In this document: positions 1 to 64,000 of the stretch, piece after piece
Layout of the letters: every line of letters starts with the position of its first letter
Position numbering within the stretch: the first letter of the stretch is position 1
NCBI GenBank assembly: GCA_900314825.1
Contig: OMWS01000018.1
Span: 1 to 64,000, forward strand
Direction of reading: 5' to 3'
Length of the DNA: 64,000 nt
DNA from: an uncultured Veillonellaceae bacterium
GTDB lineage: Bacteria > Bacillota > Negativicutes > Selenomonadales > Selenomonadaceae
Translations under genes and position numbers: made by a program
The notes under the pieces: model-generated
Database searches by the model: none
Told to the model about the DNA's origin: nothing
Seen by the model: the letters and a program-made list of their open reading frames with translations, nothing else

Positions 1-84
1 GCATGGCGGTCGGTCCTCCTGCAAATTGGTACTTCCATTATACAGGAAGTTGCGGAAGGAATCGACCTGTCAGAGGAACTTTTT

Positions 85-114
85 CAGCAGCCTCCTCCCC
101 CAGAGGGGGAGGCG
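85..114. repeat. CTCC/GGAG palindromic repeat, short copy
   Basis: A compact hairpin (GCCTCC..CCCCC, loop AGA, GGGGGAGGC) of the same type as the cores of the longer intergenic repeats near 5.15, 43.4, 46.8 and 55.4 kb. It lies about 50 bases upstream of the acetyltransferase start and could also act as a weak terminator. Only one arm of the family is present here. Confidence 0.5.
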
Positions 115-163
115 TTATTTGAGAGCTGCTTGTTTAGAAACAAATAAAGGAGGTGGCAAGCAA

Positions 164-658
164 ATGATTTATAGAAAAGCCACTTTCAACGATATCGAAT
201 CCATCTTCAATCTCGTCAACGACTACGCGAGCGACGGCATCATGCTCGCTCGCTCGCGCAACACGCTGTTCGAGACGCTTCGGGACATGGTCGTCGCCGT
301 CGATGAAGAGACGAAGGAAGTTGTCGGCGTCGGCGGCCTCCATGTCGTCTGGGATCGCATGGCCGAAGTCCGCACGATGGCCATCTCGCCTGCGCATACG
401 CGGCGCGGCATCGGCGCGGAAATTGTGAAACGCCTGCTCGAAGAAGGGCGTGCGCTCGGCGTGACGATGTTCTTCACGCTGACATACAAGCCCGGCTTTT
501 TCCAAACGCTCGGCTTCCACACGGTCACGAAGGAGACGCTGCCACCGAAGGTCTGGAAAGACTGCATCGACTGCCCGAAGTTCCCGAACTGCGACGAGAT
601 CGCGCTCATCCGCGACGAAGGCGGGGCGGCAGGGCAGGACATCGCGTTCCATCCCTGA
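164..658 (+). CDS. GNAT family N-acetyltransferase, ArgA-like
   Basis: A 164-residue acetyl-CoA-dependent N-acetyltransferase of the GNAT fold, resembling the short stand-alone ArgA-type N-acetylglutamate synthases. The acetyl-CoA binding motif is seen as RRGIGAEIVKRL (about residues 89-100), preceded by the strand with VRTMAISP. The C-terminal part has a Cys-rich stretch (CIDCPKFPNC) common in this subgroup. The ATG at 164 is chosen because AAAGGAGGTGG sits just upstream; the frame stays open further upstream but without a ribosome site. The gene stands alone and ends before a strong bidirectional hairpin. A role in arginine synthesis is an inference from family resemblance, as no arg genes are nearby. 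Confidence 0.85.
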   Translation: MIYRKATFNDIESIFNLVNDYASDGIMLARSRNTLFETLRDMVVAVDEETKEVVGVGGLHVVWDRMAEVRTMAISPAHTRRGIGAEIVKRLLEEGRALGVTMFFTLTYKPGFFQTLGFHTVTKETLPPKVWKDCIDCPKFPNCDEIALIRDEGGAAGQDIAFHP

Positions 659-704
659 GCGTGCGGTGTTATGGCATGGCATACAAATGCATACGAACAC
701 AAAA

Positions 705-738
705 ATGGCGATTGCAGCCATCAGGCTGCAATCGCCAT
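705..738. terminator. Bidirectional Rho-independent terminator
   Basis: A perfect 15-base stem (ATGGCGATTGCAGCC and its complement) with a 4-base loop lies between convergent genes. Read on the minus strand it is followed by TTTTTG, so it most clearly ends the small minus-strand gene. Confidence 0.8.
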
Positions 739-755
739 ACGTGTTTCATGCGTGT

Positions 756-1040
756 TCAAAACCATTTGTCTTTCTCGAAAATCTGGAAGTCATACCACAA
801 GACCATGCCGTACCGCGACGTGCACGTCTTCCGCTTGCCCGGGTCCCAACGCACTTCAATGACGCGGCCGTCGCGCATGACGCGCAGGAGGCACGTGCCA
901 TCCGCAACGCAGGATTTCCACCCGCGCTGCATGAGGAAGCACTCGAAATCGTACACATCCCGGAGCCGCACGAGCCCGATCCACCCGATCTTCTCATGCT
1001 CGGCATCCAGCAGCTTCTGCTTTCGTGCATTCGTTTTCAT
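756..1040 (-). CDS. Small conserved hypothetical protein
   Basis: A 94-residue protein I do not recognise. It is basic and aromatic-rich, with no signal peptide or membrane segment. The middle contains a hydrophobic core (WIGLVRLRDVYDFECFL) and the C-terminus has several Trp/Tyr/Phe residues (YGMVLWYDFQIF). The start is placed at the second ATG because GGAAGG lies 9 bases before it, whereas it would touch the first ATG. Transcription ends at the hairpin at 705-738. Upstream lie two small palindromes (1078-1110) that could be operator sites. No function is proposed. Confidence 0.6.
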   Translation of the reverse strand: MKTNARKQKLLDAEHEKIGWIGLVRLRDVYDFECFLMQRGWKSCVADGTCLLRVMRDGRVIEVRWDPGKRKTCTSRYGMVLWYDFQIFEKDKWF

Positions 1041-1077
1041 GGGTACCATCCTTCCATATGTTGTTGTCTCTACGGCA

Positions 1078-1110
1078 GAAATCGGAGGATTTCTACGAAA
1101 TCTTGATTTC
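1078..1110. promoter_or_regulatory. Tandem GAAATC/GATTTC palindromes
   Basis: Two consecutive inverted repeats built from the same half site: GAAATC-4-GATTTC, three bases, then GAAATC-2-GATTTC. They lie upstream of the minus-strand 94-residue gene and about 150 bases upstream of the MNT/HEPN pair. A binding site is an inference from symmetry alone. Confidence 0.3.
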
Positions 1111-1194
1111 CTACGTTCATCATAGCATGGATTTGAACAAAAAACACGAACGTTCCGTTAAGTATTTGTAAAGTTGTATACATTGGAGAAATCA

Positions 1195-1224
1195 TTGTCG
1201 GTTTTGTGTGGCTCGTGATATACT
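1195..1224 (+). promoter_or_regulatory. Promoter of the MNT/HEPN pair
   Basis: TTGTCG and TATACT separated by 18 bases, ending 22 bases before the MNT antitoxin start codon and just ahead of its AAGGAG ribosome site. Confidence 0.5.
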
Positions 1225-1245
1225 GAATAAAAGGAGTTGAGCCCT

Positions 1246-1536
1246 ATGCGCACGATTGAAAACATTCGCGAACAGATTGCGCCGATTTGCAAAAAGTATG
1301 GAGTGAAATCCGTCCGGTTATTTGGATCGTACGCGCGCGGCGAGGCACACGAAAAGAGCGATGTTGATTTTTTCGTCGAGCTCGGTCATGTCCGTGATTT
1401 GTTCACGCTCAGCGCATTCCGTCTCGATCTTATTGATGCGTTGCAGATGGAAGTAGACCTTGTGACGAAACTGCCAGAAAATCCGGAATTTCAGAAAGAA
1501 CTGACGAGGGACGAGGTATTGTTGTATGCAGCTTGA
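1246..1536 (+). CDS. MNT-type nucleotidyltransferase antitoxin
   Basis: A 96-residue minimal nucleotidyltransferase of the MNT/MntA family, the antitoxin half of HEPN/MNT modules. The catalytic signature is seen as GSYARGEAHEKSDVDFFVE (about residues 26-44), matching the GS-x(9,10)-D-x-D pattern of the pol-beta fold; a third acidic residue lies in the strand MEVDLVTK. In characterised systems MntA inactivates the HEPN toxin by adding AMP groups. The ATG at 1246 has AAGGAG 9 bases upstream; the in-frame TTG at 1237 is too close to it. The frame ends 11 bases inside the start of the HEPN reading frame, so the two were translationally coupled. Confidence 0.85.
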   Translation: MRTIENIREQIAPICKKYGVKSVRLFGSYARGEAHEKSDVDFFVELGHVRDLFTLSAFRLDLIDALQMEVDLVTKLPENPEFQKELTRDEVLLYAA

Positions 1537-1591
1537 GCGGAAAGACTGACAGATTCTCGAACACATTCAAACATATTGCGAAGAAGTCCGT

Positions 1592-1882
1592 ATGGCGCTC
1601 GAAAGCTTTCATCGGAGTGAAGACGAGTTCATGCGCAATCCTGTCTTTCGAAATGCGTGCTCGATGCCGATGATGCAAGTCGGCGAGCTTGCGAAACATT
1701 TGTCTGATGCGTTCGTGCAGTCCGATAGCGCGGTGAGCGGCACGCCGTGGAGAGCTATCAAAGGGATGCGCAATTTGTTCGCGCATGACTACCACTCGAT
1801 GAATTACGAAGTGATTTGGGAGACGGCAATGCAAAATATCCCAGAGTTGGAGCAACATATCAGGCAGATACTTGGGGACTAA
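1592..1882 (+). CDS. HEPN domain toxin, N-terminally interrupted
   Basis: A HEPN (DUF86-like) RNase toxin partner of the MNT protein. The catalytic R-x4-H motif is present (RNLFAHDY, about residues 64-71). The reading frame really begins at ATG 1526, overlapping the antitoxin gene, but codon 8 (1547-1549) is TGA. The codons after it (QILEHIQTYCEEVRM) continue the expected first HEPN helix in the same frame. Translation may therefore restart at ATG 1592, giving a 96-residue protein lacking about 22 residues of helix 1, or the toxin may be dead. The restart has only a GAAGAAG-like ribosome site. A CGA-to-TGA change would explain the stop, as Arg or Lys is common here, but this is inference. Confidence 0.7.
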   Translation: MALESFHRSEDEFMRNPVFRNACSMPMMQVGELAKHLSDAFVQSDSAVSGTPWRAIKGMRNLFAHDYHSMNYEVIWETAMQNIPELEQHIRQILGD

Positions 1883-1924
1883 TCGCGACGCAGATAATTC
1901 ATGGAAAATTTATTGGCTAATTAT

Positions 1925-2065
1925 AGCGGACCCATAGGGCGTATTCTCAAAAGATTTGTACATCAATGGCCAAAAGGTCTACAGAAACGGTGGCATGGAT
2001 AATAAGGATATTTAAAATCTGGCGTATCTCGTTGAGTTGATGGCAGGCAAACACGATCGTTGATG
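1925..2065 (+). other. Possible decayed coding remnant
   Basis: Between the HEPN gene and the next terminator one frame reads GVFSKDLYINGQKVYRNGG and, after a stop codon, NLAYLVELMAGKHDR. This protein-like composition interrupted by TAA could be a gene fragment. I cannot assign a family. Confidence 0.2.
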
Positions 2066-2073
2066 TTAGATAA

Positions 2074-2125
2074 AAGACATCCCCGTTTGGCACGAGCAAA
2101 AAATCGTGTCAAACGGGGATGTCTT
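2074..2125 (-). terminator. Terminator of the AAA-ATPase gene
   Basis: A 22-base stem (AAGACATCCCCGTTTG-CACGA with one G/T mismatch) and a GCAAAAAA loop. It begins within the stop codon of the minus-strand AAA-ATPase gene. Confidence 0.75.
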
Positions 2126-3831
2126 TATGCGCTTTGAATAGTGACTTGCTTCCCGCAGAACGCGATGCCGTATTTCCATACGGGCGTGATGTGTTCGGCT
2201 TGGAATTCTGTGAGGTAGGATTTCGTGTCGATCTGTGCGAGTGCTTGTTTCGCATCGGTATGGAGTTCGTCTGCCTGGTCCGACGCTTTGAACTCCATGA
2301 TGATGCCGGGGAGGTTCGGCTTTTTCGGGAACAGGGCGAGGTCGAAGCGGCCGTAGCCGCTTTCGCGGTTGCTCTGCGCGCGGTAGCGGTGCTCGTAGAA
2401 GAGCGTGAGGCCGAGCATGAGGCCGTGGTAGAAGCATTCTGGCTGCTTTGCTGTGTCGTGGTAGCTGACGGTACGGAGGAGGAGGTCTTGGAGATTTTCT
2501 TCGAAGCTTATCGTGTCGCCCGCGATCATCGCTTGCAGCATGTCATAGAGCGCGATGTCCGTGCCCTCGGTGCCGTTTATCCAATACAGGACTTCGCGGC
2601 GGAAGATGAAGCGGATTTCTTTGTTCGGGATGGAAAGCTGGTAGAGCGGCTCGGCGTCTTCTCCTTCGTCTTCGTCCAAAATTTCGCCCGTGCCTTGCAG
2701 GTAGCCGCAGAAGAGCAGGACGGAGTAAAGCTCATTGCGCTGCGCTCCCATATGGTCGGAATAAATCGTGGATTCCGTGATGGCAGACGCGATGCTCTTG
2801 CCGGCGAGGAGCGCCTGCATCTCTTTCCATGTGCGCGCGTCGGCACGCGCGAGCATCGTGCGCAGGATGGAGTTCGACGACGTGTTGACCCAGAAGGGAC
2901 GCGCTTTGCAGTGCTCTTGGAAATAATTCAGCACGGACCAGGGATTGTAGATGTCTGCGCCTTGGAAATGGTAGCCGTCATACCAGCGCGCGAGCTCGGG
3001 AAGCTTGTCCTCACAGCCAAGCACGCGTGCCATTTCGGCGACTTCTTGCGGCGTGAAGCCGAAGGCATCGCCGCAGCCGCCGTGGAGCACGGTCGAGACG
3101 ACAAGGTTATTCAATCCGCTGAAAATGCTTTCTTTCGCTACGCGCAGGACGCCAGTGACCACAGCAAAGTTGATGAAAGGGTTGTCTTTGAATGCGCTTG
3201 AGAGGAATGTACGGACGACAGAAATGACTTCGTCATAACAACCGTGGTCCCATGCACATTGAATGGGGGCATCATATTCGTCGATGAGGAGGACAGGATT
3301 CTTGTGATAGTAACGGGAAAGAAAGTTCGTTAAAGAGCGCAACGATGTTTTTAAATCTTCCAAAGAAGCTGTGCCAGAAGAAATTCGGTCGAAAATCTGT
3401 TTTTCGTTCGGTGTCAAGCAGTCAGCTTCTTGCAAGAATAAATAGGATTGATAAAGGGCGCTGACCGTATATCGAAGCATTCCGACAATTTCAGCTGTGG
3501 TCGTTCCCGATACATCTTTGAGACTGATCATCACGACAGGAGATGTTCCTGCTTCTTTCATCGCAGTCGTATCGTTTGCAATTTTCGTTTCGGCAAACCA
3601 TTCTTGAACACGATCTTTTTTTGTGATGTCGAAGAACGATGCGATCATCGACATGGTCAGCGTCTTGCCGAAGCGGCGCGGGCGTGTGAAGAGCGTGACC
3701 TTCTTTTTGTTTTGAAGAAGCGTGCGGATGATATCAGTTTTGTCGACGAAGTAATAATGATTTTTCCGCAAGCTCGGGAAATCCGAAATGCCGACCGGCA
3801 TGCCGGGACGGTCAACTGTTGCAGCTGCCAC
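2125..3831 (-). CDS. AAA-ATPase with PD-(D/E)XK nuclease-like C-terminus
   Basis: A 568-residue protein of the AAA-ATPase_like/PDDEXK_9 family (often annotated DUF1703), common in gut and oral anaerobes. The N-terminal signature PVGISDFPSLRKNHYYFVDK is followed by Walker A TRPRRFGKTLTMS (about residues 49-61) and Walker B VLLIDEYDAPIQ (about 200-211). Near the C-terminus, SGYGRFDLALF and IIMEFKA provide the D and E-x-K of a PD-(D/E)XK nuclease core. The start is GTG at 3831 with AAAAAAGGAGG 8 bases upstream. A paralogue lies at 37856-39520. The cellular role of the family is unknown; nuclease activity is inferred from motifs. Mobile or selfish behaviour has been suspected because copies are numerous and scattered. 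Confidence 0.85.
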   Translation of the reverse strand: MAAATVDRPGMPVGISDFPSLRKNHYYFVDKTDIIRTLLQNKKKVTLFTRPRRFGKTLTMSMIASFFDITKKDRVQEWFAETKIANDTTAMKEAGTSPVVMISLKDVSGTTTAEIVGMLRYTVSALYQSYLFLQEADCLTPNEKQIFDRISSGTASLEDLKTSLRSLTNFLSRYYHKNPVLLIDEYDAPIQCAWDHGCYDEVISVVRTFLSSAFKDNPFINFAVVTGVLRVAKESIFSGLNNLVVSTVLHGGCGDAFGFTPQEVAEMARVLGCEDKLPELARWYDGYHFQGADIYNPWSVLNYFQEHCKARPFWVNTSSNSILRTMLARADARTWKEMQALLAGKSIASAITESTIYSDHMGAQRNELYSVLLFCGYLQGTGEILDEDEGEDAEPLYQLSIPNKEIRFIFRREVLYWINGTEGTDIALYDMLQAMIAGDTISFEENLQDLLLRTVSYHDTAKQPECFYHGLMLGLTLFYEHRYRAQSNRESGYGRFDLALFPKKPNLPGIIMEFKASDQADELHTDAKQALAQIDTKSYLTEFQAEHITPVWKYGIAFCGKQVTIQSA

Positions 3832-4089
3832 GGAAATCGCCTCCTTTTTTCTTTATTCTATCGCAGAAACCAGGCGTTGACAATGCCAAAGAGACGCGCC
3901 GTCCGCGGAGGAAAGGGTCGATCCGCAGGCGGCGCGCCGGGTGGCCATCGGGGCAAAAAGCATGGAGGCTTTTTGATGGCCACTCTTATTATAACATAAA
4001 AAGTTTGAGTTAGAAGTGTTTTTTGCAACCAATTTTGATTTCATACGAAATTTAATCTATCTTTGCCTAAGACGTTTTGACGAAACGGG

Positions 4090-5133
4090 CTAGGACTGTC
4101 GTTCGGGCGTTTTTTCTTGGACGTGGAACAGGACGTTGAACATCCAGAGGGAGTCTTCTTCGTGCGGTGCCAGCGCTTTTTCGATGGATTGGAGCGCGGC
4201 GGGCGACTGCGGCAGGCGGGCGCCGCGGCTCGTGAGCGCGGCGATCTGGTGGCCTGTGAGGATCTGCCGCTCGATGGCGGCGAGGCCGGTGAGCAGCAGC
4301 TCATAGAGTTTCGCAGTGATGACGAAGACCCAGTAGTTGTGGATGAGGCCGCCGTGCACGGCGCAGGGGTAGAGCTCCGTGAACCATTGGTGGAGCAAAA
4401 AGTTTTCGAAGAGCTGCGGGAACGGGATCGTCACGTAGCTTTCGAGGCTGCGGCGGCAGACGGGGAAGGCGCGCGCGATGTGCTGGAGGTCGGGCGTGCC
4501 GTCGAGGTGGAAGGCGCGGGCGGCGCGGCTGACGTCTTCGCGCGCGAGCGGGCTGTGCGGGGCGCTTGCGATGTCCCGCACGATGCCCCAAAGAAAATTG
4601 AGATGCTGTAAAGGTTCGAATTTTACGTTTCGAAGCGCTTCGTGGAAGCGTGCTTCGAACATCGGCGAATCGTAACTCTTGATGATCTTGCCGAGCTCGT
4701 AGCCTTGTCCCTGCTCGATGAAATCGACAGCGTCTTCGAGGTAGATGCCGAGCAGGATCAGGCGCACGTCGAGAGGATATCGTCTGTTTGAAAGAATCTT
4801 CATGCACGTGCGCTGGAGGTCGAGGATGTACGAGAGCTCCGGGAGCGGCTCGCCGAGCGTCGGCACTTGCTGGTTTGCCGCGCGCAGACGGCCCGCGGGC
4901 AGCTTCGTCGTCTGGAAATGGAACGCACCGGTCTGGAACAGCACATGACCGCAGGCGGCCGGGCAGGCGAGCAGCAGCGACCGTTCGAAGATGCCGGAAA
5001 TATGTAAGTCGCGCAGCGCCGGGCAACGTGGCGGGAGGGCGTGATTTGTTGTTGTGGGAACGAGAGGACATGTGGATTCTGGACAAATGAAAGAGGGAAC
5101 GTAACGGGGTGCTACGCAGAGATGTTCTGTCAA
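4090..5133 (-). CDS. FliB-like (lysine-N-methylase family) protein, shortened N-terminus
   Basis: A 347-residue protein whose core resembles FliB, the radical-type flagellin lysine N-methylase. GIFERSLLLACPAACGHVLF matches the family's GVxERSxxLSCPEAAR block, and FENFLLHQWFTELYP and the ITAKLYELLLTGLAA helix match its C-terminal part. The usual N-terminal Cys-rich region (CxxxCxxxCC-GW, presumed Fe-S binding) is reduced here to about 50 residues with PSFICPESTCP and PPRCPAL. Catalytic competence is therefore doubtful. The start is TTG at 5133 with GGAG 9 bases upstream, at the edge of a palindromic repeat. No flagellar genes lie in the window. Confidence 0.55.
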   Translation of the reverse strand: MTEHLCVAPRYVPSFICPESTCPLVPTTTNHALPPRCPALRDLHISGIFERSLLLACPAACGHVLFQTGAFHFQTTKLPAGRLRAANQQVPTLGEPLPELSYILDLQRTCMKILSNRRYPLDVRLILLGIYLEDAVDFIEQGQGYELGKIIKSYDSPMFEARFHEALRNVKFEPLQHLNFLWGIVRDIASAPHSPLAREDVSRAARAFHLDGTPDLQHIARAFPVCRRSLESYVTIPFPQLFENFLLHQWFTELYPCAVHGGLIHNYWVFVITAKLYELLLTGLAAIERQILTGHQIAALTSRGARLPQSPAALQSIEKALAPHEEDSLWMFNVLFHVQEKTPERQS

Positions 5134-5147
5134 TAGAAGTCACTCCT

Positions 5148-5275
5148 ACAGAAGCCTCTCCCTCTGGGAGAGGTGCCGAGCGAATGCGAGGCGGATAAGC
5201 AGACGCAAGGCGCTTCAACGCCTATGCGGTCGCTTATGCCGCTTGCGGTGGAGGGTACTAGGGTGCGATAGCCGA
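5148..5275. repeat. Palindromic intergenic repeat, copy b
   Basis: This begins with the hairpin GCCTCTCCC/GGGAGAGG followed by TGCCGAGCG and GCGAGGCGG, and ends with GGTGGAGGGTACTAGGGTGCGATAG split by internal GC hairpins. The end segment is the reverse complement of a block inside the copies at 46.8 and 55.4 kb. The middle (TAAGCAGAC ... GGTCGCTTATGC) also matches the stem-loop at 53.5 kb. Confidence 0.75.
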
Positions 5276-5306
5276 GCAATGATGTCCATCATATCGAAGC
5301 ACCTCA

Positions 5307-6248
5307 TCAGAACAATCCCATCGTCTTGGTGACGAAGATCCACCCGAACATGGTAAATGCCGAGAGTGCCGAGGTGAAGACGACGCAGTTGCCGGCGAGC
5401 GGCGCGTCGCCGCCCATCTGTTGTGCCATAGCGTAGGACGCGACGGCGCACGGTGTCGCGAAGATGGCGATGAGCGTGACGAACTCCGCGTCACGGAAGC
5501 CAAGCGCAGCGCCGGCGGTGAGCATGATGGCCGGCACGACGACGAGGCGCGCAATCGTGCAGGCCCAGAGGTCGCGTCGGCTGTCGGCGATGCCGCCTTT
5601 TTCAAATGACGCGCCGAGGATGATCAGAGCGACGGGCGTCGTCGAGGCACCAATCTGCGCAATCGGCTTCAGGATCGGATCGGGGATTGGGAACGGCAAA
5701 AAGCGGCAGACCGCGCCGAGGAGGATGCCGTCGATCATCGGATTCTTGAGCACGCGGATGAGAATCGGCACGAGTTCGAATTTTCCGCCGCGGAACGACT
5801 CGAGCTCGAGCACGGCGTAGATGTTGTACAGCGGCACGATGGCCGCGATCATCATCGTCGGGATGACGGCAGCCTCCTCGCCGAAGATGTTCACGACGAT
5901 CGGGATGCCGAGGATGACGAAGTTGCTGCGGAAGATCGCCTGCGTCATCGTGCCGCGCTTCGCGTTGTCTTTTTCAAACCACATGGAAAACGCGACAGAC
6001 GCGAGGAACAAGAGCGTCACGGACGCCATGCCGAAGACGACGAGGCTCGGGTCGAAACCGTCTTCGAAATCGGCGCGGTAGATGTTCGAGAACATCATGC
6101 AAAAGAAAAAGACCTTGAACACCATGCTGTTCATGTGCTTGAGTTCCGTCGACGTCATAAGCTTTGCGTGCTTGACGAAGAGGCCGACGCCGATGAGCAC
6201 GAAGATCGGGATGACGGCGCTCACGGCGACGATGAAATTGCTGAACAT
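5307..6248 (-). CDS. AEC family (auxin efflux carrier/MdcF-type) transporter
   Basis: A 313-residue inner-membrane carrier of the AEC family, which includes malonate permease MdcF and bacterial auxin-efflux-carrier homologues. About ten hydrophobic segments are visible, starting with IVAVSAVIPIFVLIGVGLFV. Family landmarks are the FRSNFVILGIPIV region and the LIILGASFE and ATPCAVASYAMAQQMGG segments in the second half. The start ATG has AGGAGG 7 bases upstream. That ribosome site lies in one arm of an inverted repeat (6254-6303), which could control translation. The substrate cannot be deduced, and no malonate decarboxylase genes are present. Confidence 0.85.
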   Translation of the reverse strand: MFSNFIVAVSAVIPIFVLIGVGLFVKHAKLMTSTELKHMNSMVFKVFFFCMMFSNIYRADFEDGFDPSLVVFGMASVTLLFLASVAFSMWFEKDNAKRGTMTQAIFRSNFVILGIPIVVNIFGEEAAVIPTMMIAAIVPLYNIYAVLELESFRGGKFELVPILIRVLKNPMIDGILLGAVCRFLPFPIPDPILKPIAQIGASTTPVALIILGASFEKGGIADSRRDLWACTIARLVVVPAIMLTAGAALGFRDAEFVTLIAIFATPCAVASYAMAQQMGGDAPLAGNCVVFTSALSAFTMFGWIFVTKTMGLF

Positions 6249-6253
6249 GAAAA

Positions 6254-6303
6254 GACCTCCTGACGTGGCAAACGTATGGTTCTATTATGCCACGCAGGAG
6301 GTC
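6254..6303 (-). promoter_or_regulatory. Inverted repeat covering the AEC ribosome site
   Basis: GACCTCCTG(A)CGTGGCA at 6254-6270 pairs with TGCCACGCAGGAGGTC at 6288-6303. In the minus-strand transcript the upstream arm would pair with the AGGAGG ribosome site of the AEC gene if transcription starts far enough upstream. Regulation is inferred. Confidence 0.4.
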
Positions 6304-6348
6304 GTTCGTTTTTATGAAAACATTAGTTTTGTGAATGGAAAGGCACGA

Positions 6349-7356
6349 TCAGCTTTCGAGCAGCAGGCCGACGCGTTTCTTCGCTTTCGTCAGCGTCTTG
6401 TTCGCGATGTACGTCGCGCGCTCCGCGCCTTTTTTCATCTGCTCGTCGAGGTACGCGCGGTCGTTCATAAGGCGGTCGAAGTTCTCGCGCACGGGGCGGA
6501 GCTCTTCGCAGACCGCCTCGCCGACGGCTTTCTTGAAGTCGCCATAGCCTTTGCCCGCGAATTCAGCCGTGATCTCGTCCATCGTTTTTTTCGTGACGGC
6601 GGAGTAGATCGTCATGAGGTTATTGATGCCGTCCTTGCCTTCGCGGAACGCGACTTCGGCCTCGCTGTCCGTCACGGCGCTCTTGAATTTGTTCATGATG
6701 ACCTTTGGGTCGTCGAGAATGGAGATCGTCGCCTTCGGGTTCGGGTCGGACTTGCTCATCTTGCTCGTCGGATCTTGCAGGCTCATGACGCGCGCGCCGG
6801 CTTTCGGGTAGTAGCCCTCGGGCAGCTTGAAGATTTCGCCGTACGTGTGGTTGAAACGCGTCGCGACGTCACGCGTGAACTCGAGGTGCTGCGTCTGGTC
6901 AGCGCCGACAGGGACGTAGTCGGCCTGATAGAGCAGGATGTCGCCGGCCATGAGCGCCGGATACGTGAAGAGGCCGGCGTTGATGTTGTCCGGGTGCTTC
7001 TGCGACTTGTCCTTGAACTGCGTCATGCGCGACAGCTCACCGAACTGCGAGCAGCAATCCATGATCCAGCCCATTTCCGCGTGCGCCTTGTTGTGGCTCT
7101 GCACGAAGACGAGGCTCTTGTCAGGGTCGATGCCGCAGGCGAGCAGCAGGGCAAAGGCCTGCCGCGTCTGGGCGCGGCGCTTCTGCGGGTCGATGTGGAT
7201 TGTCATGGAGTGCAGGTCGGCAATGAAATAGTAGCAAAGATATTCGTCCTGCAAATCCTTCCAGCCCTTGACCGCGCCGAGGTAATTGCCGAGCGTGAAC
7301 ACGCCCGTCGGCTGGATGCCGGAAAGGATGATTTTTTTCTGCGTTTCTTCTGCCAT
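6349..7356 (-). CDS. trpS: Tryptophanyl-tRNA synthetase
   Basis: A 335-residue class I aminoacyl-tRNA synthetase that charges tRNA-Trp, of the usual bacterial length. The HIGH-type motif is PTGVFTLGNYLGA (about residues 16-28). The KMSKS loop is intact (SKMSKSDPN, about 193-201). AGDILLYQADYVPVGADQTQHLE is the characteristic TrpRS core. The start ATG at 7356 has AGGAGG 8 bases upstream. A T-box leader of about 300 bases precedes it, so expression should rise when uncharged tRNA-Trp accumulates. Confidence 0.97.
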   Translation of the reverse strand: MAEETQKKIILSGIQPTGVFTLGNYLGAVKGWKDLQDEYLCYYFIADLHSMTIHIDPQKRRAQTRQAFALLLACGIDPDKSLVFVQSHNKAHAEMGWIMDCCSQFGELSRMTQFKDKSQKHPDNINAGLFTYPALMAGDILLYQADYVPVGADQTQHLEFTRDVATRFNHTYGEIFKLPEGYYPKAGARVMSLQDPTSKMSKSDPNPKATISILDDPKVIMNKFKSAVTDSEAEVAFREGKDGINNLMTIYSAVTKKTMDEITAEFAGKGYGDFKKAVGEAVCEELRPVRENFDRLMNDRAYLDEQMKKGAERATYIANKTLTKAKKRVGLLLES

Positions 7357-7390
7357 GGAAAATTCCTCCTATGTGTCAGGAACATCGGCA

Positions 7391-7690
7391 ATCAAAAAGT
7401 CCCTGACAGTCTTGAAAATACTGTCAGGGACGAAAAACTTTCGCGGTGCCACCCTGCTTCACGGCCGTGCCGTGCAACTCAAAGGGAACATCCAGATCAA
7501 TCTAGAGATTCCCCAGCCTTTTCACGCAGGCTGCGCGTCGCAGCATACTCGGGAAGGCGTGCCTTCCTTTTCCGTGCGCCCTCGGCGATCCATCCGGCAC
7601 GCGCTCGTCATCCGTATTCCAGCAGCACGGATTCTCTACAGGCGAATCATCGTCCATCTTTTCGCTTCATTGGTTTATGGAAGAAAGGCT
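7391..7690 (-). promoter_or_regulatory. T-box riboswitch leader of trpS
   Basis: Read on the minus strand, the leader contains the T-box core AGGGTGGCACCGCGA (7441-7456). It is followed by a terminator with stem GTCCCTGACAG/CTGTCAGGGAC (7399-7431) and a T-run. Upstream are GC-rich stem regions expected for Stem I-III. T-boxes bind uncharged tRNA and switch from terminator to antiterminator. I could not place the UGG specifier with certainty. Confidence 0.9.
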
Positions 7691-7714
7691 ACCACAAAAA
7701 AAGGGAGTTGTCAA
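7686..7714 (-). promoter_or_regulatory. trpS promoter
   Basis: On the minus strand TTGACA (7709-7714) and TAGCCT (7686-7691) are separated by exactly 17 bases, directly ahead of the T-box leader. Confidence 0.55.
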
Positions 7715-7750
7715 GTTGACAAGCATCTTCGCAGTTTGCTTTTCTGGGAA

Positions 7751-8545
7751 TCAGAAGGTCAACACTTCGCCGTCGGCGGGCATGCGGTAGTTCGTGACAT
7801 TTCGGCAGAAGAGACGGGCACGCATATCGTGACGTGTGATGGTGGCGTGTGCCACGTTGTCAAAATGCGTGAGGACGAGCTGGCTGTTTGGCATCGTGCG
7901 CGCAACGGCCTCGACATCCTCGTCGCCCATGATGAGGCGGCCGTGCTCGATGGTTTCTGCCGCGCAAGCGTTCAGCACGATGACGGGTGGCTGATATGCA
8001 TGGAGCGTTTGTTTGACCGCCTCGTACCAGATGGTATCGCCTGCGACATAGAGTGTTTGTTCATCGGCGGCCTCGAATACGACGCCACACGCATCACCGC
8101 ATGGCACGATGACGCCGTGACGCGCAGGGGTTTTCGTGAGCTTCACATCGCCGAACACCGAACTGCCTACTGAAAGCATCCGGACATCGGTGAAGCCGGA
8201 ACGCTGGAATACCGCCGCATCTTCCGCATTTTGAACAAAAATTGGAAGATCATGGTCGAGTGTGGCGCCGACCGTGCCATCCAGCACCATGTCGATGTGG
8301 TCAGGATGGATGTGCGTGACGATGTACGCATCGATGCCGGCGAGTACATCCGCCGTCTCCATCGGCAGCGGGCAGATCGGCATGAGAATCTGTTCCTTCG
8401 TGGGGTCAGGCAATGAATACGGATGTCCCGGAATGTCGGCGAAGCATCCCATCGTGCCTTTCGCTGCGAGCCACGGGTCGATGAGGAACGTTTTGTCCCC
8501 GAACGTGATACGGATTGTTGCGTTGCGAATCTGCTGGATCTTCAT
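7751..8545 (-). CDS. MBL-fold metal-dependent hydrolase, UlaG-like
   Basis: A 264-residue metallo-beta-lactamase-fold protein resembling the UlaG-like/YtkL group. The metal-binding HxHxDH is seen as THIHPDHIDM (about residues 80-89), with further ligands in TPARHGV and YVAGDTIWY. NATIRITFGDKTFLIDPWL at the N-terminus is typical of the group. The start is the ATG at 8545, with AAAGGA 9 bases upstream. It sits alone between trpS and a LysR gene. The substrate is unknown. Confidence 0.8.
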   Translation of the reverse strand: MKIQQIRNATIRITFGDKTFLIDPWLAAKGTMGCFADIPGHPYSLPDPTKEQILMPICPLPMETADVLAGIDAYIVTHIHPDHIDMVLDGTVGATLDHDLPIFVQNAEDAAVFQRSGFTDVRMLSVGSSVFGDVKLTKTPARHGVIVPCGDACGVVFEAADEQTLYVAGDTIWYEAVKQTLHAYQPPVIVLNACAAETIEHGRLIMGDEDVEAVARTMPNSQLVLTHFDNVAHATITRHDMRARLFCRNVTNYRMPADGEVLTF

Positions 8546-8657
8546 GATGCGATGTCCTTTCTCTGCAATCATCTTTTGATTTCTAGAGACATTTTATCTG
8601 GGAATCGCAACATGGAAAAGAAATAAAAACGCGCATGGCCGCAACGAAAGTGTTGCG

Positions 8658-9596
8658 TCAGAGAGTGGCTGGATTTGTCTGGAAACAGGATTCCTGCAGA
8701 TCCTTGGGATGCATGGAAATGTGGCGGACCAAAAATGTTTGGAACAGGCGGGCGCTTTGCGTCGGCAGCTGGTCGCGCCGCTGGAGCAGGAAAATGTCAG
8801 CGCCGTCCTCTCCGCCGATGGTGAAAGGCCGCACGATGGTATCCGGAGGGGACACGAGGGCGGCGGTGTAGCCGTGTTCGAGGATGACGGCTTTGTTTGC
8901 TGCGGCGAGCGAAGCGAGCAGCGTTTCGTCTGACGTTTCGAGCAGGATGCGGATGTCGATATGCGCTGCAAGGAAATGGCGGTCGATTTTTTCTTGGAAG
9001 CATTGGTACGCACGGCCCTTGCCCGCAACGGCCGCACCGTCGAGATCCTCGACTGTGATGACGGCTTTTGTTGCAAGCGGATGATTCTTGTGCATGCGCA
9101 GACAAAACGGCGTGCGAAAGAGTTTCTTTGCAACAAAACGCGTCGTGTCGAAAGGCTCTGTCGTGATGGCGAAGTCGCCGCGCCCGCGTGCGAGCGCTTC
9201 GGTTGCGCCACAATCCGTCGATTCGATGAAGCTCGGCGTGATGTCGGGATGCTCGGCGGCAAAGGCACAAAAGAATGCTGCGCCGAGCCATCCAGCGATG
9301 TGATCGAGCGCGTAGACTGTGACGACGGAATGCTGTTGCGCCGCAAGCGTTTGCGTGCCAGCGATGTAGTCGTATTCATTCAAAAGCTGGCGAACGTGTG
9401 GCAGGATGGCCTGTGCGAAATCCGTCGGTGCAATGCCATTCGTCGTGCGCGTGAAAAGCGGCTGTGCAAGCTCGTCCTCGAGCTGCCGCAGCGCACGGCT
9501 CACGCCTTGGCGCGTGATGTAAAGACGGTCGGCGGCTGCTTGGATGCTGCCGGCATCGTAGACGGCGAGGAAATAGGCGAGCTGTTTCTGATTCAT
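8658..9596 (-). CDS. LysR family transcriptional regulator
   Basis: A 312-residue LysR-type regulator. The N-terminal winged helix-turn-helix (QLAYFLAVYDAGSIQAAADRL, then ITRQGVSRALRQLEDELAQPLFTRT, residues 5-50) is canonical. The rest is a periplasmic-binding-like effector domain. The start ATG is at 9596. A 16-base palindrome (9628-9643) about 30 bases upstream is a candidate autoregulatory site. The downstream neighbour on the same strand is the MBL hydrolase, a possible target, but there is no divergent gene to mark one. Confidence 0.9.
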   Translation of the reverse strand: MNQKQLAYFLAVYDAGSIQAAADRLYITRQGVSRALRQLEDELAQPLFTRTTNGIAPTDFAQAILPHVRQLLNEYDYIAGTQTLAAQQHSVVTVYALDHIAGWLGAAFFCAFAAEHPDITPSFIESTDCGATEALARGRGDFAITTEPFDTTRFVAKKLFRTPFCLRMHKNHPLATKAVITVEDLDGAAVAGKGRAYQCFQEKIDRHFLAAHIDIRILLETSDETLLASLAAANKAVILEHGYTAALVSPPDTIVRPFTIGGEDGADIFLLQRRDQLPTQSARLFQTFLVRHISMHPKDLQESCFQTNPATL

Positions 9597-9627
9597 TAGG
9601 AACCATCTTCTTTCGGTTTCGTTCCGC

Positions 9628-9643
9628 CTATTTGTTCAAATAG
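9628..9643. promoter_or_regulatory. Palindromic operator candidate upstream of lysR-type gene
   Basis: CTATTTG-TT-CAAATAG is a perfect 16-base palindrome about 30 bases upstream of the LysR start. Autoregulation is inferred from position and symmetry. Confidence 0.4.
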
Positions 9644-9693
9644 AAGGTATTCTCATTTTTCCACACCGAGAAATACATAGATCTTTCGCTCGT

Positions 9694-10026
9694 TCACCAG
9701 ACATCTTCCTCTCGTTTTTTCGGCGCCCGCTGACGGACAGGAAGTTCGAGATCTTGCATCGTGCGCCCGAGAATATCGTCCTTGCAGACAAGAGCGAGGT
9801 CTTTGTCCATGCCGCCGAGCGCGTGCATCACGGCGGCGTAGGCGCCAATGGAGACGGACGGGCTGCCTTTTTCGATGTTCCAGACTGTCGTGCGGCTGAC
9901 GCGCGCACGCTCTGCGACGAGTTCGACCGGCAGTTTGCGGCGCAGGCGGGCGAGCTTGATCTGATGTCCCATTTGCTCGATGTATTCGAGGCTCGGACGA
10001 AAAAGGCGCGGTTCGCGCTTTGGCAT
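9694..10026 (-). CDS. HipB-like XRE family regulator
   Basis: A 110-residue DNA-binding protein with one Cro/C1-type helix-turn-helix (GHQIKLARLRRKLPVELVAE followed by ARVSRTTVWNIEKGSPSVSIG, about residues 19-60). Its length and sequence resemble HipB-like antitoxins that pair with HipA kinases. No hipA-like gene is next to it; the next gene on this strand is the LysR gene. The start is the ATG at 10026 with GAGGTG 6 bases upstream; the earlier ATG has no ribosome site. It may be an orphan antitoxin or an independent repressor. Confidence 0.75.
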   Translation of the reverse strand: MPKREPRLFRPSLEYIEQMGHQIKLARLRRKLPVELVAERARVSRTTVWNIEKGSPSVSIGAYAAVMHALGGMDKDLALVCKDDILGRTMQDLELPVRQRAPKKREEDVW

Positions 10027-10162
10027 AAGAGTCACCTCAATGTTCATAAAAATAATCGTATAGGATGATATCGTTCATTTTTACAAACATTATACCATAG
10101 CGAAACCGCGCTGTCTTGTTGAATTTTATGTGGATATCAAGATAAAATCTGCAGCCAATACA

Positions 10163-10963
10163 TTAGTGCGTCGTGCTGCCGAGGAAGATGAGGCGCAGGC
10201 CGAGGGCGAACATGGCGCAGGAGAGCAGGAGCAGGATGACTTTCGATTTCGTCTTCTGCGAAATCTTCGCGCCGATCTGCGCGCCGATGGCTGCACCGAT
10301 CGAGATGCAGATCGCGGGGATCCAGACGATGTGATCGAGCAGGAAATGGCTGATGACGCCGAAGACGGACGAGCAGGCGAGGACGAAGTGCGACGTGGCC
10401 GTCGCGACGTGGACGGGGAAGCCGAGGACGTAGATCATCAGCGGCACGTGGATGACACCACCGCCGATGCCGAAGATGGACGAGATGAAGCCGACGACGA
10501 AGCTCACGGCGATACCAAGACCCATCGGGAATTTGAAATCGGGGCCGATTTCGGAGATATCAGAGTGGCGCTTGTGCGTCGCGTTCCAGCCCATGAGGCT
10601 CGCCATGAGCAGCAGGAACAGGCCGAAGTAGAGGTCGAGCTCTGTGCCGGAGAAGCCGTCGACGATCTTCGAGCCGATGATGGCGCCCGGCAGTGTCGCG
10701 AGCGCGAACGGCACGGCGGCCTTGAAGAAGACGCGCTTCTGCTTGATGTACGCCGCCGTGCCCGAGAGCGCGTTCGCCATGACGACGACGAGCGACGTGC
10801 CCGTGATCTGCGCGGCGGTCTGGAAGTACGGATAGATGCCGCCTTCGCTCATGCAGAGGATGAAGATCGGCACGCAGATGAGGCCGCCGCCGATGCCGAC
10901 GAGCGTGCCGAACGTGCCGACGCCGATGCCGAGCACGAGGAAGAGGATGATTTCGAGAACCAT
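10163..10963 (-). CDS. TauE/SafE family sulfite/sulfonate exporter-like protein
   Basis: A 266-residue membrane protein of the TauE/SafE (DUF81) family, with about eight hydrophobic segments. The duplicated family motif is seen twice: GTLVGIGGGLICVPI near residue 19 and SSIFGIGGGVIHVPL near residue 160. Members are thought to export sulfite, sulfoacetate or other small anions; the substrate here is unknown. The start ATG has AAAGGAG 8 bases upstream. Confidence 0.9.
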   Translation of the reverse strand: MVLEIILFLVLGIGVGTFGTLVGIGGGLICVPIFILCMSEGGIYPYFQTAAQITGTSLVVVMANALSGTAAYIKQKRVFFKAAVPFALATLPGAIIGSKIVDGFSGTELDLYFGLFLLLMASLMGWNATHKRHSDISEIGPDFKFPMGLGIAVSFVVGFISSIFGIGGGVIHVPLMIYVLGFPVHVATATSHFVLACSSVFGVISHFLLDHIVWIPAICISIGAAIGAQIGAKISQKTKSKVILLLLSCAMFALGLRLIFLGSTTH

Positions 10964-11121
10964 GATGGATGCTCCTTTTTTATGATTTCGCTGAAATTAT
11001 AGCACAATTGCGTATTGCTGTCCCGTATTCTGCAAGAATTTTCGAGAAATTAAAGAAAAATGCGGCGACCGAATGGCCGCCGCGAATAGAAAATAGAAAG
11101 GAAGGATGGATGGGTGACGGG

Positions 11122-12762
11122 TTAATACGCCGGAATCCAGCCGAAGGCGAGGATAGCGCTCATGACGGCGATGCAGATGACATAGTAGATCGCCCATGGC
11201 ACGGCGTCCGTACGGATGAGCTTGCCCTCGACGCCCGAGATGCCGGTCGTCGCGCAGACGGCGACGATGTTGTTGATGCAGATCATGTTGCCGATGGCGC
11301 CGCCCTGGTTCTGGAGCGCGACGATGGCGATCTGCGGGAGATTCAAGATGGTAGCCGTCTCGAATTGCAGCGGCGTGAACATGATGTTCGAGACCGTGTT
11401 CGAGCCGAACATGAAGGCGCCGATGCTGCCGATGATCGGCGAGACGTAGAAGAAGTTCGCGCCAGCGAGGTCCGCCATGCCGTGCGCCATCGCGAGCAGC
11501 ATGGAATCAAAGCCTGCCGCATTTGCATTCGAATAGCGATAGATGTAGACGAGCGCGAAGCCGAAGAGGAGCGCGATGAACGCGCCATAGACTTGGCGGC
11601 CCGAAGCTTTGATCATGTGAGTGACCTGCGCGCCACTCAGCCCGTAGAGGAAGATGCCGATGATCACAACGAGGATGAAGGGCGCGATGCCTGGGTTGTT
11701 CACATACTTGAACGACCAGACGGCGTTCTCGACGCCGAGGATATTGCTCATGGAAACGGAGAAGCTCGTGATGATCGGCTTCAGGCCGAACTGCGGGATG
11801 CGCGTCGCGACGAGCCAGAGCGAAATGAGGAGGTACGGCGTCCACGCTTTGAGAAGCGACATCTGCGACGTGGCGACGACATCGCCTTCTTTTTCCGCCT
11901 CTTTCGCCTGCTGCGATTCGAAACGCCAGACGTCTTTCGGCATGAGGAAACCGGATTTCGCTGCGCCGAGGAGCACAAAGACTGTGATGGCGGCCGAAGC
12001 GAGCGACGTGATCTCGCTGCCGATGAACATCGCGAGGGGCAGGGAAATCACCGTGAAGCTGAGCGCTGCGAGCAGGCAGAACGGCAGGACGGGCAGGGCG
12101 TCGGAGAATTTGTGATCCTTGCCGAATTTCATCGTGGTGATGCCGACGACGATGAAGATGATGAGGAACGCGCCGATGTCCATGCCGAGCGCCGAAATGA
12201 ACGAGAACGATAAGAGCCACGTGTCCGGCGTGATGCCGAGCGTCGGCAGCACGTCCTCGACGCAGGCGAACGCGGAGTTCGTCGGCGTGCCAGCCGCGCC
12301 GAACGGCACCGGCGTCGAGTTCAGGATCAGGCAGCTGATGGCCGCCGCCATCGGAGGAAAGCCGAGGCCGATGAGAAGCGGCGCTGCGATGGCCGCCGGC
12401 GTGCCGAAGCCCGCTGCGCCCTCGATGAAGGCGCTGAACGCGAAGCCGATGATGACGAGCTGGATGCGCGCGTCCTCCGTGATGCCGTTGAACATGCCTT
12501 CGATGCGCCGCATGGCGCCCGCTTCTTTCAGCATGTTCATGAGGAGGATGGCGCCGAAGATAATGAGGAGCGTGTCGATGGAGCCCAAGAAGCCTGTGAT
12601 CGTGTACGAGGCGATGTGCTGGACATCCATCTGCCAGTAGAAGAGGCCGATGATGACAATGGAAAACCAAGCAATCGGCAAGGCCTTCTTCGCGGGGACG
12701 TTGAGCACGACGGTCATGACGATCGTCAATAGGATCGGGATTGCTGCGATGAGCGCGAGCAT
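11122..12762 (-). CDS. lctP: L-lactate permease, LctP family
   Basis: A 546-residue lactate:proton symporter of the LctP/LldP family, with about 13 hydrophobic segments. Diagnostic stretches are [20 protein letters not shown], the [13 protein letters not shown] loop and [13 protein letters not shown], with [21 protein letters not shown] near the C-terminus. The start ATG at 12762 has GAAGGAG 7 bases upstream. A good minus-strand promoter lies at 12874-12903. Lactate uptake fits an anaerobic fermenter, but no lactate dehydrogenase genes are adjacent. Confidence 0.93.
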
Positions 12763-12873
12763 GAGATCAACTCCTTCAAAAATGGAAGATTACCCGGCTA
12801 GCCCGCTTCCGCAAGCGACCGCGCGATACGGGCTTTTTATGATGGTGATAAATACGAAGCGTTTAACGATTTC

Positions 12874-12903
12874 ATTATATAGGAAGAGCACGAGGAACGT
12901 CAA
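12874..12903 (-). promoter_or_regulatory. lctP promoter
   Basis: On the minus strand TTGACG (12898-12903) and TATAAT (12874-12879) are separated by 18 bases, about 110 bases upstream of the lctP start. Confidence 0.6.
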
Positions 12904-13030
12904 CTGAAAAATAGGAATTAATAGTATAACTCGTACAGAAATACGAAACAAGGGGGCGGGAGAATGTCACTGAGGTGGAGATGTGCTTCGTTCTTTGCGA
13001 AAAATCGTTGTCGGTGCAAGAGCAAAAATA

Positions 13031-13059
13031 AAAAAGGTCGTTGCAAAATTGCAACAACC
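13031..13059 (-). terminator. marR terminator
   Basis: GGTTGTTGCAA/TTGCAACGACC (13036-13059) with a 2-base loop, followed on the minus strand by a T-run, just after the MarR stop codon. Confidence 0.75.
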
Positions 13060-13064
13060 CTTCC

Positions 13065-13532
13065 TCAGAAATCAGACGCCCGCCGCATCTTTTCGACGTA
13101 GTGCGTGATCATTTCGATCGAGTGCGCGAGGTCGTCACGTTCTTCACTCGTGAGATCGTCGAGGCTTTCGATGAATTTGCGCTTGACGATGTCGTTCTGG
13201 TGATCGAGGATGTCCACGCCGCGTTTTGTCAGCGAGAGCAGCAGGCGGCGGCGGTCGGCAGGATCGACGGCGCGCGAGAGGAAGCCGGCGTCCACGAGTT
13301 TTTCCGTGATGCTCGTCATCTGCTGCTTCGAGATGTGCAGGATGTCGCCGATGGCCGTCGGCGAGGCAGGCTCTTCGACGCGCAGCACCATGAGCACGGC
13401 GAATTGATTGAGCGGCACCGGCGTCGTGATGCCGCGATAAAATTTCCGGTGGATGAGCACGAGCATTTCAATGAAGCTCCGAGACATCGTGCGGATGTCA
13501 TGACGCTCGTTCGTTTCTTGCACCGCTTGCAT
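13065..13532 (-). CDS. MarR family transcriptional repressor
   Basis: A 155-residue winged-helix repressor. The recognition region (SPTAIGDILHISKQQMTSITEKLVDAG, about residues 57-83) and the wing (AVDPADRRRLLLSLTKRG) are canonical for MarR. The start ATG has AAAGGAG 8 bases upstream. It is divergent from the RND efflux genes, and a perfect 20-base palindrome lies in the shared intergenic region. It very likely represses the pump and itself, releasing DNA when it binds a drug-like ligand. Confidence 0.9.
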   Translation of the reverse strand: MQAVQETNERHDIRTMSRSFIEMLVLIHRKFYRGITTPVPLNQFAVLMVLRVEEPASPTAIGDILHISKQQMTSITEKLVDAGFLSRAVDPADRRRLLLSLTKRGVDILDHQNDIVKRKFIESLDDLTSEERDDLAHSIEMITHYVEKMRRASDF

Positions 13533-13609
13533 GGCGATAGCTCCTTTGTGCGTATTTTGTTGAACAGCATTATATTTTCGTGATGGCGGCGGAAAAGCAC
13601 GGCCGCTTC

Positions 13610-13638
13610 TTGACTTTTCTATGCGTATACGATACCAT
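13610..13638 (+). promoter_or_regulatory. Promoter of the RND efflux operon
   Basis: TTGACT (13610-13615) and TACCAT (13633-13638) with a 17-base spacer. The palindrome at 13651-13670 lies just beyond the expected transcription start. On the opposite strand TATAAT (13569-13574) could be the -10 box of marR. Confidence 0.6.
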
Positions 13639-13650
13639 ATGGGACATAAA

Positions 13651-13670
13651 TAGTAAACATTTATTTACTA
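13651..13670. promoter_or_regulatory. MarR operator candidate
   Basis: TAGTAAA-CATTTA-TTTACTA is a perfect inverted repeat with 7-base arms. It sits between the efflux promoter and the adaptor gene, divergent from marR. Size and AT-rich symmetry fit MarR sites; binding is inferred. Confidence 0.65.
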
Positions 13671-13733
13671 ATTATTTATCGAAGGCAACAAGGACGCTCG
13701 CGCAAGCGGGCGATAAAGAAGGAGGTTATTTTT

Positions 13734-14948
13734 TTGCTTTTTGCGAAAAAACGGAAACCGCTCGCGATCCTCGGCGCGCTGGCGCTCGCGGCCTCGGCAC
13801 TCCTCTCGGGGTGCGGCGGGCAGCAGCAGCAGCAGGCCGCCGGCGCGACGCAGGTCAAGGCCATGAAGGTGCTGCAGCAGGACACGCCGGTCGCAAGCCA
13901 GTTCGCCGGCCAGCTCGCCGGCCGCGACGAGGTCAAAGTCCAGTCGAAAGTCTCCGGCAACGTCGTCGAGAAATATTTCCACGGCGGCGACTACGTGACG
14001 GCAGGGCAGCCACTTTACCGCATCGACAGCCGCCAGTATGAGTCGGCCGTCCTGCAGGCGCAGGCGACGCTCTCGCAGTCCGAGGCGACGCTCTCGAATG
14101 CGCAGACGGATCTCTACCGCGACCAGCAGCTCCTCGCGAGCGACGCAATCTCGGAGCAGACGGTCACGACGCAGCAAGCGAACGTCGATGCGTACAGCGC
14201 AGCGGCCGCTGCGAATGCAGCGCTCCTCCAAAAAGCGCGCCAGGACCTCGACGATACGGTCATCTATGCGCCGATGTCCGGCCAGCTCTCCGTCGATGAC
14301 GTGGCCGTCGGCACGTTTGCTGCGGCCGGTTCGACGAATCTCGTGACGATCGGCACGACAGATCCCGTGTTCGTCGAGTTCAGCATTTCGGAATCTGAGT
14401 ATTTAAAGTTCAAGAACATCCAGGCGATGCAGAGCGGCACGGACAAGGGCGGCGTGACGGTCGGGATCACGCTCTCTGACGGCTCGCAGTATCCGTACGA
14501 CGGCCGCATCGTGCAGGCCGACCGCGCGCTCGCGCAGAACACCGGCACGCTCATGGTCAAAGCGCTGTTCCCGAATCCGGAGGGATTGCTGCTCCCTGGC
14601 ATGTTCGCACGCGTCAAGCTCACGGGCGAGACGGTGCCGAACGCGATCCTCGTGCCGCAGCGCGCCGTGCAGCAGCTCCTCGGCAAATCGTTCGTCATGG
14701 TCGTGAATGGCGACCAGAAGTCCGAGGCGCGCACGGTGACGCTCGGACAGAAAGTCGGCAGCTACTACATCATCAAGGACGGCCTTTCTGCGGATGATAC
14801 GGTCATCGTCGAAGGCCTCTCGAACCTCCAGGAGGGCAAGGACCTCGCCGTCACGATGGTGACGGCCGGCGACATGGGCTTCTCTCTCGATGAGGATACG
14901 AGCATGTTCGATTCTGACACGAAATCGTCGGCAGGCGCAAACAGCTAA
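13734..14948 (+). CDS. RND efflux periplasmic adaptor (membrane fusion protein)
   Basis: A 404-residue AcrA/MexA-type adaptor that links an inner-membrane RND pump to an outer-membrane channel. It begins with a lipoprotein signal peptide ending LLSGC (Cys about residue 27). Next come the first lipoyl half-motif (VQSKVSGNVVEKYFHGGDYVTAGQPLYRID, about 69-98), a coiled-coil hairpin rich in Ala and Gln (about 105-165), and the second lipoyl half (VIYAPMSGQLSVDDVAVGTF). Beta-barrel and membrane-proximal domains follow. The start is TTG at 13734 with AAGGAGG 8 bases upstream. It is cotranscribed with the pump gene 12 bases downstream. Confidence 0.93.
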   Translation: MLFAKKRKPLAILGALALAASALLSGCGGQQQQQAAGATQVKAMKVLQQDTPVASQFAGQLAGRDEVKVQSKVSGNVVEKYFHGGDYVTAGQPLYRIDSRQYESAVLQAQATLSQSEATLSNAQTDLYRDQQLLASDAISEQTVTTQQANVDAYSAAAAANAALLQKARQDLDDTVIYAPMSGQLSVDDVAVGTFAAAGSTNLVTIGTTDPVFVEFSISESEYLKFKNIQAMQSGTDKGGVTVGITLSDGSQYPYDGRIVQADRALAQNTGTLMVKALFPNPEGLLLPGMFARVKLTGETVPNAILVPQRAVQQLLGKSFVMVVNGDQKSEARTVTLGQKVGSYYIIKDGLSADDTVIVEGLSNLQEGKDLAVTMVTAGDMGFSLDEDTSMFDSDTKSSAGANS

Positions 14949-14960
14949 GGGGGCGGCGAC

Positions 14961-17900
14961 TTGTCAAAATTCTTCATTCATCGCCCGATTTTCGCGATCG
15001 TCGTCTCGCTGATCATCGTCATCGTCGGTGCGATTTCTGCGACGCAGCTGCCGATTGCGCAGTATCCGCAGATTTCGCCGCCGACCATTTCCGTCTCGAC
15101 GAACTACACGGGCGCGTCCGCGGCCGTCGTCAATGATACGGTCGCGCAGATCATCGAGCAGCAGGTCAACGGCACGCAGGGCATGGACTACATGTCCTCG
15201 AACTCCGATGACACGGGCCGCTACAGCCTCCAGGTCGTCTTCGAGACGGGCACGGACGGCGATATGGATTCCGTCAAGGTGCAGAACAACGCAGCGACGG
15301 CGACGCCTTCCCTGCCGTCCGAAGTCCAGCAGGTCGGCGTCACGACGCGAAAATCCTCGAACGACATGGCGTATATGCTGTCGCTCTACTCTGAAGATGG
15401 CCGCTATGACCGTGCGTTCCTCAAGAACTACGCCGACATCTACCTGCTCGACCAGATCAAGCGCGTCAAGGGCGTCGGCGACGTCATGGTGTTCGGCTCG
15501 GACTATGCGATGCGCATCTGGCTGAACCCGGACAAGCTCGCGGAGCTCGGCCTCACGGTCGCGAACGTCACGAGCGCCATTAAGGAGCAGAACGTCCAGG
15601 CGCCGGCCGGCACGGTCGGCGCGCTGCCGGTCGAGAACGGGCAGGAAAAACAGTACACGGGCAAGATTTCCGGCCGCCTCGTGACGCCGGAGGAATTCGG
15701 CAACATCATCTTGCGCTCGGACGGCAAAGGCCAGTTCGTGCGCCTCAAGGATGTCGCGCGCATCGAGACAGGGCAGAAGAGCAACAGCATCATCTCGAAG
15801 TTCAACGGCTATCCATCTGTCGGCTTCGGCATCCAGCTCACGAGCGATGCGAACGCCATGGAGACGGTCGCGGGCGTCCGCAAAGTCTTCGAAGAGGCGG
15901 AGCCGAACCTGCCGCCCGGCATGAAGATGGCGCAGATCTTTGACTCGACGAACTACATCCAGTCGTCGATCAAGGAAGTGCTGCATACGTTCGCGGAAGC
16001 GCTCGCGCTCGTCGTGTTCGTCATCTTCATCTTTTTGCAGAACTGGCGCGCGACGCTCATCCCGCTGCTCGCCGTCCCAGTGTCGCTCGTCGGCACGCTC
16101 GCCGCGTTCATCATTCTCGATTTCTCCATCAATACACTGACGCTCTTCGCCATGGTGCTCGCCATCGGCCTCGTCGTCGACGACGCCATCGTCGTCATCG
16201 AGAACGTCGAAAAGCACATGGAGGAAGGCCTGTCGCCCGTCGATGCGACGGAGCGCGCCATGGACGAAGTGCAGGGCCCGGTCGTGGCCATCGCCATCGT
16301 CCTCTCGGCCGTGTTCGTCCCCGTCGCGTTCCTCGGCGGCATGATGGGCGTGCTGTACAAGCAGTTCGCCCTGACGATCGCCGTCTCCGTCTGCCTCTCG
16401 GCTTTCGTGGCCTTGACGCTGACGCCGGCGCTCTGCGCCATGATGCTGAAGCCCCATTCGCCCGAGGACAACAAAGGCGTGCTCGGCGGCTTCTTCCAGA
16501 AATTCAATGATACCTACGAGCATATGAAAGTCGGCTACATGGGCGTCGTCGCGCGCTTCATCCGCCACTCGAAGCTCGCATTCATCTTCCTCGTCATCGT
16601 CTGCGGCGTTTCCGGCATCGTCTACAAGAACCTGCCGTCGACCTTCGTCCCCGAGGAAGACCAGGGATATCTCTTCGCGACGATCGACATGCCGGAAGGC
16701 ACGTCGGCAAACCATACGTCTGTCGTCGTCGACAAGGTCAACCAGGCCATGCGCGAAGGCATCAAAGGCCTGGACAGCACGATGGCCATCACGGGCTTCT
16801 CCATTCTCTCGAACGGCGCGAAGCCGAGCGCGGGCATGGTCATCGTCGGCATGAAAGACTGGTCGCAGCGCACGGATCGTGACGCGTCCGTCGCGTCCGC
16901 CGTCCGCACGACGTTTGGCATCGGCGCGAAAGTCGCGCCGGAAGCGACGATCCTCGCGTTCAACCCGCCGGCGCTGCCGGGCCTCGGCGCGGTCGGTGGC
17001 TGGACAATGCAGCTGCAGGATATGTCCGGCCACAGCGATGCCGAGCTGAACGAAGTCACGCAGAAGATCGTCGCGGCCGCGAACCAGCGGCCCGAGCTCC
17101 AGGGCGTGCGCTCGACGTACGCCATCACGTCGCCGGTCATCGACTACGAGATCGATCGCGAGAAGGTCAAGAACCTCGGCATCCAGCTCTCAGATGTCTT
17201 CACGGCCATGCAGGTCAACTACGGCGGCGCACAGGTCAATGATTTCAACCAGTTCGGCCGCAGCTACAAGGTCATGCTGCAGGCAGATACCGCGTACCGC
17301 GGCGAGACGGACGGCCTGAAGTTCATCTTCGTCAAGAGCGCGACGGGCACGATGGTGCCGCTCGATACGCTCCTGAAGCCGAAAGACAGCTCCGGCCCGA
17401 CCTCCATCTCGCGCTTCAACGCGACGCGTTCCGTGTCCATCCAGGGCAACGCGGCCGACGGCTATTCGTCCGGCCAGGCGATGAAAGCCATCCAGGAAGT
17501 CGTGCATGAAAACGCGCCGTCGGGCTTCAACATCGAGTGGTCCGGCCAGAGCCGCGAAGAAGCGAAAGCTTCGAGCTCGACGCTCAAGATGCTTGCGCTC
17601 TCCATTCTCTTCGTCTTCCTCTGCCTCGCCGCTCTGTACGAGAGCTGGAGCGTTCCGTTCGCCGTGCTCCTCACGGTGCCGACGGGCATCTTCGGCGCGC
17701 TCGTCTCCGAGTACGGCCTCGCGTTCCTCGAAGGGATGTTCGGCATCCAGAACTCCGGCCTGCAGGACAGCGTCTACATGCAGATCGGCATCATCGCCAT
17801 CATCGGCCTCGCGGCGAAAAACGCGATCCTCATCGTCGAATTTGCGAAAGTCCGCGTCGACCGCGGCATGGAGCCGGTGAAAGCGGCCATCGAGGCCGCC

Positions 17901-18152
17901 GGCCTGCGCCTGCGCCCGATCCTCATGACGAGCTTTGCGTTCATCATCGGCTGCTTGCCGCTCGCGGTCGCGAGTGGCGCCGGCGCTGCCGCACGTAACG
18001 GCATGGGCGTCGCCGTCGTCGGCGGCATGCTGTTCGCGACGGCGATGGGCATCTTCCTGATTCCGGTCTTCTTCGTCGCGACGGAATGGCTCGCCGCGAA
18101 GCTCGGCATCACGCCGAAGACAAAGAAAAAGACGTCGATCGACTATATGTAA
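14961..18152 (+). CDS. RND multidrug efflux pump, HAE1 family (AcrB-type)
   Basis: A 1063-residue inner-membrane proton/drug antiporter of normal AcrB length. It starts with FFIHRPIFAIVVSLIIVIVG (TM1). The TM4 proton-relay motif GLVVDDAIVVIENVEKHM contains the paired Asp residues (about residues 410-411), and the TM10 Lys region is AAKNAILIVEFAK. The porter-domain repeat structure is evident. The start is TTG at 14961, 12 bases after the adaptor gene. No TolC-type outer-membrane channel gene lies in the window, so a channel from elsewhere is presumably used. Expression should be under the divergent MarR. Confidence 0.95.
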   Translation: MSKFFIHRPIFAIVVSLIIVIVGAISATQLPIAQYPQISPPTISVSTNYTGASAAVVNDTVAQIIEQQVNGTQGMDYMSSNSDDTGRYSLQVVFETGTDGDMDSVKVQNNAATATPSLPSEVQQVGVTTRKSSNDMAYMLSLYSEDGRYDRAFLKNYADIYLLDQIKRVKGVGDVMVFGSDYAMRIWLNPDKLAELGLTVANVTSAIKEQNVQAPAGTVGALPVENGQEKQYTGKISGRLVTPEEFGNIILRSDGKGQFVRLKDVARIETGQKSNSIISKFNGYPSVGFGIQLTSDANAMETVAGVRKVFEEAEPNLPPGMKMAQIFDSTNYIQSSIKEVLHTFAEALALVVFVIFIFLQNWRATLIPLLAVPVSLVGTLAAFIILDFSINTLTLFAMVLAIGLVVDDAIVVIENVEKHMEEGLSPVDATERAMDEVQGPVVAIAIVLSAVFVPVAFLGGMMGVLYKQFALTIAVSVCLSAFVALTLTPALCAMMLKPHSPEDNKGVLGGFFQKFNDTYEHMKVGYMGVVARFIRHSKLAFIFLVIVCGVSGIVYKNLPSTFVPEEDQGYLFATIDMPEGTSANHTSVVVDKVNQAMREGIKGLDSTMAITGFSILSNGAKPSAGMVIVGMKDWSQRTDRDASVASAVRTTFGIGAKVAPEATILAFNPPALPGLGAVGGWTMQLQDMSGHSDAELNEVTQKIVAAANQRPELQGVRSTYAITSPVIDYEIDREKVKNLGIQLSDVFTAMQVNYGGAQVNDFNQFGRSYKVMLQADTAYRGETDGLKFIFVKSATGTMVPLDTLLKPKDSSGPTSISRFNATRSVSIQGNAADGYSSGQAMKAIQEVVHENAPSGFNIEWSGQSREEAKASSSTLKMLALSILFVFLCLAALYESWSVPFAVLLTVPTGIFGALVSEYGLAFLEGMFGIQNSGLQDSVYMQIGIIAIIGLAAKNAILIVEFAKVRVDRGMEPVKAAIEAAGLRLRPILMTSFAFIIGCLPLAVASGAGAAARNGMGVAVVGGMLFATAMGIFLIPVFFVATEWLAAKLGITPKTKKKTSIDYM

Positions 18153-18187
18153 ACAAAACGGAAGAACATTTGTGTTTTAAATTTTTC

Positions 18188-18223
18188 AAGTCGCTGCACG
18201 CGAGAACGTGTAGCGACTTTTTC
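18188..18223 (+). terminator. Terminator of the efflux operon
   Basis: AAGTCGCTGCACG/CGTGTAGCGACTT stem with one G/U pair and a CGAGAA loop, followed by TTTTC, 36 bases after the pump stop codon. Confidence 0.85.
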
Positions 18224-18326
18224 TTTGACGATTTTGCGTTTGATGCAAAGGCGTAGCAGGATTTTGACATGACGCTGTCGTATTTAAAAAAAAGATTGAA
18301 TTTTGAAATCGACAGGAGGGACGGCC

Positions 18327-19430
18327 ATGAGGCATCGCGTGGCCCCAATCGCATTCATGGCACTCGGCGGCGGGCAGACGATCGGGAACAGTTGCTATGC
18401 GCTCGGCTTGGGCGGTCTTTGCGGCACGCAGGTGCTCTTGGATTGCGGTGCGAGCCGCAGGGGCGGAGGCTGGATGGAGCCGGCGTTCTCTGCCTGGCAC
18501 GCGGCGGTGCAATCGGCGGGCAGGACGGCGGAGGCTGCGCAGCTTTTTGTTTCGCACGCTCATCTCGATCATGCGCGGCTCGTGCCGCAGCTGGCAGAGC
18601 AGCATCCGGCGATGGATGTGTACATGACGGAGGTCACGCGCGCGTTTCTCGCGATGCAATCGGGCGGTCCGCCGCTACGCGCGCAGACGGTGAGTTATGG
18701 GCAACGCCTGCGCTTTGACGATTACGAAGCTTCCTTTTGGCCGGCCGGGCACATCGCCGGCGCGATGATGACGCTGCTTTCCTTTGGTGGCAGGAAGATC
18801 CTCTACACAGGCGATTATTCTTGCCTCAGCACGCCGTGGGCAGAGGCTTGTGCGCTGCCAGACGTGCCGATTGACGTGCTGATCCTCTGCGCCGTGCATG
18901 CCGTCCATCCGCATCATGGGATGCCTGTAGGTCTGCGCGGTCTTTATCGGGCGATGCGCGAGGCTATCGGGGATGGGCAATCTGTCTATGCGCGTTGCCG
19001 TCAGCTCAGCAAAGGCAGCGAGCTTTTGCGCTATCTGCGTTCCTCAGATGTGCTGCGTGACGTTCCAATTTATCTCGATCCCCGCATGATGGCGACGGTC
19101 GAAGCGCTTGAAGCGCTCGGCATCCCCGTGCTTTCGGCGCACGATTATCCGCTTGCGGCCTGGCAGGGGCAGCAGCCTTGCATCGTACTCGGGACGAAAG
19201 AAGCGAGTGGGCGCTTCGCGTCCTTTGTCCACGTCGAGGGCGATCAGTTTTCGCTGCATGATGATTTCGAACAGACGGCGGCGTTCATCCGTCGCGTAGC
19301 GCCGAAACTTGCCGTCATCGTGCATTGCGTGCCGAGCGCGCAGGAGACCGTCGCGAGCGTCCTCGAACGCGAGGCGGATTGCCGCACGCAGTTTTTGTTT
19401 CCTGTAGATGGCGAATTATATGAACTTTGA
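18327..19430 (+). CDS. Beta-CASP-like metallo-beta-lactamase-fold protein
   Basis: A 367-residue MBL-fold protein resembling beta-CASP nucleases. NSCYAL and VLLDCGASRRG open the fold (about residues 21-45). The metal motif is SHAHLDHA (76-83), with PAGHIAGA (139-146) and YTGDYS (160-165) following. A middle region (ARCRQLSKGSELLRYL onward) is placed like a beta-CASP insert, and VIVHCVPSAQET near the C-terminus resembles the last His-containing motif. Activity on RNA or DNA is inferred. The start is ATG 18327 with AGGAGGG 6 bases upstream. It is the first gene of a tight three-gene unit with a GrpE-like and an Hsp70-like protein (gaps of 23 and -11 bases). Confidence 0.75.
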   Translation: MRHRVAPIAFMALGGGQTIGNSCYALGLGGLCGTQVLLDCGASRRGGGWMEPAFSAWHAAVQSAGRTAEAAQLFVSHAHLDHARLVPQLAEQHPAMDVYMTEVTRAFLAMQSGGPPLRAQTVSYGQRLRFDDYEASFWPAGHIAGAMMTLLSFGGRKILYTGDYSCLSTPWAEACALPDVPIDVLILCAVHAVHPHHGMPVGLRGLYRAMREAIGDGQSVYARCRQLSKGSELLRYLRSSDVLRDVPIYLDPRMMATVEALEALGIPVLSAHDYPLAAWQGQQPCIVLGTKEASGRFASFVHVEGDQFSLHDDFEQTAAFIRRVAPKLAVIVHCVPSAQETVASVLEREADCRTQFLFPVDGELYEL

Positions 19431-19453
19431 ATATGGAGACGGGAGGTTTGCCA

Positions 19454-20575
19454 ATGAGAAACAAGAGACAGGGCGCAGAGCGGCGCATGACATGGATCAT
19501 GCAGGCTGTGCAGGAAGCTGTGGAAAAAGCTTATCATCGTATGAAATGGAACAGCGTCGAAGATCCGAACATTGTCGTAGAAAACCGGCTGCTTCGCATC
19601 ATCGCAGAGCAGGGCGAGAAGCGTTTGCGCACGTATGCGGAGCTTTTGCGCGAGCGCTATCATATGCGCTTGGATGTCAGTGACGTCGTCGACGCATTCC
19701 GCCGCATGCGCATCTCGAACCCGGAGAAGCGTGCGGAACTTTTCGATTGGGCGCGCGAACTCACGCGCGCATTTGAGCGGGCACTCGTGAGCGGCGCAGC
19801 GGAGGACGTTGCGGCGTATATGGCCGTGAAAGATCGCCGCATCTTGCAGTGGAACAACGATCCTTCGCGGCAACATGGCGCGCAACGGCGGATCGGCATC
19901 ATGTTTCTGCTCGCGCATCATCCAGAGCTTTATCAGCGGGACGACGGGAAGAAAATCGATGTACTCGGCAATGTTTTTGCGAAATACGTGTTGTTCGACC
20001 TTTCGGATGCGTTGCGCGACGCGTGTACGCCGACGCGCGTGTCGCGTTTCGATCAGAAATCGCAGCCGCAGGGCGAGACGGCGCGTCTCCAGCGGGAAAA
20101 TACGATGCTGAAGAGCAGCCTCGAACAAGCGGAAATGCTCATGAAAGATTTGCAGGAGGAATTCGACGAGCGCCTCGCAGCGAGCCGCGAGCAGGAAATG
20201 GTCGATTTCTTTTCGCGCCTGAACTCAGAGCGCTACGGTTGCATCCTTGATGAGATCCTCACGCTCCGGCGCGGCATCAAGGAACTGCGAAAAGCGCATT
20301 GCGATGTCCCCGTCGAAGTGAGCGGCCTGTTCATTTTCGTTGAAAAACTCGCGCAGTTCGTCATGGACGCGCACATCCATCCGATCTTGCCACAAGGCAA
20401 GGTGCGGGATGTGCATTTTGCCGACATCGAAGCGTGCGATTATGAAGGGCGTCCCTTTGAAAGCGAGGCGGATGTGCGGCGTGTAAAGGTGCTGTCGCCC
20501 GGCTGGATCTATGAGGATAAGAAACTTCAGATCGCGCGCCCGAAAGTGAAGGAGGTCGTCACGGATGGCGAATGA
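19454..20575 (+). CDS. GrpE-like nucleotide exchange factor candidate with unknown N-terminal helical domain
   Basis: A 373-residue cytoplasmic protein. Residues 1-200 are mainly helical and not recognised. A coiled coil follows (about 203-248, TARLQRENTMLKSSLEQAEM and beyond). After a helical segment the C-terminal 45 residues read EGRPFESEADVRRVKVLSPG then WIYEDKKLQIARPKVKEVV. This closely follows the order of the GrpE beta domain (GxPFDPxxHEAV ... VLxxGYxxxDRVIRPAxVxV). The gene overlaps the start of an Hsp70 homologue by 11 bases, which supports a cochaperone role. GrpE proteins are usually about 190 residues, so the N-terminal domain is an addition. The start ATG 19454 has GGGAGG 7 bases upstream. 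Confidence 0.6.
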   Translation: MRNKRQGAERRMTWIMQAVQEAVEKAYHRMKWNSVEDPNIVVENRLLRIIAEQGEKRLRTYAELLRERYHMRLDVSDVVDAFRRMRISNPEKRAELFDWARELTRAFERALVSGAAEDVAAYMAVKDRRILQWNNDPSRQHGAQRRIGIMFLLAHHPELYQRDDGKKIDVLGNVFAKYVLFDLSDALRDACTPTRVSRFDQKSQPQGETARLQRENTMLKSSLEQAEMLMKDLQEEFDERLAASREQEMVDFFSRLNSERYGCILDEILTLRRGIKELRKAHCDVPVEVSGLFIFVEKLAQFVMDAHIHPILPQGKVRDVHFADIEACDYEGRPFESEADVRRVKVLSPGWIYEDKKLQIARPKVKEVVTDGE

Positions 20576-23423
20576 CATGCAGGAACACTCGAATCTCTGT
20601 GTCGGCATCGATCTCGGCACGACGAATTCCGTGCTTGCGACGGTCAGCGTGAAACCGAATGGCGACCTCGTGAGCAAAGTGCTCGGCATCGACCGTGCTG
20701 TGGACAGCTATACGAGCGGCGGCGGGGACAAGTACCAGATGCGCAAGGAAAACACGCTGCCGTCGTGCGTCTACTACAACCCGGATGCCGGCTATCGGCC
20801 GATCGTCGGCGATTACGCGAAGCGGCGCTATCCGCTGCGTCCCTACCTCGTCGCGAAATCGATCAAGAGCCAGATGAAAAACGCAGAGGTGCAAGGTCTC
20901 GCACCCGAAGTGCCGGACACGACGCCAGCGGCCGTCTCCGCGCGCATCTTGCGCCATCTCTTGCACGGCGCGGAAAGCGTCTATCGCACGCACATCCACG
21001 ATGCGGTCATCACGGTGCCGGCGAGCTTCGATCCCGTCATGTGCCGCGCGACGCAGGATGCGGCAGCGCTCGCGGGTGTCACAACGGAAGAAGCGGATGG
21101 CAGCGAGCGCCCCGTGCTGCTCTCGGAGCCGAATGCCGTGCTCTATGATTTCATCAACCAGGTGCGTACGGGCGAGATCGCTGGTGAGCTCATCGACCTG
21201 TCCGTGCCGAAGTACGTCATGGTCTTCGACCTCGGCGGCGGTACGCTCGACATCACGCTCCACGTGGTGCAACGGCGGCAAGACCTCCCCGACGTGTTGA
21301 AAGTGCAGGACATCGCGACGAACCGCTATACGCTTCTTGGCGGCGATGATTTTGACGAGGCCATCGCGCAGGCGATGTTCGAGCGCTATCTCGCGAAATT
21401 CCATGCGCGTCCGGAAATCGTGGACAAGATCCGCCGCGCCAAACAAGAAGTCTTGCCGACGTTGCGCGTTTTTGCCGAAGACCTCAAAATCGAGCTCAGC
21501 AATCGCCACAGCGAAGACGGCTGGGCGGCATCCGAAGGTTTTGCGGCCGGCTGGGATGATGACGAGGAAGAGAGCGGCGATACGTATGCGACGGGTGGCA
21601 ACATCGCCGTCACAGGCATCGCTTATGACGACACGTTCCGCACGGAAGAACTCGAGGCGATCCTCCGGCCGTTCCTCGGCGAAAAGCTCGTGTTTGACGA
21701 CTACCATCGCCTTGACGCCATCAGCGATACGCGCAACATCATTTTTCCCATCCTCGATGTGCTGCGAAAAGCTTCGGAAAAACTTGGCACAGACGATGTG
21801 AAAATCGACGCCGTCGTCATGAATGGCGGCATGTCGCGCTTTTACATGGTGCGCGATCGTCTCAAGGCCTTTTTCGGCTTCGAGCCCGTCGTCGCGCTCG
21901 ACCCGGACCTCGCTGTCGCGCGCGGCGCAGCGATCTACCACTATTATCTCCATCAGCACGCGGCGATCCGCGATGATATGCGGATGCTCGGTTCAGCGTC
22001 AACGGCGGCGCCGATTCAAAGAGAAATTGCCAGCCGAGGAGGAACGGCGGCCGCACCAAAACCATCGCGGAAAGATATCGAATGGGGACGTGCCATCCTA
22101 CCCGATGCGCTTTCTCTCGGCTTGCGTGGCGGCGAGCGCGAAATCGTTGTGCCGACAGGCGCAGAACTTCCGTATCAGTCCGCACGTATGACGGGCTTCC
22201 GCCTCGCTGCTGGCGCCGACCATATCTATATCCCGTTTTACGTGCGCAATCTTGATGGCACGGATCGCCACATCGCAAGCGGCGTGCTCCGTTTTAAGCA
22301 GACGTATCCCGATGGCGCGTTCGTTGCATTCGAAGTCTTCATGAACAGCAGCAAGCTCATCCGCATGAATGCTTGGACGTGCGCGGACGTAGCGGGCGGG
22401 GAAACGATCGAACAAGGCAGCGCAAAACTTGTCATCCAAGAAGACGAGCCCCAGATGGCTGTCCGTGTCCAAGGACCGAAACTCGTGCAAGCGACGCGCT
22501 CGGGTGCTGCGTGCGATTTCGTGATGGAGCTTCGCGAACTGGAAGCACTCTGCCAAACGTTCGAATTGCCGTGGAAAACAAAAAGTGCCCAGAAGAAGCA
22601 TACGAATCTCGCGAAGCAGATCCGGAATCAGATGAAGCACTTGCAACGTGCAAGGAACATCGAAGAGCTCGGCAAGCCACTCCTCGCGGGGCTTCGCGCG
22701 ACGACATGCGAGGAATTTCGCATGCGTTGTCTTGTCTTGGCGCGCCGCGTGTCAAATGCGTTTTCGGAAGAGGAACGCCGTGCCCTCGTTGCACTGTGCT
22801 TTGATATGATCGCTCCGCTCCTCCAACAGGGCGACAGCGGTAAGTTGTACAATCTTCACAGCCAGGCGATCCTCGCCATCGGCGCGCTCGGCACGCAGGA
22901 CGACGGCGAAGCGCTCTCCTCACTGCACAATTACAAACGCTATCGCGATGCGTGCCTCTGGATGCATGCGCGGACGCGTTCACAGCTGCGTTGGGTGTAT
23001 TTGGAACTCGTCCGAGACTGCAAATTCACGACGAGGAAAGGGACGGGCTCGATCCAATCGCCAGCGCGCGCAATCGGCATGGCGTTCTACGGGACGGACG
23101 CCGCGGAACTTGGCGGCGTGCAGCGCGTCGATGCCATCCGAGAGCTCTGCAACGCCGTCACGCAGTGCGTTCCGAAAGCGGGGGCGCTCGTCAGCTGCAT
23201 CGTCGCGCTTGGCTGGCTTTGCGACCAGCGCAGCGGACGGAACATCCTTCCATCGTCTCTGCTCGCAAATGTGCAAGATACGCTTTCGAATGCGATGTAC
23301 GATTACCCGGAATATTTTCTTGTTGGTCATCCCGTCGTCGTGCAGATCGCGAAAAAGATGATGGAGGGCCATGCGCTCGATGAACAGGAAGAAGCCTTCC
23401 TGCTCGAAAAGATGGAAGAGTGA
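20565..23423 (+). CDS. Divergent Hsp70 (DnaK-like) protein with long C-terminal extension
   Basis: A 952-residue Hsp70-family ATPase, about 310 residues longer than DnaK. The actin-fold ATPase is complete: phosphate 1 GIDLGTTNS (14-22), the LSEPNAVLYDF region (186-196), phosphate 2 FDLGGGTLDITL (221-232), LLGGDDFDEAI, adenosine motif VVMNGGMSRF (417-426) and LDPDLAVARGAAIY (445-458). An acidic insert (about 316-346, with WDDDEEESGD) is unusual. A substrate-binding-like region follows from ILPDALSLGLRGG (511-523). The last 300 residues are helical, of unknown family. ATG 20565 has GAAGGAGG 9 bases upstream and overlaps the GrpE-like gene. It is probably a specialised chaperone rather than the housekeeping DnaK, because no dnaJ or grpE of normal size is present. 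Confidence 0.85.
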   Translation: MANDMQEHSNLCVGIDLGTTNSVLATVSVKPNGDLVSKVLGIDRAVDSYTSGGGDKYQMRKENTLPSCVYYNPDAGYRPIVGDYAKRRYPLRPYLVAKSIKSQMKNAEVQGLAPEVPDTTPAAVSARILRHLLHGAESVYRTHIHDAVITVPASFDPVMCRATQDAAALAGVTTEEADGSERPVLLSEPNAVLYDFINQVRTGEIAGELIDLSVPKYVMVFDLGGGTLDITLHVVQRRQDLPDVLKVQDIATNRYTLLGGDDFDEAIAQAMFERYLAKFHARPEIVDKIRRAKQEVLPTLRVFAEDLKIELSNRHSEDGWAASEGFAAGWDDDEEESGDTYATGGNIAVTGIAYDDTFRTEELEAILRPFLGEKLVFDDYHRLDAISDTRNIIFPILDVLRKASEKLGTDDVKIDAVVMNGGMSRFYMVRDRLKAFFGFEPVVALDPDLAVARGAAIYHYYLHQHAAIRDDMRMLGSASTAAPIQREIASRGGTAAAPKPSRKDIEWGRAILPDALSLGLRGGEREIVVPTGAELPYQSARMTGFRLAAGADHIYIPFYVRNLDGTDRHIASGVLRFKQTYPDGAFVAFEVFMNSSKLIRMNAWTCADVAGGETIEQGSAKLVIQEDEPQMAVRVQGPKLVQATRSGAACDFVMELRELEALCQTFELPWKTKSAQKKHTNLAKQIRNQMKHLQRARNIEELGKPLLAGLRATTCEEFRMRCLVLARRVSNAFSEEERRALVALCFDMIAPLLQQGDSGKLYNLHSQAILAIGALGTQDDGEALSSLHNYKRYRDACLWMHARTRSQLRWVYLELVRDCKFTTRKGTGSIQSPARAIGMAFYGTDAAELGGVQRVDAIRELCNAVTQCVPKAGALVSCIVALGWLCDQRSGRNILPSSLLANVQDTLSNAMYDYPEYFLVGHPVVVQIAKKMMEGHALDEQEEAFLLEKMEE

Positions 23424-23504
23424 GCATTGCGGAAGTGATAAGGAACTTCACGGGAACGTGAAAAGAGAGAATTAAAAATTTTTCTTTTCTCCAAAAGAAA
23501 AAAC

Positions 23505-23533
23505 TTGCAATCTCATGGTCAATGCCGTATAAT
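23505..23533 (+). promoter_or_regulatory. tRNA operon promoter
   Basis: TTGCAA (23505-23510) and TATAAT (23528-23533) with a 17-base spacer, 31 bases before tRNA-Asn. A GTCGGCG/CGCCGAC mini-hairpin lies between promoter and tRNA. Confidence 0.75.
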
Positions 23534-23564
23534 GTTTTTCGTCGGCGACACGCCGACATCATAT

Positions 23565-23640
23565 TCCTCGATAGCTCAGCCGGTAGAGCACCTGACTGTT
23601 AATCAGGCTGTCGCAGGTTCGAATCCTGCTCGGGGAGCCA
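23565..23640 (+). tRNA. tRNA-Asn(GTT)
   Basis: A complete cloverleaf with acceptor TCCTCGA/TCGGGGA and anticodon stem CCTGA/TCAGG around loop CTGTTAA (anticodon GTT at 23598-23600). It has GGTTCGAATCC in the T arm and an encoded CCA end. Confidence 0.95.
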
Positions 23641-23642
23641 AT

Positions 23643-23717
23643 GGCGCCATCGTCAAGCGGTTAAGACACCGCCCTTTCACGGCGGGTTCATGGGTTCGAA
23701 TCCCATTGGCGTCACCA
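23643..23717 (+). tRNA. tRNA-Glu(TTC)
   Basis: Acceptor GGCGCCA/TGGCGTC, anticodon stem CCGCC/GGCGG with loop CTTTCAC (anticodon TTC at 23676-23678), T arm GGGTTCGAATCCC and encoded CCA. It starts two bases after tRNA-Asn ends. Confidence 0.95.
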
Positions 23718-23718
23718 T

Positions 23719-23794
23719 GGGCGATTAGCTCAGATGGGAGAGCGCTTGCCTTACAAGCAAGATGTCAGCAGTTCGATCCTGTTATCGCCCACCA
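23719..23794 (+). tRNA. tRNA-Val(TAC)
   Basis: Acceptor GGGCGAT/ATCGCCC, anticodon stem CTTGC/GCAAG with loop CTTACAA (anticodon TAC at 23752-23754), and encoded CCA. It is the third gene of the tRNA operon. Confidence 0.95.
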
Positions 23795-23808
23795 TGAGAC
23801 ACATAGAG

Positions 23809-23851
23809 GAAGCCGTCGCGGCTCGTGAGCCAATGCGACGGCTTCTTTTTT
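23809..23851 (+). terminator. tRNA operon terminator
   Basis: GAAGCCGTCGC/GCGACGGCTTC stem followed by TTTTTT, 15 bases after tRNA-Val. Confidence 0.9.
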
Positions 23852-23924
23852 GTACCTTGATTCAGGTGAGCGTCATGGGTTGCATTTTCCTTTTGCGGTT
23901 TCACAAACGCCAGTCATCAGGTTC

Positions 23925-23954
23925 TTGTGAAAATGCAGGGAATCCTGCTATAAT
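23925..23954 (+). promoter_or_regulatory. Promoter of the Uma2 gene
   Basis: TTGTGA (23925-23930) and TATAAT (23949-23954) with an 18-base spacer. Its position means translation cannot use the start codons further upstream and supports the GTG start at 23998. Confidence 0.65.
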
Positions 23955-23997
23955 GAAATCAGAAAAATTCGATGTTTTGGCGCAAGGAGGTCATCGT

Positions 23998-24603
23998 GTG
24001 GGACAGGCAGCGCAGACAGCGGATGATGAAATCCGCACGGAGCTCATTGACGGGAAGATTGTCATGATGTCGCCGCACCCGTGCGTGGATCACACGCGGG
24101 CCGGAGGGAGAATCTATCGTATTTTTGATGAAGCATTGGAGGGAAAGCAATGTGAGGCTTTTCCAGACGGCGTTGATGTTTTTCTCGATGAAAAAAATCG
24201 TTTCGTTCCTGACGCGATGATCGTTTGCGATCCGAAACAGATTAAGCTGGATCGCATTGTCGGCGCGCCGACGCTCGTCGTCGAGGTGCTTTCGCCGAGC
24301 ACGGCGATGCGTGACCGCACGTCGAAGATGCGCGCGTATGCAAAAGCAGGCGTCCAGGAATACTGGCTCGTCGATGTGATTGGATGCCATATCGAAGTCT
24401 ATCGCCAGCAGGATGGCCAGCTCGAGCTCACGCGCATCTATCAATATTGTTCGCCGGAAGAGCTCCGGGCATATGCGGAGGAAGATGAAGCGCATCGATT
24501 GAGCGACGAAGAAGCCGAGCAGACGATCCACGTCGATCTCTGTGGAGGCTTCGATGTAGAGCTTGGCGTCGTGTTCGAACGGGTGAGAGGAACCGCCCTG
24601 TGA
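23998..24603 (+). CDS. Uma2 family PD-(D/E)XK endonuclease-like protein
   Basis: A 201-residue protein of the Uma2 (DUF820) family, restriction-endonuclease-fold proteins abundant in cyanobacteria and some Firmicutes. The core is RTELIDGKIVMMSPHPCVDH, then VPDAMIVCDPKQI (Asp), PTLVVEVLSPSTAMRDRTSK (Glu plus downstream Lys) and KAGVQEYWLVD. The biological role of the family is unknown. The start is GTG 23998 with AAGGAGG 7 bases upstream and a promoter at 23925-23954. It ends at a bidirectional terminator shared with the convergent LptA-like gene. Confidence 0.85.
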   Translation: MGQAAQTADDEIRTELIDGKIVMMSPHPCVDHTRAGGRIYRIFDEALEGKQCEAFPDGVDVFLDEKNRFVPDAMIVCDPKQIKLDRIVGAPTLVVEVLSPSTAMRDRTSKMRAYAKAGVQEYWLVDVIGCHIEVYRQQDGQLELTRIYQYCSPEELRAYAEEDEAHRLSDEEAEQTIHVDLCGGFDVELGVVFERVRGTAL

Positions 24604-24613
24604 AAGCAGCATC

Positions 24614-24643
24614 AAAAAAGCCTGTTGCATGCAGCAGGCTTTT
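24614..24643. terminator. Bidirectional terminator
   Basis: AAAAAGCCTG.TGCATGCA.CAGGCTTTTT is a near-perfect palindrome with T-runs on both strands. It lies between the convergent Uma2 and LptA-like genes. Confidence 0.9.
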
Positions 24644-24656
24644 TAATATGCGTGAA

Positions 24657-25208
24657 TCAACTGTATTGCTGCACGCTTCCGCTCTCGAAATCGTAGACGA
24701 GCGTGCTGGCGACGGTTTCTTTGCCGCTTTCGATGCAGATGACGTGGCCGTGGAACGTCGCGGTGCCGGCGCTCCATTCGCACGTCGCGCTCTCGGCGCG
24801 GATGACGAGGCCGGGGCGCTCGAAGCGGACGCGGCCGAAGAGCGTCGTCGCGGGCGCGAAGCCCTCGAGGTAGACGGCGTCGGCCGTGAAGAACGCTTCG
24901 CCACCTTTGTTCAGCGTGACACTGCCCTCGCCCCAGATCTCGAGGTTCGTCGCGCTGACCTGCGCGTCGTCCATCGTCGTCACGCGGTCGCCGTTCGTGA
25001 CGGTGACGTTCCCCGTGAGATGGTAGCGGCCCGTGTCCGCGTCGTACACCGTTTCGTCCGCTGTCACGACCGGCGTCGACGGCTCGGCGGCAGTCGTCGC
25101 CTTGGCCTCCGGTTCCTGCGGCGCTGCAGAGGCAGAGAAGGACGGGAGGAGAAGGAAGGACGCGCAGAAGAGCAGTGCAGCTGCCGCAAAAGTTTTGAAC
25201 ACTTGCAT
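24657..25208 (-). CDS. LptA/OstA-like periplasmic protein
   Basis: A 183-residue secreted protein. A signal peptide (FKTFAAAALLFCASFLLLPS, ending near SASAAP) is followed by an OstA/LptA beta-jellyroll type sequence: VTADETVYDADTGRYHLTGN, VTVTNGDRVTTMDDAQVSAT, LFGRVRFERPGLVIRAESAT and GTATFHGHVICIESGKE. LptA carries lipopolysaccharide across the periplasm, so the protein supports a diderm envelope. It is shorter than a two-repeat LptC/LptA fusion and could be an LptA paralogue. The start is ATG 25208 with AAGGGG 7 bases upstream; a promoter is at 25264-25292. Confidence 0.75.
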   Translation of the reverse strand: MQVFKTFAAAALLFCASFLLLPSFSASAAPQEPEAKATTAAEPSTPVVTADETVYDADTGRYHLTGNVTVTNGDRVTTMDDAQVSATNLEIWGEGSVTLNKGGEAFFTADAVYLEGFAPATTLFGRVRFERPGLVIRAESATCEWSAGTATFHGHVICIESGKETVASTLVYDFESGSVQQYS

Positions 25209-25263
25209 GAAGATTGCCCCTTTCGCTTCGGTTTCGTGTGCCGTTTGCTTTTGTTCTCCTTCC

Positions 25264-25292
25264 ATTTTACTACATTTTCAAAAATGTGCCAA
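25264..25292 (-). promoter_or_regulatory. Promoter of the LptA-like gene
   Basis: On the minus strand TTGGCA (25287-25292) and TAAAAT (25264-25269) with a 17-base spacer. The spacer contains a perfect palindrome, CATTTT-CA-AAAATG (25273-25286), which might bind a regulator. Confidence 0.5.
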
Positions 25293-25509
25293 AAAAGCTG
25301 AAAAAATTATAATTTCAAAGAAGGAATTTGGTTCCAAACGTAGAATCTTTCACCATAAGGAATTAGTACAAGTGACGCCGATTGCCACTGTGCGGCCGTG
25401 ACCGTTCATGCAAATGGCACAATTGACTGAAAAATCACATTTGCAACAGGGATGACGAGCGGGAATAGGGGCCTCTTCGCCGTCCCAAATCTCCAGGGGG
25501 GTTATTTTT
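25293..25509 (+). other. Leader region of the glycogen operon
   Basis: This gap must hold the glgC promoter. A TATAAT (25308-25313) is present but without a convincing -35 box, and TTGACT occurs near 25424 without a good -10. The glgC ribosome site GGGGGG lies at the end. No gene is seen. Confidence 0.35.
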
Positions 25510-26664
25510 ATGAGTAAGACAGAATGCTTGGCCATGATCCTCGCGGGCGGCCAGGGCAGCCGCCTCGGCGCGCTGACGAAGAACATCGCGAAGCCGGCTG
25601 TGCCGTTCGGCGGGAAGTATCGCATCATCGATTTCCCACTGTCGAACTGCGCGAATTCTGGCATCGAGAAGGTCGGCGTGCTGACGCAGTATCGTCCGCT
25701 CGAGCTCCACAACTACTTGGCAACGGGCAGCTCGTGGGACCTTGACACGAAGGACGGCGGCGTCTTCATCCTGCCGCCGTACGCACGTGAGAAGGGCGCG
25801 GACTGGTATCGCGGCACGGCGGACGCCATCTACCAGAACCTGAACTTCATCGACCTCGCGGATCCCGAGTACGTCCTGATCCTTTCGGGCGACCACATCT
25901 ACACGATGGATTATTCGTGGATGCTCGAGGCGCACAAGAAGAACAAGGCAGACGCGACGATCGGCGTCATCCCCGTCCCGATGGAAGAAGCACCGCGCTT
26001 CGGCATCATGAACACGGACAAGGAAGGCCGCATCGAGGAATTCGAAGAGAAGCCGGCGCATCCGAAATCGAACCTCGCGTCCATGGGCATCTACATCTTC
26101 ACGGCGTCGTTCTTGAAGAAATATCTCGAGGACGATGCGAAAGACGAGACGTCGGCGCATGACTTCGGCAAGAACATCATCCCGAAGATGCTCGCGGACA
26201 AGGCGCGCCTGTTCTCGTATGCCTTCGAAGGCTACTGGAAAGACGTCGGCACGATCGAGAGCCTCTGGCAGGCGAATATGGATCTCTTGCAGGACGAGCC
26301 GCCGTTCGAGCTCAATGGCGATTGGAAGATCTATTCGTCGAATCCGTCCATGCCGCCGCACTACGTCGGTCCGGATGCGAAGATCAAGAACTCGATGATC
26401 TCCGAAGGCTCCATGGTCCTCGGCGAAGTCGAGAACTCCGTCATCTTCTCGGGCGTCCGCATCGGCAAGGGCGCGAAAGTCACGAATGCCGTCGTCATGC
26501 CGTCGACGGTCATCGGAGAGAACGCCGTCGTCGATTACGCGATCGTCGCGCAGAACTGCGACATCCAGGCGGACGCGCACGTCGAAGGCGCGCTTGGCGC
26601 CATCACGGTCGTCGCCGAAGGCGAGACGGTGGATGCTGCTGCCGGATCGAAGCAGGTTGGCTGA
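25510..26664 (+). CDS. glgC: Glucose-1-phosphate adenylyltransferase
   Basis: A 384-residue enzyme that makes ADP-glucose from glucose 1-phosphate and ATP, the committed step of glycogen synthesis. The nucleotide-binding loop [24 protein letters not shown] (residues 8-31), [14 protein letters not shown] and the [11 protein letters not shown] metal site are intact. The C-terminal third is a left-handed beta-helix ([21 protein letters not shown] and beyond). Length and sequence match the Firmicute type that works with GlgD. First gene of glgCDPBA; ATG with a GGGGGG site 8 bases upstream. Confidence 0.97.
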
Positions 26665-26709
26665 GCAAGACACTTGATGTGTTCCTCTCTTCAAACGGGG
26701 TGAATAAAA

Positions 26710-27816
26710 TTGAAAACAGTCATGGGCATTGTCGACCTTCAGGAGAAGAAGAGCCTCATCCGCGAGCTCGCGGACAAGCGCTCCGTCGAGTCGATTCCAT
26801 TTGCAGGGCGTTACCGCCTCATCGATTTCTCGCTGTCGAGCATGGTGAATTCCGGCATCTCGAATGTCGGCATCATGCTGCCGGATGAGCCGCGCTCCGT
26901 GCTCGACCATCTCCGCAGTGGTAAAGATTGGGATCTCGCGCGTCGTCATGACGGCCTGTTCTACCTGCCGTGCTCGAATGATGACGAGGACCTCCGCAAA
27001 GGCGATCTCAAGAACTTCTACCACAACCTCGATTTCATCGAGCACAGCAGCCAGAAGTACGTGCTCCTCGCGCGCGGAAGCTTCATCTACAACATCGACT
27101 TCAACCCGGTGCTCCGCTTCCACCAGAACACGGGCGCGGACATCACGATGGTCTACCATACGGCAGACACGGAGTCCGTTGGCAAGAACGTCGTGCTCGA
27201 GACGGCGGACAACGGCCTCGTCTCCGACATCTCCGAGAAGCCGGCCATCTACGACGGCTCGAAGGTCTCCATGAGCATCTACCTCATGGAAAAGAAAGTC
27301 TTCGTCGAACTCGTCCGCTACACGTACGAGCATGGCGGCCAGGATCTCCTCATGGACGGCATCATCCGCCGCGCGAACGAGTACACGATCTACGCGTACG
27401 AGCATGACGGCTACGTCGCGCACATCGATTCGACGGCCGCGTACTACAAGGCGAACATGGACATCCTCACGCCGGAAGTCTGGCAGGAGCTCTTCATGGG
27501 GCCGAACAGCATCTTCACGAAAGTGAAGGACGCCGTCCCCGTGCAGTACAAGGAAACGGCGGACGTCAAGAACAGCCTCATCGCGAACGGCTGCATCATC
27601 CGCGGCGAAGTGGAGAACAGCATCCTGTTCCGCGGCGTGAAGGTCGGGAAAGACGTCAAGATCAAGAACTCGATCATCATGCAGAAGGCGGATATCGAGG
27701 AAGGCTCTCTCGTCGAAAACGTCATTTGCGACAAGAATGTGACGATCTCCAAGGATAAATGGCTCAAGGGCGCACCAAATTATCCTTTGATTGTTGCCAA
27801 AAATGTGGTAATCTGA
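26710..27816 (+). CDS. glgD: GlgD subunit of glucose-1-phosphate adenylyltransferase
   Basis: A 368-residue GlgC paralogue. FAGRYRLIDFSLSSMVNSGI and the C-terminal beta-helix (NSLIANGCIIRGEVENSILF) are conserved. The GGxGxRL nucleotide loop is replaced by VDLQEKKSLIRELADKRS and the catalytic metal-site Asp region is altered. This agrees with GlgD being a non-catalytic partner that raises GlgC activity in Firmicutes. The start is TTG 26710 behind a GGGGTG site, 45 bases after glgC. Confidence 0.95.
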   Translation: MKTVMGIVDLQEKKSLIRELADKRSVESIPFAGRYRLIDFSLSSMVNSGISNVGIMLPDEPRSVLDHLRSGKDWDLARRHDGLFYLPCSNDDEDLRKGDLKNFYHNLDFIEHSSQKYVLLARGSFIYNIDFNPVLRFHQNTGADITMVYHTADTESVGKNVVLETADNGLVSDISEKPAIYDGSKVSMSIYLMEKKVFVELVRYTYEHGGQDLLMDGIIRRANEYTIYAYEHDGYVAHIDSTAAYYKANMDILTPEVWQELFMGPNSIFTKVKDAVPVQYKETADVKNSLIANGCIIRGEVENSILFRGVKVGKDVKIKNSIIMQKADIEEGSLVENVICDKNVTISKDKWLKGAPNYPLIVAKNVVI

Positions 27817-27824
27817 ATACGAGG

Positions 27825-27851
27825 GCCGCTTGGAATCTGGTTCCGGGCGGC
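27825..27851 (+). terminator. Weak intercistronic hairpin glgD-glgP
   Basis: GCCGC..GGAA-TCTG-TTCC..GCGGC followed by TTTCTG between glgD and glgP. It could be a partial terminator or an mRNA-processing stem that sets different levels of the upstream and downstream genes. Confidence 0.4.
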
Positions 27852-27892
27852 TTTCTGTGTTTCAGGCTTTGTTCAAGTGGGGAGTGTTACAT

Positions 27893-30361
27893 TTGGCAAG
27901 AGAGAAGAAGGAAATCAAAAGAGATCGGGAATTTGACGCGTTGAAGGATTCGTTGCGCCTGCGTTTCATCAACACCGCCCACGTCATGTGGGGCCGTGAG
28001 ATCAATGAGCTCACGAAACAAGAAGTGTATCAGACGGTCGCGGCCACGGCGAAACAGTTCATCACGGAGAACTGGATCAAGACGAACAGCACGTACATGC
28101 AGCGCCAGGAGAAACAGGTCTACTATTTCTCCATCGAGTTCCTGCTCGGCCGCTTGCTGAAATCGAACCTCATCAACCTCGGCATCGAGGAAGCCGTCGA
28201 AGACGTGCTCGACGGCCTCGGCATCAATCTCACGGATACGTATGAAGAAGAGCCGGATGCCGGCCTCGGCAATGGCGGCCTCGGCCGCCTCGCGGCATGC
28301 TTCATCGACTCGCTGGCAGCGCACCGCCTGCCGGGCCACGGCTGCAGCATCCGCTACAAGTACGGCCTGTTCGAGCAGAAGATCATCGACGGCAACCAGG
28401 TCGAGATCCCGGACAACTGGCTGAGCAACGGCTTTGCCTGGGAGTACCGCAAGCCGGATAAAGCCATCGACGTCAAGTTCAATGGCAATGCCTACATGAA
28501 GGAGCAGCCGGACGGCAGCCTCAAGCTCGTCTACGAGCATCCGATGACGGTCATGGCTGTGCCATACGATGTGCCGATCGTCGGCTACCACAACAACACG
28601 GTCAATACGCTGCGCCTCTGGAATGCGGAGGTCAACCGTGATTTCTCGGATTACGGCCGTCTCACGCAGGAAGATATGCGCCGCAAGACAGAGTACCGCA
28701 ATTTCGTCGAGAGCATCACGGAGTTCCTCTATCCGGATGACAGCACGTACGACGGCCGCCGCCTGCGCCTCATCCAGGAGTACTTCATGGTCTCGGCCGG
28801 CGTGCAGAGCATCGTCCGCCATTACAAGAAGACGGGCATGGATCTCCATGATTTCTCGAAGAAGATCGCCATCCATATCAACGATACGCACCCGGCGCTC
28901 TGCGTCGCCGAGCTCATGCGCATCCTCGTCGACGAGAATGACTTCGAGTGGAACGAGGCGTGGGCCATCACGAAGAACACGATGGCGTACACGAACCACA
29001 CGATCATGCCGGAAGCACTCGAGAAGTGGCCGATCGACATGTTCCAGCCGCTGCTGCCGCGCGTCTACATGATCATTGACGAGATCAACCGCCGCTGGGT
29101 CGAAGACGTGCGCGACCGCTATCCGGGCGACGAAGGCCGCGTGCGCGAGCTCTCGATCATCCAGGACGGCATGGTGCACATGGCGCGTCTCGCCATCGTC
29201 GGCAGCCACAGCGTCAACGGCGTCGCGAAGATCCATACGGGTATCTTGAAACAGACGACGCTCCATCCGTTCTACGAGTACAATCCGCGCATGTTCAACA
29301 ACAAGACGAACGGCATCACGCATCGTCGTTGGCTCATGGGCGCGAATCCGGAGCTCATGAACCTCATCGACAAGACGATCGGCAGCCGCCGTTGGCATCG
29401 CCATCCGGAGCAGCTCGATCTCTTCAACGAGGCCATCGACGACAAACCGGTGCTGAAGCGCCTCGAAGAAATCAAGCTCATCCGCAAGAAAGCGCTCGCA
29501 GAGTACGTCAAGAAGCACAATGGCATCGATGTCGATCCGAACACGATTTTTGACATCCAGGTCAAGCGCATCCACTCGTACAAGCGCCAGCTCCTCAATA
29601 TCCTCCACATCATGCACCAGTATCGCCATCTGAAGATGCATGACGAGAATTTCCATATGCTGCCGACGACGTATTTCTTCGGCGGCAAGGCGGCACCGAG
29701 CTACTACATCGCGAAGAAGACGATCCGCCTCATCAATGCCGTCGCGGAGAAGGTGAACAACGACCCCGAGACGAACAAGATGCTGAAAGTCGTCTTCATC
29801 GAGAACTTCGGCGTGTCGGTCGGCGAAGTCGTCTATCCGGCGGCCGATGTCTCGGAGCAGATCTCGACGGCGTCGAAAGAAGCGTCTGGCACGGGCAACA
29901 TGAAATTCATGATGAACGGCGCCATCACGCTCGGCACGCTCGACGGCGCGAACGTCGAGATGCGCGACGCGGTCGGCGGCGATGAGCACATCGTCATCTT
30001 CGGCCTCAAGGCGGACCAGGTGCTCGACTACTACGCGAATGGCGGCTACTCCGCTTGGGACGAGTACAACCAGAATGAGGACGTCCGCGCCGTCGTCAAC
30101 CAGCTGACGGATGGCACGTATGGCGACAACCATGCGCTGTTCGATTATCTCGTCCACGAGAACGACGAGTTCTTCATCCTGAAAGACTTCGCCGCATACG
30201 CGGAAGCGCATAACGAAATCTATCGTCGCTACAAGGATCGCTTCCATTGGCTCCGCAGCTGCGCTGTCAACATCGCGAATTCCGGCGTGTTCTCGTCCGA
30301 CCGCACGATCGACGAATATGCAAATGAAATCTGGCAAGTCAAGCCGGTCATGATCGGCTGA
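27893..30361 (+). CDS. glgP: Glycogen phosphorylase
   Basis: An 822-residue GT35 alpha-glucan phosphorylase that releases glucose 1-phosphate from glycogen. Family landmarks are DAGLGNGGLGRLAACFIDSL, the HPALCVAELMR and AYTNHT active-site segments, and the pyridoxal-phosphate lysine motif EASGTGNMKFMMNGA (Lys near residue 670). TTG 27893 is preferred as start because GGGGAG lies 8 bases upstream; a TTG 63 bases earlier would add residues lying over the intercistronic hairpin. It lies between the synthesis genes, so storage and mobilisation are cotranscribed. Confidence 0.95.
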   Translation: MAREKKEIKRDREFDALKDSLRLRFINTAHVMWGREINELTKQEVYQTVAATAKQFITENWIKTNSTYMQRQEKQVYYFSIEFLLGRLLKSNLINLGIEEAVEDVLDGLGINLTDTYEEEPDAGLGNGGLGRLAACFIDSLAAHRLPGHGCSIRYKYGLFEQKIIDGNQVEIPDNWLSNGFAWEYRKPDKAIDVKFNGNAYMKEQPDGSLKLVYEHPMTVMAVPYDVPIVGYHNNTVNTLRLWNAEVNRDFSDYGRLTQEDMRRKTEYRNFVESITEFLYPDDSTYDGRRLRLIQEYFMVSAGVQSIVRHYKKTGMDLHDFSKKIAIHINDTHPALCVAELMRILVDENDFEWNEAWAITKNTMAYTNHTIMPEALEKWPIDMFQPLLPRVYMIIDEINRRWVEDVRDRYPGDEGRVRELSIIQDGMVHMARLAIVGSHSVNGVAKIHTGILKQTTLHPFYEYNPRMFNNKTNGITHRRWLMGANPELMNLIDKTIGSRRWHRHPEQLDLFNEAIDDKPVLKRLEEIKLIRKKALAEYVKKHNGIDVDPNTIFDIQVKRIHSYKRQLLNILHIMHQYRHLKMHDENFHMLPTTYFFGGKAAPSYYIAKKTIRLINAVAEKVNNDPETNKMLKVVFIENFGVSVGEVVYPAADVSEQISTASKEASGTGNMKFMMNGAITLGTLDGANVEMRDAVGGDEHIVIFGLKADQVLDYYANGGYSAWDEYNQNEDVRAVVNQLTDGTYGDNHALFDYLVHENDEFFILKDFAAYAEAHNEIYRRYKDRFHWLRSCAVNIANSGVFSSDRTIDEYANEIWQVKPVMIG

Positions 30362-30446
30362 TGGCCGTGATCATCGGCAAGAAGAACAGAAAACATGATC
30401 AGGGGCATTTGACACACGACATTTCTGAACTTTGAGGGGGGTTCTC

Positions 30447-32678
30447 ATGAAAACTTCAGATCTGAGTGAGTTCGATCTGTACCTGTTCCATCAGGGAACA
30501 AATTATCATGCCTATGAGATGCTCGGTGCGCATTTCGTGGAGCAGGATGGCAAAAAAGGGGTAAGGTTTGCCGTCTGGGCGCCGCATGCGAAATCCGTCA
30601 GCGTCGTCGGTGATTTCAACAATTGGGATACGCGCGTCCATCCGATGCTGCGCATCCAGGATGGCGAAATCTGGGAGTGCTTCATCGAAGGGATCAAAGA
30701 AGGCGACATCTACAAGTACGCGATCGAGCCGCAGTGGGGCGGCCCGCACATCATGAAGGCAGACCCGTATGGTTTCTTCGCGGAGAAAAAGCCGAACACG
30801 GCCTCCAGAATCTATGACCTCAGCCACTATGACTGGCAGGACCAGGCGTGGCAGGAGCGGAAAGAGCGCGAGTCGAGCTACGAGCGCCCGATGCTCACGT
30901 ACGAGGTGCACGCCGGTTCGTGGCGTCGCACGGTGGACGGCGAATACCTGTCGTACCGCGAGCTTGCCGATCAGCTCATCGACTACGTCGCGAAGATGCA
31001 TTACACGCACATCGAATTCATGCCGCTCTGCGAGCATCCATTCGATGGGTCGTGGGGCTATCAGGCGACGGGCTATTACGCCGTGACGAGCCGCTACGGG
31101 AGCCCAGACGATTTCCGCTATCTCGTCGACAAGGCGCATGCCGCCGGCCTCGGCGTCATCATGGACTGGGTGCCGGGCCACTTCTGCAAGGACGAGCAGG
31201 GCCTCCGTCATTTCGATGGCAACACGCTCTACGAGTCCGACAACGAGCAGCGCGCCGAGAACTGGGAATGGGGCACGACGAATTTCGACTACGGCCGCAC
31301 GGAAGTGCAGAGCTTCCTGATTTCGAATGCGCTGTTCTGGTTTGAGGAGTATCACATCGACGGCCTGCGCATCGACGCGGTCGCGAATATGCTGTATCTG
31401 AACTATGGCCGCAAAGATGGCGAATGGACGCCGAACAAGTACGGCGACACGGGCAATCTCGAGGCCATGGATTTCCTCAAGAAGCTCAACGAGACCATCT
31501 TCAAGTATCATCCGCAGGCGCTCATGATCGCTGAGGAATCGACGGCGTGGCCGCTCATTTCAAAGCCTGTCTACATGGGCGGCATGGGCTTCAACTACAA
31601 GTGGAACATGGGCTGGATGAACGACATGCTCAAGTACATGAGCCTCGACCCCATCTATCGCAAATGGAACCACGACAAGGTCACGTTCTCGTTCATGTAC
31701 GCATTCAGCGAGAACTTCGTGCTGCCACTGTCGCATGACGAAGTCGTGCACGGCAAGTGCTCGCTCATCAGCAAGATGCCGGGCGACTACTGGCAGAAAT
31801 TCGCGAACCTCCGCGCGTTCTTCGGCTACTGGATCGCGCATCCTGGCAAGAAGCTCCTGTTCATGGGCGGCGAGTTCGGCCAGTTCATCGAGTGGAAGTA
31901 CGACGACAGCCTCGATTGGCATCTCGTGCAGAAATATCCGATGCACACGAAGATGCTCGAATACAGCCGCGCGCTGAACAAGTTCTACTGTGAGAACAAG
32001 GTCTTCTGGGAAGTTGATTTCGATTGGAACGGCTTCCAGTGGATCGATCCGGACGACAACGAGAACAGCGTCATCTCCTTCATCCGCAAGGCGAAGGATG
32101 GCGACGACTTCATCATCGCGCTCTGCAACTTCACGCCGGAGGTGCGCCACGACTATCGCATCGGCGTGCCGAAGAAAGGCGTGTACTGCGAAGTCTTCAA
32201 TAGCGATGACGAAGCGTTTGGCGGCAGCGGCGTCAAGAATGGCGACATCCCGTCCGAGGACATCCCGTGGCACAACCGCGAGCAGTCCATCGCGCTGACG
32301 GTCCCGCCGCTCGCGACGGTCTACCTGCGCCTGCGCGGCACGGCAGCAGCCGGCCGCAAGGATGACGAAAAGGAAGCGCCGCTCGATATCGAGGGCAAGC
32401 CGGAGGCGGCAGCGGAATCTGCGGAAGCCGCCGCAACGGCAAAACCCGCGAAGAAAGCTGCGCCAAAGAAGGCGACGCTGAAAAAGACGACGACGAAACG
32501 CACGACGAAGAAAACGGAGAATGCGACCGTCGCAGCGACGAAAGCGGCGCCGAAGAAACGCCGCCAAACGAAGTCTGAGAAGACAACGAAGACGGCAACG
32601 AAGAAAACAACGACCGCCCGCAAGAGCACGACGCGGACGACCACCCGGAAGAAGACGGCGAAAGCTGCGAACGAGTGA
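30447..32678 (+). CDS. glgB: 1,4-alpha-glucan branching enzyme with histone-H1-like C-terminal tail
   Basis: A 743-residue GH13 branching enzyme that makes alpha-1,6 branches in glycogen. An N-terminal CBM48 (GVRFAVWAPHAKSVSVVGDFNNWD) precedes the GH13 barrel. The nucleophile is Asp310 in GLRIDAVANMLYLNYGR and the acid/base is Glu363 in MIAEESTAW; LSHDEVVHGK is intact. The enzyme proper ends near residue 631 (TVYLRLRG). Residues 632-743 form a low-complexity tail, first acidic/Ala-rich, then strongly basic with KKAAPKKATLKKTTTKR-type repeats like histone H1 or AlgP. I know of no such tail in typical GlgB. The start is ATG 30447, 8 bases after GAGGGGGG. Confidence 0.95.
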   Translation: MKTSDLSEFDLYLFHQGTNYHAYEMLGAHFVEQDGKKGVRFAVWAPHAKSVSVVGDFNNWDTRVHPMLRIQDGEIWECFIEGIKEGDIYKYAIEPQWGGPHIMKADPYGFFAEKKPNTASRIYDLSHYDWQDQAWQERKERESSYERPMLTYEVHAGSWRRTVDGEYLSYRELADQLIDYVAKMHYTHIEFMPLCEHPFDGSWGYQATGYYAVTSRYGSPDDFRYLVDKAHAAGLGVIMDWVPGHFCKDEQGLRHFDGNTLYESDNEQRAENWEWGTTNFDYGRTEVQSFLISNALFWFEEYHIDGLRIDAVANMLYLNYGRKDGEWTPNKYGDTGNLEAMDFLKKLNETIFKYHPQALMIAEESTAWPLISKPVYMGGMGFNYKWNMGWMNDMLKYMSLDPIYRKWNHDKVTFSFMYAFSENFVLPLSHDEVVHGKCSLISKMPGDYWQKFANLRAFFGYWIAHPGKKLLFMGGEFGQFIEWKYDDSLDWHLVQKYPMHTKMLEYSRALNKFYCENKVFWEVDFDWNGFQWIDPDDNENSVISFIRKAKDGDDFIIALCNFTPEVRHDYRIGVPKKGVYCEVFNSDDEAFGGSGVKNGDIPSEDIPWHNREQSIALTVPPLATVYLRLRGTAAAGRKDDEKEAPLDIEGKPEAAAESAEAAATAKPAKKAAPKKATLKKTTTKRTTKKTENATVAATKAAPKKRRQTKSEKTTKTATKKTTTARKSTTRTTTRKKTAKAANE

Positions 32679-32750
32679 TGTCGTGACAACGTGAACAATG
32701 GAAAGAGCAGAGGACAGATTTTGTGTTTTCCTGAGGGAGGATATGCGGGT

Positions 32751-34184
32751 ATGAAAGTATTGTATGTAGCAGCCGAAGCAGTTCCTTTTGCCAAGACCGG
32801 CGGTCTCGCTGATGTGGCAGGGTCGCTGCCAAAAGCCTTGAAAGAAGATGGCGTGGACGTTCGCGTCATCATGCCGAAATTCGGCAAGATCCCTGAGAAG
32901 TACCGCGACAACATGGAGCACATCTATGATGGTGAGATCAATGTCGCGTGGCGCTCGAAGTTCGTCGGCCTCGACAAGTACGAGCTCGATGGTGTGACGT
33001 ATTATTTCGTGGATAACGAAGAATATTTTGGCCGCGAAGGCTTCTATGGCTATGACGATGACGCGGAGCGCTTCTCGTTCTTCTGCCGCGCCGTGCTGAA
33101 TCTCTTGCCGGCCATGGATTTCTGGCCGGACGTCATCAACACGAACGACTGGCATGCCGGCCTCGTCAATGTGTTCCTGAAACTCGAGCACATGGGCGAC
33201 GAGCGCTATGACAGCATCAAGACGGTCTACACGATCCACAACCTGAAATATCAGGGCGTTTTCCCGAAAAACGTCATGGCGGACGTGCTCGGCCTCGACT
33301 GGAAGTATTTCAACAACGGTGACCTCGAATTCTACGATGCCGTCAACTTCATGAAGGGCGGCATCATCTACGCCGACCATGTCACGACGGTCTCGCGGAC
33401 GTACGCAAACGAGATCCAGTATCCGTATTTCGGCGAGCATCTCGACGGCCTGCTCCGCAGCCGTGCCGACGACCTCACCGGCATCGTGAATGGCATCGAC
33501 TATGATGCGTACAACCCGGCGACGGACGAGATGATCTTCGAGAAATACGATGTGAACTGCCTGTATCGCAAGGTCAACAACAAGACGGAGCTCCAGAAGA
33601 AGCTCGGCCTGCCTGTCGACCGCAAGATTCCGCTCGTCTCCATCGTCTCGCGCCTCGTCGAGCCGAAAGGCATGGATCTCATCGTGCGCATGATGGACGA
33701 AATCCTCCAGCACGAGGACATCCAGTTCGTCGTGCTCGGCACGGGCGAGAAACGCTATGAAGACTGGTTCAAGGGCCTCGCATGGCGCTTCCCGAAGAAA
33801 GTTTCGGCGAACATCTATTTCTCGAATGAGCTCGCGCATCAGATTTACGCGTCGTCCGACATCTTCCTCATGCCGTCGAACTACGAGCCGTGCGGCATCG
33901 GCCAGCTCATCGCGTTGCGCTACGGCACGATCCCGGTTGTGCGCCTCACGGGCGGCCTGCGCGACACGGTCACGCAGTACAGCAAGTACACGAACGAGGG
34001 CAACGGCTTCACGTTCGAGAACTACAACGCGCATGAGATGATGTATTCGCTGAAGCGCGCCATCAGCGCATTTGACAACTATGAGATCTGGCAGAAGATC
34101 CAGCAGAATGCCGTGAATTCGGATTACAGCTGGAAGAATTCTGCCAAGGAATATGAAGCACTTTACGAAGAGCTGACCAAGTAA
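32751..34184 (+). CDS. glgA: Glycogen synthase (ADP-glucose)
   Basis: A 477-residue GT5 synthase that adds glucose from ADP-glucose to glycogen ends. The N-terminal AEAVPFAKTGGLADVAGSLP contains the KTGGL ADP-binding motif (residues 15-19). The C-terminal domain has VSRLVEPKGMDLI and MPSNYEPCGIGQLIALRYGT, the E-x7-E type motif of the family. The start is ATG 32751 with GGGAGG 10 bases upstream, 72 bases after glgB. Last gene of the glg operon, ahead of a strong terminator. Confidence 0.97.
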   Translation: MKVLYVAAEAVPFAKTGGLADVAGSLPKALKEDGVDVRVIMPKFGKIPEKYRDNMEHIYDGEINVAWRSKFVGLDKYELDGVTYYFVDNEEYFGREGFYGYDDDAERFSFFCRAVLNLLPAMDFWPDVINTNDWHAGLVNVFLKLEHMGDERYDSIKTVYTIHNLKYQGVFPKNVMADVLGLDWKYFNNGDLEFYDAVNFMKGGIIYADHVTTVSRTYANEIQYPYFGEHLDGLLRSRADDLTGIVNGIDYDAYNPATDEMIFEKYDVNCLYRKVNNKTELQKKLGLPVDRKIPLVSIVSRLVEPKGMDLIVRMMDEILQHEDIQFVVLGTGEKRYEDWFKGLAWRFPKKVSANIYFSNELAHQIYASSDIFLMPSNYEPCGIGQLIALRYGTIPVVRLTGGLRDTVTQYSKYTNEGNGFTFENYNAHEMMYSLKRAISAFDNYEIWQKIQQNAVNSDYSWKNSAKEYEALYEELTK

Positions 34185-34203
34185 GACGTTCTGCCAGGTC
34201 AGG

Positions 34204-34231
34204 GCCCGGCAAGAGATTGCCGGGCTTTTTT
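34204..34231 (+). terminator. glg operon terminator
   Basis: GCCCGGCAA-GAGA-TTGCCGGGC followed by TTTTTTC, 20 bases after the glgA stop. Confidence 0.92.
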
Positions 34232-34300
34232 CTTGGCAGCGGAACTTGAACGAAAATTCTTTCAGGGACGTTCGTTCAACCAAGCAAGGAGAGAAGGCTT

Positions 34301-37300
34301 ATGATCGAGCGAGGACAGGCGGAACACGATTCGCAAAAAATCTATTATCGTTCCACTGTCGGCGCAGCCGAGGCCGGCACGACCGTCGAACTCGGCATCC
34401 GCCTGCGGACCAGGGAAGACATCCGGCAGGTGCTCTTGCGCGTCTGGCGAGAAGGAGTCGGGGAAAAACTCTACCCGCTCGAGACCACGGACGAGCCGGA
34501 AGCTGAAGAAAAATTTTATAAGACAAAATTGCCGCTGCCCGAGCGCGGTTGCCTCGTCTGGTACTATTTCATCATCACGACCGTGACGGGGACGAAGTTC
34601 TACGGCAACAACCCCGAGCAGCTCGGCGGCCTCGGCGAGCTCTACGACCAGGCGCCGCCGTCTTATCAGATCACGGTGTACGACGCGGGCGCGAAGACGC
34701 CGGACTGGTTCAAGCACGCCGTCATGTACCAGATTTTTCCCGATCGTTTCTGCCGCGTCGGCGACAAGATCACCCCGAAGCGCGGCGCCGTGTTCCACGC
34801 CTCGTGGCACGATGACCCGTGCTATTACAAAGACCCTGATACGAAAGAGATTGTCGCCTATGATTTCTTCGGCGGCAACCTGCGCGGCATCGAGTCGAAG
34901 CTGCCATATCTCAAAGAACTTGGCATCGATACGATCTATCTCAATCCAGTCTTCGAGTCCGAGAGCAATCATCACTACGACACGGGCGACTACCTGAAGA
35001 TCGATCCAATCCTCGGCACGAATGAAGATTTCCAGCATCTGATCGAAGCGACGAAAAAGCTCAACATGCACGTCATCCTCGATGGTGTCTTCAGCCACAC
35101 GGGCAGCAACAGCCGCTATTTCAACCGCTATGGGCAGTATGACACGGTCGGCGCGTATCAGTCGAAGGACTCGCCGTATTACGAGTGGTACAATTTCCGC
35201 AACTTCCCGAATGACTACGAGAGCTGGTGGAACTTCGACACGCTGCCCGATGTCAAGGAGACGACGCCGTCGTACATGGATTTCATCATCCAGGGCAAAG
35301 GCAGCGTGCTCCATCATTGGCTCGGCGAAGGCATCAGCGGCTGGCGCCTCGACGTCATCGACGAACTGCCAGCGGCGTTTTCGCAGGCATTCTACAAAGA
35401 GCTCAAGGCCACGAATCCCGAGGCCGTCATGATCGGCGAAGTCTGGGAGGACGCGTCGCACAAAGTCGCGTACGGCCAGCAGCGCGAATACCTCTGCGGC
35501 CACGAGATGGACAGCGCGATGAACTATCCGCTGCGGCAGCATCTCTTTGATTTTCTCATGGGCTACATCGACGGGCGGCTCGCGATGCGCCGCATGGAGA
35601 GCCTCCGCGAAAACTATCCGAAAGAAAATTTCTATGCGATGATGAACCTCATCGGCAGCCACGACATCGTGCGCGCCGTGACGTTCCTCGGCGAGGCGCC
35701 GTACTATGACGGCATGCCGGCCATCGCCCAATCGCGCTACCGCATGGACGAAGACCACTACAACCTCGGTCTCGCGCGTCTCATGATGGCCGTGCTGTTC
35801 CAGATGACATATCCGGGTGCGCCGTGCGTCTACTATGGCGACGAGATCGCCATGCAGGGCTTCAAGGACCCATACAACCGTCGTCCCTACAAATGGGACG
35901 AGACGGACACGTACGTGCGCGATCACTACAAGAAATACATCAAGGAGCGCAACGAGCACACGGTGCTGCAGACGGGCGAGCTCTTGCCGCTTTATGGTGA
36001 TGGCGACCTCCTCGCGTATGCGCGCGTCGTGCGCGGCGGCCGCGATGTATTTGGCGCGAAGGCGGAGAATGATTGCTACGTCGTGGCCTTCAACCGCCAT
36101 CGCTCCGACGAGCAGACGCTCACGGTGCAGGTCGGCGACTTCGCGGCCGGCACGTTCGTCGATGCTTTCCACCCGGATAAAACGTACGATGCTACGCGCG
36201 GCGAGCTGACCGTGCGCATCCCGCCGATGAAAGCCGTGCTGCTGCACGCGCAGAAGGAGCCGCGGCAATACGAGCACAAGGCTGGCGTGCTGCTGCATCC
36301 GACGTCGCTGCCGTCGAAGTACGGCATCGGCGACCTCGGCAAAGAGGCGTACAAGTTCGTAGACTTCCTCGCGGAGGCCGGCCAGAGCGTCTGGCAGATC
36401 TTGCCGCTCGGTCCCGTCGATTACGGCTACTCGCCATACCAGTCGCCGTCAGCCTTCGCCGGCAATCCGATGCTCATCGACCTCGACGACCTTGTCGCAC
36501 ACGAGTGGTTGCAGCCGAGCGATGTCAAAGTCCTGTTCCCGGGCACGAGCTCGTTCGTGGACTTCGAACGCGTCTGGACGTTCAAGCAACGTTGCCTGAA
36601 AAAAGCATACGCACGCTTCCGCAAGACGGGCGGCGAGCAATCGCTGGAATATCTGCGTTTCTGCGAGCGCGAGAAAGCGTGGCTCGGCGACTTCGCGCTG
36701 TTCATGGCCGCGAAGCACGATTTCAAGCATGAAGACTGGACAAAATGGCCGGAGGCCGTCAAGCGCCGTCTGCCGAAAGCGCTGCGCACGCTGGCCGACC
36801 GTCTCGAAGAACACGTCGGCTTCCAGAAATTCATGCAGTTCCTGTTTGATGCGCAGTGGACGAAGCTCCATGACTATGCAAACAGCAAGGGCATCAAGAT
36901 CCTCGGTGATATGCCGATCTTCGTCGCGGGCGACAGCGCGGATGTCTGGGCGAACCAGGGGCTCTTTGACTTGAACCTCGACGGCACGCCGAAGACGGTC
37001 GCGGGCGTCCCGCCTGATTACTTCAGCGCGACGGGCCAGCTCTGGGGCAATCCGCAGTATGATTGGGACGCGATGCGCGACGAAAAATACGCCTGGTGGA
37101 TTGCGCGTTTCAAAAAGCTCTTCCAGCTCGTCGACATCGTGCGCATCGATCACTTCCGCGGCTTTGAAGCGTTCTGGGAAGTCGATGGCAAAGCGAAAAC
37201 GGCCATCAATGGTCGTTGGGTGCAAGGCCCCGGCAAGCCGTTCTTTGATGCCGTCAAGACGGCGCTCGGCGGCAAGCTCCCCGTCGTCGCGGAAGACCTC

Positions 37301-37762
37301 GGCATCATCACGGACGAAGTCGAAAAGCTCCGCGATGCGTGCGGCTTCCCCGGCATGAAGGTGCTGCATTTCACGCTGTACCTCAATGACAAAGGCCGCC
37401 TCGGCTTCGTCGCGCCGGAGAACAGCATCATTTACACCGGCACGCACGACAACAACACGACGGTCGGCTGGTACATGGAAGACATCAATGCCCCGACCAG
37501 GGCCGCCGTCGCCGACCTCGTCGGCGCGAAACGGGATAACCCTGCCGACGTCGCGGAAAAACTCATCCGCTTCGCCTACGAAGCAAACTCCCGCCTCGCC
37601 ATCGTGCCGATGCAAGACTTCCTCGGCCTCGACAGCCGCTCGCGCATGAACACGCCGGGCACCGTCGGCCTGAACTGGAAGTGGTGCCTGAAGCCTGATT
37701 ACCTCATGATGCTCGACGCGAAGAAGATCCGCGCCATGGTGGAAGAGAGCGGACGAGCGTAA
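34301..37762 (+). CDS. GH13 glycosidase (neopullulanase/cyclomaltodextrinase-like) fused to 4-alpha-glucanotransferase
   Basis: A 1153-residue bifunctional enzyme. Residues 1-125 are a CBM34-like N-domain and about 130-640 a GH13 barrel with nucleophile Asp351 (GWRLDVIDE), acid/base Glu380 (IGEVWED) and Asp455 (GSHDIVRA). It hydrolyses alpha-1,4 and perhaps alpha-1,6 links of maltodextrin. From about 655 (GVLLHPTSLPSKYGIGDLG) a full GH77 MalQ-type amylomaltase follows, with Asp950 (IDHFRGFEAFW), Glu998 (VVAEDLGIITDEV) and Asp1050 (GTHDNN). MalQ disproportionates maltodextrins. Both active sites look complete. ATG 34301 has AAGGAGAG 7 bases upstream. It has its own terminator and follows the glg operon, so it is likely part of glycogen and maltodextrin turnover. 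Confidence 0.95.
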   Translation: MIERGQAEHDSQKIYYRSTVGAAEAGTTVELGIRLRTREDIRQVLLRVWREGVGEKLYPLETTDEPEAEEKFYKTKLPLPERGCLVWYYFIITTVTGTKFYGNNPEQLGGLGELYDQAPPSYQITVYDAGAKTPDWFKHAVMYQIFPDRFCRVGDKITPKRGAVFHASWHDDPCYYKDPDTKEIVAYDFFGGNLRGIESKLPYLKELGIDTIYLNPVFESESNHHYDTGDYLKIDPILGTNEDFQHLIEATKKLNMHVILDGVFSHTGSNSRYFNRYGQYDTVGAYQSKDSPYYEWYNFRNFPNDYESWWNFDTLPDVKETTPSYMDFIIQGKGSVLHHWLGEGISGWRLDVIDELPAAFSQAFYKELKATNPEAVMIGEVWEDASHKVAYGQQREYLCGHEMDSAMNYPLRQHLFDFLMGYIDGRLAMRRMESLRENYPKENFYAMMNLIGSHDIVRAVTFLGEAPYYDGMPAIAQSRYRMDEDHYNLGLARLMMAVLFQMTYPGAPCVYYGDEIAMQGFKDPYNRRPYKWDETDTYVRDHYKKYIKERNEHTVLQTGELLPLYGDGDLLAYARVVRGGRDVFGAKAENDCYVVAFNRHRSDEQTLTVQVGDFAAGTFVDAFHPDKTYDATRGELTVRIPPMKAVLLHAQKEPRQYEHKAGVLLHPTSLPSKYGIGDLGKEAYKFVDFLAEAGQSVWQILPLGPVDYGYSPYQSPSAFAGNPMLIDLDDLVAHEWLQPSDVKVLFPGTSSFVDFERVWTFKQRCLKKAYARFRKTGGEQSLEYLRFCEREKAWLGDFALFMAAKHDFKHEDWTKWPEAVKRRLPKALRTLADRLEEHVGFQKFMQFLFDAQWTKLHDYANSKGIKILGDMPIFVAGDSADVWANQGLFDLNLDGTPKTVAGVPPDYFSATGQLWGNPQYDWDAMRDEKYAWWIARFKKLFQLVDIVRIDHFRGFEAFWEVDGKAKTAINGRWVQGPGKPFFDAVKTALGGKLPVVAEDLGIITDEVEKLRDACGFPGMKVLHFTLYLNDKGRLGFVAPENSIIYTGTHDNNTTVGWYMEDINAPTRAAVADLVGAKRDNPADVAEKLIRFAYEANSRLAIVPMQDFLGLDSRSRMNTPGTVGLNWKWCLKPDYLMMLDAKKIRAMVEESGRA

Positions 37763-37789
37763 AACGTTTGATTCCTGAGCAAAACGATA

Positions 37790-37829
37790 AAACTCGTGCT
37801 ATACTGATATGCAGGTAGCACGAGTTTTT
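37790..37829 (+). terminator. Terminator of the GH13-GH77 gene
   Basis: AAACTCGTGCTA/TAGCACGAGTTT stem with a 14-base loop followed by TTG and T-rich sequence. It overlaps a TATACT (37800-37805) that could be the -10 box of the next gene. Confidence 0.8.
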
Positions 37830-37855
37830 GTTGTATAGTGAAAGCGGGTGACTCG

Positions 37856-39520
37856 ATGAATAAAATTATTCCCATCGGGACTGAATTTTTTGATGAAGTA
37901 CGCGACAAATATTACTTCGTTGACAAGTCGATGTTCCTTTCTGAATTTTTCCATGATCAACCGAAAGTTCTGTTGCTTACCCGTCCTCGCCGTTTCGGCA
38001 AGACGCTTTTGCTGTCGATGACACAGCAGTTCCTCGATATTGAAGGCGCGGAGGAGCACCGGAAACTCTTCGAGGGGCTGAAGGTCATGGATGATCCCAT
38101 TGCGATGAAGGAACAGGGCACACGGCCGGTTGTATTCCTTTCGCTGAAGGGATGGACGGAAGATACATGGGAAGACATGCAGGCGAGCGCCGCGTGGTTC
38201 CTCGGTAATTTGTACGGCCGATTCAGCTTTCTGAAACACGATGCGATGGAAGCGGCCGATCGCAAGACGTTTGAATCCATTTCAGAGGGGGATGCTCCTG
38301 CGCAGATCCTGAACAAGGCACTCAACCTGCTCTGCCAGCTCTTGGAACGCCACTATGGGCGGAAGGCTGTGCTGCTCATTGATGAGTATGACGCTCCCAT
38401 CCAATATGCGTGGTCGCATGGCTTTTATGAAGAAGCCATCGGTTTTTATCGCAATTTGTTTTCGCATGCACTCAAGTCGAATCCGTCGCTTGATTTCGCT
38501 ATCCTCACGGGTGTGCTGCGCATCGCGAAGGAAAGCATTTTCAGCGGGCTCAACAATTTGCGCGTTTCCTCCGTCATCACCGGCGGCTATGCGGATGCTT
38601 GCGGATATACGCGGGAAGATGTGGCGAAGCTTGCGCGCGACTTCGGGCACGAGGACAAGCTCACGCAAATTGCCGCATGGTACGACGGCTACAACATCCA
38701 CGGCGTGGACATCTACAACCCATGGTCGGTCAACAATTATTTCGCCAACGCGTGCAAGCCGCGAAAATACTGGGTGCGGACATCTGGCAACAGCATCTTG
38801 CAGACGATGCTCCAGCAGCTGGACAGGAAACGGACGCTCGACCTGATGAATCTCATGGAAGGAAAGACGATCCGCACGCGGCTGCAAGAATCTTTTATCT
38901 ATCCGGACATCGAGAAGCATCGTGCGAATCTCTATGATGTCATGCTCGCTACAGGGTATCTCAAGTGTATGGCCATCGTGGATGACGAAGAAGATGACGG
39001 GGAAAAATATGATTTGTCGATCCCGAATGAAGAAATCCGCCGCGTCTTCCGTGATGAAATCTTGAAATACTTGGCATCTTCGGAGGATGATAGTATCCTC
39101 GATGATCTGTTGGAAGCGATGCAGAATGGAGATGGTGCGTCTTTCCAGGAAGACTTGCAGATGGTTTTGCGTGACATGGTCAGCTATCATGATGCCGCGC
39201 ATCCCGAAAGCTTTTACCACGGCCTCATGCTCGGCTTGTCCGTCTGGCTTGAGCGACGTTACCATATTCGATCGAACCGCGAGAGTGGCTACGGAAGATT
39301 CGACCTTGCGTTCTTCCCGAAAACGGCAGCGCTTCCTGGCATCCTCTTCGAATTGAAATCTGTCGGAGGTGAAGAAGAACTCGAAACCGCTGCGGCAGAA
39401 GCCTGCAGCCAGATCGAAGAAAAATCCTACGTCGCAGAACTTGAAGCTGCGGGCGTCACAGACATCTGGCGTTACGGCGTTGCATTCTGCAAGAAGCGCG
39501 TGGTCATTTGTGCGGGATGA
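37856..39520 (+). CDS. AAA-ATPase with PD-(D/E)XK nuclease-like C-terminus (second copy)
   Basis: A 554-residue paralogue of the protein at 2125-3831. It has PIGTEFFDEVRDKYYFVDKS at the N-terminus, Walker A LTRPRRFGKTLLLSM (about residues 39-53), Walker B VLLIDEYDAPIQYAW (about 178-192), the shared GLNNLRVSSV block, and C-terminal SGYGRFDLAFF and ILFELKS nuclease-type residues. The start is ATG 37856 with GGGTG upstream; the GTG 18 bases earlier has no ribosome site. Function is unknown. It lies alone between terminators and may be a transferable orphan. Confidence 0.85.
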   Translation: MNKIIPIGTEFFDEVRDKYYFVDKSMFLSEFFHDQPKVLLLTRPRRFGKTLLLSMTQQFLDIEGAEEHRKLFEGLKVMDDPIAMKEQGTRPVVFLSLKGWTEDTWEDMQASAAWFLGNLYGRFSFLKHDAMEAADRKTFESISEGDAPAQILNKALNLLCQLLERHYGRKAVLLIDEYDAPIQYAWSHGFYEEAIGFYRNLFSHALKSNPSLDFAILTGVLRIAKESIFSGLNNLRVSSVITGGYADACGYTREDVAKLARDFGHEDKLTQIAAWYDGYNIHGVDIYNPWSVNNYFANACKPRKYWVRTSGNSILQTMLQQLDRKRTLDLMNLMEGKTIRTRLQESFIYPDIEKHRANLYDVMLATGYLKCMAIVDDEEDDGEKYDLSIPNEEIRRVFRDEILKYLASSEDDSILDDLLEAMQNGDGASFQEDLQMVLRDMVSYHDAAHPESFYHGLMLGLSVWLERRYHIRSNRESGYGRFDLAFFPKTAALPGILFELKSVGGEEELETAAAEACSQIEEKSYVAELEAAGVTDIWRYGVAFCKKRVVICAG

Positions 39521-39528
39521 TAACGCAT

Positions 39529-39579
39529 AAAAAGAGCTGTGCAACAGCGAAACGAAATCGTTGTTGCACAGCTCTTTTT
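39529..39579. terminator. Bidirectional terminator
   Basis: An 18-base arm starting AAAAAGAGCTGTGCAACA pairs with TGTTGCACAGCTCTTTTT around a 15-base loop. It lies between the convergent AAA-ATPase and DUF134-NifX genes. Confidence 0.9.
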
Positions 39580-39593
39580 GCGTGGATGGACTG

Positions 39594-40343
39594 TCACGCG
39601 TGGCATGTGTGCTCGCCGTGATGGTGGTCGCACGTCGCGGCGTCGCTCTTTGCGAGCGTGCCGGCGATGAGGGCATTCGCGGCATCGTCCGCGGCGCCGG
39701 TGCAGCCGGCGTAGATGTCGATGCCGGCGTCCGCGAGCGCGTTCCTCGCGCCCATGCCCATGCCGCCGCAGATCAGCGTGTCAACGCCCCAGCTGCGCAA
39801 CAGGCCGGCGAGAGCGCCGTGGCCTTGGCCTTCCGTGTCTTTGACCTCGGCGCTCTTCACTGCGCCTTTTTCGATGTCATAGACTTTGAATGCTTGCGTC
39901 TTTCCAAAATGCTGGAAGATCGTCCCGTCCGGGCTGTACGTAATAGCAAGTTTCATAGTTCGTTCGCTCCTTTTCTTTGCGGACACGCGGGGACAGCCAT
40001 GGCGCAAGCGGGCAGCGCAGCAGCAATCGCCGTGCGGCCTGCCGCAGACTTCGTAATTGCCGCCAGCAATCTCAAGCGGCAGTCCGCAGACGAGCGCTGT
40101 CGCGACCCTCTGCCGCGCACTCGCATATATCGCCTGCACCGTCGTGCGCGCGACGCCCATCGCATCAGCGCAGGCCGCCTGGTCGCCGCCTTCGTAATCG
40201 ATGAGGCGCAGGCACTCGTATTCTTCGAGCGTCAGCACGACCGACGGACGCGTTGTAGTATTGCCGCCTGTTGGCAAACATGGGAAAAAGGCGGAATTTG
40301 GCGGCAGCATGCAGATGCGGCGCGGTTTTGCGGGTCTTGCCAT
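39594..40343 (-). CDS. DUF134 DNA-binding protein fused to NifX/NifB-type iron-molybdenum cofactor domain
   Basis: A 249-residue two-domain protein. Residues 1-100 are DUF134, a sigma-factor-like helix-turn-helix family (MARPAKPRRICMLPPN, LTLEEYECLRLIDYEG, MGVARTTVQAIYASARQRVA). A Cys-rich linker (VCGRPHGDCCCAARLRHGC) follows. Residues about 130-230 are a dinitrogenase Fe-Mo cofactor domain (MKLAITYSPDGTIFQHFGKT ... DTLICGGMGMGARNALADAGID). The C-terminus is His-rich (CDHHHGEHTCHA), perhaps metal binding. Such proteins are thought to sense or carry metal clusters; no nif genes are here. ATG has AAAGGAG 7 bases upstream. Twin TGACATAT sites in its promoter suggest autoregulation. Confidence 0.85.
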   Translation of the reverse strand: MARPAKPRRICMLPPNSAFFPCLPTGGNTTTRPSVVLTLEEYECLRLIDYEGGDQAACADAMGVARTTVQAIYASARQRVATALVCGLPLEIAGGNYEVCGRPHGDCCCAARLRHGCPRVSAKKRSERTMKLAITYSPDGTIFQHFGKTQAFKVYDIEKGAVKSAEVKDTEGQGHGALAGLLRSWGVDTLICGGMGMGARNALADAGIDIYAGCTGAADDAANALIAGTLAKSDAATCDHHHGEHTCHA

Positions 40344-40366
40344 GGGGGTCTCCTTTTGAAATAAAA

Positions 40367-40413
40367 GACATATGTCATGAAATAAATATAACGAAATTTA
40401 TGATATATGTCAA
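40367..40413 (-). promoter_or_regulatory. Promoter with twin TGACATAT sites
   Basis: On the minus strand TTGACA (40408-40413), 17 bases, then TATATT (40385-40390). TGACATATATCA (40401-40412) overlaps the -35 box, and GACATATGTC (40367-40376), a perfect palindrome, lies at the start of the transcript. The two similar sites flank the promoter as expected for an operator pair. Confidence 0.65.
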
Positions 40414-40463
40414 TAATAAATAATCAGCTTGAAGATCGTATCAAGACATGGTATTACTTTTCG

Positions 40464-40537
40464 TGATGGATGGAGAATGTATCTTTGACTTCCAATGAAT
40501 CTGCGCCACGGTATTTTTGCCGTGGCGCCATTTTTTT
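40464..40537 (+). ncRNA. Candidate small RNA or attenuated leader
   Basis: TTGAAG (40429-40434), a 17-base spacer and TATTAC (40452-40457) predict a start near 40464. About 40 bases later a strong terminator, GCGCCACGG/CCGTGGCGC followed by eight T (40503-40537), ends it. No plus-strand gene precedes, so the terminator must serve a short RNA of about 70 bases or a leader of the chemoreceptor gene. Confidence 0.4.
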
Positions 40538-40591
40538 TGAAACAAACGCACAAGTTTGCATTCTCCGCTTTTGAAAATGGAAGCCGTATGG

Positions 40592-40597
40592 TACAAT
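40592..40597 (+). promoter_or_regulatory. Extended -10 box of the chemoreceptor gene
   Basis: TGG-TACAAT forms an extended -10 element 36 bases before the TTG start. A matching -35 is weak. Confidence 0.35.
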
Positions 40598-40632
40598 ATG
40601 AAACAAGTGAAAATATCGAAGGGGGAGATATT

Positions 40633-42330
40633 TTGGATACCTTGACGATTCGAAAGAAGCTGTTCCTCGTGTTCGGCGTCGTCCTGGCGATTTTCCTCGC
40701 GGCGAGCCTGTACGCGGGATACAGTCTTCACAGCATCAACGAGGGCGCGCTGCGCATTGCGACGGAACACCTCGCGAGCGTCATGAAGGGCATGGAGGCG
40801 CGGAATACCTTGTCGGAGTACCGGCAGGAGGAGTTCGCTGTCGTGACGGCGAAGAAGTTGCCGGAGCGCTTGTATGCGGCGGCGCGCGAGAAGACGCTGG
40901 GCTCGCAGATCGATATCGCGTTCGATGCGCTCGAGCCGAGCGTCGCGCCGGACAAGAAAGACGCATTCGCGCAGATGCGCAGCGAGTGGGAGAGCTACAA
41001 GAAGAATGCGCAGACCATCGTGACAGCGGCGAAAAGCGGCAATGGCGAGGCGGCGCAGGCTGCGCTCGAGGCGTCGTCGCATTCGTATGAATCCATCGCG
41101 AACCAGCTCAGCTCCGTCGTCGACGGTTCGAAGGATTTCATCCATCAGGAAAGCCTCGATGCCTCGGCGCGTTACGAGCAGACGAAGTGGACGCTCATCG
41201 TCTGCGTGCTGCTCGTGCTCGTGCTGTCGGGTGCGATGGGGTATTATCTGAGCGCAGGCATCATGCGTTCCGTGAATTACCTCAAGGACGTGTCGGAAAA
41301 GGTGTCCTCGGGCGACCTCACGGTGAAGCCCGAACCGATGACGCAGGACGAGCTCGGCAGTTTGACGGTCGCGTACGGCGAGACGATCGCGAACCTGCAC
41401 GGCCTCATCAAAGACATCCAGCGCACGGCGGAGGACGTGCAGTCGTATGCGGCGCAGCTCACGGAAAACGCGAGCCAGTCCGCGCAGGCGACGCAGCAAG
41501 TCGCGACGTCGATCACGAATGTCGCGGGCTCGTCGAGCGAGACGGGCGACGCCGTCAGCCGGTCGCTTGGCGACATCCAGTCCATGGCGGAGAGCCTCGC
41601 GGGCTTCGAGGAGACGGCCTCGGAGACCGCGAAAGCGACGGAAGAAGTCGCGTCCATCGCGAAGAACGGCCAGAGTGCCATCGACGATGCCGTCCGCCAG
41701 ATGGCGGAAATCTCGACGTCCGTCACGGAGTCGGCCGACACGATCGCGACGCTCGCAAAACGCTCGTCCGAGATTGGTCAGATTTCTGATACGATCGCCG
41801 ACATCGCGGAGCAGACGAATCTCCTCGCGCTCAATGCGGCCATCGAAGCGGCGCGCGCGGGCGAGGCGGGGCGCGGCTTCTCCGTCGTCGCGGACGAAGT
41901 CCGCAAGCTCGCCGAAGGCTCGAGCACGGCGGCGCAGCAGATCGCAGGACTCATTTCCGCCATCCAGAAAGACACGGATGCGGCGGTCGAGCGCATGAAG
42001 AAAGGCACGGCCGATGTCGAGAGCGGCCGCACGGTCGTCGCCGAAGCCGGGCAGGCCTTTGAGACGATCGCGCACTCGGTCGCAGGCCTCACGCAGGGCG
42101 CGCAGAAGATCCTCGACGAGGCGCGCACGGCTTCGGACAAGGCCATGGCGCTCGTCGAAGTCATGGAAAACATCGACAAGAGCAGCCGCGCCGTCGCCTC
42201 GGAGACGGAATCCGTCTCGGCCGCGACGGAAGAGCAGTCGGCCTCGATGGACGAAATCGCGCACGCGAGTGAAAAATTGTCGTCCGTCGCGAACGAACTC
42301 CAGTCGTCGACGCAGAAGTTCAAGATTTGA
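40633..42330 (+). CDS. Methyl-accepting chemotaxis protein
   Basis: A 565-residue inner-membrane chemoreceptor. It has TM1 ([20 protein letters not shown], about residues 10-30), a periplasmic helical sensor of about 150 residues, TM2 ([20 protein letters not shown], about 187-207), HAMP, and a long coiled-coil signalling domain. The hairpin tip is [20 protein letters not shown] then [16 protein letters not shown], which binds CheW and CheA. The start is TTG 40633 with AAGGGGGAG upstream. The next gene, 20 bases on, encodes a sugar-binding lipoprotein, so the receptor may read sugar through that protein. Confidence 0.93.
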
Positions 42331-42349
42331 GGCACAGGGAGGAAGTAAC

Positions 42350-43378
42350 ATGAAACGCAAAAACATTGTCACCGCCCTGTTCCTCGTGCTCGGGGCGCTC
42401 GCCATGATGCTCATGGCCGGCTGCGGCGCAGAGCTCAACAAGCATGTCGCCATCGCGTTCCCCAGTTCCGCGACGGGCTCGATCTGGGAGGCGAACGGCA
42501 ACATCGTCAAGGATGCGCTCGAAAAAGAAGGCTACAAGGTCGATATTGCATTCGCGGACACGGCTGACCAGCAGGTCGGTCAGATGGAAGAGCTCATCAA
42601 AGGCGATCCGGGCTGCCTTGTCGTGGCCGCCGTCGACGCTGCGAGTCTCAATGACGTGCTCGCCGAAGCGAAAAAGAAGAACATCCCGGTCATCGCGTAC
42701 GACCGTCTGCTCATGAATACGGACGCCATTTCGTATTACGCGACGTTCGACAATGAAGCGGTCGGCCGTGGCATGGGCGAATATGTCGAAGCCGTGCTGA
42801 ACCTGCCGCAGGGCGGTGGGCCTTACACGATGGAGCTCGTCTCGGGCGATCCAGCGGACAACAACGCGCATCTCTTTTACAAAGGGACGATGGACGTGCT
42901 GAAACCGTACATCGACAAAGGGCAGATCGTCGTGCCGTCGGGCGAGATGTCGTTCGAGCAGACGGCGTGCGAAGGCTGGAAGCCGGAACGCGCCGAGGAA
43001 CGCATGAAGAAGCTGCTCGCGGGCCCGGACGCCGGTCAGGCACCCGACATCATCATCGCAGCGAACGACAGCCTGTCAGCCGGCGCGCGCAAGGTGATGA
43101 AAGCCGCTGGCATCACGAAGCATCCGATCATGACGGGGCAGGACGCCGAGCCGCAAGCGCTCGAAGCGATCCAGAATGGCGAGCAAGCCATGACGACGTT
43201 CAAAGATCCGAACGTACTCTGCGCGAAGATCATCCGCATGATCAAGGCTGTCGTCGACGGCACGGAGCCGGAGATCAACGACGTGACGACTTATAGCAAC
43301 GGCGTCATCACCGTGCCGTCGTACCTCTGCACGCCGCTCGTCATCGACAAGGACAATCTTTCCGTCGTGAAAAAGTAA
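42350..43378 (+). CDS. Substrate (sugar)-binding lipoprotein, ChvE/XylF-like
   Basis: A 342-residue periplasmic-binding-protein type I fold. A lipoprotein signal ends at MLMAGCG (Cys near residue 25). KHVAIAFPSSATGSIWEANG, FADTADQQVGQMEELIKGDP, the Asp/Arg ligand-type segment PVIAYDRLLMNTD, and MTGQDAEPQALEAIQNGEQA are typical of xylose/multiple-sugar binding proteins. No ABC ATPase or permease genes follow. Together with the preceding chemoreceptor this suggests a sensing role. ATG 42350 has GGGAGG 6 bases upstream. Confidence 0.88.
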   Translation: MKRKNIVTALFLVLGALAMMLMAGCGAELNKHVAIAFPSSATGSIWEANGNIVKDALEKEGYKVDIAFADTADQQVGQMEELIKGDPGCLVVAAVDAASLNDVLAEAKKKNIPVIAYDRLLMNTDAISYYATFDNEAVGRGMGEYVEAVLNLPQGGGPYTMELVSGDPADNNAHLFYKGTMDVLKPYIDKGQIVVPSGEMSFEQTACEGWKPERAEERMKKLLAGPDAGQAPDIIIAANDSLSAGARKVMKAAGITKHPIMTGQDAEPQALEAIQNGEQAMTTFKDPNVLCAKIIRMIKAVVDGTEPEINDVTTYSNGVITVPSYLCTPLVIDKDNLSVVKK

Positions 43379-43387
43379 AGCAACTTA

Positions 43388-43540
43388 CGCCTCCCCTCTG
43401 GGGGAGGTGCCCCGAAGGGGCGGAGAGGGTAGCGTAGTGACTACATTCACATTCCTTTCGATCGGATACCGAATTTTGTTCATGCGTCATCCTCTCCGCC
43501 TCGCATTTGCTCGGCACCTCCCCCAAAGGGGGAGGCTTTT
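43388..43540. repeat. Palindromic intergenic repeat, copy c (inverted pair)
   Basis: The left block (GCCTCCCC/GGGGGAGG hairpin, then GTGCCCCGAAGGGGCGGAGAGGGT) and the right block (ATCCTCTCCGCCTCG ... TCGGCACCTCCCCC/GGGGGAGGC) are inverted copies of one unit about 45 bases long, separated by about 50 bases. The right end runs into TTTTCTTTT, so it can serve as a terminator for the binding-protein gene. Confidence 0.75.
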
Positions 43541-43594
43541 CTTTTGTCTCAAAATATGGTAGGATATTCCACAAATAGAAGGGAGCACCAGCAC

Positions 43595-44284
43595 ATGGCA
43601 GATTATACATTTGTCGTCACGAAACCGTGCCCGATCTGCGGCAAGTCGACGCGTGTCGTGAAACTGAAATCGCGCATCATCGCCGAGCGCACGGACGAGG
43701 ATTTCTGCGTGCATTACAAGGATTTCAATCCGTATTTTTATCATATCTGGTTCTGCGAGCACTGCGGCTTTGCAGCGGACGAGAAGCATTTTCTCGCGCC
43801 GATGCCGGCGCGCCACAAAGAGACGATTCGTCATTTTCTCGAAGGCCACCAGCTGGCGCTCGAGTTTACGGAAAAGCGCGGCGTGCCGGAGGCCGTCGCG
43901 TCGTACAAGCTCGCGATTTTTTACGCCGGCATGATCGATGCGACGTTCGCGCACCGCGCCGGCCTCGAGTTGCATCTCGCGTGGGTCTATCGCGCGGCGG
44001 AGGACGAGGCGCACGAGCGCGAGGCCATGGAGCACGCGGCCGAGCTCTACGATATGTCGCTCATGAAGGAAAACTATCCGCAGGGCGCGATGACGGACAA
44101 CATGGTCGTCTATCTCATCGGCGCGATCCATTACCGTCTTGGCGACTTCGAGAAGGCGACGCAGTATCTTTCGCGCATCATCGGCGACAACAATATGCGC
44201 AATCTGGAGCCGAAGACGTTCGACCGTGCGCGCGACCTCTGGCAGCGCATCCGCGAGCGCAAAGAGGCGGAGGCGCAGAATTAA
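43595..44284 (+). CDS. DUF2225 family protein
   Basis: A 229-residue cytoplasmic protein of the DUF2225 family, found in Firmicutes and of unknown function. Two CxxC pairs (PCPICGKS near residue 13 and WFCEHCGFAADEKH near 51) suggest a zinc site. The rest is helical and TPR-like (AVASYKLAIFYAGMIDATFA, VVYLIGAIHYRLGDFEKATQ). The start is ATG 43595 with AAGGGAG 9 bases upstream. It is followed after 18 bases by an uncharacterised gene in likely cotranscription. Confidence 0.8.
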   Translation: MADYTFVVTKPCPICGKSTRVVKLKSRIIAERTDEDFCVHYKDFNPYFYHIWFCEHCGFAADEKHFLAPMPARHKETIRHFLEGHQLALEFTEKRGVPEAVASYKLAIFYAGMIDATFAHRAGLELHLAWVYRAAEDEAHEREAMEHAAELYDMSLMKENYPQGAMTDNMVVYLIGAIHYRLGDFEKATQYLSRIIGDNNMRNLEPKTFDRARDLWQRIRERKEAEAQN

Positions 44285-44302
44285 ACGGAAGGAGGCGGTC
44301 TC

Positions 44303-45064
44303 ATGGATCTGCCCGTGAATATCCAGCAGGCGATTGGGAATATCGATTTCACAAAAATCCAGCAGGCCGTCGAAGACTACGGCCCGGCCATCCGTGTCGT
44401 GCGCGATACGTGGGATCGCGCGACGCTCGCGGAAATCGCCGAGGGCAAACTTTTCGTCTCGGATGACATGATCAACGAGGCCATCGCCAAGCAGCTCGAT
44501 TCCAGCGATGAAACCGCGCCCGTCACGGCCGTCACACTCGCTTCGCACGAGAACGGCCGCCTCGACATCACGGCGGACACACGAAAAATCGGCCCTGTCG
44601 AACTCTCGGGCACGATTGACGAATTCGTGCATGACGACGCGCATTCATATATGAAATATCACGTGCGCAGCAAGAACATCCCGCAGCACGGCCTCATGAG
44701 CTGGGTGTTCTCACGCATCTCGCTGTCCATGGCCGAGCGCATGGTCGGGCGTATCGACCTGCCAGAGAATGTGCCCGTGCAGGTGAGGCGCAACACGGTG
44801 ACCGTGGATTTCCATCAAGTGCTCGTGGACTCGGAGCTCGGGCAGACATCATTCGAAGGCCATCCGCTTCTGGACATGGTTGAAATCAAGAGCGCGACGC
44901 CGAAAGACGGCGGCATCTTGTTCGAAACGGAATTGCACGTTCCGGACGACGTAAAAGCGGCGCTCCTGCGCATGGTAAAAGATAAGAAGAATCAGCCGCT
45001 CCCCGAAACGACGACAACGGATTCCGCCAGTTCTACGGAACAATCAACGGAATCAGTGGAATGA
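44303..45064 (+). CDS. Uncharacterised protein
   Basis: A 253-residue protein I do not recognise. It has no signal peptide or obvious membrane segment. The N-terminus is helical (NIQQAIGNIDFTKIQQAVED). The middle is rich in beta strands (LDITADTRKIGPVELSGTID, VQVRRNTVTVDFHQVLVDSE), with one amphipathic segment (HGLMSWVFSRISLSMAERMV) that could touch a membrane. The C-terminal 20 residues are Thr/Ser/Glu-rich and disordered. GGAAGGAGG lies 7 bases before the ATG. Its place after the DUF2225 gene suggests a shared operon, nothing more. Confidence 0.65.
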   Translation: MDLPVNIQQAIGNIDFTKIQQAVEDYGPAIRVVRDTWDRATLAEIAEGKLFVSDDMINEAIAKQLDSSDETAPVTAVTLASHENGRLDITADTRKIGPVELSGTIDEFVHDDAHSYMKYHVRSKNIPQHGLMSWVFSRISLSMAERMVGRIDLPENVPVQVRRNTVTVDFHQVLVDSELGQTSFEGHPLLDMVEIKSATPKDGGILFETELHVPDDVKAALLRMVKDKKNQPLPETTTTDSASSTEQSTESVE

Positions 45065-45112
45065 TGGAAGAACATGCGATCGCAACGAAGTGAGAGTTTG
45101 GAGGTGGACGCT

Positions 45113-46708
45113 ATGAAGAAAAGCCTCGTTCTTTTGATTACCTTATTAACGCTGATCACGACCATGCCGCTGGCCTTTGCGCGCCACAAGGTGGAAGAAC
45201 CGGAAAAAATCTTGTTCATCCCGCATGACAACCGCCCGATTTCCGACAAGCAGACGGCGGACGTCGCGCGGAAGCTCGGCTATGACGTCGTCGTGCCGCC
45301 GGATGACATCCTGGGGAACCGCACGGATCTCGGCCACCCGGATGCGCTGTGGCAGTGGCTCGACGAGAATGCGAAGGACGCGAAAGCGGCCGTCATCTCA
45401 TCGGACTCCATGCTGTATGGCAGTCTCGTCGGCTCGCGCAAGCATGAGTACAGCGAGCAGGAGATCGTAGACCGCGCCGAGCGCTTCACGGACTTCCGCA
45501 AGCGGAATCCGCGCCTGCCGCTCTATGTCTTCGGCTCGATCATGCGCACGCCGCGCACGGGCGAGGCGTCGGGGCATGAAGAGCCGGGCTATTATCGGAA
45601 CTACGGATCTGATATCTTCCGTTACACGGTGCTGAAGGATAAGGAAGAAGTCGAGGGCCTGACGCGCCGCGAGAAAAAAGAAGTCGAGTTCCTCGAGAAG
45701 CTCATCCCGAAGCAGAGCCTCGCAGACTGGATGGGACGCCGCGAGAAGAATTTCCAGGCGAATGAGTACCTCATCGACCTCACGCGCAAGAATGCGTTCA
45801 GCTATTTCGTGCTCGGCCGCGATGACAATGCGCCGTACTCGCAGACGCACATGGAGAGCCGCCATCTGCAGGAATACGGCAAAGACCTCGGCAAGACGCG
45901 CTATCAGGCCATGGCCGGCATCGACGAAGTCGGCATGCTGCTCCTGACGCGCGCCATCAACGACCTCGAGCGCGAAGTGCCGTTCGTCTTCGTGCGTTAC
46001 AATTGGGGGCGCGGGCCGGCCACGGTGCCGTCGTACTCCGACGAGCCCATCAAGAATTCCATTGCCGACGCGATCGCGGTGGCGGGTGCCATGACCGTCT
46101 CGTCGCCAGAAAAAGCAGACCTCGTGCTGACGGTCAACACGAATCCGAATGGCAAGACGTATGAAGCGAATGACCGTGCGAATGACGGCACGCCGCGCGA
46201 AGGCACGAAATATTTTGCGAGCATCGTCGAGGAATACGTCCAGGCGGGCTATCCTGTCGGCGTCGCGGACATCGCCTACGCCAATGGCTCGGACAATGCC
46301 GTCATGCAAGAGCTCAAGAATCGCGGCTTGCTCTTCAAGCTCCGCGGCTATGCGGGCTGGAACACGGCAACGAACAGCACGGGCTTCGTGCTCGGCTCCG
46401 GCATGCTCGCGAAGCGCATGACGGATGATGCCGTCGATGACCTGCTCCTCACGCGCTATCTCGATGACTGGGGCTATCAGGCGAACGTGCGCAATACGAT
46501 CGCGCGCCAGCTCACGTGGCTGCGCGGCGATGGCGTCTACGGCAGCCTCGACGCGAAACGGGATGCCGTCGAGACGCGCGCCTCGCGCTTCATGACGCGC
46601 TTCGCGGAAGACAACCTGCCGCCGATCCCGGCGCTCTCCGACCTCCGCGTGACGTTCCCGTGGAACCGCATGTTCGAGTCGGATATTTTGCTGGCGGACG
46701 AACAATAA
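45113..46708 (+). CDS. DUF4127 family secreted protein
   Basis: A 531-residue protein with an N-terminal signal peptide (SLVLLITLLTLITTMPLAFA, cleavage after AFA near residue 24). The mature part matches the DUF4127 family: EKILFIPHDNRPISDKQTAD, PPDDILGNRTDLGHPDALWQ, VISSDSMLYGSLVGSRKH, SYFVLGRDDNAPYSQTHMES and TVNTNPNGKTYEANDRA. The biochemical role is unknown; the conserved Asp, Asn, Arg and His residues hint at an enzyme. The start is ATG 45113 with GGAGG 8 bases upstream. It is followed by a MITE-like element. Confidence 0.85.
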   Translation: MKKSLVLLITLLTLITTMPLAFARHKVEEPEKILFIPHDNRPISDKQTADVARKLGYDVVVPPDDILGNRTDLGHPDALWQWLDENAKDAKAAVISSDSMLYGSLVGSRKHEYSEQEIVDRAERFTDFRKRNPRLPLYVFGSIMRTPRTGEASGHEEPGYYRNYGSDIFRYTVLKDKEEVEGLTRREKKEVEFLEKLIPKQSLADWMGRREKNFQANEYLIDLTRKNAFSYFVLGRDDNAPYSQTHMESRHLQEYGKDLGKTRYQAMAGIDEVGMLLLTRAINDLEREVPFVFVRYNWGRGPATVPSYSDEPIKNSIADAIAVAGAMTVSSPEKADLVLTVNTNPNGKTYEANDRANDGTPREGTKYFASIVEEYVQAGYPVGVADIAYANGSDNAVMQELKNRGLLFKLRGYAGWNTATNSTGFVLGSGMLAKRMTDDAVDDLLLTRYLDDWGYQANVRNTIARQLTWLRGDGVYGSLDAKRDAVETRASRFMTRFAEDNLPPIPALSDLRVTFPWNRMFESDILLADEQ

Positions 46709-46718
46709 AATACAAAAA

Positions 46719-46997
46719 AGGGGCTGTTGCATTTACTGGAACGGTTTCATAAGACTGCCGTTCGTAACACCTACAGCAGGCTCTCCCTCTGGGAGAGCTG
46801 GCGCGCGTAGCGCGACTGAGTTTTAACACAAACGACTTGATGCTTTGAAAGGCTTCCTCTTTTTGTTCGGCTATCGCACCCTAGTACCCTTTCCACCGCT
46901 GAAGCGGTCCCCCTTTCCCAAAGGGAAAGGCTGCTGTGTTTGTTACGCTCAGCAACAAATCTACGTAGAATCGGTCTAGTGACTGCAACAGCCCCTC
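46719..46997. mobile_element. MITE-like element, copy d
   Basis: A 279-base non-coding element bounded by a 19-base imperfect terminal inverted repeat: AGGGGCTGTTGCATTTACT at the left and the complement of AGGGGCTGTTGCAGTCACT at the right (16 of 19 match). Inside are the CTCTCCC/GGGAGAG hairpin, the block CTATCGCACCCTAGTACCC, and a CCCTTTCCC/GGGAAAGG hairpin. The copy at 55310-55640 shares the order and much of the sequence. No transposase is encoded. Confidence 0.7.
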
Positions 46998-47008
46998 TAT
47001 CACATCCA

Positions 47009-47770
47009 TCACGCTTCTTCACTCATCGAAACGGTATAGACATGGATGTCGCTTTCGTGAAGCTTTTGGATAAACGTGTCGTCGATGTTTTCGTCCGTGT
47101 AGAGCGTCTGGACGTCGCTTTGAGGAAATGCGACGACGACGCCGGTGTTTTGGAACGTCGCGGATTCGGCGAGCACGATGACCTGGTTCGCGTGCTCGGC
47201 CATCGCGCGGATCGCTTCGGCGCGCATGAGGCTGTCGGACATGAATTCGTCCTCCGTGAAGCCGTCGGCGCTGACGAAGATCTTGTCCACATGGAAATCC
47301 GCGACGCAGCGCTTCACCATCGGGCCGACCATGACCTGCGATTCGTTTTGGTATTCGCCGCCCAAAAGGATGACGTGCGCGTTCGGCTGCTTGTGGATGA
47401 ACGCCGCGAGAAAGGCCGAATTCGTGATGATCGTCACGTCGCGGCGGTTCGTCGCGAGCTCTTCCGCGAGCAGCGCGCAGCACGCGCCCGAGTCAATCAT
47501 GACGGTCTCGCCGTTGTGCACGGACTCGGCAGCCCGCAAGGCGATCCGATGTTTGAGTTCATAGTTGAAAGACAGCTGGTTCGCGATATCATCGCTTGTA
47601 ATCATGACCGCATACCCATGTTCCCTCCGGAGCAGCCCCTTCTGCTCCAGCGTGGTGAGGTCTTTGCGGATCGTCACTTCGGAAACGCCGAGCTCTCTTG
47701 CGAGCCCGGCGACCGAGACCCGCTTTTCCCGGTTCACCAGATTGAGTAGTTTTGTGTGTCGCATATGCAT
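47009..47770 (-). CDS. DeoR family transcriptional regulator
   Basis: A 253-residue repressor of sugar metabolism type. The N-terminal winged helix is RHTKLLNLVNREKRVSVAGL then ARELGVSEVTIRKDLTTLEQ (residues 3-45). The C-terminal DeoR sensor domain has TVMIDSGACCALLAEEL and VIVLAESATFQNTG, a ribose-isomerase-like fold that binds phosphorylated sugars. The start is ATG 47770 with AAAGGG 7 bases upstream, since the longer frame would run through the promoter at 47802-47831. No metabolic genes follow it, so its target is not evident. Confidence 0.9.
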   Translation of the reverse strand: MHMRHTKLLNLVNREKRVSVAGLARELGVSEVTIRKDLTTLEQKGLLRREHGYAVMITSDDIANQLSFNYELKHRIALRAAESVHNGETVMIDSGACCALLAEELATNRRDVTIITNSAFLAAFIHKQPNAHVILLGGEYQNESQVMVGPMVKRCVADFHVDKIFVSADGFTEDEFMSDSLMRAEAIRAMAEHANQVIVLAESATFQNTGVVVAFPQSDVQTLYTDENIDDTFIQKLHESDIHVYTVSMSEEA

Positions 47771-47801
47771 ACTATCACCCTTTCCTGCACATACTATGCC
47801 C

Positions 47802-47831
47802 ATTATAGCAGAAAAGGGGAACAATGAACAA
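47802..47831 (-). promoter_or_regulatory. Promoter of the DeoR-type gene
   Basis: On the minus strand TTGTTC (47826-47831), 18 bases, TATAAT (47802-47807). Confidence 0.55.
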
Positions 47832-47870
47832 GAATTGTTGTCCATCAATTCCGATTCGGACAACAACAAA

Positions 47871-47893
47871 AAGCTCCCCATGTGGGGGAGCTT
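47871..47893 (-). terminator. serC terminator
   Basis: AAGCTCCCC/GGGGAGCTT with a short loop, followed on the minus strand by TTTTTG, about 40 bases after the serC stop codon. Confidence 0.85.
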
Positions 47894-47935
47894 CGTTTTA
47901 TGTGAGATTTGTTCAAAAATCTAGGACTTTTCTGT

Positions 47936-49027
47936 TCAGGCGTTCGCTTTCTGGAACTTCTGCATGAAGTCCGCGAGTTTTTCCACGCCTTCGTACGTCA
48001 TCGCGTTGTAGATCGACGCGCGCATGCCGCCGACGCTGCGGTGGCCTTTGACGCCGCCGAGCCCATCGGCCAGCGCTTCCGCGACGAATTTCTTCTCGAG
48101 TTCCTCGCTCGGCAGGCGGAACGTGACGTTCATGAACGAGCGGCTCGCAGGCTCAGCGTGGCCGCGATAGTAGCCATTCGACGCGTCGATGACGCCGTAG
48201 AGGAGGTCGGCCTTCTTCTTGTTGCGCTTCGCCATCTCCGGCAGGCCGCCTTCCGTGAGGATCCAATGCGCGACCTTGCCGACCATGTAAATGTTGAACG
48301 CCGGCGGCGTGTTGTAGAGCGAATCCTTTTTGAGGAACGTCTCGTACTTGAACATGGTCGGTAATTTTTCAGGAGATTTTTCGAGGAACGATTTCTTTGC
48401 GACGACGAGCGTCACGCCGGCAGGGCCGAGGTTCTTCTGCACGCCGGCATAGATGAAGTCGAACTTCGAGAAGTCAATGGGACGCGACAGCATGTCGCTC
48501 GACATGTCCGCGAAGAGCGGCACGCCTTTCGTGTCGGGGATGTAATGGTACTCCGTGCCGTAGATCGTGTTGTTGTAGCAGAGATGGACGTACGCGGCAT
48601 TTTCTGGAATTTTGAGCTCGTCCTGCTGCGGGATGTGCTTGTAGCCGCCGTCTTTGCTCGAGGCCGCGACGATGCCGACGCCAAGGTGATCGGCTTCCCT
48701 GAAAGCTTTTTCTGCAAAGCTGCCGGAAAGCACATAAGCGCCCGGCTTTTCTTTCGTCGCGAAGTTCAGCGGCAGCAGGGCGAACTGCGTGCTCGCGCCG
48801 CCTGTCATGAACAGCACTTCGTAGTCATCGCCGAGCCCCATGAGCGTCTTGATGTCGGCTTTCGCCTCGTCCTGCATGGCCGCGTATTCTTTTGCGCGGT
48901 GGCTGATCTCGAGGATGGACTCGCCGCTTCCACGAAAATTCAGGAACTCCGCCTGCGCTTCTTTGAGCACGGGCAGCGGCAGCGTGGCCGGGCCGGGGTT
49001 GAAGTTATAGATACGATTTGCTTCCAA
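47936..49027 (-). CDS. serC: Phosphoserine aminotransferase
   Basis: A 363-residue class V aminotransferase converting 3-phosphohydroxypyruvate and glutamate to phosphoserine. It opens with RIYNFNPGPATLPLPVL and carries FMTGGASTQFALLPLN. The pyridoxal-phosphate lysine is in FIYAGVQKNLGPAGVT (about residue 198), and GHRSVGGMRASIYNAM is near the C-terminus. The start is TTG 49027 with AAGGAGG 9 bases upstream. It is divergent from serA, the preceding step of the pathway, so the 225-base gap probably coordinates both. Confidence 0.96.
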   Translation of the reverse strand: MEANRIYNFNPGPATLPLPVLKEAQAEFLNFRGSGESILEISHRAKEYAAMQDEAKADIKTLMGLGDDYEVLFMTGGASTQFALLPLNFATKEKPGAYVLSGSFAEKAFREADHLGVGIVAASSKDGGYKHIPQQDELKIPENAAYVHLCYNNTIYGTEYHYIPDTKGVPLFADMSSDMLSRPIDFSKFDFIYAGVQKNLGPAGVTLVVAKKSFLEKSPEKLPTMFKYETFLKKDSLYNTPPAFNIYMVGKVAHWILTEGGLPEMAKRNKKKADLLYGVIDASNGYYRGHAEPASRSFMNVTFRLPSEELEKKFVAEALADGLGGVKGHRSVGGMRASIYNAMTYEGVEKLADFMQKFQKANA

Positions 49028-49160
49028 AGGAAAAGACCTCCTTGAAATGATAGGATTCTTTTGCGCGCGGACAACATCAATGTCAACTTGTTATATTTTA
49101 GCGCGAAAAACGCGGAAAAGCAAGGTAAAAAATATGCGCTTGTTTTTATATGACGTACAC

Positions 49161-49189
49161 TTGACGGGTCAGAGAGGATGAATTATAAT
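49161..49189 (+). promoter_or_regulatory. serA promoter
   Basis: TTGACG (49161-49166), 17 bases, TATAAT (49184-49189), 63 bases before the serA start. Confidence 0.75.
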
Positions 49190-49252
49190 GAAAAAAGTGT
49201 GATTTGAATGGCAGTTTTGAAGCTGCATCGTCATCAGAAGGAGAGATATATA

Positions 49253-50842
49253 ATGAAGGTTTTGGCTGCGGATGGCATTTCGCCAAAGGGCATCGAGCTT
49301 CTCCAGAAAGAGTTCGACGTCGTCGTCAAGGACAAGCTGCCGAAGGAAGAACTCCTCGAGATCATCCCGGAGTTTGACGCGCTCCTCGTGCGCTCGGCGT
49401 CGAAGGTCACGAAGGAAGTCATTGACCGGGCGACGAACCTCAAGATCATCGGTCGCGCCGGCGTCGGCGTCGACAACATCGATATCCCGGCCGCGACAGC
49501 GCGCGGCATCATCGTCATCAACTCTCCAGGCGGCAACACGATCGCGGCGACGGAGCACGCGATGGCCATGATGCTCGCGATGTCCCGCAACATCCCAATC
49601 GCGAACGAGACGATGCAGCAGGGCGAGTGGAATCGCAAGAAGTACGTCGGCGTCGAGCTCAGAGGCAAGACGCTCGGCATCGTCGGCATGGGCCGCATCG
49701 GCTCGGGCGTCGCGAAGCGCGCGCTCGCGTTCGAGATGAATGTCATCGCCTATGACCCGTACATCAATGAAGAGCGCGCGAAAGCGCTCGGCGTCAAGGT
49801 CGTGACGCTGGACGAGCTCGTCGAGACGGCGGATTTCATCACCGTCCATATGCCGCTCACGCCGGATACGAAGGGCATGATCGGTATGGAGCAGATGAAG
49901 AAGATGAAGAAGGGCGTGCGCCTCGTGAACTGCGCGCGCGGCGGCATCATCGTCGAGGAGGACCTTGCAGAAGCCGTGAAGAGCGGCCTTGTCGCGGGCG
50001 CAGCCATCGACGTCTACACGAGCGAGCCGGTCGACAAAGAGCATCCGAATCCGCTCGTCGGTGTGCCGGGCATCTTCCTCACGCCGCATCTCGGCGCGTC
50101 GACGGTCGAGGCGCAGATCGGCGTGTCGCTCGACGTCGCCAAGGGCGTCATCGCCGCACTGCACGGCCAGCCCGTCGCGACAGCCGTCAACATGGCGCCA
50201 GTCTCGCCGGAAGTCATGAAGGTCATCGCGCCGTACCTCACGCTCGCCGAGCGCCTCGGCTGCACGGTCACGGGGCTCGCGGAAGGCCCGATCGAGAGCG
50301 TCGAGGTCAAGTTCGAAGGCGAAATCGCGGACGTCAACACGACGCTCCTGACGACGGCGGCCGTCAAAGGCATGCTGAGCCCCGTCATGGAAGGCGAAGT
50401 CAACTACGTCAATGCGCCGGGCCTCGCGAAAGAGCGCGGCATCAAGGTCGTCGAGAAGAAGGAAAAGGACGCGGGCTCGTTCCAGACGCTCATCTCCGTC
50501 ACAGTCAAAGCGGGCGGCAAGGAAGTCGAAGCCTCCGGCACGCTCTTTGGCGACGAGGGCCGCATCGTCACGATCAATGGCTTCCGCGTCGACGTCGATC
50601 CGCACAAGCGCATCCTCGTCATGCCGCACATCAACCGCCCGGGCGTCATCGGCACGATCGGCTCGATCATGGGCAACGCGCACATCAACATCGGCGGCAT
50701 GCAGGTCGGCGGCACGAAAGATCAGGAGACGAACCTCATGGTCCTGACGATCGACGACGATATCCCGGAGAACGTCGTCAACACGATCAAGTCGCTCGAC
50801 GGCATCTTCGACGCGAAGCTCGTCAATTTCTACGCGATTTGA
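49253..50842 (+). CDS. serA: D-3-phosphoglycerate dehydrogenase
   Basis: A 529-residue enzyme oxidising 3-phosphoglycerate, the first step of serine synthesis. The NAD-binding loop is TLGIVGMGRIGSGVAKRAL (about residues 141-159), catalytic Arg in NCARGG, and the Glu/His pair in the region leading to PHLGASTVEAQIGVS. The length of about 530 shows the long form with an intervening domain and a C-terminal ACT domain (RILVMPHINRPGVIGTIGSI, from about 457) for feedback control. The start is ATG 49253 with GAAGGAG upstream. It is divergent from serC. Confidence 0.97.
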   Translation: MKVLAADGISPKGIELLQKEFDVVVKDKLPKEELLEIIPEFDALLVRSASKVTKEVIDRATNLKIIGRAGVGVDNIDIPAATARGIIVINSPGGNTIAATEHAMAMMLAMSRNIPIANETMQQGEWNRKKYVGVELRGKTLGIVGMGRIGSGVAKRALAFEMNVIAYDPYINEERAKALGVKVVTLDELVETADFITVHMPLTPDTKGMIGMEQMKKMKKGVRLVNCARGGIIVEEDLAEAVKSGLVAGAAIDVYTSEPVDKEHPNPLVGVPGIFLTPHLGASTVEAQIGVSLDVAKGVIAALHGQPVATAVNMAPVSPEVMKVIAPYLTLAERLGCTVTGLAEGPIESVEVKFEGEIADVNTTLLTTAAVKGMLSPVMEGEVNYVNAPGLAKERGIKVVEKKEKDAGSFQTLISVTVKAGGKEVEASGTLFGDEGRIVTINGFRVDVDPHKRILVMPHINRPGVIGTIGSIMGNAHINIGGMQVGGTKDQETNLMVLTIDDDIPENVVNTIKSLDGIFDAKLVNFYAI

Positions 50843-50879
50843 TGAGGTCACGCACGAATTTCACCATCATTTCAAAAGC

Positions 50880-50910
50880 AAAGGTGCATCGAAAGGTGCG
50901 CCTTTTTCTT
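50880..50910 (+). terminator. serA terminator
   Basis: AAAGGTGCA/TGCGCCTTT stem with an 8-base loop followed by TTCTT. Confidence 0.75.
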
Positions 50911-51033
50911 ATTGTGTCAGGAAGGGTGCAGACGCAAGCTAGACGCGAAACGTTCAAAGTAGTATAATATGCGTTATAGATTTGCATGGAAGTGTCGTTT
51001 TTGTTACGGCTTCCAGGAAAAGGAGCGGTCGGT

Positions 51034-51837
51034 TTGGACGATTTGCTGCGTGAGATGCACACGTGGATGACGGCGTACATGAAGTCGTTTTACACGGCGG
51101 ATCAGGAGGTCATGCAGGGCATCCGCATCAAGGAATTGCACACGGGCTACGTGACGGCGCACATGGTCGCGCTGGCGCGCGAGCTCGGCCTCGGCGCGCA
51201 CGACAAGGCGCTCGCCGAGATCATGGGGCTGTTTCATGACGTCGGGCGGTTCCGCCAGTATTCCATCTACAAGACGTTCAATGACGCGCAGTCGGAAGAC
51301 CACGCGGCGCTCGCGCTCCAGGTCCTCGGCGAATTGCCTTTCATGAAACGTCTCGCGCCCGCCGATGAAGCGCTCGTGCGCTTTGCCATCAAGAATCACA
51401 ACAAGAAGGCGATCGAGCACGCGTCAGACAAACGTTCGTTGCTTTTCGCCAAGATGTTGCGCGATGCCGACAAGCTCGACATCTACCGCGTGCTTGCTCC
51501 ATTCCTCGATGAAAGCCACGCCGACGAGGCGCCTCAATTCATCAAGGGCCTCAACAGCCAGCGCGTGTCGGAAAGCTTCCTCACCGCGCTCGTCGAAGGG
51601 CGGCAGGCCGACTATCACGCGATCCAGACGCATGGCGACCGCAAGGTCGTGCGGCTCTTGTGGGTCTACGACATCAATTTCTCGTGGACGATGCGCGAGA
51701 TCGTCAAGCGCGGCTACATCGACCGCGTCATCCACGCGTTGCCGCACGGCCGGCCGCTCACGATCGGCTTCCAGAAGCTCAAATCTTACGTTGCACAGAA
51801 ATGCGCAGGGCAAGATCGTCTTGCGGATTTTCTATAA
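51034..51837 (+). CDS. HD domain phosphohydrolase-like protein
   Basis: A 267-residue protein with an HD-type metal phosphohydrolase core. [19 protein letters not shown] supplies the first His, [17 protein letters not shown] the HD pair (about residues 60-76), and [12 protein letters not shown] a later Asp. The substrate is unknown; HD proteins act on nucleotides or phosphate esters. The start is TTG 51034 with AAAAGGAG 8 bases upstream. glnS follows after 25 bases, probably cotranscribed. Confidence 0.8.
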
Positions 51838-51862
51838 AGTTATCCATAAAGGGGAGATCACC

Positions 51863-53518
<1,656 letters not shown>

Positions 53519-53543
53519 AGCTATTTGCCTGTCGGCAAATGGC

Positions 53544-53632
53544 TAAGATATTCCTAAGCGGTTAAGCAGACTCTTAGCGCTTTAGCGCTTAGAGGTCGCT
53601 TATGCACAGCGAAAGCGCTAAGGACTATCTTA
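53544..53632. repeat. Multi-arm palindromic stem-loop element
   Basis: Outer arms TAAGATATTCCTAAGC and GCTAAGGACTATCTTA pair with two mismatches. Inside, CTTAGCGCT-TT-AGCGCTTAG forms another near-palindrome. The stretch TAAGCAGAC ... GGTCGCTTATGC also occurs in the repeat at 5.2 kb. It sits between glnS and a small gene, whose AAGGAG site lies at its right edge. Confidence 0.6.
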
Positions 53633-53652
53633 AAAGGAGTTGAACGGAACAC

Positions 53653-53958
53653 ATGGCAAAGATTCCGAAAAATCTCTCCGACAAGGACATGATGAAGAAC
53701 TGGGTCGAGCCCGAGACGCTCGAAGAACAGTTCGAAAAAGCCGAGAAGGCAGCAGAGAAAAAGCGCCGGGAAGCGCCGGGCGTCGAGCCTCCGATGGAGC
53801 TCGCGAAAGCCGGCTTCAACCGCCGGCTGACGGAAGAACTCGGCAAGGCGCTGACGGAGCTCAAGCTCCAGCTGCAGCTCAAAGGCGCAACGGATATCAC
53901 ATTCAAAATCAAAAAAGACGGCGAGACGATCAAGATCACGCCGCATTACAACATGTGA
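53653..53958 (+). CDS. Small conserved hypothetical protein
   Basis: A 101-residue soluble protein, mostly charged amphipathic helix (LEEQFEKAEKAAEKKRREAP, LTEELGKALTELKLQLQLKG), with a beta-like C-terminus (TDITFKIKKDGETIKITPHY). I do not recognise a family. The ATG at 53653 is preceded by an AAGGAG at an unusually long distance of 15 bases, with GGAA nearer. It is likely transcribed with, or just after, glnS. Confidence 0.6.
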   Translation: MAKIPKNLSDKDMMKNWVEPETLEEQFEKAEKAAEKKRREAPGVEPPMELAKAGFNRRLTEELGKALTELKLQLQLKGATDITFKIKKDGETIKITPHYNM

Positions 53959-54015
53959 GCAAAGATAGGAAAGCAATCAAGCTGAAATTTTAAATTCAGA
54001 AAGAAGTGGATATGG

Positions 54016-55296
54016 ATGAGTACCACGACGATTGCCGTGATCATCTTTGTCGCAGCCTATGCGCTGATCATTTCCGAAAAAGTACACCGTACGATCGTCG
54101 GCATCTGCGGTGCGTCGCTCATGATCCTCTGCGGCGTCATCGACCAAGCGACCGCGATCGGACATATTGATTTCAATACGCTCGGCCTCCTCATGGGCAT
54201 GATGATCATCGTGAACATCACGAGCGAGACGGGCCTCTTCAACTTCCTCGCCATCTGGGCGGCGAAGAAAGTCAAGGCGCAGCCGATCAAACTGCTCATC
54301 GCGCTCTCGGCGCTGACGATGGTCTGCTCGGCGCTCCTGGACAACGTGACGACGGTGCTGCTGACCGTGCCGATTACGTTCAGCATCACGGCGCAGCTCA
54401 AAGTCGACGTGAAGCCGTACCTCATCTCGCAGATCCTCGCGTCGAACATCGGCGGCACGGCGACGCTGATCGGCGACCCGCCGAACATCATGATCGGCAG
54501 CGCCGTCGGACTGAACTTCATGGACTTCGTCACGAACCTCACGGGCGTGGCCGTCGTCATTTTCCTCGTCGTCGAAGCTGTGCTGATCGCGCTCTACCAC
54601 AGCGAGCTCAAGACGCAGCCGGAGCTGCAGGAAAAAGTCATGAGCCTGAATGCGCGCAGCCAGATCGCGAACCCGGCGCTGCTCAAGAAGTGCTTGTTCG
54701 TCATCGCCATCACGATCTCGATGTTCGTGCTGCACGGCACGCTCGGCCTCGACACGGCGACGTGCGCGCTGTCTGGTGCAGGTCTTCTCTTGCTCATCAC
54801 CTACACGCGCAATGAAGGCATGATTGCAAAAGTGCTGTCGAAAGTCGAATGGCTCGCGATCTTCTTCTTCGCCGGCCTCTTCGTGCTCGTCGGCGCACTC
54901 GTCGAGACGGGCGTCATCAAGATGCTCGCGGCGGAAGCCATAAAGGTTACGAACGGCAGCGTCAATGCGACGGCCATGCTGATCCTCTGGATGAGCGCCA
55001 TCGCCTCGGCGTTCATCGACAACATCCCGTTCGTCGCGACACTGATTCCTTTGATCAAGGACATGGGCCAGATGGGTCTCACGAACCTCGACCCGATGTG
55101 GTGGAGCCTCGCGCTCGGTGCCTGCCTCGGCGGCAACGGCACGCTCATCGGCGCGAGCGCAAACGTCGTCGTTGCTTCGATGGCAGCGCAGCGCGGCAAG
55201 CAGATTTCGTTCCTCGGCTTCATGAAAGTCGCGTTCCCGATCATGATCCTCACGATCATCATCTCGAGCGCGTATGTGTGGCTGCGGTATCTGTAA
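54016..55296 (+). CDS. ArsB/NhaD family (ion transporter superfamily) permease
   Basis: A 426-residue membrane protein of the IT superfamily with about 11 hydrophobic segments. Both halves carry the family signatures: SALLDNVTTVLLTVPITFSI and ASNIGGTATLIGDPPNIMIG in the first half, AFIDNIPFVATLIPLIKDMG and GACLGGNGTLIGASANVVVA in the second. Relatives export arsenite or exchange sodium and protons, or transport P-protein substrates. Specificity is not decided by sequence alone, and no ars genes are adjacent. The ribosome site is weak (GAAGTGG). Confidence 0.88.
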   Translation: MSTTTIAVIIFVAAYALIISEKVHRTIVGICGASLMILCGVIDQATAIGHIDFNTLGLLMGMMIIVNITSETGLFNFLAIWAAKKVKAQPIKLLIALSALTMVCSALLDNVTTVLLTVPITFSITAQLKVDVKPYLISQILASNIGGTATLIGDPPNIMIGSAVGLNFMDFVTNLTGVAVVIFLVVEAVLIALYHSELKTQPELQEKVMSLNARSQIANPALLKKCLFVIAITISMFVLHGTLGLDTATCALSGAGLLLLITYTRNEGMIAKVLSKVEWLAIFFFAGLFVLVGALVETGVIKMLAAEAIKVTNGSVNATAMLILWMSAIASAFIDNIPFVATLIPLIKDMGQMGLTNLDPMWWSLALGACLGGNGTLIGASANVVVASMAAQRGKQISFLGFMKVAFPIMILTIIISSAYVWLRYL

Positions 55297-55309
55297 GGTG
55301 AAATTTTCA

Positions 55310-55640
55310 AGAGGCTGTTGCATTTACTAGGATAGTTTCATAAGAATGCCAATCGTAACGCTTACAGCAGCCTCTCCCTCTGGGAGAGGTGCCGAGCGTC
55401 AGCGAGGCGGAGCGGGTACAAGGGTGCGATTTCTCCCGAATATGAAAATGCTATCATAGCATCGCGTTTGAACTCAAACAACTTGATGCTATGAAGGCAT
55501 TTTCTCTTTGTTTGGCTATCGCACCCTTGTACCCTTTCCACCGCTACGCGGTCCCCCTTTCCCAAAGGGAAAGGCTGCAGGGCGCGCTAGGCTTGGCAAC
55601 AGATTCAAGTGAATTCGGCTAAGGAAATCCGACAGCCCTT
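55310..55640. mobile_element. MITE-like element, copy e, abutting recA
   Basis: This begins AGAGGCTGTTGCATTTACTA and runs, like copy d, through GTTTCATAAGA, a GCCTCTCCC/GGGAGAGG hairpin with TGCCGAGCG...GCGAGGCGG, AACTTGATGCTATGAAGGC, GGCTATCGCACCCTTGTACC and CCCTTTCCC/GGGAAAGG. It ends near CCGACAGCCCTT, an imperfect complement of its left end. It is about 50 bases longer than copy d. It ends about 12 bases before the recA ribosome site. Confidence 0.65.
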
Positions 55641-55666
55641 CCACAAAGAACAGAAAGGAGTCCCGT

Positions 55667-56758
55667 ATGGACGCAAAAGACAAAGACAAGCAATTGAGCC
55701 CCGAAGAAGCGCGGAAAGACGCCCTCGACAAAGCGCTCAAGGGCATTGAGAAAGATTTCGGCAAGGGCGCGATCATGCGGCTCGGCGACGCGCAGGCGCG
55801 CATGAATGTCGAGGTCATCTCGACGGGCATCCTGCCGCTCGACGTCGCGCTCGGTGTCGGCGGCATCCCGCGCGGCCGTATCATCGAAGTGTACGGCCCA
55901 GAGTCCTCGGGCAAGACGACGATCACGCTGCACATGATCGCCGAGGCGCAGAAGAACGGCGGCATCGCAGCGTTCATTGACGCAGAGCATGCCCTCGATC
56001 CCGTCTATGCAAAGCACCTCGGCGTCGATATTGACAACCTCTTGATTTCCCAGCCGGACAATGGCGAGCAGGCGCTCGACATCGTCGATGCGCTCGTCCG
56101 CAGCGGCGCGCTCGACCTCATCGTCGTTGACTCCGTCGCGGCGCTCGTGCCGAAAGCCGAGATCGAGGGAGAGATGGGCGACAGCAACGTTGGCCTGCAT
56201 GCGCGCCTCATGAGCAAGGCCATGCGCAAGCTCACGGGCTTCATGAGCAAGACGCGCACCGCTGTCGTCTTCATCAACCAGATCCGCGAGAAGGTCGGCG
56301 TGATGTTCGGCAACCCGGAGACGACGACGGGCGGCCGTGCGCTGAAGTTCTATGCGTCCGTGCGCCTCGACGTGCGCCGTATCGAGGGAATCAAGCAGGG
56401 CCAGGAATTCATCGGCAACCGCACGCGCATCAAGGTCGTGAAGAACAAGGTCGCACCGCCGTTCAAGCAAGCGGAGTTCGACATCATGTACGGCGAGGGC
56501 GTGTCGAAGCTCTCGAGCATCATCGACATGGGTGTCAAACTCGACATCGTCGACAAGAGCGGTGCCTGGTTCTCGTATAACGGCACGCGTCTCGGCCAGG
56601 GCAAGGAAAACGCGAAGCAGACGCTCGCCGACCATCCGGAGATGCGCGCCGAGATCGAAGAGAAGATTCGCACGAAGCTCTTAAACGATCCGTCGTTGGT
56701 CGATAGCGCGGAGAAGGCGGACGAGGACACGGACGAAAAGGCGGATGCCGATGCCTAA
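55667..56758 (+). CDS. recA: Recombinase A
   Basis: A 363-residue RecA of standard length. Walker A GPESSGKT (residues 77-84), Walker [12 protein letters not shown], loop L1 [20 protein letters not shown], loop L2 [20 protein letters not shown] and the C-terminal acidic tail are intact. It forms filaments on single-stranded DNA and triggers LexA cleavage. ATG with AAAGGAG 7 bases upstream. The upstream 370 bases are occupied mostly by a MITE-like element. I see no clear SOS box between the element and the gene. recX overlaps the end by 14 bases. Confidence 0.98.
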
Positions 56759-57209
56759 GGCAGAGAAGACGGCACTCATATATGCCGTCGATCTCCTGGC
56801 ACGGCAGGAACAGAGTACGGCGCGCCTCCGCGAGAAGCTTGCGCGCAAAGGCTACCCGGAGGAAGAAATCGACGCGGCCATTGAAAAACTTGAGGCAAAG
56901 CACATCCTCGACGATGCCGGCGCTTGCGAGCACCAGTTCAACTTCCTCTACAACGAGAGCAGCCGCTCCGTGCGGCAGATCGTCGTCAAACTCCAGCAGC
57001 GCGGCTTCGAACGTTCGATGATCCGCGACTGTATCCCAGACGATACCTACGAGCGCGAAAAAACTGCCGCGCTCCACGTTCTCTCGCTGAAGTACAAGAA
57101 AACCGCCGACCCGCGCAAGATGATGGCGAACCTCTATCAGAAGGGATTCGACACCGATGTCGCGCGCGCGGCGGTGGAAGCATTCACAGAGAATGTAGAA
57201 ATCGAGTGA
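56745..57209 (+). CDS. recX: Regulatory protein RecX
   Basis: A 154-residue RecA modulator, helical with three-helix repeats: [60 protein letters not shown] and [20 protein letters not shown]. RecX caps RecA filaments. It starts inside the end of recA (two ATGs at 56745 and 56751 are possible), which implies translational coupling. Ends before a strong terminator. Confidence 0.93.
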
Positions 57210-57225
57210 TTCATTGACATGTGCG

Positions 57226-57259
57226 AGCCTTGCAGATTTTTCTGCAAGGCTTCCTTTTT
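57226..57259 (+). terminator. recA-recX terminator
   Basis: AGCCTTGCAG-ATTTT-CTGCAAGGCT followed by TCCTTTTTT. Confidence 0.9.
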
Positions 57260-57272
57260 TATGGTATCCTGT

Positions 57273-57339
57273 GATTGAAAGTAGTTTCATTGAATTATGT
57301 TTCATTGAAACTACTTTCAATGAAATACGATTCAATGAA
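57273..57339. promoter_or_regulatory. Iteron-like TTCAWTGAA sites
   Basis: Four copies of the self-complementary family TTCATTGAA/TTCAATGAA lie at about 57285, 57300, 57315 and 57330, regularly spaced by 15-16 bases. The first three are embedded in a perfect long inverted repeat: ATTGAAAGTAGTTTCA (57273-57288) pairs with TGAAACTACTTTCAAT (57305-57320). The cluster ends about 30 bases before the next gene's start. Confidence 0.6.
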
Positions 57340-57370
57340 GCAAGATTTCATAAAAAGGAGACGAGGCAGT

Positions 57371-57934
57371 ATGAAGGCCACGGAAAACGGGAAACCGCGG
57401 ACGGCGGAAGAGGTCATCAAGGCGTATGCAGCGCGCATTGGCGAGATCGAGGCGGAGCTCGCGGCGGTAACGGAGGAAAAAGAACTGCTCGAGAGCCGGC
57501 TCGCGTCGTTTGCGAAAGGCGGCGCGTCGACGGGCGAGGCCGTCGTGCACCGAGGGAAGGAGCACGACCTCTATCCAGGCGAAATCCGCGAGGTCGTGCT
57601 CGACGTGCTCCGCAAGGCGGCGGAAAACACGCAGGACGGCACGCGCCGTGCGGATATCTTGCAAGATGTCTTAGAAAGCAACGACTTTGAGGACGCGCCG
57701 CGCCGCCGCGCCAAGGAGCTCAAGACGGCGGTCAAGAGCTACAGCGGCATGACGTCGGCCGTGAAAAAGAAACTCCACGACCTCGGCATCGATCCTGACC
57801 CGAAGGTCAGCAAGCACATCAAGGTCACGTATTACGGCGACCAGCGCTACACGGCCACGCTGACGTCCTCGGGCAGCGACTCGCGTTGCGGCGGGAAGAA
57901 TCTCGCAGCGGATCTCATCCAACGATTTTTCTGA
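57371..57934 (+). CDS. Uncharacterised coiled-coil protein
   Basis: A 187-residue protein I do not recognise. Residues 10-50 form a coiled coil (IGEIEAELAAVTEEKELLES). The middle has a helical, possibly winged-helix-like region (PGEIREVVLDVLRKAAENTQ, RRADILQDVLESND). The C-terminus is mixed (HIKVTYYGDQRYTATLTSSG, then KNLAADLIQRFF). The start is ATG 57371 with AAGGAG upstream; the frame continues upstream through the repeat sites but without a ribosome site. The iteron-like cluster directly in front may be its operator; the protein itself could bind it, which is speculation. Confidence 0.65.
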   Translation: MKATENGKPRTAEEVIKAYAARIGEIEAELAAVTEEKELLESRLASFAKGGASTGEAVVHRGKEHDLYPGEIREVVLDVLRKAAENTQDGTRRADILQDVLESNDFEDAPRRRAKELKTAVKSYSGMTSAVKKKLHDLGIDPDPKVSKHIKVTYYGDQRYTATLTSSGSDSRCGGKNLAADLIQRFF

Positions 57935-57976
57935 CCGCATGTGGGGCTTTTGAAATACGGGGAGTGTGAACTGCAC

Positions 57977-59229
57977 ATGGAGAATTTGCGACGGATGCTG
58001 CAGAAGGTGTACGGGCCGCAAGCGACCTTCCGCGAAGGACAGGAAGAAGCCGTGCGTTCGGTGCTGGACGGCAAACGCGTTTTGGTCGTCCAGAAAACCG
58101 GCTGGGGCAAGAGCCTCGTGTATTTTCTCTCTGCAAAAATCCTGCGGCAGCGGGGAAAAGGACTGTGCATCATCATCAGCCCGCTTCTGGCTTTGATGCG
58201 CAACCAATTGGATGCTGCAAAGACGATGCCATCAGCCGCTTTTTCATTCGCGCAGCGTTTCCGTCGCCAGAAGAAATGGATGATGTCGAGCGGCAGATCG
58301 CCGATCACGATGGCATGCGGCTACGGGATCTGGAACAAGCATGCAATCTGAGCAATACGAAAATCACGCAAGCGCTGAAGCTTCTGGAAGTTCATGATGC
58401 CATTTACAAGGACAAGTCCACGCGGAAATATTATCGCACGACGCATCCTTGGCATTTCGACGAGCTGCATGTCGATGAGATCACGCGGATGCGTGAAGCG
58501 GAAATGCGGGAAATGCAGGCGTATGCGCAGGCGCCATCCTGTTTGATGCAGTATGTGACGGCGCGCCTCGATGATCCACATCCTCATGCGTGCGGAAAAT
58601 GTGATGTCTGCCGTCCGCAAGGCGCGTTGAGCGAATTGGTAGACCCTGCCATGGTACGGGAAGCAGATGCCTATCTGCACCAAGATGCTTTGAAGATTTT
58701 GCCGCGGAAACAGGATGGAAACCGGCACATGATTCCAGAACGGGAGCGCATGCGTCCTGGTTTTGCACTGAGCAATTATGCGGACGCAGGATGGGGCGCG
58801 CTGGTCAAGAAGGACAAGTACCAAAGCGGCTGTTTTTCCCAGCCATTGATCGACGCGTCCGTAAAATTCTTGCGACCGTATTGTAGGAACTGGGGCATCA
58901 CCCTCGTGACAGCGGTCCCGTCCCGCCGTTGTCCGCATCTCGTGCCTGACTTCGCACGCGCAGTCGCGATGCGGCTGGGACTTCCTTACCAGGATTGCTT
59001 GGAAAAGACGATGGATGCGCCGGAACAGAAGATGCAGAACAACAGCGCATGGCAAAGCCAGAATGCAGAGGATTCTTTCGAAGCCTGCGGACAGCCACAT
59101 GGGATGATCCTCTTGATCGATGATATGGTGGATTCGCGCTGGACGTTCACGGTCTGCGCACGGAAATTGCTCCAGGCAGGTGCGGCGGCGGTTTACCCGT
59201 TTGCGCTAGCGAATACAGGCAAACAGTGA
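57977..59229 (+). pseudogene. RecQ-type helicase with C-terminal phosphoribosyltransferase-like domain, internally deleted
   Basis: The N-terminal part (57977 to about 58215) has FREGQEEAVRSVLDGKRVLV, Walker A QKTGWGKSLVYFL and the Ia motif IIISPLLALMRNQLDAAK of a RecQ-family helicase. It then jumps, out of frame, to DDAISRFFIRAAFPSPEEMD, a region that normally follows helicase motif VI. The downstream frame (to 59229) is intact: a winged-helix-like region, a zinc CGKCDVC motif and a PRTase-like end with ILLIDDMVDSRWT. About 300 residues containing motifs II-VI are missing (estimated from family length). The helicase must be inactive, although the C-terminal part could still be made. dprA follows after 12 bases. 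Confidence 0.8.
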
Positions 59230-59241
59230 TGGAGAATGAAG

Positions 59242-60519
59242 ATGGAAACATTGACAGATACGGCGAAAGCGACAATCCTCTTGTGCACGCCGTTGGCGTT
59301 GAAAGACAAGACCGCAAAACCGTATGCGCCGGCAGAATGGCACCGGCTCGGAAAAGCCATCGTGGGAAGTTCCATTGGGAATCCGGGAGAACTTTTCCAC
59401 CAGTCCGCAGAGGACTTGTGCCGCAAGCTTTTCGTGCGAGAGGAAGAGGCGGCACGCATTGAAACCTTGTTGTCGCGTGGCGTGGATCTCGCGATTGCGC
59501 TCGACGATCTCGCACGGCAAGGCATCTTCGTTGTGACGAAAAGCGATGCTGCTTATCCGCGTCGCTTGAAAACGCTGTTGAAGACGCAGGTGCCGCCCGT
59601 GCTCTATTATGGCGGCGACCTCTCGCTGGCGGAAACGCGTGGCATCGCTGTCGTCGGCTCGCGCAACATCGATGCGGAAGGGGAACGCTATGCGCGGGAA
59701 CTTGTCACTTCCGCTGTCCAAACAGGGCTCACGATTTATTCCGGCGGCGCGCACGGCATCGATGAGATCGCAGCAGGGGAGGCTCTGAAACATGGCGGCT
59801 CTACGGTAGCGGTTCTCGCGGATTCCATGGTGCGGAAAATCCGCCAGAAGGCCGTGCGGGAAGCAGTTGCGGGCGGGAAGATGCTGCTACTGTCCGCCGT
59901 CTTGCCGCAGGCGCGGTTCACCGTCGGGAGCGCGATGGGGCGGAACAAATACGTGTATGCGCTCTCGCAGGCATCTTGCGTCATCGCCTCCGACAAGCGG
60001 AAGGGCGGCACGTGGGCCGGCGCGGAAGAAAGTTTGAAGCATCACCTCGTCCCCGTCTTCGTCTGGGATACGGATCGATATCCAGGCAATCGCCCGCTCT
60101 TGGAGCTTGGGGCAACACCCATTCCAGAAGCGATGGTGTGGGAAGATATGCTCTCGGGGGCATCTGCGGCGAGCATTCCGGCTGCAGAAGAACTTTCCAT
60201 GTTCGCGCAGGAATCACTGCCAGATGCAGAGGCGCCAACCGAAGCAGTGCAGCAGGTATCAGCACCAGCGAAAGCGGAACCGCAGAAGTGTCCGCCAGAA
60301 CCATCCACGGCAGACGGTGCGCCACCCGATATTTTCCACGCGGTGTGGCCGTTTCTCCGCCGTGCGCTTGCGGAACATGACCGCGTCGATGAGATTGTGG
60401 CGAGCTTTAAGGGACACCTTGTGAAAAAACAAGTGACACAATGGTTGGAAGAAGCGGTGGAACAAGGTATTGTCAAAAAAACGATGCGGCCAGTATCGTA
60501 TCATCTCGTAGATGCATAA
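59242..60519 (+). CDS. DprA/Smf-like protein
   Basis: A 425-residue protein with a DprA Rossmann (SLOG) domain: AYPRRLKTLLKTQVPPVLYY, IAVVGSRNIDAEGERYAREL, TIYSGGAHGIDEIAAGEALK and SAMGRNKYVYALSQASCVIA. The usual GSR and SGGAxGID motifs are present. The linker (about residues 310-370) is Ala/Pro/Glu-rich, and the end is a winged-helix-like DML1-type domain (DEIVASFKGHLVKKQVTQWL). It is longer than ordinary DprA, and its N-terminal 100 residues differ. Such proteins occur beside RecQ-PRTase genes; whether they act in natural transformation or defence is open. ATG 59242, with GGAG 7 bases upstream. Confidence 0.8.
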   Translation: METLTDTAKATILLCTPLALKDKTAKPYAPAEWHRLGKAIVGSSIGNPGELFHQSAEDLCRKLFVREEEAARIETLLSRGVDLAIALDDLARQGIFVVTKSDAAYPRRLKTLLKTQVPPVLYYGGDLSLAETRGIAVVGSRNIDAEGERYARELVTSAVQTGLTIYSGGAHGIDEIAAGEALKHGGSTVAVLADSMVRKIRQKAVREAVAGGKMLLLSAVLPQARFTVGSAMGRNKYVYALSQASCVIASDKRKGGTWAGAEESLKHHLVPVFVWDTDRYPGNRPLLELGATPIPEAMVWEDMLSGASAASIPAAEELSMFAQESLPDAEAPTEAVQQVSAPAKAEPQKCPPEPSTADGAPPDIFHAVWPFLRRALAEHDRVDEIVASFKGHLVKKQVTQWLEEAVEQGIVKKTMRPVSYHLVDA

Positions 60520-60531
60520 TGGCTGCAAGCA

Positions 60532-60578
60532 AAAACATGAGGCGGCTGCAAGAAAAACTTGCAGTCGCCTCATGTTTT
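60532..60578. terminator. Bidirectional terminator dprA/trpD
   Basis: A 21-base stem (AAAACATGAGGCGGCTGCAAG with one G/T pair) with an AAAAA loop, between convergent genes. Confidence 0.9.
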
Positions 60579-60592
60579 ATGCGTGAGTGATG

Positions 60593-61609
60593 TTATGCCT
60601 GCGAGAGTTTTGCAAACGCATCGACTTTTTTGAGCGCTTCCCCATTTGCGATCAGCGCGCGCGCTTTTTCGATGCCTTCCGCGATGCTCGCGGCTTTGCC
60701 GCCGAGGTAGATGGCGGCGCCGGCGTTCAGGAGGACGATGTCCGTCTTCGGGCCTTGTTTGCCGCTGAGGATGTCGCGCGTGATCTGCGCGTTTTCCTGC
60801 GGCGTGCCGCCGACGATGTCGGACTTCTGACAACGCGTGAAGCCGAAGTCTTCCGGTTTCACCGTGTAGCGCTTGAACCAGCCATCTTTGAACTCGCAGA
60901 CGCTCGTCGGCGCGCTCATGGAGAACTCGTCGAGGCAATCTTGTCCATAGATGACCATGCCGCGCTCGACACCGAGATTGATGAGGACGTCGGCGAGCGG
61001 TTCGAGGAGGTATTCATCGTAGACGCCGAGCAGCATCATCTTCGGATGCGCCGGGTTCGTGAGGGGGCCGAGGATGTTGAAGACCGTGCGGATGCCGAGT
61101 TCCTTGCGGATCGCGCCAACGTATTTCATCGAGGCATGATATTTCTGCGCGAACATGAAGCAGATGTTGATCTTGTCAAGAAGCTCGACGCATTTTTCCG
61201 GTGCGAGGTCGAGGTTCACGCCGAGCGCTTCGAGGCAGTCGGCCGCGCCGGATTTCGACGAGGCCGCGCGGTTGCCGTGCTTCGCGACCTTGATGCCGGC
61301 CGCGGCGATGATGAAGGCTGCCGTCGTCGAGATGTTGATGCTGTGCGCGTGGTCGCCGCCCGTGCCGACGATTTCCAAGACGTCGAAGTCGTGCTCGACT
61401 TTCAGCGCATGATCGCGCATCGCGGCAGCCGAGCCCGAGATCTCCGCGATCGTCTCCGCCTTCGTGCTCTTTGTCGAGAGCGCGGCGAGGTACGCGGCAT
61501 TCTGCACCTGGCTCGTCTCGCCGTTCATGATTTCGTTCATGACGGCGTATGCTTCGTCGTACGTGAGGTCCTGTTTGCTGACGACTTTTTCAATCGCTTC
61601 TTTTATCAT
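60593..61609 (-). CDS. trpD: Anthranilate phosphoribosyltransferase
   Basis: A 338-residue enzyme joining anthranilate and PRPP in tryptophan synthesis. [20 protein letters not shown] (PRPP loop), [40 protein letters not shown] and [19 protein letters not shown] are conserved. The start is ATG 61609 with AAAGGAGG 10 bases upstream. It is not in a trp operon here; the other trp biosynthesis genes must be elsewhere. Confidence 0.95.
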
Positions 61610-61736
61610 ACGGATGCATCCTCCTTTGTGCGCCGGAGTGTCTGAAGTTCCTTCGGCAATCAACTAAAAATAACACGAGAGGTGTAATGTTGTCAAGCTG
61701 GGAAAGCACGGCGCGTGCCTGCAAAAAAATAAATGC

Positions 61737-61765
61737 TTGACATCCACTCGTGTGTCCTCTATAAT
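61737..61765 (+). promoter_or_regulatory. tRNA operon promoter
   Basis: Perfect consensus TTGACA (61737-61742), 17 bases, TATAAT (61760-61765), 31 bases before tRNA-Asp. Confidence 0.92.
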
Positions 61766-61796
61766 AAACCACGTCGCTGATACAAAAGCGACAAAC

Positions 61797-61873
61797 GGCC
61801 CGGTAGTTTAGTTGGTTAGAATGCCGCCCTGTCACGGCGGAGGTCATGGGTTCAAGTCCCATTCGGGTCGCCA
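61797..61873 (+). tRNA. tRNA-Asp(GTC)
   Basis: Acceptor GGCCCGG/TCGGGTC, anticodon stem CCGCC/GGCGG with loop CTGTCAC (anticodon GTC at 61831-61833), T arm GGGTTCAAGTCCC, encoded CCA. Confidence 0.95.
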
Positions 61874-61877
61874 TCTT

Positions 61878-61952
61878 GCGGAAATAGCTCAGTGGTAGAG
61901 CACCACCTTGCCAAGGTGGGGGTCGCGAGTTCGAGTCTCGTTTTCCGCTCCA
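61878..61952 (+). tRNA. tRNA-Gly(GCC)
   Basis: Acceptor GCGGAAA/TTTCCGC, anticodon stem CCACC/GGTGG with loop TTGCCAA (anticodon GCC at 61910-61912), encoded CCA. Confidence 0.95.
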
Positions 61953-61960
61953 TTTTTTTT

Positions 61961-62035
61961 GGCGACATAGCCAAGTGGTAAGGCCGGGGACTGCAAATCC
62001 CCTATTCTTCAGTTCGATTCTGAATGTCGCCTCCA
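61961..62035 (+). tRNA. tRNA-Cys(GCA)
   Basis: Acceptor GGCGACA/TGTCGCC, anticodon stem GGGGA/TCCCC with loop CTGCAAA (anticodon GCA at 61993-61995), encoded CCA. Confidence 0.95.
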
Positions 62036-62045
62036 AAGAACGTCC

Positions 62046-62074
62046 GCCCGGGAGCCTCGGCTTCCGGGCTTTTC
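62046..62074 (+). terminator. tRNA operon terminator
   Basis: GCCCGGGAG-CCTCGG-CTTCCGGGC followed by TTTTCTT, 11 bases after tRNA-Cys and about 20 bases before the next start codon. Confidence 0.88.
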
Positions 62075-62093
62075 TTGTGAAAAGGAGTAATTT

Positions 62094-62810
62094 ATGAGCA
62101 TCACGGAAAATCTAGCCCAGGCATTCCATTATTCGTTCGTCGAAACGGTGCCGTACGCATTCTTCAAACCGAATCCCGAGCGTGACATCGCTGTGAACCT
62201 CGTGGCGAAAGAGTATCGCTGCGCGGCGTGCGGGAAAATCACGCGCGTGCCGTACCGCAATGTCGGCGTGACGTATTATTCGAAGGGCAAGCTCGCGGAG
62301 GAGCGCCGCATCTACGATCACCTCGGCCTGCGGTTTCCGTACATGGGCGAAATCACGGATGGCGTTGCGTTCACGAACGAGGCCGAAGGCTATTGCCAGG
62401 CGTGCGCGCAGAAAAAGATTTTGAACTCCATGGAGCCGGCGCAGCGGGCCTATAATCTGGCGGAACTTTTGCATACGGAGGACCTCATCGTGCTCGCTCA
62501 TGCGAAAGAGGGCGCCGAGCAGGCGCTCACGGCGTATCGCGGCCTTGTCACAGAGATCCAGGAGCAAGAAAAGGAACTCTTGGCGAAGCTTCCCGACACG
62601 TTCCGCGCCTATGCCGTGCGGTCGACGCGCGCGCCGGAGTCCATGTCCGACAAGCTCTATCACGAGTACACGATTGCGTTTCCCGCAGATGACGCGCCGA
62701 ACGAGCTCTACTACATCGAGCGCGACCTCGAGAAATCGCGCCTCCAGATGTTCCTCGCACAGCCGCGCATCGAGACGCTCGAGGAGCTTCGCCACGAAGC
62801 GGGACTTTAA
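62094..62810 (+). CDS. Uncharacterised zinc-ribbon protein
   Basis: A 238-residue protein I do not recognise. Two CxxC pairs ([10 protein letters not shown] near residue 43 and [10 protein letters not shown] near 101) probably bind zinc. The second half is helical and charged ([20 protein letters not shown]). The C-terminal part has [20 protein letters not shown]. There is no signal peptide. It has an AAAAGGAG site 7 bases upstream of ATG 62094, so it may use the tRNA promoter by read-through or an unseen one. No function is proposed. Confidence 0.7.
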
Positions 62811-62832
62811 GCAGAATGTCCTAGGTTTTTGA

Positions 62833-62861
62833 TTGACGTTCTTTCCTTTGGCTGATAAAAT
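62833..62861 (+). promoter_or_regulatory. rny promoter
   Basis: TTGACG (62833-62838), 17 bases, TAAAAT (62856-62861), 24 bases before the GTG start. Confidence 0.65.
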
Positions 62862-62884
62862 AGTAAGGTATAGTTCAACAGGGG

Positions 62885-64000
62885 GTGAATACCATTATCG
62901 TTACAATTTTAGCGGTAGTCATTGCAGTGATCATCGGCGCAGGCGCCGGTTATACAGCCAGAAAACGCAGCGCGGAAGCGCAGATCGGGTCGGCGGAGGC
63001 CGAAGCGAAAAAAATCGTTTCGGATGCCGTGACCGAGGCCGAGGCGAAAGCTGAAGCGAAGAAGAAAGAGCGTTTGCTCGAGGCGAAAGACGAGATCAAC
63101 CGTCTCCGCCAGGACCTCGACCGCGAGACGAAGGATCGCAGGAACGAGATTTCGCGGCAGGAACGTCGCGTCGTGCAGAAGGAGGAAAACCTCGACCGCA
63201 AGCTCGAATCTCTCGAGAAGAAGGAAGAGCAGCTCGCCCGCAAGGAAGCCCGCATCGACAAGACGCAGGCCGCCGTCGACGAGATGCATGCAAAGCAGAA
63301 GACGGAGCTCGAGCGCATTTCGGGACTCACGTCCGACGAAGCAAAGAACATCCTCATGACGGAGACCGAAGAGGAACTCAAGCATGAGAAGGCCGTGAAA
63401 ATCAAGGAGTATGAGCAGCAGCTCAAGGACGAAGCGGACAAGAAGGCTCGCGACATCCTCTCCATCGCGATCCAGCGCAATGCGGCGGACCACGTCGCAG
63501 AGACGACGGTCTCCGTCGTCGCGTTGCCGAACGATGAGATGAAAGGCCGCATCATCGGCCGTGAGGGCCGCAACATCCGCACGCTCGAGACGCTGACGGG
63601 CATCGACCTCATCATCGATGATACGCCGGAAGCCGTCATCCTGTCGGGCTTCGATCCCGTGCGCCGCGAGGTCGCGCGCATCGCGCTCGAGAAGCTCATC
63701 CAGGACGGCCGCATCCATCCGGCCCGCATCGAGGAAATGGTCGAGAAAGCGAAGCGCGAAGTCGACCAGCGCATCAAGGAAGCCGGCGAGCAGGCGACGT
63801 TCGACACGGGCGTGCATGGCCTGCACCCAGAGCTCGTCAAGCTCTTGGGTCGTCTGCGTTATCGTACGTCGTACGGGCAGAACGTGCTCGATCATTCCAT
63901 CGAGGTCGCGCATCTCGCCGGAACGATGGCGGCCGAGCTCGGCTGCGATGTCATGCTCGCGAAGCGCGGGGGACTCCTCCACGATATCGGCAAGTCCATC
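62885..64000 (+). CDS. rny: Ribonuclease Y (partial, runs off the window)
   Basis: The first 372 codons of RNase Y, the membrane-anchored endoribonuclease that starts mRNA decay in Firmicutes. It has an N-terminal membrane helix ([20 protein letters not shown]), a long coiled coil (about residues 35-200), the KH domain ([20 protein letters not shown]) and the HD domain start with [17 protein letters not shown] and LLHDIGKSI at the window edge. No ATG exists near the N-terminus. GTG 62885 in GGGGGTGAATACC fits the family N-terminus, but the same GGGGGTG is a perfectly placed ribosome site for a rare ATT start at 62894. Confidence 0.93.

Follow-up and report, generated by a model that had tools for sequence, protein, structure and literature searches.

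Why would a bacterium encode, side by side, an Hsp70 chaperone, a protein resembling the exchange factor GrpE, and a metallo-hydrolase? In the window (the whole 64-kb stretch analyzed), three intact ORFs on the + strand form such an operon (18327-23423), in the order hydrolase, middle protein, and Hsp70. The features of the locus are the following:

18188..18219, + strand: terminator-like hairpin closing the upstream RND efflux operon (stem of 13 pairs, T-rich tail)
18327..19430, + strand: beta-CASP-type metallo-hydrolase of the MBL fold (ATG start, 367 aa; Pfam Lactamase_B_2, 35.7 bits over cut-off)
18555..18572, + strand: MBL motif 2, HAHLDH (H77, H79, D81, H82), metal ligands invariant in 19 relatives
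19257..19325, + strand: RMMBL/beta-CASP end, from H311 (FSLHDDF, motif-B-like) to H333 (motif-C-like), invariant in 19 relatives
19454..20575, + strand: middle protein (ATG start, 373 aa), N-terminal domain plus GrpE-like C-terminal half
19454..20038, + strand: N-terminal domain of the middle protein (residues ~1-195), stand-alone in paralogs of 277-291 aa
20051..20572, + strand: GrpE-like half with coiled coil, helices, and C-terminal strands (VLSPGWIYEDKKLQIARPKVKEV), from sub-threshold Pfam GrpE matches in relatives and hhalign
20565..23423, + strand: long Hsp70 (ATG start, 952 aa; Pfam HSP70, 5.5e-35)
20589..21959, + strand: Hsp70 nucleotide-binding domain, phosphate and adenosine motifs complete and invariant in relatives
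22077..22484, + strand: SBD-beta-like region of the Hsp70, from alignment with the SBD of the Priestia unit Hsp70 and an all-beta model
22497..23420, + strand: all-helical C-terminal domain replacing the usual Hsp70 lid, conserved in 47 genomes of the class

Re-read from the ORFs, the intervals on this single strand are +23 bases between hydrolase and middle protein and −11 between middle protein and Hsp70. Ribosome-site-like stretches, read directly, precede the genes of the hydrolase (AGGAGG, 18314-18319), the middle protein (GGGAGG, 19441-19446), and the Hsp70 (AGGAGG, 20550-20555). The unit is bounded upstream by the terminator-like stem at 18188-18219 and downstream by a promoter-like site (23505-23533) located before tRNA-Asn (23565); its neighbors in the window are an RND efflux pump and tRNAs. 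This layout had been proposed by an earlier sequence-only reading and was recovered in full.

Profile searches yielded 22 complete loci for examination, and gene order and strand are identical in all of them (22/22), with junctions that are mostly short or overlapping. The order persists at protein identities as low as 26-42%. As it is the same in every complete locus, the association is more than chance. The sequence-only reading had called for a search for co-occurrence and had named homologs never adjacent in other genomes as evidence against it: the three families were found together, and their homologs are always adjacent. Within the window's family, 46 genomes out of 189 carry the unit, and a single genus accounts for 40 of these 46. 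Elsewhere in the class, one genome from a different family has it; a 398-genome sample of the phylum contained it in no further genome. Within the window's own genus, one genome of seven carries it. Since the unit is absent from 143 of the 189 family genomes and from six of these seven, it is not essential. Among genomes of the class, the middle protein (47/380) and the Hsp70 C-terminus (47/379) occur in nearly identical sets; among the exceptions are two genomes with the Hsp70 N-terminus directly downstream (G154 and G155) and one whose locus is cut by a contig end (G077). Pairwise identities of the three proteins correlate (r 0.93-0.97, Mantel p 0.001), and all three show purifying conservation. 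Flanking genes vary by lineage while the unit stays together, no further gene being common to the loci compared. The three genes form a genuine unit, inherited together. That they might be unrelated genes fortuitously sharing a short operon is contradicted by the conserved order across families, the correlated divergence, and the matching presence and absence, and is extremely improbable. With a third-position GC of 0.68-0.71, the unit ranks within the lowest sixth of the background genes; as a sign of recent horizontal gain, this is suggestive only. Sister genomes do not share the arrangement of genes around the tRNA cluster, so no empty site was readable.

The 952-residue protein is, as first read, an Hsp70 with complete ATPase motifs: phosphate-1, phosphate-2, and adenosine motifs are all present in its nucleotide-binding domain, and the DLGTT, EP, DLGGGTLDIT-type, and NGGMS motifs are invariant among 18 relatives. 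Among PDB entries, the family profile matches DnaK in the DnaK-GrpE complex 1dkg best. It is not a canonical DnaK (TIGR02350, 111 bits vs. a cut-off of 822; usual lid domain absent), and unit-type Hsp70s split from the DnaK type in a small unrooted tree with a support of 0.985. A DUF3731-type Hsp70 was another candidate, also rejected (no Pfam match). The SBD-beta-like region aligns with the SBD region of the Priestia unit Hsp70 (E 1.2e-6, A8 profile). In a poor single-sequence model (pLDDT 44), this region is all-beta and the C-terminal domain helical; the last ~300 residues have no significant family match. No J-protein is encoded within the three-gene unit, and at the positions that we take to be the DnaJ contacts of DnaK, the aligned unit Hsp70 carries non-DnaK residues.

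The middle protein of the window belongs to no family of Pfam, NCBIfam, or PADLOC. Paralogs of 277-291 aa adjoining the unit carry its N-terminal domain without the GrpE-like half, and computational comparison thus shows this domain to be a separable module. The GrpE-like C-terminus announced by the sequence-only reading stands in part: the similarity appears below threshold in relatives and by profile comparison, but the window protein itself is unrecognized by Pfam or NCBIfam. The middle protein of the best relative reaches 19.3 bits against Pfam GrpE (cut-off 25.8), all scanned relatives being below the cut-off, and the best single-sequence E value is 9.7e-4. In hhalign, the middle-protein profile matches GrpE weakly (P=0.0012-0.0016, probability 16-19%), and a combined profile aligns with canonical GrpE in full register, wing included (P=0.0012). 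In one relative, the match is collinear over the whole domain, residues 203-362 aligning with family positions 3-163. A low-confidence single-sequence AlphaFold model (pLDDT 40) shows the GrpE order of coiled coil, helices, and beta wing. A canonical GrpE is also encoded in 12 of the 12 genomes checked and might also serve the unit Hsp70. In line with this and with the sub-cut-off scores, the middle protein could be a scaffold whose coiled coil and C-terminal strands link hydrolase and Hsp70, exchange being left to canonical GrpE. We regard this as unlikely, as the GrpE-like register is collinear and the wing-like C-terminal motif is retained even in the plasmid version described below (VKIVGYGWTLNGKILVQPIVEQV). 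We find it most probable that the middle protein serves as a dedicated exchange factor or adaptor and that the hydrolase, or its nucleic-acid client, is what the Hsp70 remodels or gates.

Is the hydrolase a plausible client? Both motifs noticed at first, HAHLDH and GHIAGA, are present. The MBL site does not lack metal ligands, an eventuality considered at the outset: all seven (H77, H79, D81, H82, H142, D163, and H333) are invariant in 19 relatives. In family profile comparisons, the hydrolase matches CPSF-73 at 1.2e-38, its H311 and H333 regions aligning with FSAHTD and VHG of that enzyme, and the closest profiles are those of the RNA-processing enzymes CPSF-73, Int11, aCPSF1, and TTHA0252. 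The proposed identity as a beta-CASP MBL protein is therefore upheld as to type but needs amending: according to the CPSF-73 alignment, the beta-CASP domain is shortened (~85 residues of CPSF-73 have no counterpart), and the canonical motif-A Glu is missing, its position being occupied by an invariant Cys188. Pfam Beta-Casp gives no match in the window hydrolase, and the RMMBL domain scores 21.2 bits for a cut-off of 21.6. Like the beta-CASP RNases (CPSF-73, Int11, aCPSF1/FttA, RNase TTHA0252, and RNase J) and Cas14, the protein thus has the MBL fold, all metal ligands, and the motif-B/C histidines; unlike them, it is only 367 aa long. Because of the shortened region and the Cys188 replacement, nuclease activity is not assured. 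Identity with Cas14 of type VII CRISPR was rejected (61.9 bits vs. the NCBIfam cas14 cut-off of 800).

The explanation we favor, to which we give a little better than an even chance, is a dedicated chaperone-hydrolase unit in which the Hsp70 and a GrpE-like adaptor act on the hydrolase or a nucleic-acid complex. The Hsp70, with its ATPase, SBD-beta-like, and helical C-terminal domains, would cycle ATP with a private exchange factor, a role that the middle protein would fill with its C-terminal half, while the N-terminal half would be the adaptor recruiting the pair to a specific client. The likeliest client would be the MBL/beta-CASP-type hydrolase or its nucleic-acid complex, and ATP turnover would assemble, release, or gate a metal-dependent nuclease. 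What we infer is that the middle protein works as an exchange factor, that the three proteins physically touch one another, that the hydrolase is a nuclease, and that the unit is used in RNA quality control, stress, or defense. If true, an Hsp70/exchange-factor pair wired to a nuclease-like enzyme would be a simple, testable case of a chaperone switching a potentially harmful activity, something that until now has mostly been predicted from comparing genomes. The unit is compact, and its three proteins could suffice for reconstitution; natural variants have the helical domain fused or a separate HEAT protein, and the adaptor domain duplicated or not.

Compatible with this explanation, the proximity of the hydrolase profile to RNA-processing enzymes would be consistent with a housekeeping-like module of RNA maturation or decay, in which the hydrolase would be a specialized RNase and the Hsp70 pair would keep the RNase or an RNP substrate in shape, for instance under stress. 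Most Negativicutes-type copies have housekeeping genes as neighbors, with tatC adjacent to ten copies, and the stability of the position next to tatC in one genus fits such a role, as does the purifying conservation. We consider it possible rather than probable: most genomes of the family and of the genus lack the unit, no RNA-binding domain is recognized in the middle protein, and no CIRCE site is present within the 64-kb window, where HrcA/CIRCE heat-shock control of the unit was accordingly rejected.

A distant six-gene version is found on two mobilizable plasmids, Priestia megaterium pNCT2_2 (NZ_CP032530.1) and pNY3A (CP079755.1), in the order MBL, hypothetical, Hsp70, HEAT, and two coiled-coil proteins. 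The cluster is annotated in the records, yet as far as we found it has no description. It shares with the window the order hydrolase, middle protein, Hsp70, a related Hsp70 (242.7 bits to the family profile vs. ~98 for the DnaK of the same genome), and a C-terminal GW wing motif of the same kind in the middle protein. However, its hydrolase is larger with a full beta-CASP domain, its Hsp70 has the usual length, the HEAT protein being encoded separately and accompanied by extra coiled-coil genes, and its middle protein is related to the window type only at the profile level (P 0.016). Homology of the helical Hsp70 C-terminus with the plasmid HEAT protein was rejected as not significant (P 0.02). 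A search of 149 genomes of the phylum for the plasmid-type middle protein gave one match, full of stops, which was disregarded. One plasmid carries an integrase directly upstream of the cluster. Downstream, each plasmid encodes an HNH nuclease; that of Priestia matches NsnA (1.9e-30).

This mobile setting, together with the patchy spread (one genome of seven in the window's genus), would suit a defense against phages or plasmids, in which the Hsp70 pair would sense or threshold a foreign protein or RNA and unleash the hydrolase on nucleic acid. Type III CRISPR Cas10 and Cas6-like genes lie 4-7 kb from one copy of the unit and a CARF-like gene ~2.5 kb from another, and Hsp70 modules belong to published predicted conflict systems (PMC7159879, PMC11090510). 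Conversely, PADLOC matched no system to the unit (only PDC-M61B, at E 0.037, for the Hsp70), and neither scans of genome contigs and viral contigs nor phages and E. coli genomes gave a match; in the window, the unit is flanked by an efflux pump and tRNAs. As most loci sit among housekeeping genes, defense is only a possible role, compatible with the dedicated chaperone-hydrolase unit but somewhat unlikely.

The three-gene set occurs in many related bacteria, appears little known, and is apparently undescribed so far. The sequence-only reading knew of no system of this composition; likewise, our literature search retrieved no description of an Hsp70, a GrpE-like protein, and a beta-CASP-type hydrolase together, and PADLOC holds none. 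Tentatively, and with less than even confidence, the unit may represent an undescribed class of prokaryotic system, with three-gene chromosomal and six-gene plasmid forms, in which a beta-CASP-type nuclease, directed at mobile elements or damaged RNA, would be under the control of a private Hsp70 and its own GrpE-like adaptor. Its nearest described relatives are CnuD of the CoCoNuTs and the HSP70/GrpE GTPase conflict systems. CnuD is the Hsp70-HEAT protein of Type III CoCoNuT (McrBC-related) restriction systems, predicted to act on RNA (PMC11090510); it, too, joins Hsp70 NBD/SBD to a helical, HEAT-like domain, and its gene cluster includes a nuclease (PMC11090510). Nevertheless, the McrB GTPase with its NxD motif and McrC are absent from the window, and none is annotated in the plasmid versions; the CoCoNuT nuclease part is HEPN or PD-(D/E)xK instead of an MBL/beta-CASP enzyme, the Walker A-like motif of CnuD is described as degenerate whereas the unit Hsp70 has complete ATPase motifs (PMC11090510), and the unit includes a GrpE-like protein. 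The predicted GAP1-N2 GTPase-centric conflict systems also encode HSP70 and GrpE side by side (PMC7159879), but the annotated neighbors of the unit include no GTPase, FNIII, or DnaJ-domain protein, and an MBL hydrolase is found instead. Compared with canonical DnaK-GrpE-DnaJ, the unit likewise pairs an Hsp70 ATPase with a GrpE-like partner, but this partner has weak GrpE similarity and an extra N-terminal domain, a helical C-terminal domain stands in for the lid, and a hydrolase is present without a J-protein. The canonical set is encoded elsewhere.

Three genes on the + strand make up the unit, with the spacings (+23 and −11 bases) and ribosome sites first recognized from the sequence, between a terminator-like stem upstream and a tRNA cluster downstream, which were both confirmed.

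18327-19430, + strand, hydrolase (367 aa)
19454-20575, + strand, middle protein (373 aa)
20565-23423, + strand, Hsp70 (952 aa)

The first product is, as proposed, an MBL-fold hydrolase (Lactamase_B_2, 35.7 bits) and the third an Hsp70 (5.5e-35). Among the 60 nearest genomes, two further middle proteins (~40% identity) were found, both encoded in loci where all three genes recur in unchanged order. A profile search detected the middle protein in 46 of 189 Selenomonadaceae genomes, of which a single genus accounts for 40; the window's own genus contributes just one of its seven genomes. The count for Negativicutes is 47/380, the additional genome belonging to another family; in a sample of 398 Bacillota genomes, solely the window's genome matched. 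The C-terminal half of the Hsp70, searched separately, was present in 47/379 class genomes and 1/299 phylum genomes, a set nearly identical to that of the middle protein. In two genomes apparently devoid of the Hsp70, its N-terminus lies directly downstream of the middle gene, and in a third the locus is cut by a contig end. The expected co-occurrence was borne out: gene order and strand are kept in all 22 complete loci, and the pairwise identities of the three proteins are correlated (0.93–0.97).

The flanking genes vary among lineages, and no fourth gene common to all compared loci was found. In the main genus, ten loci have a TatC-like gene, named from sequence reading, beside the unit on the opposite strand. 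Single copies have other neighbors: a gene for a WYL-domain transcription regulator, with a 4-base overlap between its start and the Hsp70 stop (L055:12071-13120), an IS605 OrfB/TnpB gene with a Cas12f-like nuclease domain adjoining the Hsp70 gene (L042:3702-4853), type III CRISPR Cas10/Csm1 and a Cas6-like protein at 4–7 kb (L007:1052-4367) and, ~2.5 kb from the sole copy outside the family, a sub-threshold Csa3/CARF-like match (L088:1285-1911, E 0.0013).

The hydrolase family profile best matches CPSF-73 (1.2e-38), followed by Int11, archaeal CPSF, Cas14, and RNase TTHA0252. The metal ligands H77, H79, D81, H82, H142, D163, and H333 are invariant in 19 relatives, as is the motif-B-like H311; the roles assigned to these motifs are those established for CPSF-73 and RNase J. 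Classical beta-CASP nucleases carry ESTYG at motif A. Here, this region (18876-18920) reads CAVHAVH, with the Cys and two His invariant in the 19 relatives, and Cys188 of this CxxHAxH motif occupies the position of the motif-A Glu of CPSF-73. As, in addition, nothing in the hydrolase aligns with ~85 residues of the beta-CASP domain of CPSF-73, we class it, from these alignments, as a beta-CASP-type enzyme whose specificity domain is trimmed; it likely acts as a nuclease.

The best PDB match of the Hsp70 family profile is DnaK of the DnaK-GrpE complex 1dkg. The ATPase motifs, described as complete, are invariant in 18 relatives (DLGTT, EP, D-GGGTLD, NGGMS). The ATPase domain is followed by a variable spacer, then by an SBD-beta-like region, and finally by an all-helical domain (~300 residues) without significant family match. 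The window's genome encodes a third Hsp70, of 827 aa; the gene immediately after it specifies a 940-residue protein whose N-terminus is J-like and which also has an acyl-carrier-like segment (both at L089:11695-17017, contig C112). Another class genome carries a second GrpE-DnaK-DnaJ-like trio far from the canonical set (L106:7155-11228).

The middle protein consists of two parts, the N-terminal ~195 residues forming a separate module. In three loci, a paralogue of 277–291 residues lies between the hydrolase and middle genes; it keeps the N-terminal part and replaces the remainder by a short acidic tail ending near LLNDPDAQxMLIAP.

L051:9958-10833, N-terminal-only paralogue
L044:684-1523, N-terminal-only paralogue
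L057:8741-9574, N-terminal-only paralogue

The C-terminal part is modeled, at low confidence, as a coiled coil and helices, with three strands at the C-terminal end. The sequence-only reading called this protein GrpE-like, which stands for its relatives through sub-threshold and profile similarity; the window protein itself has no Pfam, NCBIfam, or PADLOC match. Several relatives show Pfam GrpE matches below cut-off (best 9.7e-4), one of them collinear (203-362 on 3-163). Profile comparison with canonical GrpE gave P=0.0016; adding the plasmid versions brought this to P=0.0012, with the alignment in full register. Canonical GrpE is encoded separately in 12/12 genomes tested. A putative GrpE-like domain is the best reading of the C-terminal part.

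Gene order is conserved, the genes are co-inherited, and the catalytic residues are intact, all of which speaks for a joint machine. The most economical model is a private Hsp70 cycle, in which the C-terminal half of the middle protein would provide exchange activity and its N-terminal half specificity for a client, the hydrolase or its nucleic-acid complex. Physical links among the proteins, activity, and biological use are what we infer. The closest published parallels are CnuD, the Hsp70-HEAT protein of Type III CoCoNuTs (PMC11090510), and the HSP70/GrpE theme seen in GTPase systems of the GAP1-N2 kind (PMC7159879). Neither includes the composition of the unit, which lacks the defining McrBC genes of the former and GTPases of the latter. 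Because these parallels differ and, as anticipated, no system of such composition was found in the open-access papers searched, the unit represents, as far as these papers go, an undescribed form of chaperone modules coupled to nuclease-like enzymes.

Independent plasmid searches with the Hsp70 and the hydrolase led to the same site, on Priestia megaterium pNCT2_2 (NZ_CP032530.1), with genes for a hydrolase with a full beta-CASP domain (630 aa), a hypothetical middle protein (476 aa), an Hsp70 (583 aa), a HEAT-repeat protein, and two coiled-coil proteins, in that order. Through this hypothetical protein, we reached a second cluster, on pNY3A, homologous gene by gene, with an integrase directly upstream and an Hsp70 gene split into two annotated reading frames. 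Scoring 242.7 bits against the window-family profile versus ~98 for the genome's own DnaK, the plasmid Hsp70s are, by this measure, specifically related to the window's Hsp70 family; in a small unrooted tree, they also branch apart from proteins of the DnaK type. The middle proteins have similar C-terminal ends (VKIVGYGWTLNGKILVQPIVEQV in the plasmids, VKVLSPGWIYEDKKLQIARPKVKEV in the window); taken by itself, their match at profile level is weak (P=0.016). The plasmid clusters are probably distant homologues of the same design.

The integrase and HNH genes around the plasmid clusters, the patchy presence of the unit, and the parallels with published conflict systems argue for a use in defence, which is possible if doubtful given that most chromosomal copies have housekeeping surroundings. 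The same surroundings, together with the kinship of the hydrolase to RNA-processing enzymes, favor a role in RNA or stress physiology, a tentative reading only slightly more probable than defence. A use that is neither takes the remainder of the probability. pNY3A (L137, CP079755.1) is recorded as Klebsiella grimontii; because its sequence here is AT-rich and Bacillus-like by eye, this host label is doubtful and possibly wrong.
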